Assembly (NCBI GenBank): GCA_028715625.1
Contig: JAQURL010000019.1
Span: 1 to 40,638, forward strand
Direction of reading: 5' to 3'
DNA length: 40,638 nucleotides
Origin: Candidatus Margulisiibacteriota bacterium
GTDB lineage: Bacteria; Margulisbacteria; Riflemargulisbacteria; GWF2-35-9
In this document: positions 1 through 40,638 of the stretch, in pieces
Layout of the letters: every line of letters begins with the position of its first letter
Position numbering within the stretch: position 1 is the first letter of the stretch
The notes under the pieces: generated by a model
What the model was told of the DNA's origin: nothing
What the model saw: only the letters and a program-made list of their open reading frames with translations
The model's database searches: none
Made by a program: the position numbers and the translations under genes

Positions 1-117
1 AATTAAATATTCAGGCTGAATTGAAACATCTAATATCCTACATTCCCTATAGGGATATTGCTTAAATCTAATGTTATAGGGCAATATAGGCAAGTTGGTA
101 TAGTGTGGGAAATTAAC

Positions 118-126
118 GCTCCACCA
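118..126 (+). other. Inverted copy of tRNA-Ala 3' end (possible attachment core)
   Basis: GCTCCACCA here equals the last nine bases of the mature tRNA-Ala gene that ends at 15208 on the minus strand. Similarity between the two island ends starts at this motif: the base before it already differs. This suggests that the tRNA tail is part of the mobile unit's end or attachment core. A conventional tRNA integration would leave a direct repeat, whereas this copy is inverted. Confidence 0.6.
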
Positions 127-179
127 TAATTCGAGGACACGCATAATAGGTTTTAGGGTATTGGGTTAGAGTAATAAAT

Positions 180-203
180 CGATATAGCCGTTAGGCTATA
201 TCG
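180..203 (-). terminator. Hairpin downstream of left recombinase
   Basis: Perfect 10-bp arms (CGATATAGCC and GGCTATATCG) with a 4-base loop lie 86 bases after the recombinase stop. On the transcribed strand the stem is followed by the T-rich ATTTATTA. An identical hairpin sits at 15131-15154. It could be an intrinsic terminator or a recombinase recognition structure. Confidence 0.5.
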
Positions 204-288
204 AACCCGCGAATGATGGTTTTTTCGTTAAAAATGCTGATATTTTCGATATATGTCCTTTCTGTTGCTTAATACCCCAATCATGTAT

Positions 289-1845
289 TTATATCCCTGC
301 CCTGAGGTTCCCGAAGGGAAAAATTTCATTGTCCGGCAACATTGTGAATTGAAATTCCAGAGTATCTTTGGAACACCTGATTTGTTCTATGATCTTGGAT
401 AGGGCTAGCCTGTGAGTATGAATGTTTTCAAACGGATAACCTGACCGATAGACGATAAACTGTTTTTTGACCTCAGCAATAGGCAATAATTTACTTTTGA
501 TTTGATTGCCGGTCAGCTGTTCTTTGGTTATTGCCGCTTTAAGTTGTTTTTCTTCGGTTTCCATTTCATTAATTTTGGTATTGATAAGTTCTCGTTCCTT
601 GCTCAGGAACTGGCTGGAAAGCAAGGTATCCAGATATTTGTCCTTCTTGATTTTCAACTGACTGAACAGGCTTTCCAGATGGCGCAAGGATTTATCGTGT
701 TCGGCGATCTGCGTCATGATCTGTTCATTGTGTTTGAGCAATTTGTTTTCTATATATCTGAAATTCTTTTCCTCTGATAGAGAAAGGATAATTTCCGTTA
801 CTCTGGCTTCCAGCCTGTTAAGGCTGAAATACGACTGGGGGCAAGTTTTGCCGTTATCCTTTGAGCCTGTACAACGGTAATAGAAAAACTTTTTCTTGTG
901 CCTGTTCACGGTGTGGCTGGGGGCTAGGGGGGAGCCACACCGTGAACAGAATACCTTTTTAGCTAGAATGGCGTTTGTAGTGTTCTTGGCTTTGGTGTAG
1001 GTCTTTGATTTAAAAATTTGCTGAACCTTTTCAAACGTAGTTGGTGTAATAATGGGTTGATGAATACCATTGTAGACATGCCCGCCCCAGGTAATTTTTC
1101 CGATATAGGCTTCCTGTTGAAGCATTTTCTGGATTTGTCGTTCATCCCAGCGTTTCCCGTTTCTGTATGGAAAGCCGTTTTCATTCAGATAGTGCATAAC
1201 TGCCACTGTTGAACGGGTTTCCAGAAACTTCTGAAAGATGGTTTCTACTATTTGTTTTTCTTTGGGGTACGGAACCAGTTCTTTTTCTACAATTGAATAG
1301 CCATATAATCTGCGTCCGCCGTTAAAGTGCCCCATGCTGGCCCTGTGCCCCATGACATCCGCTATACGTTCGGAAGTTTGTTCCCGTTCCAGTTGGGCAA
1401 AGACCAGAGCCACCCGTAGCATGGCTTTGCCCATAGCGGTTGTGGTATCAAAACTTTCCTTCAGGGAAATGAATTCAATTTCCTTTTCCTGTAGTAGCTT
1501 CATGAACTGCTCAAAGTCCAGCAAAGACCGGCTGAGCCGGTCCAGCTTCTTGACTACTACTGCGTTAATTTTCTTTTGCTCTACATCTTTAATCAGTTTC
1601 TGATATTCCGGTCGGTTGGTATTGCCGCCAGACTTACCACGTTCAATATAGATATTATGTATCTGATAATTGCGGTAATCGCAAAACTTCTTTAATTCAC
1701 TTTCCTGCTCTTCCAGCGAATCGCCTTCATTGGCCTGCCGTTCTGTGGAAACACGGATATATAATGATACTTTAAACCCCTCCGCCTGCGGCACCTCCCC
1801 TTGATAAGGGGAGGAAACCTGTTTATTGTTTTTACTTTTACTCAC
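289..1845 (-). CDS. Large serine recombinase (left copy)
   Basis: This 518-residue site-specific recombinase would cut and rejoin DNA through a serine-DNA intermediate. The resolvase domain spans about 24-165 with catalytic S33 in YIRVST. A 'Recombinase' domain follows at about 190-290. A zinc ribbon at about 300-345 has the CSRC, YYRC and KTC cysteines, and a coiled coil covers about 365-445. It starts with GTG overlapping the SLOG stop (GTGA), so the two genes are translationally coupled. The N-terminal peptide SSPYQGEVPQAEG is encoded by a palindromic repeat absent from the right copy, and the C-terminus (FPFGNLRAGI) also differs. Outside those patches it is about 97% identical to the gene at 13569-15053. 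It is transcribed toward the island's outer edge. Confidence 0.95.
   Translation of the reverse strand: MSKSKNNKQVSSPYQGEVPQAEGFKVSLYIRVSTERQANEGDSLEEQESELKKFCDYRNYQIHNIYIERGKSGGNTNRPEYQKLIKDVEQKKINAVVVKKLDRLSRSLLDFEQFMKLLQEKEIEFISLKESFDTTTAMGKAMLRVALVFAQLEREQTSERIADVMGHRASMGHFNGGRRLYGYSIVEKELVPYPKEKQIVETIFQKFLETRSTVAVMHYLNENGFPYRNGKRWDERQIQKMLQQEAYIGKITWGGHVYNGIHQPIITPTTFEKVQQIFKSKTYTKAKNTTNAILAKKVFCSRCGSPLAPSHTVNRHKKKFFYYRCTGSKDNGKTCPQSYFSLNRLEARVTEIILSLSEEKNFRYIENKLLKHNEQIMTQIAEHDKSLRHLESLFSQLKIKKDKYLDTLLSSQFLSKERELINTKINEMETEEKQLKAAITKEQLTGNQIKSKLLPIAEVKKQFIVYRSGYPFENIHTHRLALSKIIEQIRCSKDTLEFQFTMLPDNEIFPFGNLRAGI
902..949. repeat. 17-bp perfect palindrome inside recombinase zinc ribbon
   Basis: Arms CTGTTCACGGTGTGGCT (902-918) and its exact complement (933-949) flank a 14-base loop made almost only of G and C. 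The structure lies in the codons for the zinc-ribbon segment FCSRCGSPLAPSHTVNR. It is conserved without change in the right recombinase copy (14408-14455). Confidence 0.9.
1777..1814. repeat. In-frame palindromic repeat insertion in recombinase N-terminus
   Basis: About 38 bases present only in the left copy. They contain the palindrome CCTCCCCTT / AAGGGGAGG around GAT (1794-1814) and a GC-rich tail. The insertion keeps the reading frame and adds about 13 residues just before the catalytic domain. It resembles the Rickettsia palindromic element type of protein-tolerated repeat, by structure and not by sequence match. Confidence 0.75.
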
Positions 1846-2432
1846 TTTAAATACACCGCCTTATACGCATTTTCCCAACAGCCGCCGCACTTGAGCGGCT
1901 TCCACTTGATGTTTTTGAACTCCGGTAACGCAGTATCGATACAAAAGATAACTACGGGTAAATGCTCGGCTAAAGCCTTGCGGATAGTGAAAAGCGTGCC
2001 TCGACTTTCGCCGTAGAGAAAGGCAACTATGCCGGATACAGCTTCTATAAGCCGCAGATTGCGCTGTAGCAAACCTGTGCGCACAATGGCATATTCTTCC
2101 TTGCCCTGTAACCCGCCCCATATAATAGAACCGCCATACTCCTTGAACTGGCGAGTAAGGGCACGGACTTTGACGGGGAAACCTTCGTAAGTACTCCACG
2201 GGCTGTATAGCGTGCCTTTGTCGGCTTCGCCGACATGCACCAGATAGGCCAGACAATATTCGTCTGTGCCAACGGCTCCACCGCTGGCTATGTGGAACTT
2301 GCGTTTAAGCAGGTCTTCCACTACTGCGCCTACCTGCTCAGCGTTGCCAACAGGCAAGCTCCTTGAACCTATGACCCCCACTACGCCCTTTGGGCTTCGC
2401 GGGGCAAGCCCTATTTGCTTTTTTTCTTCCAT
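1842..2432 (-). CDS. SLOG/DprA-like Rossmann protein (left copy)
   Basis: This 196-residue protein has a Rossmann nucleotide-binding fold of the SLOG superfamily. The opening strand and loop GVIGSRSLP and the segment IASGGAVGTDEYCL match the DprA/LOG-type phosphate-binding pattern. It ends with a CGGCW motif. DprA proteins load RecA on single-stranded DNA and other SLOG proteins sense or process nucleotides; which applies here is not known. The strict pairing with a serine recombinase in both copies suggests a helper role in recombination. This copy has an 11-codon in-frame insert (LAPRSPKGVVG region) relative to the 185-residue right copy. Confidence 0.8.
   Translation of the reverse strand: MEEKKQIGLAPRSPKGVVGVIGSRSLPVGNAEQVGAVVEDLLKRKFHIASGGAVGTDEYCLAYLVHVGEADKGTLYSPWSTYEGFPVKVRALTRQFKEYGGSIIWGGLQGKEEYAIVRTGLLQRNLRLIEAVSGIVAFLYGESRGTLFTIRKALAEHLPVVIFCIDTALPEFKNIKWKPLKCGGCWENAYKAVYLK
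2376..2408. repeat. 33-bp in-frame repeat insertion in left SLOG gene
   Basis: These 33 bases are absent from the right copy and add exactly 11 codons near the N-terminus. They form an imperfect palindrome with GCCC and GGGC arms around AAA and flanking CCCC/GGGG blocks. The insertion sits just before the first beta strand of the Rossmann fold, where added residues could be tolerated. Confidence 0.75.
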
Positions 2433-2694
2433 AATGTGCCTCCTTTTGTCTCAGCTTTGGCTGAAACTGTTTCGATGGGGTACGAAAAAACCAGAAAAAA
2501 AGAAGGATGTCAAAGAATTATTTTGAAAAGTTGTTTTACGGGGACTAGACCACAGAATAGATTATATTAAATACATATAAAAATTTGATAACCCTACAAA
2601 ATGGTAAGCTTTAAATTTCTTAAATAAGCTTGCCATATAAAAATAATCAGCAAAACTATCAATAAAGATTAAAAAATATCAGTTAAACCTCAAC

Positions 2695-2723
2695 TTGACC
2701 AAATGCTAAAATTTACTCATTAT
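2695..2723 (+). promoter_or_regulatory. Candidate promoter of defence operon
   Basis: TTGACC (2695-2700), a 17-base spacer and CATTAT (2718-2723) form a sigma-70-like promoter in the AT-rich gap between the left repeat and the XRE gene. It is the best match to consensus I see in that gap. Confidence 0.4.
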
Positions 2724-2758
2724 ATAAAAGGTTTATTAAATTATAAATAATATTTAAC

Positions 2759-2774
2759 TAGTAAAGTTATACTA
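2759..2774. promoter_or_regulatory. Candidate XRE operator
   Basis: The inverted repeat TAGTA-N6-TACTA lies 31 bases upstream of the XRE start codon and downstream of the candidate promoter. This is a plausible autoregulatory site for the adjacent HTH protein. In this AT-rich DNA the match could be chance. Confidence 0.3.
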
Positions 2775-2805
2775 ATAAAAGTATGCAAACAAAAATTAAT
2801 CTTAT

Positions 2806-3009
2806 ATGAATATTGCTAAAAATATTAAAATATTAAGAAAAGAAAAAAAAATGTCGCAAGAAAAACTCTCGAGATTGGCGGATATTTCATTTCCATCATT
2901 AACTAAAATCGAATCTGGAACAACGGAAAATCCAACTGTTAAAACCTTGAAGAAAATAGCCGATGTTTTAGAAGTAACAGTAGATTATTTAATACAAGAG
3001 AATGCTTAA
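2806..3009 (+). CDS. XRE-family HTH regulator
   Basis: This 67-residue protein is almost entirely a Cro/C1-type helix-turn-helix: the region from MSQEKLSRLADIS to the IESGTTENPTVKTL recognition segment is typical. It ends in VTVDYLIQENA, a common end of this fold. No clear ribosome-binding site precedes the ATG. Its TAA is followed at once by the ATG of the DUF4007 gene, so it is the first gene of the operon. It probably controls expression of the modification genes, as small XRE proteins do in many restriction-modification and phosphorothioation loci. Confidence 0.88.
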   Translation: MNIAKNIKILRKEKKMSQEKLSRLADISFPSLTKIESGTTENPTVKTLKKIADVLEVTVDYLIQENA

Positions 3010-3870
3010 ATGACAAACAGTAAGTTATCATTTTCAGGTCATGAAACTTTTAGTTGTAGGCAACACTGGCTAAAAAAAGGCTATGATTTCTTGATAAACG
3101 GAGGAAAATTTTCTAATGAAGATGCCGTAGTCAAGTTAGGCGTTGGGAAAAACATGGTTTTAGCAATGAAATATTGGCTCCAAGCATTTTACGTGTTAGA
3201 TGATAAAGGTGAAATTTCTGAATATGCGAATTATTTTTTTGGCAAGAAAGGGAGAGATCCATATTTAGAAGATATTTTTACGATATGGTTACTTCATTAT
3301 TTAATAATTACTAATAATAGTGCTTCCCTTTATAATATTTTCTTTAAAGAATTTGTAAGTCAGAAAAATGAATTCACAAAATCTGATATTGTTAGTTTTA
3401 CCGATTTATATTGCTCGAAAATGGATTATGTCGTTAATAGTAATAGCTTGATTAGGGATGTAGATGTGTTTATCCAAAATTATGTAAACCCTGAAAATGA
3501 CATTAATAAATTAGATGACATATACAGCAACATCCTTGCCGATTTAAATTTAATTACAGTAGTTGAGAGTAGACATGGGAAGGAATCAATATATAGAGTC
3601 GTGAGAACGGAGCGTCGTGATATCCCTGACGAATTTATTCTGTTTGCAATTTGCGATAAGTTCAACAAAGTCTCAATAGAATTTAAAGAACTGTATGATT
3701 TTCTTGGTGATTTATTATTGATTACGCATGATGGCTTGTTAAATAAAATTAATTCATTGGCTGACAAATATTCGTTCGTTTCATTTGAGGAGCATGCTGG
3801 AATCCGGAATCTTCATCTTAAAAGTATAGTCAATAAGTTTAAGGCCTTAGATATTTATTATGACAAATAG
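3010..3870 (+). CDS. DUF4007 protein, SspB-like
   Basis: This 286-residue protein starts with the DUF4007 hallmarks FSGHETFSCRQHWLKKG (about 7-23) and LGVGKNMV (about 45-52). From memory of the literature, SspB of the SspABCD single-strand phosphorothioation system carries this domain and nicks DNA so that sulfur can be inserted. The gene is followed by an ATPase and a PP-loop sulfurtransferase in the order sspB-sspC-sspD, which supports that reading. It follows the XRE gene without a gap and overlaps the ATPase gene by 11 bases. I see no separate nuclease motif, so the nicking role is inferred from family and order. Confidence 0.85.
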   Translation: MTNSKLSFSGHETFSCRQHWLKKGYDFLINGGKFSNEDAVVKLGVGKNMVLAMKYWLQAFYVLDDKGEISEYANYFFGKKGRDPYLEDIFTIWLLHYLIITNNSASLYNIFFKEFVSQKNEFTKSDIVSFTDLYCSKMDYVVNSNSLIRDVDVFIQNYVNPENDINKLDDIYSNILADLNLITVVESRHGKESIYRVVRTERRDIPDEFILFAICDKFNKVSIEFKELYDFLGDLLLITHDGLLNKINSLADKYSFVSFEEHAGIRNLHLKSIVNKFKALDIYYDK

Positions 3871-6800
3871 ATTTTTACCGTCGATAAATATTTTAAGGGA
3901 TGAAAAGAGCGATATTCAGTATATTCCGACTCAAAATGCAGGCAGTATATACAACCAGATATGGAATAATTACAATTTCGGGGTACACTCTTTTACGATT
4001 ATAGGTTCATACGGCACAGGAAAATCGTCGTTCCTCTTGGCACTAGAGCAAAATCTAAATAGTTTCAAAAAATACTGGGATAAGCCTAACGGCAAATTAA
4101 TAGATAAGCAGTTTTCTTTTATTAAAATTGTGGGCAAATACGAATCAATAATCGGTTCGTTCTGTAACATTCTATCAATTGATGAAAAAAGCTCTTCGGA
4201 AGAAATTCTTAATAAAATAAGTCAATTATATGCTGACTATGAGAAAAAAAACGTTTGCTTAGTTATAATAATTGATGAATTTGGAAAGTTTCTGGAATAT
4301 GCAGCTGTAAATAACCCAGAAAAAGAACTATATTTTATCCAATTATTGGCAGAGTTTATAAACGATTCAAATAAAAACTCTATTTTAATTTTAACCTTAC
4401 ATCAAAATTTTTCTGCATATGCATGGAAATTAAAAAAACATCAAAAAAATGAATGGGAGAAAGTGAGAGGACGATTAAAGGAAATTCCATTTATTGAACC
4501 ATTAGAACAACTTCTTTGCTTGGCTGCCAAACATTTAAAAGGTTCAGACACATTAAAAATAAGTGATTCAGAATTTGAACATTTCAAAGAGAAAGTGAGT
4601 AAAGCTCGGGTTCTCCCTTTTAGAACGGATATTGATAATGAAATCCTAAAAAATCTTTTCCCATTAGACATTCTTTCTGCCGCAATACTTACTAAAGCCT
4701 TACAATTTTATGGGCAAAATGAAAGATCGTTGTTCTCTTTTCTGAAATCAGATGAACATTTCGGACTAAATGATTTTAATTCCCAGGATCGGGCCTATTT
4801 TAGTCTTGATAAAGTATATAATTATCTTTGGTACAACTTCCATACTTTACTAGCTACAAAAAATAATCCTCATTTTTCTATGTGGTTTTCAATTCAAGGT
4901 GCCTTGGAACGAGTCGAGAACAGCTTGCCAACTGTTTATTTGGGTTTGGGTACTAAACTAGTAAAAACAATTGGATTGTTAAACATATTTTCACCAAAAT
5001 CAGCATTAATAAATAGAGAATTCTTTCTCGATTATTTTAAATATATTTTTAAAACACCTGATGATGATATAAAAGAAGTGTTAATTCTTCTGGAAAACAA
5101 AAAAATTATTAGGTTTTTGAACTATAGAGAAAGCTATATACTTTTTGAGGGAACCGATATCGATATAGAACTGGAATTAGATAAAGCATCCTCGAAGATA
5201 ACGCCTACGATTGATTTGATCCCTTCCTTGAAACAATATTTTAATTTTCCAATATATACGGCAAAAGCCCATTTTATTGAAAAAGGTACGCCAAGATATT
5301 TTTATAATATTATTTCTCAATATCCAGTAACGATAATAGAGGACAGCAACTTTGATGGCATGATAAATTTCATTTTTCCCGAAGATCTCGATGAAAATAT
5401 CCTAATTAATGAATCCAAAAAAACAAACGCCCCAATTGTATTTGTTATTTATAAAAATATAAACGATATACAAGATATCCTTTTTGAAATTGATAAAATT
5501 AACTTTGTTAAAAGCAAAAATTCTGAAGATAGAGTTGCCGTCAGAGAGTTGGATGAAATTTTGAACAATCAAGTTTATGAATTAAATAGCAACTTATATG
5601 ACCAGCTATTTAACGAAAGAATTGTAATCTGGATTTTCAAGGGCAAGAAGGTTAATATAAAATCCAAAACTGAACTGAATAAATTTTTGTCTTCAATTTG
5701 CGATGAAACCTACAGCAAAACCCCTGTATTTAAGAATGAATTGATAAATCGACTTAAGCTAAGTTCTTCCATATCAACAGCTCGAAAGAAGTTCTGGAAA
5801 TCTCTTGTAAACAATTGGACGGTGGAGGATTTGAATTTTCCCAGGAAAGTCTTTCCTCCTGAAAAGACAATTTACTTGAGCTTATTAAAAGATACTGGAA
5901 TTCATAGGAAAATAACATCGGAGCGCCATTATGTTTTAGATGAACCCCAAGAAAAATCATTTCGAGAACTATGGGATGCATGTGAAAATTTTTTAGAAGG
6001 CACAAAAAACAACAAGAAGCCTTTGATAGAGCTAATCAACATCTTAAAAAATAGTCCATATGGTATTAAAGATGGTTTTTTAACATTCTGGATACCAATA
6101 TTCTTGTTTATTCGTAGAGAAGAATATGCGCTTTTCGAGAGCTCTCAGTTTATTCCCGAATTAACCGAATCATATTTCGAGTTAATAGTGAAAAGACCAC
6201 AGTCTTTTTTTGTTAAAAAATTTAATATTGAAGGGATTAGAGATGAACTCCTAATCAAATATCGCAATATTCTTTCCGAGAAACATACAAAGAGTAAATT
6301 AATAAAATCAAACTTTATTACCGCCATAAAACCATTTTTAGCCTTATATAAGAGTTTGCCTGAATATACCCTTAAAAGCCATCAAATATCGGATGAGGCA
6401 AAAAATCTCCTGCAGGCAATAGGAAATTCAACGGACCCAGAAGATTCATTTTTTGAGTTATTTCCCCATGCATTCGGATACAACATCAATGAGTTGAACG
6501 AATCTAAAGAAAAGCTTGAAGCATACATTTTGAAGCTTCGAAATGTTGTCCTGGAACTCCGAACTAATTATGATAATCTTGTTGAACGAATGGAGTCTAT
6601 TTTCATTAAGCAATTAGGATTAGATAATGAGGAATATGACGACTATGTCTTAAAAATAAAAAATGAGTATATCCAATTATCGGACAAAGTTATTCCCCAA
6701 TACTTAAGACCGCTTTATCAACGGCTAACAAATATTTCAATGGGGAAAAACGATTGGTTTAATTCGCTTGCAGCATCAATTTATGGTAAACCACTTAATA

Positions 6801-7102
6801 TTATTAACGATAGCGAGGAAGATCTTGTACAAAAAAAATTAATTGAACGATTAAAGGAACTGGAAAATATTAGAAAAGTTGAAACTTTATCGACGAATTT
6901 AGAACAGAACGTTTTGAAAATAGATTTAACATCCAGTGGGAGTGGAATGACTTCAAATATTATAAGTCTTCCATGGGAATCTGATGCTGAGAGCCAGAAA
7001 CTACAGGATAGGATATCCAAAATATTAACTAATGATTCCAAAAAGAACGCCATAGTTCTAATCAGTATATTAAAAAAGGAATTACAGCATGAAAAAGATT
7101 AG
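3860..7102 (+). CDS. Large P-loop ATPase of modification operon, SspC position
   Basis: This 1080-residue protein has a Walker A motif GSYGTGKSS at 49-57, Walker B VCLVIIIDE at 132-140 and a following LILTLHQNF strand. This is the layout of AAA/STAND-like NTPases common in defence islands. The rest is helical with no recognised domain; 935-975 may form a coiled coil. It overlaps both neighbours (11 and 14 bases), so all three proteins are probably made together. In Ssp systems the P-loop ATPase SspC acts with SspB and SspD in modification. It may fill that role here, replacing DndD of classical dnd loci. No DndD-type SMC hinge is visible. Confidence 0.82.
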   Translation: MTNRFLPSINILRDEKSDIQYIPTQNAGSIYNQIWNNYNFGVHSFTIIGSYGTGKSSFLLALEQNLNSFKKYWDKPNGKLIDKQFSFIKIVGKYESIIGSFCNILSIDEKSSSEEILNKISQLYADYEKKNVCLVIIIDEFGKFLEYAAVNNPEKELYFIQLLAEFINDSNKNSILILTLHQNFSAYAWKLKKHQKNEWEKVRGRLKEIPFIEPLEQLLCLAAKHLKGSDTLKISDSEFEHFKEKVSKARVLPFRTDIDNEILKNLFPLDILSAAILTKALQFYGQNERSLFSFLKSDEHFGLNDFNSQDRAYFSLDKVYNYLWYNFHTLLATKNNPHFSMWFSIQGALERVENSLPTVYLGLGTKLVKTIGLLNIFSPKSALINREFFLDYFKYIFKTPDDDIKEVLILLENKKIIRFLNYRESYILFEGTDIDIELELDKASSKITPTIDLIPSLKQYFNFPIYTAKAHFIEKGTPRYFYNIISQYPVTIIEDSNFDGMINFIFPEDLDENILINESKKTNAPIVFVIYKNINDIQDILFEIDKINFVKSKNSEDRVAVRELDEILNNQVYELNSNLYDQLFNERIVIWIFKGKKVNIKSKTELNKFLSSICDETYSKTPVFKNELINRLKLSSSISTARKKFWKSLVNNWTVEDLNFPRKVFPPEKTIYLSLLKDTGIHRKITSERHYVLDEPQEKSFRELWDACENFLEGTKNNKKPLIELINILKNSPYGIKDGFLTFWIPIFLFIRREEYALFESSQFIPELTESYFELIVKRPQSFFVKKFNIEGIRDELLIKYRNILSEKHTKSKLIKSNFITAIKPFLALYKSLPEYTLKSHQISDEAKNLLQAIGNSTDPEDSFFELFPHAFGYNINELNESKEKLEAYILKLRNVVLELRTNYDNLVERMESIFIKQLGLDNEEYDDYVLKIKNEYIQLSDKVIPQYLRPLYQRLTNISMGKNDWFNSLAASIYGKPLNIINDSEEDLVQKKLIERLKELENIRKVETLSTNLEQNVLKIDLTSSGSGMTSNIISLPWESDAESQKLQDRISKILTNDSKKNAIVLISILKKELQHEKD

Positions 7103-8192
7103 ACATGTTTTAGGCATATCTGGCGGCAAAGACAGTACTGCTTTGGCTATTTTCTTGAAACAAAAATTTCCGGAGTTAGATATTGAGTATTATTTCTGTG
7201 ATACAGGTGAAGAACTAAACGAGACTTATCAGATAATTGAAAACTTAGAGGTGTATTTAGGTAAAAAGATTATTCGATTGAAGGCTGCTGCCGATACTCA
7301 CCATTCTCCATTTGAGTACTATCTTAAAATGTATAATGGGTTTCTGCCGTCAGCAAATGCAAGGTGGTGCACCAAAAACTTAAAATTGATTCCTTTTGAA
7401 CAATTCGTTGCTGATGACCCTGTTGTTTCTTACGTTGGAATAAGGGAAGATGAAAATCGTGAAGCATACATTTCCAAGAAAAAAAATATTCAATCTATTT
7501 TCCCGTTTAGAAAAAACATATGGAGTGTTGATGTAATTCGGCATGTTCTTTCTGAAAGCCAAGAAAATTACATGCTTGAGCTCTATAGAGATCATTTAAA
7601 TATGAATCAATTTATAAAAGTGGAGAACATAATAAAAAGGCCCATGTCCTTTGACTTCAATTTTGAAAAAAAACTTTTAACTTTATTGGAATGTGGTCTT
7701 ATTGAATTTAATAACGTTGTTTTTGCATTACTCAAAAACACACCTTATCCATTAGGGCGGCTGGAATCCTTCCCATTATTGAGTAAAACAGAAACGTTTG
7801 GCATCCAAGATGTATTTAATTCGCTAAAGGATAGCGGCATAGGGTTGCCAGAATATTATAAAAAAATCCCAATATCCTCATGTAGCTTAGAGGGTGTTTA
7901 TAATAGAAGTCGTTCGGGCTGTTATTTTTGCTTTTTTCAACAAAAAATAGAATGGGTTTGGCTTTATGAACAACACCCAAGTCTTTTTCAGAAAGCTTTG
8001 TCTTTTGAGAAAGAAGGGTATTCCTGGATGGATAACGAGCGTCTAGAAGAATTGATTAAGCCGGAGAGAATTAGACAAATAAAGAATGATTATTTGAAAA
8101 AGAATAATAATCTGAAATATTCTTCACCGTTTCTATTGGACATCTTACAAGAAGATGATGAAGTTAAAGCATGCGCTGCTTGCGCCATTTAA
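7089..8192 (+). CDS. PP-loop sulfurtransferase, DndC/SspD-like
   Basis: This 367-residue enzyme of the PAPS-reductase/ATP-pyrophosphatase family has the PP-loop SGGKDS at 11-16, WCTKNLK at 93-99 and GIREDENR at 118-125. Cysteines C94, C265, C278 and C281 (the last two in SGCYFCFF) are candidate 4Fe-4S ligands, as in DndC. The tail ends with CAACAI. In phosphorothioation such enzymes activate the DNA backbone with ATP and transfer sulfur from a cysteine desulfurase. No desulfurase gene is in the window, so a host IscS-type enzyme would have to supply sulfur. The gene overlaps the ATPase gene by 14 bases, and its stop codon interlocks with that of the convergent DGQHR gene. Confidence 0.9.
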   Translation: MKKIRHVLGISGGKDSTALAIFLKQKFPELDIEYYFCDTGEELNETYQIIENLEVYLGKKIIRLKAAADTHHSPFEYYLKMYNGFLPSANARWCTKNLKLIPFEQFVADDPVVSYVGIREDENREAYISKKKNIQSIFPFRKNIWSVDVIRHVLSESQENYMLELYRDHLNMNQFIKVENIIKRPMSFDFNFEKKLLTLLECGLIEFNNVVFALLKNTPYPLGRLESFPLLSKTETFGIQDVFNSLKDSGIGLPEYYKKIPISSCSLEGVYNRSRSGCYFCFFQQKIEWVWLYEQHPSLFQKALSFEKEGYSWMDNERLEELIKPERIRQIKNDYLKKNNNLKYSSPFLLDILQEDDEVKACAACAI

Positions 8193-9424
8193 GCTTGATC
8201 TAGGCCATCTATGGCCTCAGTGGCCGTAGTTTCAGTACCGATACGCTTCATATAAAGCGAGTTCATTTTAGCAATCTCATTCGGATTTAGGATGGATTTA
8301 TCAAAAAAATATATCAGCATATATTTTATCAAACTGTGTTCTGGTCTTCTCATTGTTTTGCTTGCAGGATCCCAGAGAATATTTTTCCAAGGCAATTCAT
8401 TTAAGTCTAATGGAATGTGATTAAAGCCCCGTATTATCTCATTAAAAGAGATATCACGTATCTGTTTTATCGAATTTATTGCATCAACAAAAGGCATTAG
8501 TCCTATAGGTCTAAAAAAAATTATCCCTCCTGTTCTTTTATTTCTAAAATCATCCCGAACATTTTCGACATCCATTTGTTGGTATCGATTAACAATATCA
8601 AGATTATTACTGAATGCATTCCAGAACTCTTGGCAATAATTCTTAAAGCCGTCTATAACTGCGTCATCTTTACGGTATCTAAGATAATCTTTTAGCTTTT
8701 TGTTTCTTAACCTGGTATGCGACTGGAGAATATATATTGTGCATTTATATAATGCTTCTAGTGTCGTGAGACTCTGGTAATTATTATTAGGAATATTTGT
8801 TCCCTTTGAGATAGCAGTTCTTTTCCCCATAAATAAACTATAATTTTCTACTAAGTACCTTGTTGTTATGGCTGCGATATCATCTTCGTCTAAAGAGATT
8901 ATCTCAGAAAGTTTTACAGGTTTAGCATATCGATTTAGGGTGCTAAATAATCGCCTAGATCTCTCCATACCTTGAGAATTATTGCTATGCCCTATAAAGA
9001 TTACAGATATTTTTTCTTCTCGTAAGTCCTGATTTTCATGAACAGCTTGTTTTATTGCCTCAACGCGGTGTTGTCCGTCAACTGGGAATATTTTCTCTTC
9101 ACCATTAAATTCAAGAAATCCCATCCCAAAATACGTAATATCGCTTTCGCTCGGAAAGGTATACTCAACCTCAATCCATTCAGGTTCGCCATCATATATT
9201 GCAAGAACTAATGAATTAAAAAATCTTTCATGTTGGTTAAGAAGGTAATCTTTTATACTGTTCACATTTTCAGTAATACTTCTCTGAATCATATCAGAAA
9301 GGGCTTCTGTCTTATGCAGTTCGTCATCTACTTTTTTAACCATATTGCTGACTTGCAAAAAACTCATGGTGGATACATAGTATAGCCAATCACCCATTTT
9401 CCCTCTTATAGCTGGTATTCGCAT
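8189..9424 (-). CDS. DGQHR-domain protein, DndB-like
   Basis: This 411-residue protein has the signature PVDGQHRVEAI with DGQHR at 116-120, followed by the expected RLFSTLNRYAKPV segment. DGQHR proteins are ParB/Srx-like and include DndB, which represses dnd operons and binds DNA, and DpdB of the deazaguanine system. The start ATG has a good ribosome-binding site (AAGGAGAG). It is the last gene of the minus-strand operon, 20 bases after the GIY-YIG gene. Being co-transcribed with a nuclease and a GHKL ATPase, and not with the sulfurtransferase, suggests a role in recognition or control of restriction; regulation of modification is also possible. Confidence 0.88.
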   Translation of the reverse strand: MRIPAIRGKMGDWLYYVSTMSFLQVSNMVKKVDDELHKTEALSDMIQRSITENVNSIKDYLLNQHERFFNSLVLAIYDGEPEWIEVEYTFPSESDITYFGMGFLEFNGEEKIFPVDGQHRVEAIKQAVHENQDLREEKISVIFIGHSNNSQGMERSRRLFSTLNRYAKPVKLSEIISLDEDDIAAITTRYLVENYSLFMGKRTAISKGTNIPNNNYQSLTTLEALYKCTIYILQSHTRLRNKKLKDYLRYRKDDAVIDGFKNYCQEFWNAFSNNLDIVNRYQQMDVENVRDDFRNKRTGGIIFFRPIGLMPFVDAINSIKQIRDISFNEIIRGFNHIPLDLNELPWKNILWDPASKTMRRPEHSLIKYMLIYFFDKSILNPNEIAKMNSLYMKRIGTETTATEAIDGLDQA

Positions 9425-9444
9425 ATTTCTCTCCTTTTTATATA

Positions 9445-9969
9445 TTAACTAAATGCTCTCACTGCTGCGCTAATCCTTTTATCAGGGATTTCATTGTTAA
9501 AAGGGGGTAAAATTGAGTTAATGAGAACTTTTTCAAGTGATTCGGTTGCATCATTATTACTAATACAAATGTATTTAATATAGAGAAATTTGGCCCATTG
9601 ATTAAATATCCGCGTTATATAGGGTCTTTCTTCTGTGGCGTTTTGATGTTTCTGGAAATATGATTTGCATCTTTTCCTAAGATTCGCATTACTTGTTATA
9701 CGGGATCTCCCAATGTACAGTAAGAAACTATGAACAAATGGTATTTTTGGGTTTTTAACGATAAAGAAATATATTCCTCCTGAGTTGCTAGGCAGATTAT
9801 TTATATCTGCATGAAATGCATCAGCGGTATCATTAAGGTATTTTATTTCCCTACAATCTGATTCCGTAATGCCAAAATGTTGTAGATCTAACATTTCCCA
9901 AAGTGGCGGATAGATTCTGAACGAAAGTTTGTGAAAATCAATTTCTTTCGCAAGTTCAAATGCCTTCAT
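9445..9969 (-). CDS. GIY-YIG nuclease
   Basis: This 174-residue protein carries a GIY-YIG endonuclease domain: GIY at 65-67, YIG at 85-87, LRKR at 97-100 (catalytic arginine), the metal-binding glutamate in SLEKVLIN (E146) and the closing PPFNN (about 155-159). The first 60 residues are an extra N-terminal segment without a recognised match. The start follows the GHKL stop by two bases and has AGGGG as a ribosome-binding site. With a GHKL ATPase and a DGQHR protein beside it, it is the likely DNA-cutting effector of the locus, possibly sensing the presence or absence of phosphorothioate. All key residues appear intact. Confidence 0.82.
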   Translation of the reverse strand: MKAFELAKEIDFHKLSFRIYPPLWEMLDLQHFGITESDCREIKYLNDTADAFHADINNLPSNSGGIYFFIVKNPKIPFVHSFLLYIGRSRITSNANLRKRCKSYFQKHQNATEERPYITRIFNQWAKFLYIKYICISNNDATESLEKVLINSILPPFNNEIPDKRISAAVRAFS

Positions 9970-9971
9970 AA

Positions 9972-12413
9972 TTAGTCCCCTAAAGTTTGTAACAAATCAT
10001 CCATTCCAAAATTTAACAAAAATTCTGAATAGTAGCTTTTGAATAAGTCACTGAGGTAGTCTGCAAGATCAACGTCCTTCGGTGTTTCTTCTCCTTCTAG
10101 ATGTTGGATCGCATATTTCCGCTGCTTTGAAATTGTATATAGGAACAATACGTGGAAATAAACAGCGGATAAATATTTATTATCAGCCAACATAATTTGA
10201 TCCTGAGAAAGTGCCTTTTTATTGGACTTGTAAGTCATGAGCACATGACTATCCATGTTAATATAGATTTTTACTAATTGTTCTCCTTCAACAAGTGGAT
10301 AAACAACAGTATATTCATCCATAGATATACCTGCTTCCTCACAATTTTCCCAACCTGGATGATTTTCTTTTTTTTCTTTATAAACTGATATAACCTCTGG
10401 TAGGCCTAAGTCCTCAAGTTCATTATCATCTTTTATAGGGGCTTTTTCCTTTGGCTCCTCGGGGGCACATATTTTTACCCAGAATATTTCCTCAAAGCTT
10501 TGAGCCTTATCACCAAACTCAACTTTCACTTGTATTGCATCCCCAACAGAAACATTTTCTGTCGGATTCATGGATATTTTTATTGTTCCATCGTCCGGAC
10601 TTGCCTTCCGAATATTCAAGACTTCGCTAATTTCTTTTGGAAGACCTGGCTTGAGCCCACCTCTAACGTCATTAGGCTTGAGATTAAGCAATGCTATTTT
10701 TAGATCACCAGGATCGTCAATACGATCGAAATAGGAGTTTTCAACATCAGTCGAGAAGGCAATGATTCGTTCTCCACCAATTGGAATCTTAGCAACTTCT
10801 GTATTTCCGTCATTTTTTTTCGATAGCTTGAAATATGATGGATATCTCTTAGGTTGAAAAGAATCCTTCGAGTCTTTTTGTGGCTTTTTTTCTTTCTTTT
10901 TTGTATCATGCGTGTCTTTTTTTTGATTCAGTTTAAATGTTTGATTTAGAAGTTTATAGAGTTCACTCTTCAATGGTAGATTTCTTGATAAGGCCTTGAG
11001 TGTTTCATTAGTATCTGAACTCTCAATTGAAATTGATGCTCTTCTTCTTTTATCTATTTCTTCTAATTTGCTTTTTTTTAATATGGTAGCTAGATGATTT
11101 CTTAGGTCCCTAGACTCTAAACCACCTTTTAATCGATCCCTGGAAGCCATGAAAAGTTCATTCCGATAATCGGGATTCATGTTTGTGCAATCAATATGTA
11201 TAAGCAAATAGTCCTTCAGTAGTGGCATTTTTAGAGACCTTGTAATAAATTCTGAACCATAATGCCCATGTGTCTGACCGTTTAGCGAAAACATAACTGA
11301 CATGTTGTTCTTAAAGAACTCTCTCTGAATAGTTTCTTTGCTTTCTTTCACAGATTTCTGGTCAATTTTTGTCATGAAAACATAACAGGTTATCTTCACC
11401 CTTCCCATTTCTCCAAACGAATCATCTATTGAAAAATAATCTTCAATATATTTGCTTTCCTCCGATTCTAAACGCCTCTTTAGGCCGTATAGATCTCTTT
11501 GTAGATTTATATCTTTAGGATATCTTTCGGGCTTGTCGATAGTTAGTATTGGCAAAGCAGGTTCAAAAAGAAATTCATTAATACTTTGATTTAAGTCCCT
11601 TGAGATTACAGACCTAGAACCTTCAGGCAGGTCATATGAGTATAGTTTAAGAACGGTCCCTGTTTTGAATGAGCGATTATGTAAGCCTAAATCAAGGGCC
11701 GCAATTGTAAACGCAGGGATATTCCCATCTATTAATAAGTACTCATACCAAGTATCTTTTCTTGTTTTTTGTTCTACTTCATTCCGTTTGTGTTTTCTTA
11801 TTAGCGTAAACCCAAATTTGCCTGAGTTGTCATATTTTTTTGAGCCAATTAACTGATATCTTTTTCTCCCGCAAAAAGCAATTGCCCCTGTTCCCCCCAT
11901 ATTATATTTACCTTGAACAAAATGGATTTCACTTTTATTCCCCGCTAGTAAAGATAAAAATGTTTCTTCAAATTTTTCTGGATGTTGGCCTTCACCATTG
12001 TCATAAACAATTAATGAAGTTTCCATTCTTGGGCCATCTGCAATGATTTGAATCTCTTCAGCTTGCTGCTTTCTAAATGAAGATAGGTCCCAGTTTTTAA
12101 AGTCATTGAAAAACTTTGAGATGGCTTCTTCCATGTTTTTGGGGGCATGAGTTGATTTGGGATCAATTTTTGACTCATAGCATTTCTTCATCAATATTGC
12201 ATCAATTGAGTTTGTTATTTTCTCGATAAGCGCGGCAATAGGAGAGGATTGTTGGTTTTCAATTAAACCAATGTTATGCTCTACATTCCCTAAGGGCTTC
12301 CAATTTCTCGGATTATCAAGTTGAGGGTATTTTTTTAGTGTTATATCTAGATCATTTTCCGTTTTTGAAAAAAACAGATCCTTGAATAGTTTCTCAAATT
12401 CTTTTTCATTCAT
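9972..12413 (-). CDS. GHKL (HSP90/MORC-like) ATPase, candidate effector motor
   Basis: This 813-residue protein has an N-terminal GHKL ATPase fold: N-box EKITNSIDA with E64 and N68, G1 motif DNGEG at 138-142 and G2 motif GKYNMGGTG at 168-176. A lysine-rich linker at about 500-535 (KKDTHDTKKKEKKPQKDSK) separates it from a C-terminal region with no recognised domain. GHKL ATPases clamp around DNA (MutL, MORC, gyrase B) and recur in defence loci. It lies 19 bases after the small upstream gene and two bases before the GIY-YIG gene, with AGGATGA as ribosome-binding site. I infer an ATP-dependent clamp that loads or licenses the nuclease. Confidence 0.85.
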   Translation of the reverse strand: MNEKEFEKLFKDLFFSKTENDLDITLKKYPQLDNPRNWKPLGNVEHNIGLIENQQSSPIAALIEKITNSIDAILMKKCYESKIDPKSTHAPKNMEEAISKFFNDFKNWDLSSFRKQQAEEIQIIADGPRMETSLIVYDNGEGQHPEKFEETFLSLLAGNKSEIHFVQGKYNMGGTGAIAFCGRKRYQLIGSKKYDNSGKFGFTLIRKHKRNEVEQKTRKDTWYEYLLIDGNIPAFTIAALDLGLHNRSFKTGTVLKLYSYDLPEGSRSVISRDLNQSINEFLFEPALPILTIDKPERYPKDINLQRDLYGLKRRLESEESKYIEDYFSIDDSFGEMGRVKITCYVFMTKIDQKSVKESKETIQREFFKNNMSVMFSLNGQTHGHYGSEFITRSLKMPLLKDYLLIHIDCTNMNPDYRNELFMASRDRLKGGLESRDLRNHLATILKKSKLEEIDKRRRASISIESSDTNETLKALSRNLPLKSELYKLLNQTFKLNQKKDTHDTKKKEKKPQKDSKDSFQPKRYPSYFKLSKKNDGNTEVAKIPIGGERIIAFSTDVENSYFDRIDDPGDLKIALLNLKPNDVRGGLKPGLPKEISEVLNIRKASPDDGTIKISMNPTENVSVGDAIQVKVEFGDKAQSFEEIFWVKICAPEEPKEKAPIKDDNELEDLGLPEVISVYKEKKENHPGWENCEEAGISMDEYTVVYPLVEGEQLVKIYINMDSHVLMTYKSNKKALSQDQIMLADNKYLSAVYFHVLFLYTISKQRKYAIQHLEGEETPKDVDLADYLSDLFKSYYSEFLLNFGMDDLLQTLGD

Positions 12414-12432
12414 TTAGATCATCCTAACAAGA

Positions 12433-12648
12433 TTAAAACTTAAATTCCATTTTTTTTATTCGTTGCTTAAACAATAATTCATTTTGCTTTATTTTATTTC
12501 TTATGATCCTAAACATCTTATCTACATCTTTTTCATTGTATTCGTAATTATTTTTATTTGAACAGTTGCCTAATAGATCTAGTAAAGCAATAATTTTTTG
12601 TGTTCTTTTTGCTGCAACTTTTTCGAAACGTTCTCGTTTGGTATTCAT
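12433..12648 (-). CDS. Small basic protein heading the effector operon
   Basis: This 71-residue protein begins MNTKRERFEKVAAKRTQKI and ends in a lysine-rich tail. The centre, LLGNCSNKNNYEYNEKDVDKMF, resembles short proteins that I recall next to ATPases in defence islands; no function is known to me. I prefer the start at 12648 over the ATG 12 bases upstream because GGAG stands seven bases before it. It is the first gene behind a strong promoter. A role as regulator, antitoxin or subunit of the GHKL ATPase is possible but unproven. Confidence 0.7.
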   Translation of the reverse strand: MNTKRERFEKVAAKRTQKIIALLDLLGNCSNKNNYEYNEKDVDKMFRIIRNKIKQNELLFKQRIKKMEFKF

Positions 12649-12682
12649 TATTGGCTCCATAAAAATAAAAATGTATTGTCTA

Positions 12683-12711
12683 TTATTACTATATAAATTT
12701 TAATATGTCAA
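12683..12711 (-). promoter_or_regulatory. Promoter of effector operon
   Basis: On the minus strand, TTGACA (12711-12706), a 17-base spacer and TAATAA (12688-12683) form a near-consensus sigma-70 promoter. Transcription would start near 12676, about 28 bases before the start codon of the small protein. The surrounding 180 bases are very AT-rich. Confidence 0.6.
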
Positions 12712-12968
12712 TTATATATACTATATTTAGCAAATATATTATATATAATAAAAAATTATTATCTTTTATAATACTGTATTAAAATAGCTAAAATGATCTT
12801 TGCGAGACTGATTTTCTCAGCTTTTAAGGAATAAAGGTATATCTATTCTGTGGTCGAGTCCCCGTAAAACAACTTTTCAAAATAATTCTTTGACATCCTT
12901 CTTTTTTTCTGGTGTGCCTTATCCATCGAAACAGTTTCAGCCAAAGCTGAGACAAGAGGAGGCATATT

Positions 12969-13526
12969 ATGCAAGAAAAGAAAGTTATAGGAGTTATAGG
13001 TTCACGGTCTTTACCCATGAGCAAAGCAGAGCTGGTCGGTGCGGTGGTAGATGATTTACTCAAACGCAGGTTTCATATAGCCAGCGGCGGAGCTGTTGGC
13101 ACTGATGAATATTGTTTGTCCTATTTGGTACATGTCGGCGAAGCCGACAAAGGCACGCTTTACAGTCCCTGGAGCACATACGAGGGGTTCCCTGTCAAAG
13201 TCCGAGCACTTACCCGCCAGTTCAAGGAGTATGGCGGTTCTGTTGTCTGGGGCGGTTTACAGGGCAAGGAAGAATATGCCATTGTCCGCACAGGTTTACT
13301 ACAGCGCAATTTACGGCTTATAGAAGCTGTATCCGGCATAGTTGCCTTTCTCTATGGCGAAAGCAGAGGCACACTGTTCACTATCCGCAAGGCTTTAGCC
13401 GAGCATTTACCCGTAGTCATTTTTTGTATCAATACTCCGTTACCGGAGTTCAAAAACATCAAGTGGAAGCCGCTCAAATGCGGCGGCTGTTGGGAAGGCG
13501 CTTTCAAAGCAGTCTACTTGAAGTAG
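12969..13526 (+). CDS. SLOG/DprA-like Rossmann protein (right copy)
   Basis: This 185-residue version of the SLOG protein lacks the insert seen in the left copy. The N-terminus reads MQEKKVIGVIGSRSLPM and the phosphate-binding region IASGGAVGTDEYCL is intact. The start has a strong ribosome-binding site (GAGGAGG, seven bases upstream). A short hairpin, TCAGC/GCTGA, lies just before it in the leader. The protein differs from the left copy mainly near the N-terminus and at the end. Both copies keep full reading frames, which argues that each is under selection. Confidence 0.82.
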   Translation: MQEKKVIGVIGSRSLPMSKAELVGAVVDDLLKRRFHIASGGAVGTDEYCLSYLVHVGEADKGTLYSPWSTYEGFPVKVRALTRQFKEYGGSVVWGGLQGKEEYAIVRTGLLQRNLRLIEAVSGIVAFLYGESRGTLFTIRKALAEHLPVVIFCINTPLPEFKNIKWKPLKCGGCWEGAFKAVYLK

Positions 13527-13552
13527 TCATACTTCGTCAGGCTCAGTATGAC
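13526..13552. repeat. 27-bp dispersed palindromic repeat
   Basis: Sequence with GTCATACT and AGTATGAC ends, inserted at the junction of the right SLOG and recombinase genes. Its exact reverse complement occurs at 40441-40467, 27 kb away, so it is a dispersed element. The left module has no copy at this junction. Confidence 0.9.
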
Positions 13553-13568
13553 AGGAGGAATAATTAAC

Positions 13569-15053
13569 ATGGAAGAGAAATTCAAAGTATCATTATATAT
13601 CCGTGTTTCCACAGAACGGCAGGCTAATGAAGGCGATTCTTTGGAAGAGCAGGAAAGTGAGCTGAAAAAGTTCTGTGATTACCGCAATTATCAGATACAT
13701 AATATCTATATTGAACGTGGTAAGTCCGGCGGCAATACTAACCGCCCGGAATACCAGAAGTTAATCAAAGACGTAGAGCAAAAGAAAATTAAGGCGGTAG
13801 TAGTCAAGAAGCTGGACCGGCTCAGCCGGTCGTTACTGGACTTTGAGCAGTTCATGAAACTACTACAGGAAAAAGAAATTGAATTCATTTCCCTGAAAGA
13901 AAGTTTTGATACCACAACCGCAATGGGCAAAGCCATGCTCCGGGTGGCCCTGGTCTTTGCCCAGCTGGAACGGGAACAAACTTCCGAACGTATAGCGGAT
14001 GTCATGGGGCACAGGGCCAGCATGGGGCACTTTAACGGCGGACGCAGATTATATGGTTATTCAATTGTAGAAAAAGAACTTGTGCCGTACCCCAAAGAAA
14101 AACAGATCGTAGAAACCATCTTCCAGAAATTTTTGGAAACCCGTTCCACAGTGGCAGTCATGCACTATCTGAATGAAAACGGCTTTCCATACAGAAACGG
14201 GAAACGCTGGGATGAACGACAAATCCAGAAAATGCTACAGCAGGAAGCCTATATCGGGAAAATTACCTGGGGCGGGCACGTCTACAATGGTATTCATCAA
14301 CCTATTATTACCCCAACCACGTTTGAAAAGGTTCAGCAAATTTTTAAAGCAAAAACCTACACCAAAACCAAGAATACTACAAACGCCATTCTCGCTAAAA
14401 AGGTATTCTGTTCACGGTGTGGCTCCCCCCTAGCCCCCAGCCACACCGTGAACAGGCACAAGAAAAAGTTTTTCTATTACCGTTGCACAGGTTCAAAGGA
14501 TAAAGGCAAAACTTGCCCCCAGTCGTATTTCAGCCTTGCCCGGCTGGAAGCCAGAGTAACGGAAATTATCCTTTCCCTGTCTGAGGAAAAGCATTTCAGG
14601 TATATAGAAAATAAATTGCTCAAACATAATGAACAGATCATGACGCAGATCGCCGAACACGATAAATCCCTGCGCCATATGGAAAGCCTGTTCAGTCAGT
14701 TGAAGATCAAGAAGGATAAATATCTGGATACCTTGCTTTCCAGCCAGTTCCTGAGCAAGGAACGAGAACTTATCAATACCAAAATTAACGAAATGGAAAC
14801 CGAGGAAAAACAACTCAAAGCGGCAATAACCAAAGAACAGCTGACTGACAATCAAATCAAAAGCAAATTGCTTCCCATTGCTGAGGTCAAAAAACAGTTT
14901 ATCGTCTATCGGTCAGGTTATCCGTTTGAAAATATTTATGCTCACCGGCTGGCTCTGGCCAAGATCATAGAACAAATCAGGTGTTCCAAAGATACTCTGG
15001 AATTTCAATTCACAATGTTGCCGGACAATGAAATTTTTGCCCTGAATCAATGA
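13569..15053 (+). CDS. Large serine recombinase (right copy)
   Basis: This 494-residue recombinase has the same domain order as the left copy: resolvase domain with YIRVSTERQ near the N-terminus, Recombinase domain, zinc ribbon (CSRC, YYRC and a third cysteine) and a long coiled coil. I choose the ATG at 13569 because AGGAGG stands ten bases upstream; the in-frame ATG at 13548 lies inside the 27-bp repeat. It ends in IFALNQ, unlike the left copy. About a dozen substitutions separate the two proteins. It is transcribed outward, toward tRNA-Ala, and probably acts on the island ends. Confidence 0.95.
   Translation: MEEKFKVSLYIRVSTERQANEGDSLEEQESELKKFCDYRNYQIHNIYIERGKSGGNTNRPEYQKLIKDVEQKKIKAVVVKKLDRLSRSLLDFEQFMKLLQEKEIEFISLKESFDTTTAMGKAMLRVALVFAQLEREQTSERIADVMGHRASMGHFNGGRRLYGYSIVEKELVPYPKEKQIVETIFQKFLETRSTVAVMHYLNENGFPYRNGKRWDERQIQKMLQQEAYIGKITWGGHVYNGIHQPIITPTTFEKVQQIFKAKTYTKTKNTTNAILAKKVFCSRCGSPLAPSHTVNRHKKKFFYYRCTGSKDKGKTCPQSYFSLARLEARVTEIILSLSEEKHFRYIENKLLKHNEQIMTQIAEHDKSLRHMESLFSQLKIKKDKYLDTLLSSQFLSKERELINTKINEMETEEKQLKAAITKEQLTDNQIKSKLLPIAEVKKQFIVYRSGYPFENIYAHRLALAKIIEQIRCSKDTLEFQFTMLPDNEIFALNQ
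14408..14455. repeat. 17-bp perfect palindrome in right recombinase
   Basis: Exact counterpart of 902-949: 17-bp arms at 14408-14424 and 14439-14455 with the same 14-base GC loop, inside the zinc-ribbon codons. Conservation in both copies is noted because other synonymous positions have drifted. Confidence 0.9.
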
Positions 15054-15130
15054 TTGGGGTATTAAGCAACGGAAAGGACATATATCGAAAATATCAGCAT
15101 TTTTAGCGGAAAATTTATCATTCGCGGGTT

Positions 15131-15154
15131 CGATATAGCCTAACGGCTATATCG
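15131..15154 (+). terminator. Hairpin downstream of right recombinase
   Basis: Same 10-bp stem as at 180-203 (arms CGATATAGCC and GGCTATATCG, loop TAAC), followed by ATTTATTA. Possible intrinsic terminator for the SLOG-recombinase operon, or part of an attachment site. Confidence 0.5.
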
Positions 15155-15207
15155 ATTTATTACTCTAACCCAGCACCCTAAAACCTATTATGCGTGTCCT
15201 CGAATTA

Positions 15208-15283
15208 TGGTGGAGCTGAGGGGAGTCGAACCCCTGACCCTTTGCATGCCATGCAAATGCGCTACCAACTGCGCTACAGCCCC
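15208..15283 (-). tRNA. tRNA-Ala (GGC anticodon)
   Basis: A 76-base gene including encoded CCA. The acceptor stem GGGGCTG/CAGCTCC contains the G3-U70 pair that identifies alanine tRNAs. The D-loop has AGTTGGTA. The anticodon stem TTTGC/GCAAA encloses ATGGCAT with anticodon GGC. The T-arm is AGGGG-TTCGACT-CCCCT. Its last nine bases are shared with both ends of the inverted repeats, so it borders the island and is probably the insertion locus. Confidence 0.97.
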
Positions 15284-15519
15284 GATTAACACAACTAGTT
15301 ACTGTTTCCAAGGGGACTTTCCCGCTGTCGCTACGCTTCCTGCTTCGCTCCATCGGGCCCCACTCACTCACTTCCGTAGACATCCTGTCTACTCTTCCTC
15401 CCGCTGGTCGGCGTTCGTTCGGTTACGCTTCGTCCTACGGACTCGCTCACCCCTTCGGCTCTTTATAGAAAATAATTATAACAGACAGGCAGTATTCGTC
15501 AAAGATGGGAATTAATAAA
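15284..15519. other. GC-richer non-coding leader upstream of tRNA-Ala
   Basis: No credible gene is seen. The stretch 15305-15465 is GC-richer than its surroundings and contains recurring CGCTACGCTTC / CGGTTACGCTTCG and CTTCGCTC-like words, typical of dispersed repeat debris. Open frames here have no ribosome-binding site or protein-like composition. Confidence 0.5.
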
Positions 15520-15714
15520 CTACCACCTGACCATGATCAACCCGAAGAGTATTCCGATAATCATACCGCAGAGCAGTTTTGTGGTGACATCTATATCCGC
15601 AGTACAAAGCATGGTAGTACCATAGATATAGGCAAAGGTAAGCAAAGCTTTCAGCAGAGGTTTGGCTATATTACCGGCTTCATTATTTGACATGGCTATT
15701 ACTTTATATTTCAT
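15520..15714 (-). CDS. Small membrane protein, unknown function
   Basis: This 64-residue protein has a hydrophilic N-terminal third and two hydrophobic stretches (about 22-36 and 46-63, the latter LLCGMIIGILFGLIMV). The ATG is preceded by AGGGAG at five bases. I do not recognise a family. The overlapping plus-strand frame lacks a ribosome-binding site and protein-like composition, so the minus strand is preferred. Confidence 0.55.
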   Translation of the reverse strand: MKYKVIAMSNNEAGNIAKPLLKALLTFAYIYGTTMLCTADIDVTTKLLCGMIIGILFGLIMVRW

Positions 15715-15806
15715 ATAACTCCCTGTTTATTTGGTCTGTTATAAATATCGTAGAAGATCGGTATAAGTTGCAGAAAAGATTGCAAAACAATCTGTTTTCT
15801 TTATCG

Positions 15807-15860
15807 CCTCACCCCGGCCTTCGGCCACCCCTCTCTCCGCTAAAGCGTAACGAGGGGGCC
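15807..15860. repeat. GC-rich dispersed repeat
   Basis: A 54-base GC-rich block in AT-rich DNA with a GGCC-TTC-GGCC hairpin near its start and CGTAACGAGGGGG near its end. Its look (CCTCACCCC...CCACCCCTCTC) is that of short dispersed palindromic repeats. No second copy is in this window, so the call rests on composition and hairpin. Confidence 0.4.
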
Positions 15861-15930
15861 TTCTAATTTTTTAATAACTCCATTTTTACCCCTCTTTATT
15901 GCGTATCAAAAGAAAGGGGCCAGGGTTGAG

Positions 15931-16305
15931 TCATTCCCTCACCTTAACTTCGCCCGTATAAAAGAACTCGTGCTCTTTCATGCACAGGGTTATAGTCTGA
16001 ATTTTCAGATCTATTTCACTCAGCTGACTTCTATATTCAGCGATCTTATTCTCTCGTTCGGCCAGCTTTTCCAGTTCGGCTTTGCCTGCATAGCGAAGTA
16101 TCAGCCGGCTGCCATTCTGCTGCATGGTTTTATAATTGCCTTGTCTGATGTCGACTGCCGGAAACTTGAGCTGCATATCTGCGGGCAGTTCCACATATCC
16201 GCTCACCAGCGAGGCAGTGTTTATCTGCGCCAGCAGTTCTTCACGGGTTTTATCTTTGAACACCACCTGCCGGAATTCCAGAGGAACACTCTCTTTTTTT
16301 GGCAA
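15931..16305 (-). CDS. Hypothetical protein with probable N-terminal frameshift
   Basis: The 124-residue frame starts at a weak TTG. It is charged and helical, with a coiled-coil-like part from about 74 to 105 (KAELEKLAERENKIAEYRSQL). Upstream, an ATG at 16348 with AAGG seven bases before it reads MNIPAVLKCTAIKKLAKK and then hits a run of seven A. Removing one A joins it perfectly to ESVPLEFRQ of this frame. The true gene is therefore probably 15931-16348 with a one-base shift (sequencing error, slippage or mutation). No family recognised. Confidence 0.55.
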   Translation of the reverse strand: MPKKESVPLEFRQVVFKDKTREELLAQINTASLVSGYVELPADMQLKFPAVDIRQGNYKTMQQNGSRLILRYAGKAELEKLAERENKIAEYRSQLSEIDLKIQTITLCMKEHEFFYTGEVKVRE

Positions 16306-16527
16306 GTTTCTTGATAGCAGTACATTTAAGCACTGCTGGTATATTCATAATATTGCCTTAGTGGACTTCAATAAATCAGCCATTAATTAAGTCGTAGCGT
16401 GAACTGCGAATGTTGCACGGTTCACCGATATAAAGTGAAAAGTTAATAATACGTTATCACTTTTAACTGTTTCACACAATCATTCTAACCCAGCAATTAT
16501 TTCGTTTTATTTGCTGAATAATTATTA

Positions 16528-16556
16528 TTGATTATGAATATGTATAGTGCTATTAT
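16528..16556 (+). promoter_or_regulatory. Promoter of DUF134 cluster
   Basis: TTGATT (16528-16533), a 17-base spacer and TATTAT (16551-16556) fit a sigma-70 promoter. The -10 box overlaps the palindrome at 16553-16576, so a protein bound there would block transcription. Confidence 0.55.
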
Positions 16557-16576
16557 GTGGGTATATACCCACATAA
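16553..16576. promoter_or_regulatory. 24-bp perfect palindromic operator
   Basis: TTATGTGGGTAT followed by its exact complement, a gap-free 24-bp palindrome, overlaps the -10 box and ends just before the ribosome-binding site of the DUF134 gene. The position strongly suggests an operator, most likely bound by the DUF134 HTH protein itself. Confidence 0.7.
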
Positions 16577-16590
16577 AGGAGTAATTAAAG

Positions 16591-16956
16591 ATGTCCCCTT
16601 TTACAAGAAAACCAAGATATTGCAGGCCATTTTTCGGTTCGGAATTTTTCAAACCCCGCGGCATTCCGTTGTCTGAGCTGGAAATAATTTCACTGGAATT
16701 AGATGAACTGGAAGCGTTTCATTTATGTGATTATGAAGAATTGAGCCAGATGGAGGCAGCCGAAAGAATGAATATATCCGCCAGTACTTTACAAAGATTA
16801 TTGTATTCAGGACGTAAAAAAATTGCTGAGGCTCTTTATTCTTCAAAAGCATTGGAGATAAAAACATCAGATAATATTACGATGAAAACAGAAAAGAAAG
16901 AAATGCCGATTGTGGCAAACAGAAAAAGAAAAGGGCAATGCTGGAAAAACATATGA
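16591..16956 (+). CDS. DUF134-family HTH regulator
   Basis: This 121-residue protein has the DUF134 signature: RKPRYCRPF near the start, PRGIPLSELEIISLELDELEAFHLCDYEEL in the middle third and a helix-turn-helix LSQMEAAERMNISASTLQRLLYSGRKKI at about 51-78. The family is frequent in anaerobes beside NifX/DIM and MinD-type ATPase genes, as here. The start has AAGGAG nine bases upstream. It is the first gene of a long plus-strand cluster behind a palindromic operator and is the probable regulator of it. The tail after residue 85 is lysine-rich and not conserved in appearance. Confidence 0.88.
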   Translation: MSPFTRKPRYCRPFFGSEFFKPRGIPLSELEIISLELDELEAFHLCDYEELSQMEAAERMNISASTLQRLLYSGRKKIAEALYSSKALEIKTSDNITMKTEKKEMPIVANRKRKGQCWKNI

Positions 16957-17567
16957 TAACCAATTTTACTCAAGAAGAGATCGAAAATAACCACCTTCAA
17001 TATGTGTCCAGGTTATCTTTTTACAAAGAACAGGGATTTGATCAAATTAGAGCCAGACAGAATATAATTAAACAACTAAACAAGGATTGCCTTACAGTTT
17101 TAGAGATCGGGACAGGGAAAGGTTACCTGACCAAAGAAATAGCAAAAAAATATAAAACAGTTGTATCAATTGACCTGGACCCTGTTGATCAGAGAATAGC
17201 GGCACTGAATGCGGCGTATGAGAATGTATCGGATAGAATAGAATTTATTATAGATAATGGGGAAAAGTTGAAATTCCCCGATAATTTTTTTGATGTGGTA
17301 ATCTCTGCCTTTACCTTTCATCACCTTGTCAAACCTTTCACGGTAATTGATGAAATGATGCGCCTGACGGGGAAACAACTTATTATTTCTGATTTCAATG
17401 AAAAGGGGTTTGCTATAATCAACAAGTCTCATGACCTGGAAGGCAGAAAACATGATAAAGGCTCAAATGACTTTAATATTGTGGGAATGTATTTAGAGAA
17501 TTATGGCTTTAAGGTAAAAAAAGTTGCTGACTTGGAGCAGATAATATTTATAGCTGAAAGGTGGTGA
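16953..17567 (+). CDS. SAM-dependent methyltransferase
   Basis: This 204-residue class I methyltransferase has motif I VLEIGTGKGYLT, an acidic strand end VVSIDLD and a post-motif FDVVISAFTFHHLV. The substrate is unknown. I choose the ATG at 16953 that overlaps the DUF134 stop (ATGA); an in-frame ATG at 16938 would add five residues. It sits in an ORP-like cluster together with two other methyltransferases. Confidence 0.85.
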   Translation: MITNFTQEEIENNHLQYVSRLSFYKEQGFDQIRARQNIIKQLNKDCLTVLEIGTGKGYLTKEIAKKYKTVVSIDLDPVDQRIAALNAAYENVSDRIEFIIDNGEKLKFPDNFFDVVISAFTFHHLVKPFTVIDEMMRLTGKQLIISDFNEKGFAIINKSHDLEGRKHDKGSNDFNIVGMYLENYGFKVKKVADLEQIIFIAERW

Positions 17568-17571
17568 AAAT

Positions 17572-17862
17572 ATGTTATCAAAAATAGCTCTGGACATTTC
17601 AAAAGTTAAAAAAGAAAAACTTGATCTGGAAATATTAAGAGCAGGTTTAATAGCTGAATTAGATGCTATAAATCTTTATGAGCAAATGGCGGACATGACT
17701 CAGGATAAGAGCATAAAAAAAATTCTTTTAGATATAGCCAAGGAAGAAAAGACTCATGTCGGAGAATTTCAAGCTCTTTTATTGGAAAGAGATAAAGAAC
17801 AAGTAAAGGAACTGGAAGCAGGTAAAAAAGAAGTTAAAGAAGAGTTGTCCAAAAAAGATTAA
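17572..17862 (+). CDS. Ferritin-like/rubrerythrin-type diiron protein
   Basis: This 96-residue protein is close in pattern to the ferritin-like domains associated with encapsulins: LRAGLIAELDAINLYEQMA followed by ILLDIAKEEKTHVGEFQALLL, giving the Glu and ExxH metal ligands of a half four-helix bundle that would dimerise. The tail is charged (EAGKKEVKEELSKKD). No encapsulin shell gene is in the window. Likely roles are iron oxidation/storage or oxidative protection in an anaerobe. It is preceded by GGTGGTGA as ribosome-binding site. Confidence 0.8.
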   Translation: MLSKIALDISKVKKEKLDLEILRAGLIAELDAINLYEQMADMTQDKSIKKILLDIAKEEKTHVGEFQALLLERDKEQVKELEAGKKEVKEELSKKD

Positions 17863-17898
17863 CTTATATTTGGCTTCAATAGAAAGGAGGTGATTAAT

Positions 17899-18114
17899 AT
17901 GCCAAGAAGAGATGGAACAGGGCCGATGGGACAAGGGCCGATGACCGGAAGAGGTATGGGGGCATGTGCTCCTAATACTGGTTCTATTCGTAATTTTTTT
18001 GGATTTGGCCGAGGACGAGGAGCCGGTATGGGCCATAGCAGAGGAATGGGATTGGGCCGCATGATGCCGTGGAATTGGGAAACGAACAAAACCAAAGATA
18101 CAACAGAGAGATAA
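17899..18114 (+). CDS. DUF5320 glycine-rich protein
   Basis: This 71-residue protein starts MPRRDGTGPMGQGPMTGRGMG, the hallmark of DUF5320. The rest is rich in Gly, Arg and Met with few hydrophobic core residues. The ATG at 17899 is chosen because AAGGAGGTGAT lies just upstream. Family members are found in anaerobes beside DIM/NifX and MinD genes, as here. The function is unknown; the Met- and Cys-containing glycine repeats could bind metal or a partner. Confidence 0.85.
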   Translation: MPRRDGTGPMGQGPMTGRGMGACAPNTGSIRNFFGFGRGRGAGMGHSRGMGLGRMMPWNWETNKTKDTTER

Positions 18115-18148
18115 ACTAATAAATCGTTTATATTAAGGAGATGAAGCA

Positions 18149-18496
18149 ATGCGAATAGCTATTACAACCGATGGAGATTTTGTGTCTGCGCATTTTGGAC
18201 AATGTCCGGCTTTCACTATAATCGATATCGAGGATAACAAGGTTAAGAACAAACAACTAGTGCCTAATAATGCTGAACATGGCGGTGGAGGTTGTATCGC
18301 AGTTGATGAAATTTTAAAGCACAAAATACAACATGTAATTTCCGGTGGAATGGGAATGGGAGCAAAACAAAAATTTGCAGCGGCAAATGTCAACGTTACA
18401 GGTTTTACGGGGACTGTCGATGATGCTATTAAAGCATTTTTAACTAATTCAACCAGTGAGCTTTCATCTTGCAAGGAACATGGCGACTGTCATTAA
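18149..18496 (+). CDS. NifX/DIM-domain protein, ORP-like
   Basis: This 115-residue protein has the dinitrogenase iron-molybdenum cofactor fold: MRIAITTDGDFVSAHFGQCPAFTIIDI at the start and HVISGGMGMGAKQKF in the core. Members bind metal-sulfur cofactors (NifX, NafY, orange protein). A C-terminal CKEHGDCH could add metal ligands. The ribosome-binding site is AAGGAGATG. It is paired with a second DIM protein 13 bases downstream. Confidence 0.9.
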   Translation: MRIAITTDGDFVSAHFGQCPAFTIIDIEDNKVKNKQLVPNNAEHGGGGCIAVDEILKHKIQHVISGGMGMGAKQKFAAANVNVTGFTGTVDDAIKAFLTNSTSELSSCKEHGDCH

Positions 18497-18509
18497 AGGA
18501 GAAAATATT

Positions 18510-18872
18510 ATGAAAATAGCTATTACATCGACTGGGAATGAGCTTAACTCAGATATGGATCCACGGTTCGGACGAGCGCAATATTACATTATTTATGATA
18601 TTGATCATGATGAGATCATGGAAATCATTAACAATAATGATAATATGAACGCTTCGGGAGGTGCGGGAACAAGCGCTGCGCAGATTATCGCTGCTAAAGG
18701 CGCGGAGGCTGTTATCTCGGGTAACTTTGGCCCAAATGCTACCAAAGGGCTTACTGGTTTTGGAATAAAAATGTTTCAATCAGAGGTCAAAAAAATTGAC
18801 ATGGTTATTGCAGATTATAAAGCCAAAAAGTTAAATATTGTTTCCAACGCAACTGTGGCTGGCCATCATTGA
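18510..18872 (+). CDS. Second NifX/DIM-domain protein
   Basis: This 120-residue protein begins MKIAITSTGNELNSDMDPRFGRAQYY and has the EAVISGNFGPNATKGL core of DIM proteins. The ATG at 18510 follows AAAGGAG, so the longer in-frame extension into the previous gene is not used. It most resembles the orange-protein type that carries a metal-sulfur cluster in sulfate reducers. The next gene, an ATPase, starts two bases after its stop codon. Confidence 0.9.
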   Translation: MKIAITSTGNELNSDMDPRFGRAQYYIIYDIDHDEIMEIINNNDNMNASGGAGTSAAQIIAAKGAEAVISGNFGPNATKGLTGFGIKMFQSEVKKIDMVIADYKAKKLNIVSNATVAGHH

Positions 18873-18873
18873 G

Positions 18874-19707
18874 ATGAAAATTGCTGTAGCAAGCGGTAAA
18901 GGAGGAACCGGAAAAACACTTATTTCTACGAACATTTTTAATATTTTAAGTGACGCTATCTATCTGGATTGTGATGTGGAGGAGCCCAATGGACATATCT
19001 TTCTGAAAACCGAAACAATACGGAAAGAATCGGTTTATATTCCGGTCCCTGAGATAAATGAGAGCAAATGCGTGTTTTGCGGTCGTTGTTCCCAGGTATG
19101 TAATTTTAACGCCATCATTGTTGCCAGGCGAAAGGTCTTGGTATTTCCTGAACTGTGTCACGGCTGCGGCAGCTGCGCTTATTTCTGTAATAAAAAGGCT
19201 ATTGTTGAAACACCAAAAGAAGTCGGCCGAATAGAAACAGGTATTTATAAAGGCAAATGGGTTTATACCGGTCGTTTAAATATAGGAGAGCCCATGTCTC
19301 CGCCGGTTATAAAAAAACTTAAGGAAAAAGCTGCCGGCATAGATACTGATATCATCCTTGATTCACCTCCGGGGACATCATGTCCTGTCATAGAAACTAT
19401 TTCGGGAGCTGATTATGTTATCCTGGTCACCGAACCCACACCATTTGGATTAAATGATCTGAAGCTGGCTGTTAATGTTGTCAGAAAATTGAAACTTCCT
19501 CTGGGTATAGTCATTAATAAAAGCGACCTTGGGGACAGTACTGTAAAAAAGTATTGTAAAAAGGAAAAGATTAAGCTACTTCTCGAGATACCTCATGATA
19601 TATGGATCGCCGAATCATATTCAAGGGGAGAATTAATAACAGATACCGAAAAATTTGCCGGCATATTTAAAAAACTATTTAAAGATATAAGAATGGAAAC
19701 AATATAG
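18874..19707 (+). CDS. MinD-type ATPase with inserted ferredoxin domain (first)
   Basis: This 277-residue protein has the deviant Walker A GKGGTGKT at 8-15 and the second motif LDSPPGTSCPV. Between them lie two 4Fe-4S motifs (CVFCGRCSQVC and CHGCGSCAYFC). Such ATPases occur in pairs in ORP clusters, where they interact with DIM proteins and are proposed to load or move metal clusters. It begins right after the DIM stop and its TAG overlaps the GTG of its partner, so the pair is probably made in equal amounts. Confidence 0.92.
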   Translation: MKIAVASGKGGTGKTLISTNIFNILSDAIYLDCDVEEPNGHIFLKTETIRKESVYIPVPEINESKCVFCGRCSQVCNFNAIIVARRKVLVFPELCHGCGSCAYFCNKKAIVETPKEVGRIETGIYKGKWVYTGRLNIGEPMSPPVIKKLKEKAAGIDTDIILDSPPGTSCPVIETISGADYVILVTEPTPFGLNDLKLAVNVVRKLKLPLGIVINKSDLGDSTVKKYCKKEKIKLLLEIPHDIWIAESYSRGELITDTEKFAGIFKKLFKDIRMETI

Positions 19708-20561
19708 TGAAGCAAATTACTGTTATCAGCGGCAAAGGTGGTACAGGCAAGACAACTTTAACAGCCTGTCTCTCACAAATAGCTAAAAATATTGTGGTAG
19801 CTGATTGCGATGTGGACGCGGCGGACTTGCATTTGCTGCTGTTTCCTAAAATTAAAGAAAAATATAATTTTTTTTCAGGTAAAGCATACAAAATAGATAC
19901 TAATGAATGTATCAAATGTAATAAATGCCGGGAATTATGCAGGTTTAATGCAATAAATGATAATTTTACAATAAACAGGATTCCCTGTGATGGCTGTGGT
20001 GCCTGTTACTATGTATGTCCTGTATCAGCTATCTCCGAAACAGAAAATTGTGCGGGTGTATATTATATTTCCAGTACCGAAAACAGTATACCGATGATAC
20101 ACGCTTCCTTACACACAGCCGAAGATAACTCCGGGAAACTGGTAGCGCAGGTAAGAAAAGAAGCGAAGAAAAAAGCGGAAGGAACAAACGCTAACTATAT
20201 TCTTATAGACGGACCACCGGGTATAGGTTGCCCGGTTAATGCCGCGATTGTCGGAGTTGACCTGGCGCTTATTGTTACAGAACCCACATTATCAGGTATC
20301 CATGACCTGAAACGAATTATACAGATAGCGAAATATTTTAATGTTAAATCAATGGTAATTGTCAATAAATACGACATAAATTTAAAAAATACCGAGGAAA
20401 TTGAAAATATCTGTCATGAACAGGGATTAAAATGCATAGCGAAAATTCCTTATGATGAAATAGTGGTAAAATCACTTGTTGCGGGAAAGGTAATAACCGA
20501 ATTTGCTCCGGACCATGAAATAAACACTATAATAAAAAAGATATGGGAGGAAATCAAATAA
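19707..20561 (+). CDS. MinD-type ATPase with inserted ferredoxin domain (second)
   Basis: This 284-residue paralogue of the preceding gene starts with GTG overlapping its stop. Walker A is GKGGTGKTT at 9-17. The ferredoxin insert has CIKCNKCRELC and CDGCGACYYVC, followed by LIDGPPGIGCPV. The two probably form a heterodimer handling Fe-S or mixed metal clusters for the adjacent DIM and NifU-like proteins. The next gene starts 18 bases before its stop. Confidence 0.92.
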   Translation: MKQITVISGKGGTGKTTLTACLSQIAKNIVVADCDVDAADLHLLLFPKIKEKYNFFSGKAYKIDTNECIKCNKCRELCRFNAINDNFTINRIPCDGCGACYYVCPVSAISETENCAGVYYISSTENSIPMIHASLHTAEDNSGKLVAQVRKEAKKKAEGTNANYILIDGPPGIGCPVNAAIVGVDLALIVTEPTLSGIHDLKRIIQIAKYFNVKSMVIVNKYDINLKNTEEIENICHEQGLKCIAKIPYDEIVVKSLVAGKVITEFAPDHEINTIIKKIWEEIK

Positions 20562-20908
20562 CGGTAAAAACCAAACCGGGTCAATATTACGGCAGAATGA
20601 ATTGCTGTGATGTATCAGCCGTTTTAAGGGGGCCCTGCGGTGATGAAATAGAAATATATATGGATATAACAAATAATATTATTACAGATATAAAAGTATT
20701 TACCACGGGCTGCAGATATACAAAAATATGTGCGCTGGCCCTAGCCGAATTAGCTTGTAAAAAAACTATTTATGAAGCCATGGATATTTCAGCTAAAAAT
20801 GTACTTGATACCTGCGCCACACCTGCCGACCATGCGCATTGCAATATTCTTGCCGTAAGTGTTCTTTATAGAGCGATAGCTTTATATTTGATGGAAATAA
20901 TGGAATAA
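20543..20908 (+). CDS. NifU/IscU-N-like scaffold protein
   Basis: This 121-residue protein resembles the NifU N-terminal scaffold: LRGPCGDEIEIYMDI, TTGCRYTKICALALAELA and LDTCATPADHAHCNILAVSVL place conserved cysteines as in IscU/NifU. It likely holds a cluster for transfer by the preceding ATPases. The start is odd: the only canonical start (ATG at 20543) lacks a ribosome-binding site, while a GGAGG lies just inside the coding region. Confidence 0.75.
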   Translation: MGGNQITVKTKPGQYYGRMNCCDVSAVLRGPCGDEIEIYMDITNNIITDIKVFTTGCRYTKICALALAELACKKTIYEAMDISAKNVLDTCATPADHAHCNILAVSVLYRAIALYLMEIME

Positions 20909-20911
20909 AAC

Positions 20912-21808
20912 ATGAAAACATCGACCGGTTGTATACCCTGTTTTTTAAGACAAATAAAGAACTACTCGAAGCTATTGAGCTATAGTAAGGAACTTGAAAA
21001 TAGTTTATCCAACGAGATACAGGCACAGCTTGAAATAATTTCTTTTAAATTGTCCCCTCCGGAGATTGCTAATAAGTTAAGACAAATTATTTTAAAACAT
21101 ACAACTGTGCTTGACCCTTTTTTCGAATTAAAAAAGGAAAGCAACACAGAAGTACTGGCAATTTATAGTAAGCTTAAAGCTTTGCTCGAATTCTCTAGCG
21201 ACAAGCTTCTCAAATCTTTGGAATTGGCAATTGCCGGAAACATTATTGATTATGGAGCCAAACATGATATTAACCTTGAAAATGAAATAAAAGAAATATT
21301 GCAGAGATGTGACAAGTATTCTTTAGAAGATAGCCAGTTCTTTGACTACAAGGGCTTTTATAAGGATTTTGCGAAAGCAGAAAACATACTTTATATCGGG
21401 GATAACTGCGGGGAAATAGTCTTTGACAAACTGTTTATTGAAGAAATTATTAGGCAATATCCACTAAAAAAGGTTACGTTTACTGTCAGGGCCAAACCGG
21501 TTATAAATGATGCAACTTATGAGGATGCTGAGGCAGTAGGCCTTGCAGATATTGTTACCGTAATATCAAGTGGTTGTGATACCCCTGGGACCGTTTTAAA
21601 GAATGCTTCACCTGAGTTCTTATCTAAGTTTAAACAAGCTGATTTAATCATTAGTAAGGGCCAGGGGAACCTTGAGTCTTTATCTGATTGTCGCGACCCC
21701 AGGATTTACTACCTTTTTGTGGTGAAATGCGATGTAGTGGCAAGTCATGTAAAAGCAGATAAAGGAACTGTTGTCTTAACCCAATATTTAGAAAGAAAAA
21801 ATGATTAA
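20912..21808 (+). CDS. DUF89-family (damage-control phosphatase-like) protein
   Basis: This 298-residue protein has the N-terminal GCIPCFLRQ motif of the archaeal-type DUF89 branch and the core ILYIGDNCGEIVFD, VRAKPVINDAT and ADLIISKGQGNLESL, with the metal-binding Asp/Asn residues. Family members are metal-dependent phosphatases acting on damaged phospho-metabolites. The place in an ORP cluster is a recurring association of the CxxC subtype as I recall, but the substrate is unknown. It overlaps the next gene by eight bases. Confidence 0.85.
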   Translation: MKTSTGCIPCFLRQIKNYSKLLSYSKELENSLSNEIQAQLEIISFKLSPPEIANKLRQIILKHTTVLDPFFELKKESNTEVLAIYSKLKALLEFSSDKLLKSLELAIAGNIIDYGAKHDINLENEIKEILQRCDKYSLEDSQFFDYKGFYKDFAKAENILYIGDNCGEIVFDKLFIEEIIRQYPLKKVTFTVRAKPVINDATYEDAEAVGLADIVTVISSGCDTPGTVLKNASPEFLSKFKQADLIISKGQGNLESLSDCRDPRIYYLFVVKCDVVASHVKADKGTVVLTQYLERKND

Positions 21809-22604
21809 CAATTTAATAATAACCGTTCTTTGTGAAAACAATTCCCAGCGTTCTGATCTGGAAGCGGAACATGGTTTTTCTTTATTTATCGAAGCGGATA
21901 ACAAAAAATATCTTTTCGATACCGGGGCAAGTGATAAATATTTAAAAAATGCTAAAACACTTGGGATAGATATAACGAACATTAATAAAGTCATTCTATC
22001 ACATAGCCACTATGATCATACCGGCGGTTTAGAATTGTTAGATGACAAAACAGTTTTTGTACACCAGCATTTCTTTAATAAAAAGTACAAAAAGATAAAC
22101 GACCGGCATGAGTATATCGGCATAAAGCTTGATGAAACCGAGTATGAACTTGGAAATAGAATTAAATTTTTGAAGTTATGTACATTTTTTGTATTAGATG
22201 ATAGCACAAGGCTTGTTTGTGATTTCTCAAAACAAAATAATCAAAATGATTTTTATATTAAAATCAATGACAGGTTTCAGCCTGATTATTTTAATGATGA
22301 AATTATCGTTACCTTTAACACTAAAAAAGGACTGGTTATTTTAACCGGTTGCTCCCATTCCGGAATTATTAATATAATAAATAAAGCAATTGAGATTAAT
22401 AAGACGGATAAAATTTATACCTTGTTAGGCGGACTGCATCTCTCGAAACTGTCTGAAGGAGAAAATAAAAGCATCGCGGGAAAGCTTAACCGCTACAAAA
22501 TAGCTAATATAGGAATATCTCATTGTACCGGTGATAAATTGTTAAAATACTTATCACCCGGCACAGCTTTTAACTTTAATACCGGGGATAAGTTTGAAAT
22601 ATAA
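21801..22604 (+). CDS. Metallo-beta-lactamase-fold hydrolase
   Basis: This 267-residue protein has HSHYDHTGG, a shortened HxHxDH zinc motif, then TGCSHSGI and a C-terminal GISHCTG. This fits the subfamily related to 7,8-dihydropterin-6-methyl-beta-ribofuranosylaminobenzene 5'-phosphate synthase (MJ0301-like). Zinc or iron hydrolase activity is likely, with unknown substrate. It is co-transcribed with the DUF89 gene. Confidence 0.85.
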   Translation: MINNLIITVLCENNSQRSDLEAEHGFSLFIEADNKKYLFDTGASDKYLKNAKTLGIDITNINKVILSHSHYDHTGGLELLDDKTVFVHQHFFNKKYKKINDRHEYIGIKLDETEYELGNRIKFLKLCTFFVLDDSTRLVCDFSKQNNQNDFYIKINDRFQPDYFNDEIIVTFNTKKGLVILTGCSHSGIINIINKAIEINKTDKIYTLLGGLHLSKLSEGENKSIAGKLNRYKIANIGISHCTGDKLLKYLSPGTAFNFNTGDKFEI

Positions 22605-22625
22605 ATATAAGGAACTATTAATTAT

Positions 22626-22979
22626 ATGTTGGCAGACAAAGAATTTGAAAAAATAAATAATGCCAGGAAACTTCTTGGCTTAAATGAAATTACGACTATT
22701 AAAGAAATAAAGGAACACTATCATGATAGGATCAAACAAGCCCACCCTGACACGAACAGCAAAGACCCTGATTCACACTGGAAAACCGTGGAGATAATGA
22801 AGGCATATGAGTTAATCGCAAAATATTGCCAGAATTATAGATTCTCATTTAAGAAGGAAGATTATGTGAAACAAAACCAAAGGTCTTTTGATAAAACTTC
22901 TGATGCTGAATATGCAGCCTGGTGGAGGAATAATTACGGCAATGACCCTTTGTGGGGCCCGGGAGAACCGCAGGTATGA
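22626..22979 (+). CDS. J-domain (DnaJ-like) protein
   Basis: This 117-residue protein contains a J domain at about 9-62, with the HPD tripeptide in IKQAHPDTNS, the motif that activates DnaK. No glycine-rich or zinc domain follows, so it resembles HscB-type co-chaperones only in role. In this cluster it may direct a chaperone to Fe-S scaffold proteins. The final codons overlap the next gene (ATGA). Confidence 0.82.
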   Translation: MLADKEFEKINNARKLLGLNEITTIKEIKEHYHDRIKQAHPDTNSKDPDSHWKTVEIMKAYELIAKYCQNYRFSFKKEDYVKQNQRSFDKTSDAEYAAWWRNNYGNDPLWGPGEPQV

Positions 22980-23599
22980 TCGAACCTTTTGAACAATATG
23001 CGATTGAATATGATCATTGGTTTGAAAAAAATAAGTTTATCTATTTATCAGAGTTGGAATTAATAAAAAGTTTAATACCAAAAAAAGGCGTTGGCCTGGA
23101 AATAGGCATAGGGACCGGAAGATTTGCTGTGCCTCTAAAGATCAAAGTTGGTATAGAACTGTCAAATAAAATGGCGGAAATTAGCAGAAGCAAAGGATTG
23201 AATGTTGTGCAGGCGAAAGCTGAAAAAATACCATTTAACGACAATTTCTTTGATTATGCCCTACTGGTAACCACCATATGTTTTGTTGATGACATTAAAA
23301 AATCTTTTAAGGAAATATACCGCATTCTTAAACCTGACGGGGTAATAATAATAGGTTTCATTGACAAAAACAGCTATATGGGAAAAAAGTACCAAAGGGA
23401 AAAAACAAAAAGCAAGTTTTATAAACATGCCAGATTCTTCGATACGGATGAAGTTATCCGGCTATTAACAGAGAATAATTTTAAGGAATACCTTGTTAAA
23501 CAAACTCTTTTTACAGGGCCGGACAACCTGACAGGAATTGATAAAATTGTTCAGGGCTATGGAAAAGGCAGCTTCGTTGGAATTAAGGCGATGAAATAA
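22976..23599 (+). CDS. SAM-dependent methyltransferase
   Basis: This 207-residue class I methyltransferase has GLEIGIGTGRFAVPL, a VQAKAEKIPFNDNFFDYALLVTTI segment and YRILKPDGVIIIGF, typical of the UbiE/methyltransf_11 type. I choose the ATG at 22976 overlapping the J-domain stop; an in-frame GTG at 22952 lies inside the previous gene. Substrate unknown. Confidence 0.85.
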   Translation: MIEPFEQYAIEYDHWFEKNKFIYLSELELIKSLIPKKGVGLEIGIGTGRFAVPLKIKVGIELSNKMAEISRSKGLNVVQAKAEKIPFNDNFFDYALLVTTICFVDDIKKSFKEIYRILKPDGVIIIGFIDKNSYMGKKYQREKTKSKFYKHARFFDTDEVIRLLTENNFKEYLVKQTLFTGPDNLTGIDKIVQGYGKGSFVGIKAMK

Positions 23600-23613
23600 T
23601 AGGAGGAAATATC

Positions 23614-24384
23614 ATGGATAATATTAAAAATAAAATAATGATCATGAGCAATAAAGGTGGGGTTGGTAAAAGTACCGTAACGGCCGATATAGCAGCCCTA
23701 TTAACAGCCAGGGGGTATAAAACAGGGGTAATGGATATCGACCTGCATGGGCCGTCACAGGCAAAGTTATTCGGACTAGACAATGTCCGACATACTTCTA
23801 ACAAAGAAGGCAAAATAATGCCTTTTAAAACTAAGAGTGGCATTAACATAATTACCGTAGCCGGCCTACTTGAAAACGACAGCCAGCCGCTTATCTGGCG
23901 AGGTCCTTTAAAAACAGGCATTATAAAACGATTTATAAAAGATGTAATCTGGGATGAGGATTTGGATTATTTACTAATAGATTCACCTCCCGGCACAGGC
24001 GATGAGCCTTTAACCATAGGTCAGCTTATACCTGGCCTGGATGGCATAGTTATTGTAACTACTCCTCAAGAAATGGCCATTATTGACAGCAAAAAAGCGA
24101 TTAATTTCGCTAATGCCATTAATGTGCCCATTTTGGGTCTCATTGAGAATATGTCCGGCTTGAAGTGCCCGCACTGTGGTGAGTTAATTGATTTGTTTAA
24201 AATTGGTGGCGGACAAAGAATCGCCAAGGAAATGAACATTGATGTACTCGGGGTACTACCCTTTGAAAGCTTAATAATGGAATCAGCGGAAAAAGGTAAA
24301 TCATTTGTAGTAGAAGGGAAGACCCCGGCCGCGGATGAATTTCGCAAGATCGTTACGACCATAGAAACCAAGTTAAAGAAATAA
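23614..24384 (+). CDS. mrp: Mrp/NBP35-family P-loop ATPase
   Basis: This 256-residue Fe-S carrier ATPase has NKGGVGKS at 13-20, DIDLHGPSQ, LIDSPPGTGDEPLT and the metal-binding CPHC motif (about 189-192). Mrp proteins transfer 4Fe-4S clusters as homodimers bridged by the CxxC. In ORP clusters of sulfate reducers an Mrp protein is the third ATPase beside the two ferredoxin-type MinD proteins, matching this layout. AGGAGG precedes the ATG. Confidence 0.92.
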   Translation: MDNIKNKIMIMSNKGGVGKSTVTADIAALLTARGYKTGVMDIDLHGPSQAKLFGLDNVRHTSNKEGKIMPFKTKSGINIITVAGLLENDSQPLIWRGPLKTGIIKRFIKDVIWDEDLDYLLIDSPPGTGDEPLTIGQLIPGLDGIVIVTTPQEMAIIDSKKAINFANAINVPILGLIENMSGLKCPHCGELIDLFKIGGGQRIAKEMNIDVLGVLPFESLIMESAEKGKSFVVEGKTPAADEFRKIVTTIETKLKK

Positions 24385-24391
24385 GGTAAAT

Positions 24392-24979
24392 ATGACACAC
24401 AAATTCAAGAGTGAAAATATAAGTAGGTTAGACAACCCCGAACGACGGGTAATATTGCCTCCAAAAAAGTTATTACAGGAATTGGGGCTAAAATCCAATG
24501 ATCGAATGCTTGATGTTGGCGCGGGAATCGGCTATTTTTCTTTTCCGGCTGCGGAAATTGTTGGGGAATCAGGCAAGGTAACCGCTGTCGATACTTCCCC
24601 AGAAATGATAAAGGAGTTACAAGCACGAATCAGTAATGCTTCAACAAATAACATTGAAACTATTATTTCAAAAGAATATAGTTTTGGAGTTAGCGAGAAT
24701 TATTTTGATTTTGTATTAATAAGTCTGGTTTTACATGAAATAGAAGGTAAACTACGATTTATAAAGGCGGCTCATGCCGCTTTAAAAAAAAGCGGAACCC
24801 TAGCTATTATTGAGTGGATTAGACAACCTACAGTAGAAGATCGTAATAGGCACGACCGTATTTCAAAAACAGATGCGATGCTTATTATTCCTCAAGCTGG
24901 CTTCACCAAAATAACCGATTATGACTATAATAATTTTTTTTATTATATAACCGCAAAAAAAATGACAAGATATCTTTAG
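24392..24979 (+). CDS. SAM-dependent methyltransferase
   Basis: This 195-residue class I methyltransferase has MLDVGAGIGYFSFPAAE (motif I), VTAVDTSPEM and FDFVLISLVLHEIE. It begins RLDNPERRVILPPKKLL, a start common in a methyltransferase subfamily of anaerobes. It is the last gene of the ORP-like cluster. Substrate unknown. Confidence 0.85.
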   Translation: MTHKFKSENISRLDNPERRVILPPKKLLQELGLKSNDRMLDVGAGIGYFSFPAAEIVGESGKVTAVDTSPEMIKELQARISNASTNNIETIISKEYSFGVSENYFDFVLISLVLHEIEGKLRFIKAAHAALKKSGTLAIIEWIRQPTVEDRNRHDRISKTDAMLIIPQAGFTKITDYDYNNFFYYITAKKMTRYL

Positions 24980-24993
24980 GTGAGGGTTGGTTG

Positions 24994-25740
24994 ATGTCTT
25001 CTATTTTTAGACAAAGTAATGCACTAAAATGGCTCACTATAATAATACTACTTGTACCCACGATTGCGTTTAGTCATCCCCATTTATTTGTTGATGTTGA
25101 GGCTGTTATCCATACCAAGAATGACAATATAACAGGTATACAATACGACTGGACCTTTGATGAAATGTTCAGCAGTACGATTTATATGGATTATGACACC
25201 GATCGCGACCAGCGGTTTTCTGCTGATGAAACAAAAAAACTTAAAACAGCAGCCTTTGACAATCTTAAAGAATTTAATTATTTTACTAAAATAAGCAGTT
25301 TAAAATTCAAAGAGGTTCAAAGTTTTACTGTCGGCAAGGGTGTCAGCACCTTACAGTTAAAAGATATACAGGAGTATTTTGGGCAGGATGCTGTCGGCAA
25401 ACTTAAGACTTTCCTTGTTAGCAATAGCTACATAGATAATAAATATACCCTCCAAGATTCTTTTATAAAAGATAAAAAGAAAATATTCGCCTGGATTAGA
25501 AGTAATATAAAAGGCCAACCCGAGGATATTATACAATACTTAACCTTTAATACAGGTAGTAAAATTAAATACTCTTTTTTTCTACCCTTTATGTTCCCAG
25601 CGAAAGGAGCGAGTTTAAAGATAGTTGACGCATCTAACTTCACAGCATTGGAAGTAACAAGAGTGTCTTTTATTGAAGATAATAAGTATACATATAAAAT
25701 TGCTGACAATTTAATCTCTATTATGGAGGTAAAAAAGTGA
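24994..25740 (+). CDS. DUF1007-family periplasmic protein
   Basis: This 248-residue DUF1007 protein has a signal peptide (hydrophobic 11-25, predicted cut after IAFS) that would leave HPHLFVDVEA as the mature N-terminus, a good copper/nickel-binding start. It contains YDWTFDEMFSSTI, the family core, and a Ca-like acidic stretch DYDTDRDQRFSADE. DUF1007 genes are regularly next to NicO-type nickel/cobalt transporters, as here (next gene overlaps by four bases). Probably the periplasmic metal-binding partner of that transporter. Confidence 0.85.
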   Translation: MSSIFRQSNALKWLTIIILLVPTIAFSHPHLFVDVEAVIHTKNDNITGIQYDWTFDEMFSSTIYMDYDTDRDQRFSADETKKLKTAAFDNLKEFNYFTKISSLKFKEVQSFTVGKGVSTLQLKDIQEYFGQDAVGKLKTFLVSNSYIDNKYTLQDSFIKDKKKIFAWIRSNIKGQPEDIIQYLTFNTGSKIKYSFFLPFMFPAKGASLKIVDASNFTALEVTRVSFIEDNKYTYKIADNLISIMEVKK

Positions 25741-26597
25741 AAAAATTAATTTATATGTTCATATTAATAGCTTTTAGTTCAACCATGCTAATGGCCAATC
25801 CTTTTATGACCCTGCAGCCTGTTAAGTCCAGCCATGTTCCCGCTATATCCGATAATCAGATGTTAAGTATGATCAATCTGGCACAAAAACATTTAAAAGA
25901 AGAGCTGGTTGTTTTGAGTAAAAAAATAAAAACCGTTAGCTCTCCTAAATTCTGGATTATCCTGTTAGCCGTTTCTTTTATATATGGGGTTATTCACGCA
26001 GTGGGGCCTGGACATGGGAAAATCGTGGCCGCCAGTTATTTTATTAATACCACAAGCAGGTTTTATCACCCGCTTATATATGGAATTAGCTTTGCCTTAC
26101 TTCATTCACTATCAGCTATAATTTTAACATTTGTAATATATTTTATTTTAAAACTGCCACTGATGTCTTCATTTTCATCTACCGGGGATATGGCTCTGGT
26201 TATCAGTTATGGCTTGCTTTTACTGATTGGGTTTTTGATGTTAGTTAAAGCATTTAAGAAACAAAATGATGAACAGGAATTTAATTTGACCAGATTATTA
26301 TCGGTTTCAGCGATCTCAGGAATGGTCCCCTGTCCGGGAGCCCTCGTCATACTGGCTTTTTCAATTGCCCTGGAAAGCCTGATGGTCGGCATATCTTCGG
26401 TAATATTTATGGCTTTAGGAATGGCAGTAACCTTATCATTGGTGGGAATAGTGGTATCATTTGGAAAAGATTCAGTGCTTACAAAAATGTTCCGGGAAAA
26501 ACCTGTTTATTTGAAGGCTCAAAGAGTTTTATCGGTTTTAGGGGCGTTATTAATTATAGTCATTTCAGGACTCTTTCTTCTAGCGACTATATCTTAA
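25737..26597 (+). CDS. NicO/RcnA-type nickel/cobalt transporter
   Basis: This 286-residue inner-membrane protein has about six transmembrane segments. Signature motifs are HAVGPGHGKIVAASYF and GMVPCPGALVILAF, as in the NicO/RcnA family. An N-terminal signal-like segment is followed by a short periplasmic part. Family members either export (RcnA) or import nickel and cobalt; with a DUF1007 partner the direction is uncertain. It ends six bases before the end of the convergent peptidase gene. Confidence 0.88.
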   Translation: MKKLIYMFILIAFSSTMLMANPFMTLQPVKSSHVPAISDNQMLSMINLAQKHLKEELVVLSKKIKTVSSPKFWIILLAVSFIYGVIHAVGPGHGKIVAASYFINTTSRFYHPLIYGISFALLHSLSAIILTFVIYFILKLPLMSSFSSTGDMALVISYGLLLLIGFLMLVKAFKKQNDEQEFNLTRLLSVSAISGMVPCPGALVILAFSIALESLMVGISSVIFMALGMAVTLSLVGIVVSFGKDSVLTKMFREKPVYLKAQRVLSVLGALLIIVISGLFLLATIS

Positions 26598-26603
26598 ACA
26601 TTA

Positions 26604-27518
26604 TTACCATCGGGCAGTGTGACCTCTTACATCTACATGTATAAAAGGTCCATGTGCGCCATTGCCGGGATAGATGCCGATACCTCCTGATAGCTTTGGA
26701 TATTTTGCTTCTACTTGCTCAGCAGCCTGAGCTATAATACGAGCATCTTTAATATCAACACAACCATCCTGATTCAAATCGCTCATCCAGCCTTTGTTAT
26801 TGTTATCCACATAGATATCGGCAGCGTCCCCAAACATATGCCTGCTAAGCTTGCCACGTCCACGGGGATCACCAAATGTCGCGTTTGAATGGGGACTTCG
26901 AAAGCCACACATAATCGCAAGATTCTTAATGGCATATCCTTGCCTTGTTAACTCATCAATAATGAGTTCAAGCTTGTCTACAAGGCGAGGGTCAAGCACC
27001 AGATACTTTGGCCAGACATTTGCCTGGTCTTTATCCACAAAGTCACAAAGTTTAAAATGTCTGGAGATTCTTTGGTTAATGTTTTTCATCGTTACTTCGA
27101 TAAAACCGGCGGGATTGACATAAGCAACGGGCATTGCTGAATTCTTCTCGTAGGGCCAGATCCCCATAAAACATTTACCGATACGACCATCTTTCTTGGA
27201 TGAAAAAGGTAAAATAGTTATGAGTCTCAGTCTTTCCAGAACTTTATATGCTCCATTATTTTCAAGGAGGATCTGATATATTCCCGGTTTCTTGGGGGCC
27301 TTAAATTCTGTCGCAACAGATTCCTCCTCAGTATCTGAGAGATATTTTACTTTAAGTCCCGGTACAGGGTTTTGGACAATAAGAGAATCCGGTAAAGTGA
27401 ATGTCGCTTCGAGTTTTCCGCTTGTCCCACGGAACATATCTTCAAGTAATATGGTACTGCTGCAAAAGCTAACTGTCCAAATAAAACAGATAATGATAGT
27501 AGCGGTTGTGATCCCCAA
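26604..27518 (-). CDS. M15-type zinc peptidase with EF-hand/dockerin-like loop
   Basis: The 304-residue frame has an N-terminal hydrophobic signal, a beta-rich region and a C-terminal peptidase M15/DUF882-like domain. Zinc ligands are probably H227 and D234 (RHMFGDAADIYVD) with H294 in FIHVDV; GFRSPH precedes. A calcium-loop insert DLNQDGCVDIKDA (about 247-259) resembles a dockerin or EF-hand. The family trims peptidoglycan peptides. TTG is the first standard start, but AGGAGG lies six bases before an upstream in-frame ACG (27530-27528). It is the last gene of the zinc operon, so a zinc enzyme co-regulated with zinc uptake is plausible. Confidence 0.78.
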   Translation of the reverse strand: MGITTATIIICFIWTVSFCSSTILLEDMFRGTSGKLEATFTLPDSLIVQNPVPGLKVKYLSDTEEESVATEFKAPKKPGIYQILLENNGAYKVLERLRLITILPFSSKKDGRIGKCFMGIWPYEKNSAMPVAYVNPAGFIEVTMKNINQRISRHFKLCDFVDKDQANVWPKYLVLDPRLVDKLELIIDELTRQGYAIKNLAIMCGFRSPHSNATFGDPRGRGKLSRHMFGDAADIYVDNNNKGWMSDLNQDGCVDIKDARIIAQAAEQVEAKYPKLSGGIGIYPGNGAHGPFIHVDVRGHTARW

Positions 27519-27561
27519 ATGTCTACCCGTAAAGAACCTCCTTTATTTATACAATATTTCT

Positions 27562-28362
27562 TTACTTCCGTAATGAAATTAAAAGTGAAAGGCAATAAAA
27601 ACCACCGCAAAATAATACCACCGTAGCTCCTGACGCGGAACCCAAATAATATGAAGTAATAAGGCCTGATATTCCTGACAGAAGGCTAATGGCAGTGGCA
27701 ATAAAAACATAGTTTTTTATATTCTTTGCAAAATTGCGCGCAGCCGCAGCCGGCAGGATAAGCAGCGAGTTTATTATAAGAATTCCAAACAGACGAATAG
27801 AAAGCGTGACCACAACAGCCAGGAGCACCGCGAAACTTGTTTCGATCCAGAATACTTTAAGTCCGCGACTTCGGGCAATAACCGGGCTGAATGATAAAAG
27901 GAAGAGTTTGTTGCCCCAAAAGAGCCAGTATACCAATACTGCTATCTCAACAACCGCAAATTCAAAAAGTTGATGAGGTGTTACAGAAAGAATATCGCCG
28001 ATAAGGTAGACAGTATATTTGCTAAATCCCGCGCCAAGACTGAGTATAACAACACCTGTCGCCACAATAACAGCGAAGATAACCCCCAGTACGGTATCTG
28101 AAGATGTTTTTGTTTTTGTTTTTAATATATTAATGAGAATCGCGAGGATCACAGCCAGGACCAGCATACTGAGTGTGGGATTTGCTAACCCTAAAATAAC
28201 CCCGATGGCTATTCCGGTTAACGCGGAATGTCCAATTACATCTGAAAAAAAGGAAAGCCGATTGCTAACCACCAACGTGCCCATAAGCGCAAACATCGGC
28301 GTGACCAAAATTATAGCGATAAGGGCATGTTTCATGAACTCATAATTCAGCCAATCAAACAT
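27562..28362 (-). CDS. znuB: Zinc ABC transporter permease, ZnuB-like
   Basis: This 266-residue ABC-3-family permease has about eight transmembrane helices and the family segments SFFSDVIGHSALTGIAIG and LFGILIINSLLILPAAAARN. The ATG at 28362 (MFDWLNYEFM) is preferred because it overlaps the ZnuC stop and follows GAGGGGG; upstream extension runs through znuC. It forms the membrane channel with ZnuC and ZnuA. Manganese or iron cannot be ruled out as substrate, but the adjacent Fur-family gene favours zinc. Confidence 0.88.
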   Translation of the reverse strand: MFDWLNYEFMKHALIAIILVTPMFALMGTLVVSNRLSFFSDVIGHSALTGIAIGVILGLANPTLSMLVLAVILAILINILKTKTKTSSDTVLGVIFAVIVATGVVILSLGAGFSKYTVYLIGDILSVTPHQLFEFAVVEIAVLVYWLFWGNKLFLLSFSPVIARSRGLKVFWIETSFAVLLAVVVTLSIRLFGILIINSLLILPAAAARNFAKNIKNYVFIATAISLLSGISGLITSYYLGSASGATVVLFCGGFYCLSLLISLRK

Positions 28363-29131
28363 GGAGATCCCCCTCGGTATAAAGATGATGAGGATTACCC
28401 CATTGAACCATGTCAAAGGTCTTGATAAGCTCAGCATTAGCAAGAACATCGGCGGGTTTGCCTTGCGCTAAAATGTGGTGATTCAAAAAAACCATCGTAT
28501 CGGCAAAAGCTGACACACCCTTAATATCGTGCGAAACAAGAATAATGGCCATATCCATTTTATGTCTTAACTCATCAACCAGTTCGTAAAATAAACCCAG
28601 TCCATTAAGGTCAATTCCGGAAACAGGCTCATCTAAAAGAAGCAGTTCAGGTTCGGGGGTTATAGCCATGGCAAGCAATACACGTTGAAGCTCGCCTCCT
28701 GAAAGAGTACTGATACATTTATCAATAAGTTTCTCAGCTTTTACACGAGAGAGTACATAGACAGCACGTTCTCTGATTTTTCCGGAAGTATGCAGCCAAA
28801 CCGGGGCGCGTGTCAGAAGAACGCTCAAAACATCTAAAACACTAATCGGTGAGCCCGGGTCCAGATTTATTTTTTGGGGAACATAACCGAACTTCGGAGT
28901 TTTCAGATTACCTGTTCCTTTAAAATCAAACTCCAGTTTGCCTTGATATTTAATTTCTCCCAAAAGTGCTCTGAGCAGTGTAGTTTTACCGGCACCGTTA
29001 GGACCTACAATAGCCATAAGCTGTCCGCAGTGAATATGCAGATTAATGTCGTTCAAAACAGATTTACCCTCTAAGGATACGGACAGGTTTTTTATTTTGG
29101 TACAACAATGTTTACAAACTATATTTTCCAT
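28355..29131 (-). CDS. znuC: Zinc ABC transporter ATPase, ZnuC-like
   Basis: This 258-residue ABC ATPase has Walker A GPNGAGKTT, Q-loop YVPQKI, signature LSGGELQRV and Walker B LLLLDEP with the H-loop LVSHD. It starts with the unusual MENIVCKHCCTKIKNL, in which CKHCC could bind zinc. It follows znuA by one base and overlaps znuB by eight. It drives metal import from ZnuA. Confidence 0.9.
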   Translation of the reverse strand: MENIVCKHCCTKIKNLSVSLEGKSVLNDINLHIHCGQLMAIVGPNGAGKTTLLRALLGEIKYQGKLEFDFKGTGNLKTPKFGYVPQKINLDPGSPISVLDVLSVLLTRAPVWLHTSGKIRERAVYVLSRVKAEKLIDKCISTLSGGELQRVLLAMAITPEPELLLLDEPVSGIDLNGLGLFYELVDELRHKMDMAIILVSHDIKGVSAFADTMVFLNHHILAQGKPADVLANAELIKTFDMVQWGNPHHLYTEGDLHV

Positions 29132-29132
29132 A

Positions 29133-29981
29133 TTATTTCAAAGCCTTTTTCAGAGTTAGAAGATTAGCCCGCATTATGTTCAGGTAAGCATCTTTATCAT
29201 AAGCGCCGGTTACAGCCGGATCCAGTACATAGACCGGGATATGAGTTTCAGCGGCAATTGTATTGGCGGCTGTGCCTGAATACTGCGGCTCGGTAAAAAT
29301 AGCCCTGGCCTTGTGATTACGAATGATCTTGATAGTATCCACAAGTTCCCTGGCCGAAGGTTCACTTCCAGGTTCACGCTCTATAACAGTGGCAATTTTT
29401 AGCCCAAACTCCTGAGCGAAATACGGGAACGCTTCGTGAAACGTAATGATGGCTGTACCATGAAAAGGAGCTAACTCCTGTTGCATTTTTGTTTCCAGTT
29501 TTTGAAGTTTGGCAACATATCGATCAGCGTTTTTGTGGTAGAGAGCAGCATGCACAGGGTCATATTTTGCGAGTCCATCCGCGAGGTTCTGCACCTGGGT
29601 TTGCGCTAACGCGACATTTACCCATACATGAGCATTGTCTTGAAAAGGTTTAATCCCTTTGGTTGTAATAACCACCGCAAGTCTGGAATTTGTTTTTACG
29701 GCCTGGTCCAGAAAACTTTCCATTCCCAGCCCATTGGCAATAAAAATATCAGCATGGGCAATACGTTTCATATCATCCGGAGTCGCTGAGTAGTCGTGCA
29801 AACATCCGGTCATGGGCCTGGTAAGGTTTTCAAGAATAACACCAGGCACTCCATCGGTCACATTCATTGCCATAATATAGACAGGATAAAACGAGGTTAA
29901 TATCCGCACGGGTTTAACCTCACCCTGGGCAACGCTCATGAATAAACCGATACCGAGCAGAATCAAAATAATCTTTTTCAA
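29133..29981 (-). CDS. znuA: Periplasmic metal-binding protein, ZnuA-like
   Basis: This 282-residue cluster A-I substrate-binding protein has a signal peptide (about 1-20). Metal ligands are expected in CLHDYSATPDD, NAHVWVN, TFHEAFPYF and near the end in EPQYSG. It lacks the long His-rich loop of many ZnuA proteins. It overlaps the Fur-family gene by four bases (ATGA), so the whole set is one operon. Zinc is the likely ligand; manganese is the alternative. Confidence 0.88.
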   Translation of the reverse strand: MKKIILILLGIGLFMSVAQGEVKPVRILTSFYPVYIMAMNVTDGVPGVILENLTRPMTGCLHDYSATPDDMKRIAHADIFIANGLGMESFLDQAVKTNSRLAVVITTKGIKPFQDNAHVWVNVALAQTQVQNLADGLAKYDPVHAALYHKNADRYVAKLQKLETKMQQELAPFHGTAIITFHEAFPYFAQEFGLKIATVIEREPGSEPSARELVDTIKIIRNHKARAIFTEPQYSGTAANTIAAETHIPVYVLDPAVTGAYDKDAYLNIMRANLLTLKKALK

Positions 29982-30385
29982 ACTGCTTTCCTCCCCTGTT
30001 TATTACATTCCCGGCAATAACCGTTTACCTGAAAAATATGCGACTCAATTTTCACCTGATAGTTAAAAGCAGCTTCTATTGTCCGTACAGGACATGTGGG
30101 TAGCTCAAAAACTTTTTTACAACTGTTACAAACAAAATGATGGTGATGGTCTCTGTCGTGGCATCGGTAATAGTGAAGTTGACGATTTTCAGTTAAGATG
30201 ACCTGAGCTTTCCCCATGCCGGCAAGGCTCTCAAGATTCCGATAAACTGTGGGCAGTCCGATTTTTATAAACTTTTCTTTCAGCTTCATCCATATTTGCT
30301 CGGGTGAAAGATAAGTCTCAGAGTTTTCTAACAGGTCAAGAATAGCCCGACGTTTGGGTGTGGATTTATAAAGTCTGGCAAGCAT
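29978..30385 (-). CDS. zur: Fur-family regulator, probably Zur
   Basis: This 135-residue Fur-family protein has a winged HTH (STPKRRAIL to GLPTVYRNLESL), the regulatory metal site HDRDHHHHFVCNSC, and the structural zinc pair CRECN at the end. Being first in an operon with a zinc-type ABC transporter points to Zur. It would repress the operon when zinc is plentiful. No classical Zur box was seen upstream. The 207-base gap to nikR holds a short palindrome AGAAAT-G-ATTTCT at 30516-30528. Confidence 0.82.
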   Translation of the reverse strand: MLARLYKSTPKRRAILDLLENSETYLSPEQIWMKLKEKFIKIGLPTVYRNLESLAGMGKAQVILTENRQLHYYRCHDRDHHHHFVCNSCKKVFELPTCPVRTIEAAFNYQVKIESHIFQVNGYCRECNKQGRKAV

Positions 30386-30592
30386 AGGTCTGACTGTGTT
30401 TTCTATTAAAATGTGATCTTTGGTAATACAGGATCATGACTGATCCGGCCAGGACATTGAGCGCAAAAACCTGTAATTCAAGAGCAAGAGAAACAATCAT
30501 GGATCCAATTTAAACAGAAATGATTTCTATTTGCAAGCTTTTTATAGGCTTAACGAATAACAGGCCGGGAATGAAAGGATTGTTCGGAAAGC

Positions 30593-30994
30593 TTAATAAA
30601 TCAGGGTTAACTTGCCGGTCTTAACACCTTTTATGATGGACAGGGCATTGGATAACTGTTCGAGTTCTTTGATCGATCCCTTTACCACAATTACTTCCAT
30701 ACAGTTGTGATGATCTAAATGAACATGCATGGAAGAAATAATAGAACCCTGAAAATTGTGTTGAATATCGGTCAATTTGCTCGACAATTCCGGCACATGA
30801 TGGTCATAAACCAGGCTGATTGAACCCCTGGCCTGAGATTGCAAGTCCCGGTGTTCTTCGGAAATAATTTTTTCTCGTATTAAATCTCTTATTGCTTCCG
30901 AACGATTACTGTATCCCTTGTTATGAATATAACCGTCAAACTGCTGCTGCAGCTCTTTATCTATTGAAATGCCATAACGAATAACCTTATCCAT
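30593..30994 (-). CDS. nikR: Nickel-responsive regulator NikR
   Basis: This 133-residue protein has a ribbon-helix-helix start (IRYGISIDKELQQQFDGYI, RSEAIRDLIR) and a C-terminal ACT domain. The nickel ligands are in QHNFQGSIISSMHVHLDHHNC, matching H76, H87, H89 and C95 of E. coli NikR. It is transcribed divergently from the cbiM operon across a 136-base gap containing an inverted repeat, and most likely represses nickel uptake. Confidence 0.93.
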   Translation of the reverse strand: MDKVIRYGISIDKELQQQFDGYIHNKGYSNRSEAIRDLIREKIISEEHRDLQSQARGSISLVYDHHVPELSSKLTDIQHNFQGSIISSMHVHLDHHNCMEVIVVKGSIKELEQLSNALSIIKGVKTGKLTLIY

Positions 30995-31063
30995 CAGCTA
31001 TATACTAGCACTGATTATCCGATAAAAAAACTTTTAAAATATCAGTATTACTATTTTATAAAT

Positions 31064-31086
31064 CGTGTTATCATTTATTTAACACG
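31064..31086. promoter_or_regulatory. GTGTTA/TAACAC inverted repeat (candidate NikR operator)
   Basis: CGTGTTA (31064-31070), nine bases, then TAACACG (31080-31086). A third overlapping half-site makes AACACGTGTT at 31081-31090. It lies in the nikR-cbiM intergenic region 45 bases before the cbiM ATG. The half-site matches the GTGTTAC type described for NikR of delta-proteobacteria, but the spacer is shorter than usual. Confidence 0.55.
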
Positions 31087-31130
31087 TGTTGTTCAAGTTT
31101 AAACTACTACATCAATAAAGGAGGAAAGCT

Positions 31131-31808
31131 ATGCATATACCTGATGGCTATCTGAGCCCATCAACCTGCGCGGCATTTTATGGCGCCATGGTCCCGGTAT
31201 GGATGACCGCGTCCTACAAGGTGAAACAAAGCTTGAAAGCGAGACAAGTGCCCTATTTGGCAATCGGGGCCGCGTTCAGCTTTGTAATTATGATGTTCAA
31301 TATACCGATACCGGGAGGATCAACCGGTCATGCGGTTGGCGGAAGTTTGGTGGCAATTTTGTTAGGGCCCTGGGCTGCGTGTATCGCGATTACTGTCGCG
31401 CTGGTCATTCAGGCCCTTTTGTTCGGGGACGGAGGAATAACCGCTATTGGCGCGAATTGTTTCAATATGGCGTTCGTACTTCCGTTCGCAGGCTATTTTG
31501 TTTACAAGCTGCTGAGCGGGAAGTCTACGCCCGGCTCAAAACGACGAGTGTTTTCTGCCGGTATCGGCGCTTATGCGGGTATTTGTCTGGCAGCGGCTAT
31601 AGCGGGCCTTGAGTTCGGCATACAACCGCTGCTGTTTCATACAGCTTCCGGTCAAGCGTTATATAGTCCTTATGGAATAAAGGTTGCTGTGACTGCGATG
31701 GCAGGCGAACACCTGATTTTATTCGGCTGGGTAGAGGCAATCGTAACCGCGCTGGTAATTAACTATCTTCAAAAACATGACGATGTATTCACAGGAGAAC
31801 CATCATGA
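31131..31808 (+). CDS. cbiM: Nickel/cobalt ECF transporter S component CbiM
   Basis: This 225-residue membrane protein starts with MHIPDGYLSP, the N-terminal metal-coordinating sequence required in CbiM/NikM. It has about six to seven transmembrane helices and the motif IPIPGGSTGHAVGG. AGGAGG precedes the ATG. With a NikR gene next door, nickel is the likely substrate. The stop overlaps the next gene by four bases. Confidence 0.93.
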   Translation: MHIPDGYLSPSTCAAFYGAMVPVWMTASYKVKQSLKARQVPYLAIGAAFSFVIMMFNIPIPGGSTGHAVGGSLVAILLGPWAACIAITVALVIQALLFGDGGITAIGANCFNMAFVLPFAGYFVYKLLSGKSTPGSKRRVFSAGIGAYAGICLAAAIAGLEFGIQPLLFHTASGQALYSPYGIKVAVTAMAGEHLILFGWVEAIVTALVINYLQKHDDVFTGEPS

Positions 31809-32152
31809 ACCAAATTAAAAAACTATGGATCGGTCTGGGAATATTTGCTGCATTGTGTCCCTTAGGATTAATTTTACCTGCTCATTTTAAAGCCGGTGAC
31901 GCCTGGGGTGAATGGGGTCCTGAAACCATACAAAAGCTTGCAGGATATGTACCTTCCGGGTTTGCGAAACTCTCGGAACTATGGAAGGCCCCGCTTCCGG
32001 ATTACAGCTTTATCGGATGGGAAGAGAAGCCTCTTCAACTGCTTGGCTTTTCATATATTGTGTCGGCAGTTGTTGGCATAGCGGCGGTAGCGGTAATAAC
32101 TTACGCAATAGGCAAATTTCTCAAAAGAAAAGAAAACCAAGGAGAATTATGA
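31805..32152 (+). CDS. PDGLE-domain CbiN/NikN-like subunit
   Basis: This 115-residue protein has two transmembrane segments (about 7-24 and 80-103). The loop between them contains AWGEWGPETI and APLPDYSFIGW, typical of PDGLE-domain proteins that serve as the small CbiN-like subunit. It stabilises metal loading by CbiM. It overlaps cbiM and the next gene by four bases each. Confidence 0.88.
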   Translation: MNQIKKLWIGLGIFAALCPLGLILPAHFKAGDAWGEWGPETIQKLAGYVPSGFAKLSELWKAPLPDYSFIGWEEKPLQLLGFSYIVSAVVGIAAVAVITYAIGKFLKRKENQGEL

Positions 32153-32775
32153 TGACAAAAAAACTGCTAATTTTATTACTTACTTTAGGCGTTGTCTTCG
32201 CAGCAAGACCGCTAACAACAGATGACCCGGGCACTCAGCCCGGAGATACTTATGGCTTTGAGTATAATTACAATAATATAGATACGCATACCTTTACTTT
32301 TAAAAGAGGAATGAGCGACATCTGGGAAATTGACCTTAATATATCCCATAAAACCGATGGCAGTAAATTCCCCTGCGACATGTCTGTGCTGAATAAATAT
32401 CGTTTTGCCGATAAGGTCGGCGGAATGGTAGATATGGGATTGGCGTTGAATCTTGGCAAAGACAAAGACGGGGACTCCAGCGCGCAACTTATATGGTTGA
32501 ACACGGCCTCCCTGGATAATCTGCAGTTCAACTTGAACTGGGGTTATGAAGCCGGCAATCAAAGCTGGTCCAGCGGACTGGCTATTGATGCTCATATTAT
32601 TCCAGGTCTGTTCGATATTGTGGCTGAATACCGTTCCGACGAAGGAGCAAAAAGTTATCTTGCCGGATCCCGTTATTTTCTGGGCAATATTTTATGGGAC
32701 CTGTCTTTTACCTTTGATCCGGATAGTGATCCGACTTACAAAAGCACAGCATTCGGTTTAACATACAACTTCTAA
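32149..32775 (+). CDS. Beta-barrel-like outer-membrane protein in nickel operon
   Basis: This 208-residue protein has a signal peptide (KKLLILLLTLGVVFA) and then alternating polar and hydrophobic strands, ending in LTYNF with a terminal Phe. This is the usual signature of outer-membrane barrels. The mature N-terminus begins ARPLTTDDPG, as in barrel proteins of the phenol-degradation/transporter type. It is locked into the nickel operon by overlaps with both neighbours (ATGA before, TAATG after). A role as outer-membrane nickel channel or sensor is inferred from position. Confidence 0.75.
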   Translation: MMTKKLLILLLTLGVVFAARPLTTDDPGTQPGDTYGFEYNYNNIDTHTFTFKRGMSDIWEIDLNISHKTDGSKFPCDMSVLNKYRFADKVGGMVDMGLALNLGKDKDGDSSAQLIWLNTASLDNLQFNLNWGYEAGNQSWSSGLAIDAHIIPGLFDIVAEYRSDEGAKSYLAGSRYFLGNILWDLSFTFDPDSDPTYKSTAFGLTYNF

Positions 32776-33638
32776 TGGTATTTCGCAGTATAAAACTCCC
32801 CCTCCGGAAACATGATTTTCTGGAGGGGTCTATCCTTGGCGCGATTTCTTTTATTAAAGAAGCCACACTTTACGAGGAATATGCTGCTCGCCCTGCTTTT
32901 CTCCAGACGCTTGACCCGCGTATTAAGGTAGTATCGTTTTTGTTTTTACTTATGCTTGCTGTTCTTTTGAAGAACAATGTTCTTATCGGATGTATCTACT
33001 GCTTTTGCCTCATGCTCACCTTTATCGCGGATATTCCCCTGCTGTTTTTTCTTGGAAGAACCTGGCTGTTTATTCCTTTATTTTCTCTGTTCATGGTATT
33101 TCCCTCTCTCTTCAGTTTTATAACACCGGGAGCAAGTCTCTGGTCAATGAACCTGGGGGGAGTAACTCTATCCATAACCAAATCAGGACTAGCGGGGGCA
33201 TTATTGTTTGTCACACGTATCGCGACGACTGTTTCATTGGTGGTTTTACTTTCTCTGACAACACGTCATACTGAACTGCTCAAGGTACTTCGTACTTTTA
33301 GGGTACCCCAAATCTTTGTGATGACATTATCCATGTGTTACCGGTACATCTATCTTTACGCAACCATTGTTGAAAATAGCTTCACAGCTATTAAGAGCCG
33401 GGTAGGCAAGGTGACTCAGCACAAACGAGGTCAACGGCTTGTAACCGGGAGTATGGCTACAACCTGGAGACGTTCGGTACGTATGAGCGAAGAAATATAT
33501 AACGCCATGCTGTCCCGAGGCTACACCGGGAACCCTGTTATATTGACACAGCATCAGACAAAGATTGCAGATTGGCTTTGGCTGCCGGGAGTCATTATAT
33601 TTGGTCTGATCCTGATGAAATTGGAGTATCAATGGTAA
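32775..33638 (+). CDS. cbiQ: ECF transporter T component CbiQ
   Basis: This 287-residue membrane protein has several transmembrane helices from about 54 onward and the two conserved cytoplasmic motifs of the T component: LRTFRVPQIF in the first arm and AMLSRGYTG in the second. It couples the ATPase to CbiM. The N-terminal 50 residues hold YEEYAARPAFLQTLDPRIKVV, typical of CbiQ. The start overlaps the previous stop (TAATG). Confidence 0.9.
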   Translation: MVFRSIKLPLRKHDFLEGSILGAISFIKEATLYEEYAARPAFLQTLDPRIKVVSFLFLLMLAVLLKNNVLIGCIYCFCLMLTFIADIPLLFFLGRTWLFIPLFSLFMVFPSLFSFITPGASLWSMNLGGVTLSITKSGLAGALLFVTRIATTVSLVVLLSLTTRHTELLKVLRTFRVPQIFVMTLSMCYRYIYLYATIVENSFTAIKSRVGKVTQHKRGQRLVTGSMATTWRRSVRMSEEIYNAMLSRGYTGNPVILTQHQTKIADWLWLPGVIIFGLILMKLEYQW

Positions 33639-34423
33639 AACAACCGCTGTTTCAGTTAAGGGATGTAAGTTACGCATATCCAGGCAAACAAATCGCGCTG
33701 AGCCATATCAATCTGAATATTCATCAGGGCGAAAAACTGGCCGTTATCGGTGCTAACGGGACCGGGAAATCAACGCTGCTCAGTTTGCTGGATGGTCTGA
33801 TATTTCCTTATGAAGGCAGCTGCGCTTTCCTGGGGAGCTCATTAACAGAAGAAAGTCTTAATAAAAATCCTTTTGAATTTCGTAAAAAAGTGGGGCTGGT
33901 TTTCCAAAATGCGGATATTCAACTATTTTGCTCCACTGTTCAGGAAGATATTGCGTTCGGTCCGCTTAATCTGGGTGTTGATAAAAAGGTTGTTCAGGAA
34001 CGTATTCGGTTGTTAGCAAAAATACTGGACATCGAACATTTACTTCATCGGGTCCCATTTCAACTGAGCATCGGAGAAAAACGAAAAGTGTCCATTGCCT
34101 CTGTCCTGGCTATTGAACCGGATGTGTTGCTGCTGGATGAGCCGACAGCAGGGCTTGATCCTCATACTGTCAGGCATATTATTGACCTTATCCATAAAGC
34201 TAATGAACAGGGCAAAACAATTATTACGGCGACACATGATATGCAGATTGTAAATGAAATAGCTGATAAGGTGATAGTGTTCGGAAGGAATAACTCCATC
34301 ATTCGTAACGGTCCGGTTGAAGAAATATTGCACGACCGGGAGTTCCTGGAAAATAACAATCTCGTACATATTCACAAACATATCAGTAAGGGAAAGCCGC
34401 ATATACATCCTCATGAAAATTGA
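33632..34423 (+). CDS. cbiO: ECF transporter ATPase CbiO
   Basis: This 263-residue ABC ATPase has Walker A GANGTGKST, Q-loop VFQNADIQ, signature LSIGEKRKV and Walker B VLLLDEP followed by TAGLDPH. The ATG at 33632 follows GGAG and overlaps cbiQ. The end is histidine-rich (VHIHKHISKGKPHIHPHEN), as expected for a nickel-handling protein. No clear terminator follows. Confidence 0.92.
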   Translation: MVKQPLFQLRDVSYAYPGKQIALSHINLNIHQGEKLAVIGANGTGKSTLLSLLDGLIFPYEGSCAFLGSSLTEESLNKNPFEFRKKVGLVFQNADIQLFCSTVQEDIAFGPLNLGVDKKVVQERIRLLAKILDIEHLLHRVPFQLSIGEKRKVSIASVLAIEPDVLLLDEPTAGLDPHTVRHIIDLIHKANEQGKTIITATHDMQIVNEIADKVIVFGRNNSIIRNGPVEEILHDREFLENNNLVHIHKHISKGKPHIHPHEN

Positions 34424-34629
34424 CGGACAGCTTAAATTCCTCTCCACTCAAACTGGTTTTTCTATGCCTTTATAACATTATCAATCCGGCTAAAATATTT
34501 ACCAACTCTTTTCAATTTCAACAGCTCCCCTGATAGTTATTTAAAAAAATATGTTTAAAAATAGTTTTCCCGGGGAACAATAATTACTGATTAAACTTAT
34601 TGGAATATTTTTTATAAATGGAGGAAAAA

Positions 34630-34971
34630 ATGGCAGACATTAATACAAATTGGAGCGTAAACACAGCAAAAAGTCCGGGATTAACACCTTTTGATAAAAC
34701 CGGTGAAGCAGGTAAACCAGATGGTGTTTTTGATGCAAAGGATGTTGAAAGAATGTCTTTAGCAGAAATTAAAGCAGCGCAAATTGCTGTTGATAAAGAT
34801 CCTGTTCTGACAAAGCCTCAAAAAGAAACAATAGGACTTTCGTTAACAATTGCAGCTTTTGCAAAAGATCCTAAAATAATAGAATTAATGAAAGAAATAA
34901 CAACAAAATCTTTCAATAATCCGACAAAAAATTTAGATAATTATGGTACATCAAAAATGAATATGCTGTAA
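34630..34971 (+). CDS. Hypothetical protein with degenerate EF-hand-like loop
   Basis: This 113-residue soluble protein starts MADINTNWSVN; GGAGG lies just before ATG 34630. It contains FDKTGEAGKPDGVFDAKDVERM, an acidic loop and helix that resembles a distorted EF-hand. It has no signal peptide. It shares start style and acidic-loop character with the EF-hand genes further right, but I recognise no family. A GGAACAA word lies 52 bases upstream. Confidence 0.65.
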   Translation: MADINTNWSVNTAKSPGLTPFDKTGEAGKPDGVFDAKDVERMSLAEIKAAQIAVDKDPVLTKPQKETIGLSLTIAAFAKDPKIIELMKEITTKSFNNPTKNLDNYGTSKMNML

Positions 34972-34982
34972 ATTATCTTTAA

Positions 34983-35642
34983 TCACACTATATTTATATA
35001 GTTCAACAGGTCAACCGGTTTTTCTAACAATATATTTACACCTGCGGCCCGCAGCACGGCGGCAGATGTATAGCCCCAAAGACACGCGGCAGGAATATTG
35101 CCGGCGTTACGGGCTGTTTGGATATCAATAAGGCTGTCTCCGGCAAAGATTATTTGGCCGGGCGCAAGCTGCAAATCCGCGGCAATGCTCAGAGCAGCTG
35201 CAGGGTCGGGCTTGATAGGTACATCTACTCTGGCTCCCCATACGGACTCAAAATGATGAGCCGGAAAATATTTGTTGATCATTATTCTGGTAAACTCATC
35301 CAGTTTGTTGGAAAGCACAGCCAGCTTTATGTTTCTTTGCCGCAGTTCTGTGAGCAGAAGGTCAATCCCCGGATAAGGCCTGGTCTTAACAGCATAATTG
35401 CTGCCATAAACATGACGCATTTGCTGCAGACACCGCTGCACGGTTTCCGGATCCCTGTGCGGTTCGGGCAAAGCGCGACGGACCAGTGTGTCCAGCCCTT
35501 CACCTATAAAATCGCGATAAGCCCCTACCGGATGCAGCGGAAAACCGCAAGTACTCAAAGCGGCGTTCATGGAATCGGCAATGTCATCAAGAGTATCAAG
35601 CAAAGTGCCGTCCAAGTCAAAAATAATTGCTAACGCCTGCAT
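34983..35642 (-). CDS. HAD-family phosphatase, phosphoglycolate phosphatase-like
   Basis: This 219-residue HAD hydrolase has motif I IFDLDGTLLDT with both aspartates, motif II LAVLSNK, a lysine in VPIKPDP and motif III IIFAGDSLIDI. The cap helices are of the Gph/PGMB type. It likely removes phosphate from 2-phosphoglycolate or a similar small molecule. It overlaps the upstream methyltransferase gene by 13 bases, so the two are coupled. Confidence 0.87.
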   Translation of the reverse strand: MQALAIIFDLDGTLLDTLDDIADSMNAALSTCGFPLHPVGAYRDFIGEGLDTLVRRALPEPHRDPETVQRCLQQMRHVYGSNYAVKTRPYPGIDLLLTELRQRNIKLAVLSNKLDEFTRIMINKYFPAHHFESVWGARVDVPIKPDPAAALSIAADLQLAPGQIIFAGDSLIDIQTARNAGNIPAACLWGYTSAAVLRAAGVNILLEKPVDLLNYINIV

Positions 35643-36421
35643 AAAAACATTCCGGAATCTTTGGTTACCTCAATTATTTTGCGTTCTCCCAGTATCTTAT
35701 TCAGGTAGTCGCGAAAAGGTTCCACCTCTTCGGTTTTTAATACAACAAGACCTTCGCGCATGTTGTTAAAAGATAAATAATAATTAATTATAGCCTGGGC
35801 TTCGTCTATTTTGAGCCTGTCCTCGAACCTGTATAACGTTACATTGGGAAAAAATGGTTGCAACTGGGCCTGACCGTTCTCCAGCGAAAAAGCGAATTCT
35901 CCGGAGCTGTACTCGCGGTTTTGTTTGGCCAGAAAATCTTTTAAGAGCAAGTTCAGTTCCCACATGTCCATTTTGCCCATGGTGGAAGCCACAAATACCC
36001 CGTCATCTTTTAGTACCCTGTAAATATCGGCCAGGGCTTTGGAACGATTGTCTAGATGATAAAGCATATTGTTGGCCAGGATGATATCAAACTCTTTGTC
36101 CGGCGAATCTATGTCCTCGGCATTTACTACCCGGTATTCAAATTTCTGACGCAGGTTGGATAAAGTTTTGCGGGTAACTTCCAGCATTCCAGCGGAATAA
36201 TCCGAAAGTATTATTTGCCAGCCCGGCGGTATCTCGTTACGGTTAGCCAGCCAGAACAATCCAGTGCCGCAGCCTAATTCCAACACCCGCAGATTTTCCT
36301 TCTGAGGAAAATGCTCGAATATCCATTTAAACTTGGACTGGGGATTGGTCTTGAATTTACGGTTTATATAAAGACGGGCCTCGTATTTAGCCGAATCAGC
36401 ATATTGATCTTCACTTAACAT
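35630..36421 (-). CDS. SAM-dependent methyltransferase, BioC-like
   Basis: This 263-residue methyltransferase has LRVLELGCGTGLFWLA, IILSDYSAGMLEV and FDIILANNMLYHLDN, with YRVLKDDGVFVASTM. A longer C-terminal region follows. The layout is like BioC or UbiE; substrate unknown. It is first in a two-gene unit with the HAD phosphatase. Confidence 0.82.
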   Translation of the reverse strand: MLSEDQYADSAKYEARLYINRKFKTNPQSKFKWIFEHFPQKENLRVLELGCGTGLFWLANRNEIPPGWQIILSDYSAGMLEVTRKTLSNLRQKFEYRVVNAEDIDSPDKEFDIILANNMLYHLDNRSKALADIYRVLKDDGVFVASTMGKMDMWELNLLLKDFLAKQNREYSSGEFAFSLENGQAQLQPFFPNVTLYRFEDRLKIDEAQAIINYYLSFNNMREGLVVLKTEEVEPFRDYLNKILGERKIIEVTKDSGMFLCRR

Positions 36422-36473
36422 ACACCTAATATCTCACAGGATACGCAAGGAAATCAAGAATATTTTGAGTAAT

Positions 36474-36498
36474 CCCCGGCACGAAAAACGCGCCGGGG
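36474..36498 (-). terminator. GC-rich hairpin after EF-hand genes
   Basis: CCCCGGC (36474-36480) and GCCGGGG (36492-36498) enclose ACGAAAAACGC, which can pair further at CG/CG. It lies just beyond the stop of the minus-strand EF-hand gene. A run of T is lacking, so termination efficiency is uncertain. Confidence 0.55.
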
Positions 36499-36508
36499 AA
36501 ATGAATGC

Positions 36509-37036
36509 TCAGGCTGTTACCGTAAGGGTGGAAGACCCTGTATCGTCGTTATCGGACTCAGTGTCCAGGTTTGCAGACGAAGTAGCGGAACTTGTGCCGT
36601 CGTTTTGACTTTTTTCAAGCTGTTTCAGCAGGTAGGCTTCCAGTTCCTGCTGGCTGATTTTGCCGTCCTGATTGGTATCGATAGCGGAAAAAGCTTTGCT
36701 GAGCGACTTAGACGAAGTAGCGGCGGAAGCCCCCCCCTGAACTCCGCCCTCACCTCCCGGTCCACCTTTGCCGCCTGCACCCTCAGGCGGTTTATGATTT
36801 TTCATCATGCTGGCAAACTCATCTTTGGAAATAGAACCATCTCCGTCGGTGTCGGCTTCAGCAAACATCTGGTCCATACCCGGACCTTCACCGGATTTGG
36901 ACGCCGGCATATTAGCGGCCATCTGCTCCATTTCCGTCCGGCTCAGTTTGCTGTCTCCGTCCGTATCGTTTTTCAGCATCTGGCTCCACATCCTGGCTGC
37001 CATATCGCTGGCCGAAGAACTGATATCATTTACCAT
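36509..37036 (-). CDS. EF-hand calcium-binding protein
   Basis: This 175-residue protein has at least three EF-hand loops: DTDGDSKLSRTE, DTDGDGSISKDEF and DTNQDGKISQQE, with a glycine-rich linker (GAGGKGGPGGEGG) in between. The start at 37036 has AAAGGAGGG upstream; an earlier in-frame start has none. It begins with SSASDMAARMWSQML, nearly the same as the start of the next EF-hand gene, so the two are paralogues. No signal peptide is seen. Its role is unknown; calcium sensing or an export-linked function is possible. Confidence 0.85.
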   Translation of the reverse strand: MVNDISSSASDMAARMWSQMLKNDTDGDSKLSRTEMEQMAANMPASKSGEGPGMDQMFAEADTDGDGSISKDEFASMMKNHKPPEGAGGKGGPGGEGGVQGGASAATSSKSLSKAFSAIDTNQDGKISQQELEAYLLKQLEKSQNDGTSSATSSANLDTESDNDDTGSSTLTVTA

Positions 37037-37049
37037 TTGTACCCTCCTT

Positions 37050-37901
37050 TCAAGCTGTATATTCTGAATACAAAGCACTGCTGTAATTGGACATACCAGC
37101 TGAATATGTATTCAGATAAGCTTGCAGTTGTTGCATTAACAAGTTAGAAAAATTGTCAAATTCGTCCTCACTGATCTTGCCGTCTCCGCTGGTATCAATA
37201 GCTGAAAAAAGATCAGCCGATTTGGTTCCGGAAACAGCGGATGCGCTTGTAGTGGAAGTACTGTCCGTATCGGTCTGGGCCAGCATTGCTTCCCAAAGCT
37301 TCTGCTGCAATCCGGATAGAGACGTCCCGCTGCTCAGCGGGTCGTCAGTAGTGCCTGACTCTGCAGCCGGAGGTGGCGGCGGCGGAGCCTCTCCCCCGGA
37401 AGGTTTATGGGCCTCCATGAAAGTGCTGAATTCAGCTTCGCTCATTTTCCCATCCTGATCTGTATCTATCCGGGCGAAAAGATCATCTGCTTTAGATGCT
37501 GTTTCCGAAGACGAAGAGGTGGAAGAAAGCGCGCTTTCCAGCTCTGATTTACTTATAGCGCTGTCTCCATCTTTGTCAGCCTGTGACAATATGGACTGCC
37601 AGATTTTTTCCTGCATATCAGAAATGGATGTTCCCCCTCCATCTTGTGGTCCTGGCGGTTTGCGCGTTTTCTGATACGTGGAAAACTCGTCTTGAGAAAT
37701 CATGCCGTCTCCATCTGTATCCGTTTGAGAAAATATTTCATCAAAGCTTGGAGCACCACCTGGAGCTGCCGGCATATTGGCAAAAGCTGTCTGCATTTCC
37801 GCCTTGCTCATTTTGCCGTCCCCATCGCTGTCATTTTTGATCAATCTGTTCCACATTCTGGTTGCCATATCGTTCGCGGAAGAACCGATTGAACCTATCA
37901 T
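37050..37901 (-). CDS. Multi-EF-hand protein with proline linker
   Basis: This 283-residue protein carries five good EF-hand loops (NDSDGDGKMSKAE, DTDGDGMISQDEF, DKDGDSAISKSE, DTDQDGKMSEAEF, DTSGDGKISEDEF) and a decayed one (DTDSTSTTSA). Each pair is preceded by an SxLQxKLWE/IWQxIL-type helix, showing internal duplication. A poly-proline stretch separates the second and third pairs. The start follows AAGGGGGGG. It is 13 bases upstream of the shorter paralogue in the same transcript. No signal peptide; function unknown. Confidence 0.87.
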   Translation of the reverse strand: MIGSIGSSANDMATRMWNRLIKNDSDGDGKMSKAEMQTAFANMPAAPGGAPSFDEIFSQTDTDGDGMISQDEFSTYQKTRKPPGPQDGGGTSISDMQEKIWQSILSQADKDGDSAISKSELESALSSTSSSSETASKADDLFARIDTDQDGKMSEAEFSTFMEAHKPSGGEAPPPPPPAAESGTTDDPLSSGTSLSGLQQKLWEAMLAQTDTDSTSTTSASAVSGTKSADLFSAIDTSGDGKISEDEFDNFSNLLMQQLQAYLNTYSAGMSNYSSALYSEYTA

Positions 37902-38233
37902 AAAATCCCCCCCTTAAATATTTTTTCTTCCGTGAATGGCTAAATTGCCTGTCCTGGTAATTAAAATAATAAAATCACACCCCCTTTCCGCTTTTTTTAT
38001 CAATTTCCAACACAGACAAAGATATGCCTTATGTGGTTTAAATCCAATTTCTTCCGTGAAATTTGCGGGAGCTATTGTCCCAAAAAACTACCTGTACTCT
38101 TATGTAGATAATATGAATATAAAAAAATCTGTCAATATAAGTATTCATCGAAAGAACAGGCAGTTTATAATTGGAACAAAATTCGTTTTCAGGAGTCTAA
38201 AACTTAGATTATATTATAAGTTGGAGGCAAATT
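37902..38233. other. Divergent intergenic region of EF-hand genes
   Basis: No gene is supported here: an open frame starting at 37936 overlaps the real EF-hand gene and lacks a ribosome-binding site. The 12-base word TTCTTCCGTGAA occurs twice in direct orientation (37925-37936 and 38049-38060). An ECF-type promoter lies near the right end. Confidence 0.5.
38173..38201 (+). promoter_or_regulatory. ECF sigma-type promoter
   Basis: GGAAC (38173-38177), 18 bases and TCTAAA (38196-38201) match the GGAAC/TCT layout of many ECF promoters. The start would be near 38208, shortly before the ribosome-binding site of the EF-hand gene. As an ECF sigma gene follows in the same unit, autoregulation is likely. 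Confidence 0.55.
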
Positions 38234-38578
38234 ATGAGCAGTACAGCAAACCTTTCTCCGATCGAATCGTCCGATATTATCAAAATTAATCAGCCGGGTA
38301 TTTTGTCCGCTGTGAATGGAACCGATTCCACTGCACCGGAACATAAAAAATTCGGAGATATTATTGCCAGGCTTTACCAAAAAATAGACAGCAATCAGGA
38401 TGGTACCGTAGATGAAACCGAATTACTTAAATTTCTGGAATCACACAGAAAAGATGAAAAGGACCATCACGGACACCTTCCACCAGTGGGCATTATGCCG
38501 CCGCCACCTACTCCAGAGGTCCTGCTGACAGATATAAATATGAACAATAGTACGTCCGGCGCTACACAGGCAACTTAG
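38234..38578 (+). CDS. Small EF-hand protein ahead of ECF sigma factor
   Basis: This 114-residue protein has one clear EF-hand (DSNQDGTVDETE) following the helix GDIIARLYQKI, then a His-rich stretch DHHGHLPP and a proline run MPPPPTPEV. GGAGG precedes the start. It is 26 bases upstream of the sigma gene and probably co-transcribed. It belongs with the two minus-strand EF-hand proteins. The His-rich part could bind transition metal. Confidence 0.78.
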   Translation: MSSTANLSPIESSDIIKINQPGILSAVNGTDSTAPEHKKFGDIIARLYQKIDSNQDGTVDETELLKFLESHRKDEKDHHGHLPPVGIMPPPPTPEVLLTDINMNNSTSGATQAT

Positions 38579-38604
38579 AAAATTTTGGTAGTATAATATT
38601 TTAA

Positions 38605-39165
38605 ATGGCGGCTGATGAAGAGTTAGTAAAAATAATTAAAGAAGGCAATATCGAGGCTTTTTCTGAATTGATAGATCGTTTTGAAAACAAAATTTACAGA
38701 CTGGCCGTGGGTTATACCGGCAACAGCTCGGACGCTGAGGATATTACACAGGAGGTGTTCATAAAAATTTATAACAACATTAAAAATTATATGCTGGAGT
38801 CCAGCTTTTCCACCTGGGTTTACCGGATCACAGCCAATACCTGTAAAAGTTTTCTCAAGCGCAGAAAAATAATCGGGTTTATATCTCTGGACTGGCTTTA
38901 CGATTCAAGGCAGCATAAAGTTCCGGTAGAGCCGGCCGGTTTTGAAAAAGATGTTGAAAACCGGGAAACCCTGGACAAATTTTATTCGGCGCTGGCAGTT
39001 CTTCCCGACAAATATAAAGATGTACTGGTATTGAGGGAAATAGAAGAATTGGACTATCAGCAAATAGCCGGTGTTACCGGACTATCCATAGGGACAGTAA
39101 AATCCAGGCTCTCCAGAGCAAAAGAAAAAATCAGGGTAAAACTGAGAAGACAAGGTGAAATATAA
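38605..39165 (+). CDS. ECF RNA polymerase sigma factor
   Basis: This 186-residue sigma factor has region 2 (DRFENKIYRLAVGYTGNSSDAEDITQEVFIKIY) and region 4 (LPDKYKDVLVLREIEELDYQQIAGVTGLSIGTVKSRL). No ribosome-binding site precedes the ATG, and a TATAAT sits only eight bases upstream. The following gene overlaps by one base (TAATG). The gene order sigma, single-span protein, Spy/CnrX-like protein resembles metal-sensing cnr systems, so metal or envelope stress may be the signal. Confidence 0.92.
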   Translation: MAADEELVKIIKEGNIEAFSELIDRFENKIYRLAVGYTGNSSDAEDITQEVFIKIYNNIKNYMLESSFSTWVYRITANTCKSFLKRRKIIGFISLDWLYDSRQHKVPVEPAGFEKDVENRETLDKFYSALAVLPDKYKDVLVLREIEELDYQQIAGVTGLSIGTVKSRLSRAKEKIRVKLRRQGEI

Positions 39166-39485
39166 TGATAGATAAAACCAAAAATATAGAAAAATACTTT
39201 AAACACATCAGAAGCGCTACTCCGTCCGCAGACCTGAAGTACAGGATTATGAACAGGATCACAGAAAACCAACAGACAAAAATTCTTTTTAAACCTTTAT
39301 TTATGGCCACTGCTGTTTTTTTACTGGTGTGTTCATTTTCCCTTCTGTCCTCTCCATACAAGCAATTAACCGCTGAAAGTTATGTTTATCATCTCTATCA
39401 ACCCAAATCTTATTTTGAACATTTGATCTTATCGGGTAAAATGTCTGATGAGTTTACCATGATGACAATGATGTATGAGCTTTAA
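39165..39485 (+). CDS. Single-span membrane protein, candidate anti-sigma factor
   Basis: This 106-residue protein has about 42 cytoplasmic residues, one transmembrane helix (FMATAVFLLVCSFSLLSS) and a periplasmic tail of about 40. The start overlaps the sigma stop. Size, topology and position fit a minimal anti-sigma factor such as CnrY; no zinc-finger (ZAS) motif is present. The tail ends in a Met-rich MTMMYEL. Confidence 0.7.
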   Translation: MIDKTKNIEKYFKHIRSATPSADLKYRIMNRITENQQTKILFKPLFMATAVFLLVCSFSLLSSPYKQLTAESYVYHLYQPKSYFEHLILSGKMSDEFTMMTMMYEL

Positions 39486-39906
39486 AATGATGACTAAAAA
39501 ATTTTATATCTATCTGGCTTTGTATTCCTGTTTGATACTGGCTATAGGTTTGGTTTCAGGCCGGAACAGTTTTTATTTTTTTCCACCGGAACATTTCCAG
39601 GGCAGACCAGGCGGGCCTCCGCCTCGTCACCATGGCGGCGAGGATTTCCTGCGCAAAAAAATGGCACGGGACCTGGGGCTGTCGCAACAACAACAGCAAC
39701 AAATAAATGAAATCTTTAAAAAATATAAACCTGAAATGGAAGAGAATATGGAGCGTACCAGACAGGAATTTGATGCCCTGAATAAAAAAATCCAGCAGGA
39801 AGTTGATCTGGTTTTGACTCCGGCTCAAAAAGAAAGGTTCAACAAAATACACTTGAGGGAACGCGGAGGTTTCAGGCCCCCTCCCCCTCCGCCGCCACCA
39901 CAATAA
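39475..39906 (+). CDS. Spy/CnrX-like periplasmic protein
   Basis: This 143-residue protein has an N-terminal membrane anchor or signal (about 9-29) and RHHGGEDFLRKKM. A long helical hairpin follows: LGLSQQQQQQINEIFKKYKP to LTPAQKERFNKI, the LTxxQ motif of Spy/CpxP/CnrX proteins. It ends in an eight-proline tail. CnrX-type members bind metals and control an anti-sigma factor; Spy-type members are chaperones. The HH and Glu near the first helix could be metal ligands. Several in-frame ATGs exist close together; the first overlaps the preceding gene. Confidence 0.78.
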   Translation: MSFKMMTKKFYIYLALYSCLILAIGLVSGRNSFYFFPPEHFQGRPGGPPPRHHGGEDFLRKKMARDLGLSQQQQQQINEIFKKYKPEMEENMERTRQEFDALNKKIQQEVDLVLTPAQKERFNKIHLRERGGFRPPPPPPPPQ

Positions 39907-39920
39907 TTCTATAAAATAAA

Positions 39921-40015
39921 ATTCTTTTAGGAAAAGAATGCAAATTAAAAAACTTTTGGGAAAAGTTTTCAAAACTCTATTCTCTTTTCTTTGTCATCGC
40001 CACAAAGAAAAGAGA
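39921..40015. terminator. Three consecutive perfect hairpins
   Basis: Stem-loops at 39921-39939 (ATTCTTTT/AAAAGAAT), 39949-39969 (AAAACTTTT/AAAAGTTTT, loop GGG) and 39981-40015 (TCTCTTTTCTTTGT and its complement, loop CATCGCC). All arms match perfectly. They follow the sigma operon and may act as terminators or mRNA-stabilising structures; the third has the look of a dispersed repeat. Confidence 0.65.
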
Positions 40016-40312
40016 GAAAAGAAAATGCTAGGCGCTATGCTTCAGAGCCTTGAATTGTAGCAACTCATTATGCTAACAGGCAAACTCGGCATCCTGCCTC
40101 GATTGCCTTAGCCCGTCTGTCCTGACGGGCTTACGCTGCATTCGTTGACAATTCTAAGGCTCCTTCGCTATGCGCCGGAAAAAATACGGAATACACATTC
40201 TGTTCATCCGATAGGGCCATTTTACGAGGCTTTCGCAATGGTGCGTTTAAAAATACAAATGCAGACAATTCTACGGCTCTTTCACTATGCGCCGGGGGGA
40301 ATACGGATAAAA
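40016..40312. other. Non-coding region with imperfect 45-bp repeat pair
   Basis: No gene is supported. A segment starting GACAATTCTAAGGCTCCTTC at 40147 recurs in diverged form at 40264 (GACAATTCTACGGCTCTTTC), each followed by CTATGCGCCGG and an ATACGGA word. This looks like decayed dispersed repeats. Confidence 0.5.
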
Positions 40313-40438
40313 GTGAAACGTGAAGGGTGACGGGTGAAGGGTGAAGGGTGATGGGTGAAGGGTGATGGGTGAAGGGTGATGGGTGAAGGGTGAAGCGTGA
40401 ATCGTGAATCGTGAAAGGTGAAAGTTGAAACGTGAAAG
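40313..40438. repeat. Heptanucleotide tandem array, 18 units
   Basis: Eighteen consecutive 7-base units of the form GTGAxxx, mainly GTGAAGG and GTGATGG in the first two thirds and GTGAATC/GTGAAAG later. The register never slips over 126 bases. The period is not a multiple of three and no supported gene spans it. Confidence 0.92.
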
Positions 40439-40440
40439 GC

Positions 40441-40467
40441 GTCATACTGAGCCTGACGAAGTATGAC
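40441..40467. repeat. 27-bp dispersed palindromic repeat (second copy)
   Basis: Exact reverse complement of 13526-13552. It directly follows the heptamer array. Its presence both here and inside the island's right arm shows that the element is a genome-level repeat, not part of the island. Confidence 0.9.
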
Positions 40468-40502
40468 GAAGGGAAATGAAGGGAGAAAGACGAAGGTTAG
40501 AT

Positions 40503-40638
40503 TTAAGTTGTCTTAAAAGCAATGATGTTTGCAGGGCGAACGCCTACAGTTATGGTATCTGAAAATTGTCTGAACTCGCGAGCAGGGTAAAACCCGGCCC
40601 AGGCATCACAATCAGAACAAACAGGGAAATAACCATAA
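40503..40638 (-). CDS. 3' end of an unidentified gene running off the window
   Basis: The minus strand is open from the window edge to a TAA at 40505-40503. It encodes 44 residues ending in TVGVRPANIIAFKTT, with FPVCSDCDAWAGFYP before it. Composition is protein-like, unlike the neighbouring repeat DNA. I do not recognise the family from this fragment. Confidence 0.55.
   Translation of the reverse strand, partial: YGYFPVCSDCDAWAGFYPAREFRQFSDTITVGVRPANIIAFKTT

Follow-up and report, generated by a model that had tools for sequence, protein, structure and literature searches.

Dispersed palindromes in and beside two sister SLOG-recombinase modules of a Margulisbacteria genome, with DUF559 nucleases as candidate movers of one palindrome type

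A known feature of Rickettsia palindromic elements (RPEs) is their location within genes. Many bacterial genomes are full of palindromic repeats, and several described classes provide a frame for the repeats reported here: RPE-4/6 are counted as intragenic REPs, and intragenic REPs, including N-terminal ones, have already been described well beyond Rickettsia (PMC3733652). In a REPtron the mobilising gene is bracketed by the repeats themselves, MITEs span 70-300 bp, and for some classes, such as the CGTC REPs, no mobilising enzyme is known (PMC3733652). VsrA of Caulobacter, a Vsr-like nuclease, has been treated as an endonuclease with a predicted role in mismatch repair and a link to cytosine methylation (PMC12907096).

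The window, the stretch of DNA analysed here, is an entire contig (C19) of 40,638 bases from a metagenome-derived Margulisbacteria draft genome of 2.63 Mb in 127 contigs (G000). It carries two modules in inverted orientation, at 289-2432 on the minus strand and 12969-15053 on the plus strand, each pairing a SLOG/DprA-like gene with a large serine recombinase downstream of it; as inverted repeats they are 94% and 85% complementary across the genes. On the left, the SLOG gene (1842-2432, minus; 196 aa) has its stop overlapped by the GTG start of the recombinase (289-1845, minus; 518 aa, with Resolvase, Recombinase and Zn ribbon domains), and on the right, the SLOG gene (12969-13526, plus) precedes a recombinase (13569-15053, plus) that starts with MEEKF and has AGGAGG ahead of its start. 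Between the modules lies an Ssp/Dnd-type island with SspB, SspC, SspD and DndB-like genes, and a tRNA-Ala gene (15208-15283) adjoins its right end; Rfam gave no match over 1-15300 besides this tRNA, and a scan of IMG/VR with the SLOG protein returned no relatives. Near both outer ends of the island (179-204 and 15130-15155) is a 26-bp palindrome, TCGATATAGCC-N4-GGCTATATCGA, a possible candidate for the recombinase site. Inverted SLOG-recombinase module pairs flank differing cargo in three genomes, with tRNA genes often adjoining (118-15216 in the window, about 3000-13200 in L095 and about 4100-15700 in L096): Ssp/Dnd genes here, ankyrin, DUF4238 and integrase genes in G021, and Schlafen, TOTE primase-helicase and PLD-helicase genes in G032, so that such pairs are possibly a carrier of defence islands. 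Furthermore, the coding sequence of the recombinase Zn ribbon holds a hairpin with perfect 17-bp arms (902-949 and 14408-14455; z -7.7), which is kept as a palindrome in L073, where paired changes alter the protein from CSRC to CLWC, and is absent from the remaining relatives read.

The two SLOG genes differ by a clean insert on the left, as the original prediction had claimed. Insert B (2376-2408, minus) is a 33-bp in-frame imperfect GC hairpin encoding LAPRSPKGVVG, which stands between MEEKKQIG and VIGSRS where the right protein reads MQEKKVIGVIGSRS. We take it as a gain on the left, because no relative read carries B. The further claim that the sister copies offer a clean before-and-after comparison is limited to this insert, because the N-terminal junction of the recombinase was wholly remodelled. 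At up to three mismatches, B itself was the sole match in its own genome, and its core had no further copy in five genomes of the family; with no other copy found, B cannot be called a mobile repeat and is better described as a single-copy hairpin that belongs to no family. We give about an even chance to a local, non-mobile origin by template switching or hairpin expansion, with which the absence of copies and the imperfect hairpin are consistent, whereas the resemblance of this GC hairpin to the other elements argues the other way, and the copy search, which covered up to three mismatches, would have passed over more divergent family members.

At the N-terminus of the left recombinase, where a 38-base in-frame insertion had been predicted, the picture is another one: a 44-bp palindrome, element A (1776-1819, minus; GGTTTCCTCCCCTTATCAAGGGGAGGTGCCGCAGGCGGAGGGGT, encoding ..VSSPYQGEVPQAEG..), sits in an N-terminal extension that begins at the overlapping GTG, and the junction with the SLOG gene differs throughout (68 nt on the left vs 54 nt on the right between conserved cores). 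We regard this as a remodelled start, not a simple insertion. Judging from the relatives, the A-less start is probably ancestral, because the right MEEKF resembles MEDKF of the outgroup L073. Element A has nine distinct copies in its own genome at up to three mismatches, where a reversed-pattern control had 0; the copies measure ~43-70 bp and share an aligned consensus ending in ACCCCTC.. / GGTTTCC... The A region folds as RNA at -22.9 kcal/mol (z -2.4; 0/200 shuffles equally good), and the edges of A and B show no clear target-site duplication. Frame preservation at A was dropped as a sign of selection, since inspection showed A to be free of stops in each of its three forward frames.

The left module is not alone in carrying A here, and the idea that A at the recombinase site was unique to it was dropped. 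A-type elements occupy the identical recombinase codon boundary, between GGAGGGG and TTY, in the relative G003 (L053, L055 and the pseudogene L114), and A is absent from the sisters in the tree, the right module and L054; the N-termini of these two agree with those of further relatives lacking A (MEEKF/MEDKF, MTDLF). The SLOG N-termini of L048 and L053 hold TTCG-N5-CTCA palindromes, and those of L049-L052 hold other GC-rich stretches. SLOG and recombinase N-termini thus appear to be permissive places, repeatedly hit by different palindromes in different genera, and tolerance would be expected there because these ends lie ahead of each domain's first strand. Concerning how A came to this place, its inner edge and its short spacer disagree. 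The inner edge follows the genome, which favours separate insertions: GTTT in 9/9 copies of the window's genome, including that of the left module, and AAAAG/AAAAAAG in most copies of G002 and G003, including the recombinase ones. The short spacer, on the other hand, is nearly the same in the left A and the recombinase A of G003 (TGCCGCAGGCGGAGGGG vs TGCCGAAGGCGGAGGGG) and differs in the other copies of the window's genome, which favours a shared origin of the recombinase A. An exchange of module copies, in which N-terminal alleles including A were moved by gene conversion or horizontal transfer and A was inserted here once, would account for the spacers but not for the inner edges that differ by genome, and we hold it to be possible, if on the doubtful side.

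Two further palindromes had been correctly anticipated, as a differing patch at the C-terminus of the recombinase and as a 27-bp palindrome between the right genes. The former corresponds to insert C (about 285-317, minus), a left-only stretch that holds the palindrome GCCCTGAGGTTCCCGAAGGGAA / GCCCTGAGGTTCCCGAAGGG, while the right C-terminus resembles that of L055; mere drift was dropped as a reading of this patch, as it contains a member of a palindrome family. The latter is element D (13526-13552, plus; GTCATACTTCGTCAGGCTCAGTATGAC), which lies between the SLOG stop and the recombinase start and has a second exact copy in the window (40441-40467, minus). At up to three mismatches, D occurs in 34 places of its own genome and C in 10, nine of which differ by 3/22 bases, and the reversed-pattern control was 0 for both; RNA folding of the D and C regions was no better than that of shuffles. 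D and C share a superfamily with a TTCG-N5-CTCA loop, different from A. Elsewhere in the genome (G000:C16, 24778-25038), seven D-type palindromes stand in tandem with a 39-bp period.

The original reading of all these sequences as mobile repeats, to be given up in favour of local expansion if they occurred nowhere else in the genome, therefore divides: A, C and D are dispersed (9, about 10 and 34 places), and B occurs once at up to three mismatches. Proteins appear to tolerate the palindromes, as had been proposed, because the host genes stay open, and a further mid-gene, in-frame copy of D lies in L044, a conserved ThiF/TcdA-type gene (Pfam ThiF; best solved relative 9hmp), where the D-containing stretch VILSLTKRDIFALRQALGDSEN maps to a place at which 9hmp is shorter; a GAAAAT/GAGAAT pair around this D is a possible target-site duplication. 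The proposed likeness to Rickettsia holds in that in-frame copies exist, but the label overstates gene targeting, because open-frame checks found a real gene in frame for 1/9 copies of A (the left recombinase; the rest are extragenic or in frames judged spurious) and for 1/30 checked copies of D (L044; other open frames across a copy appear spurious or are located upstream of a gene).

A-type copies of G002 cluster at a DUF559 gene, and DUF559 flanks read in five family genomes had palindromes on both sides in most, among them pairs of the same family (A-type, for instance, at G002:C68 L138, L130 and L132). Defining a strict hairpin as a perfect GC-rich stem of at least 8 bp within 200 bp of a DUF559 gene, we found hairpins on both sides of 17/40 Margulisbacteria DUF559 loci, which are best matches and not a random sample, taken from relatives that are mostly metagenome drafts; the same held for 0/790 control placements in the same loci and for 4/55 control ORFs, a set in which some frames are spurious and some neighbours have a hairpin in common. 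The strict both-sided criterion leaves out more than half of the DUF559 loci, and one-sided hairpins are present at 28/55 control ORFs. Hairpin density reaches 4.0-4.7 per kb within 150 bp of DUF559, vs about 0.2-0.7 per kb further out. Furthermore, the upstream and downstream flanks of one and the same gene match each other (mean 17.5 vs 9.8, sd 0.5, when permuted; 0/20,000 permutations as high). A first flank similarity score had placed 14/40 loci above the 99th control percentile, and the hairpin and permutation tests were added because its control pool was itself selected for palindromes; flank criteria and both tests were chosen after the first flanks had been seen.

Similar palindromes accompany DUF559 loci in a plasmid collection (n=14; Cyanobacteria, Alpha-/Gammaproteobacteria and Deinococcus), with a strict hairpin on at least one side in 13/14 and on both sides in 5/14, and with a flank match of 23.2 vs 11.5 permuted (0/20,000). 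Within the window's own genome, one of the five DUF559 matches (L141) adjoins an A-like palindrome, on one side, and the other intact ones are accompanied by a second palindrome type. G002:C68 holds a DUF559 unit that the orthologous locus G003:C83 lacks, and A palindromes mark the junction; the DUF559 copy at G002:C68 carries a stop, and a deletion between direct repeats could also produce this difference. The conserved motif is DFY..E(I/V/L)DG..H, and a solved relative is 3hrl. On the Pseudanabaena plasmid pPg_02, one and the same ORF includes a DUF559 stretch with its palindromes and a methyltransferase-type motif, LIDPACGSGHF, and at L189, L190, L193 and L202 of cyanobacterial plasmids DUF559 is located within or next to genes resembling DNA methyltransferases (DUF1156, BREX PglX). 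A literature search for DUF559 with palindromic repeats, which left most subscription journals outside its scope, found no paper linking the two, and a search by repeat sequence returned no papers.

On these sequence comparisons, we propose with a probability of roughly 0.5 that A, C and D are dispersed REP-like, putatively mobile palindromes, and that the A-type is most likely moved with the help of DUF559. This Vsr-like nuclease would be a good candidate mover, because like repeats bracket DUF559 genes so regularly across bacteria; the model concerns the A-type, and D and C belong to the other palindrome superfamily. The palindromes would insert mostly between genes and now and then be tolerated in frame, in loops or at the ends of genes. 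On this model the complete element would be a DUF559 gene with matching palindromes on either side, and single palindromes like A would be its non-autonomous copies, in the same relation as between REPs and RAYT genes; DUF559 would presumably nick the hairpin or its target before repair makes the copy. More tentatively, and with somewhat less than even confidence, DUF559 nucleases might be the hallmark of palindromic mobile elements that are widespread and independent of RAYT, a class to which dispersed hairpins, including those within proteins, would belong as non-autonomous copies.

Association does not amount to mobilisation, and the palindromes might be no more than landing sites for DUF559. 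If the palindromes spread by other means and DUF559 genes integrated at them, bracketing would follow too, and the position of DUF559 in or beside methyltransferase-like genes of cyanobacterial plasmids is what a homing nuclease might show; we consider this unlikely, as the two flanks of one gene match specifically, and landing in a single palindrome would need its splitting or duplication. Rather less probable still is that we face ordinary REPs moved by a tyrosine transposase, although size, GC-richness and mostly extragenic position with occasional intragenic copies are as in REPs (PMC3733652): the RAYT-type transposase PF01797 had no match in the window's own 97%-complete genome, which weakens this explanation even if a RAYT gene may have been lost or may fall in the roughly 3% of the MAG that is missing, and it had none in G001, G003 and G004 and one weak match in G002. 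Regulatory hairpins or terminators, not mobile at all, would suit hairpins placed at the ends of genes and ahead of start codons, but they hardly suit the copies within coding frames (the left recombinase, L053/L055 and TcdA) or the hairpins upstream as well as downstream of DUF559 with flanks that match per locus, and this we regard as quite improbable.

The DUF559 reading, if true, would identify an enzyme that mobilises palindromic repeats for which none has been known, and the recurrent pairing in several phyla makes it a concrete and testable candidate. Apart from that, the recombinase and SLOG cases suggest that proteins can gain N- and C-terminal segments from mobile DNA with the reading frame kept.

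Compared with the known systems, the palindromes resemble RPEs in lying in frame in unrelated protein genes (the recombinases of the left module and of L053/L055, and ThiF/TcdA L044) but differ in being mostly extragenic (a real gene in 1/9 A and 1/30 checked D), so that the Rickettsia comparison fits as an analogy only. They are closer to REPs, as A, C and D are small, GC-rich, dispersed and mostly extragenic palindromes with some intragenic or N-terminal copies, although the A consensus ends without a GTAG or CGTC tag. Like MITEs, they would be palindromic, non-coding and presumably mobilised in trans, but A with its ~43-70 bp falls below 70-300 bp, and its edges show no clear target-site duplication. 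The arrangement of a bracketed gene recalls the REPtron, except that the gene is DUF559, and the RAYT family PF01797 was not found in the window's genome. Finally, Vsr-like endonucleases such as Caulobacter VsrA belong to the same domain family as the DUF559 proteins considered here, but the work on VsrA concerns mismatch repair and cytosine methylation (PMC12907096), whereas here the nuclease genes stand out by the palindromes that bracket them.
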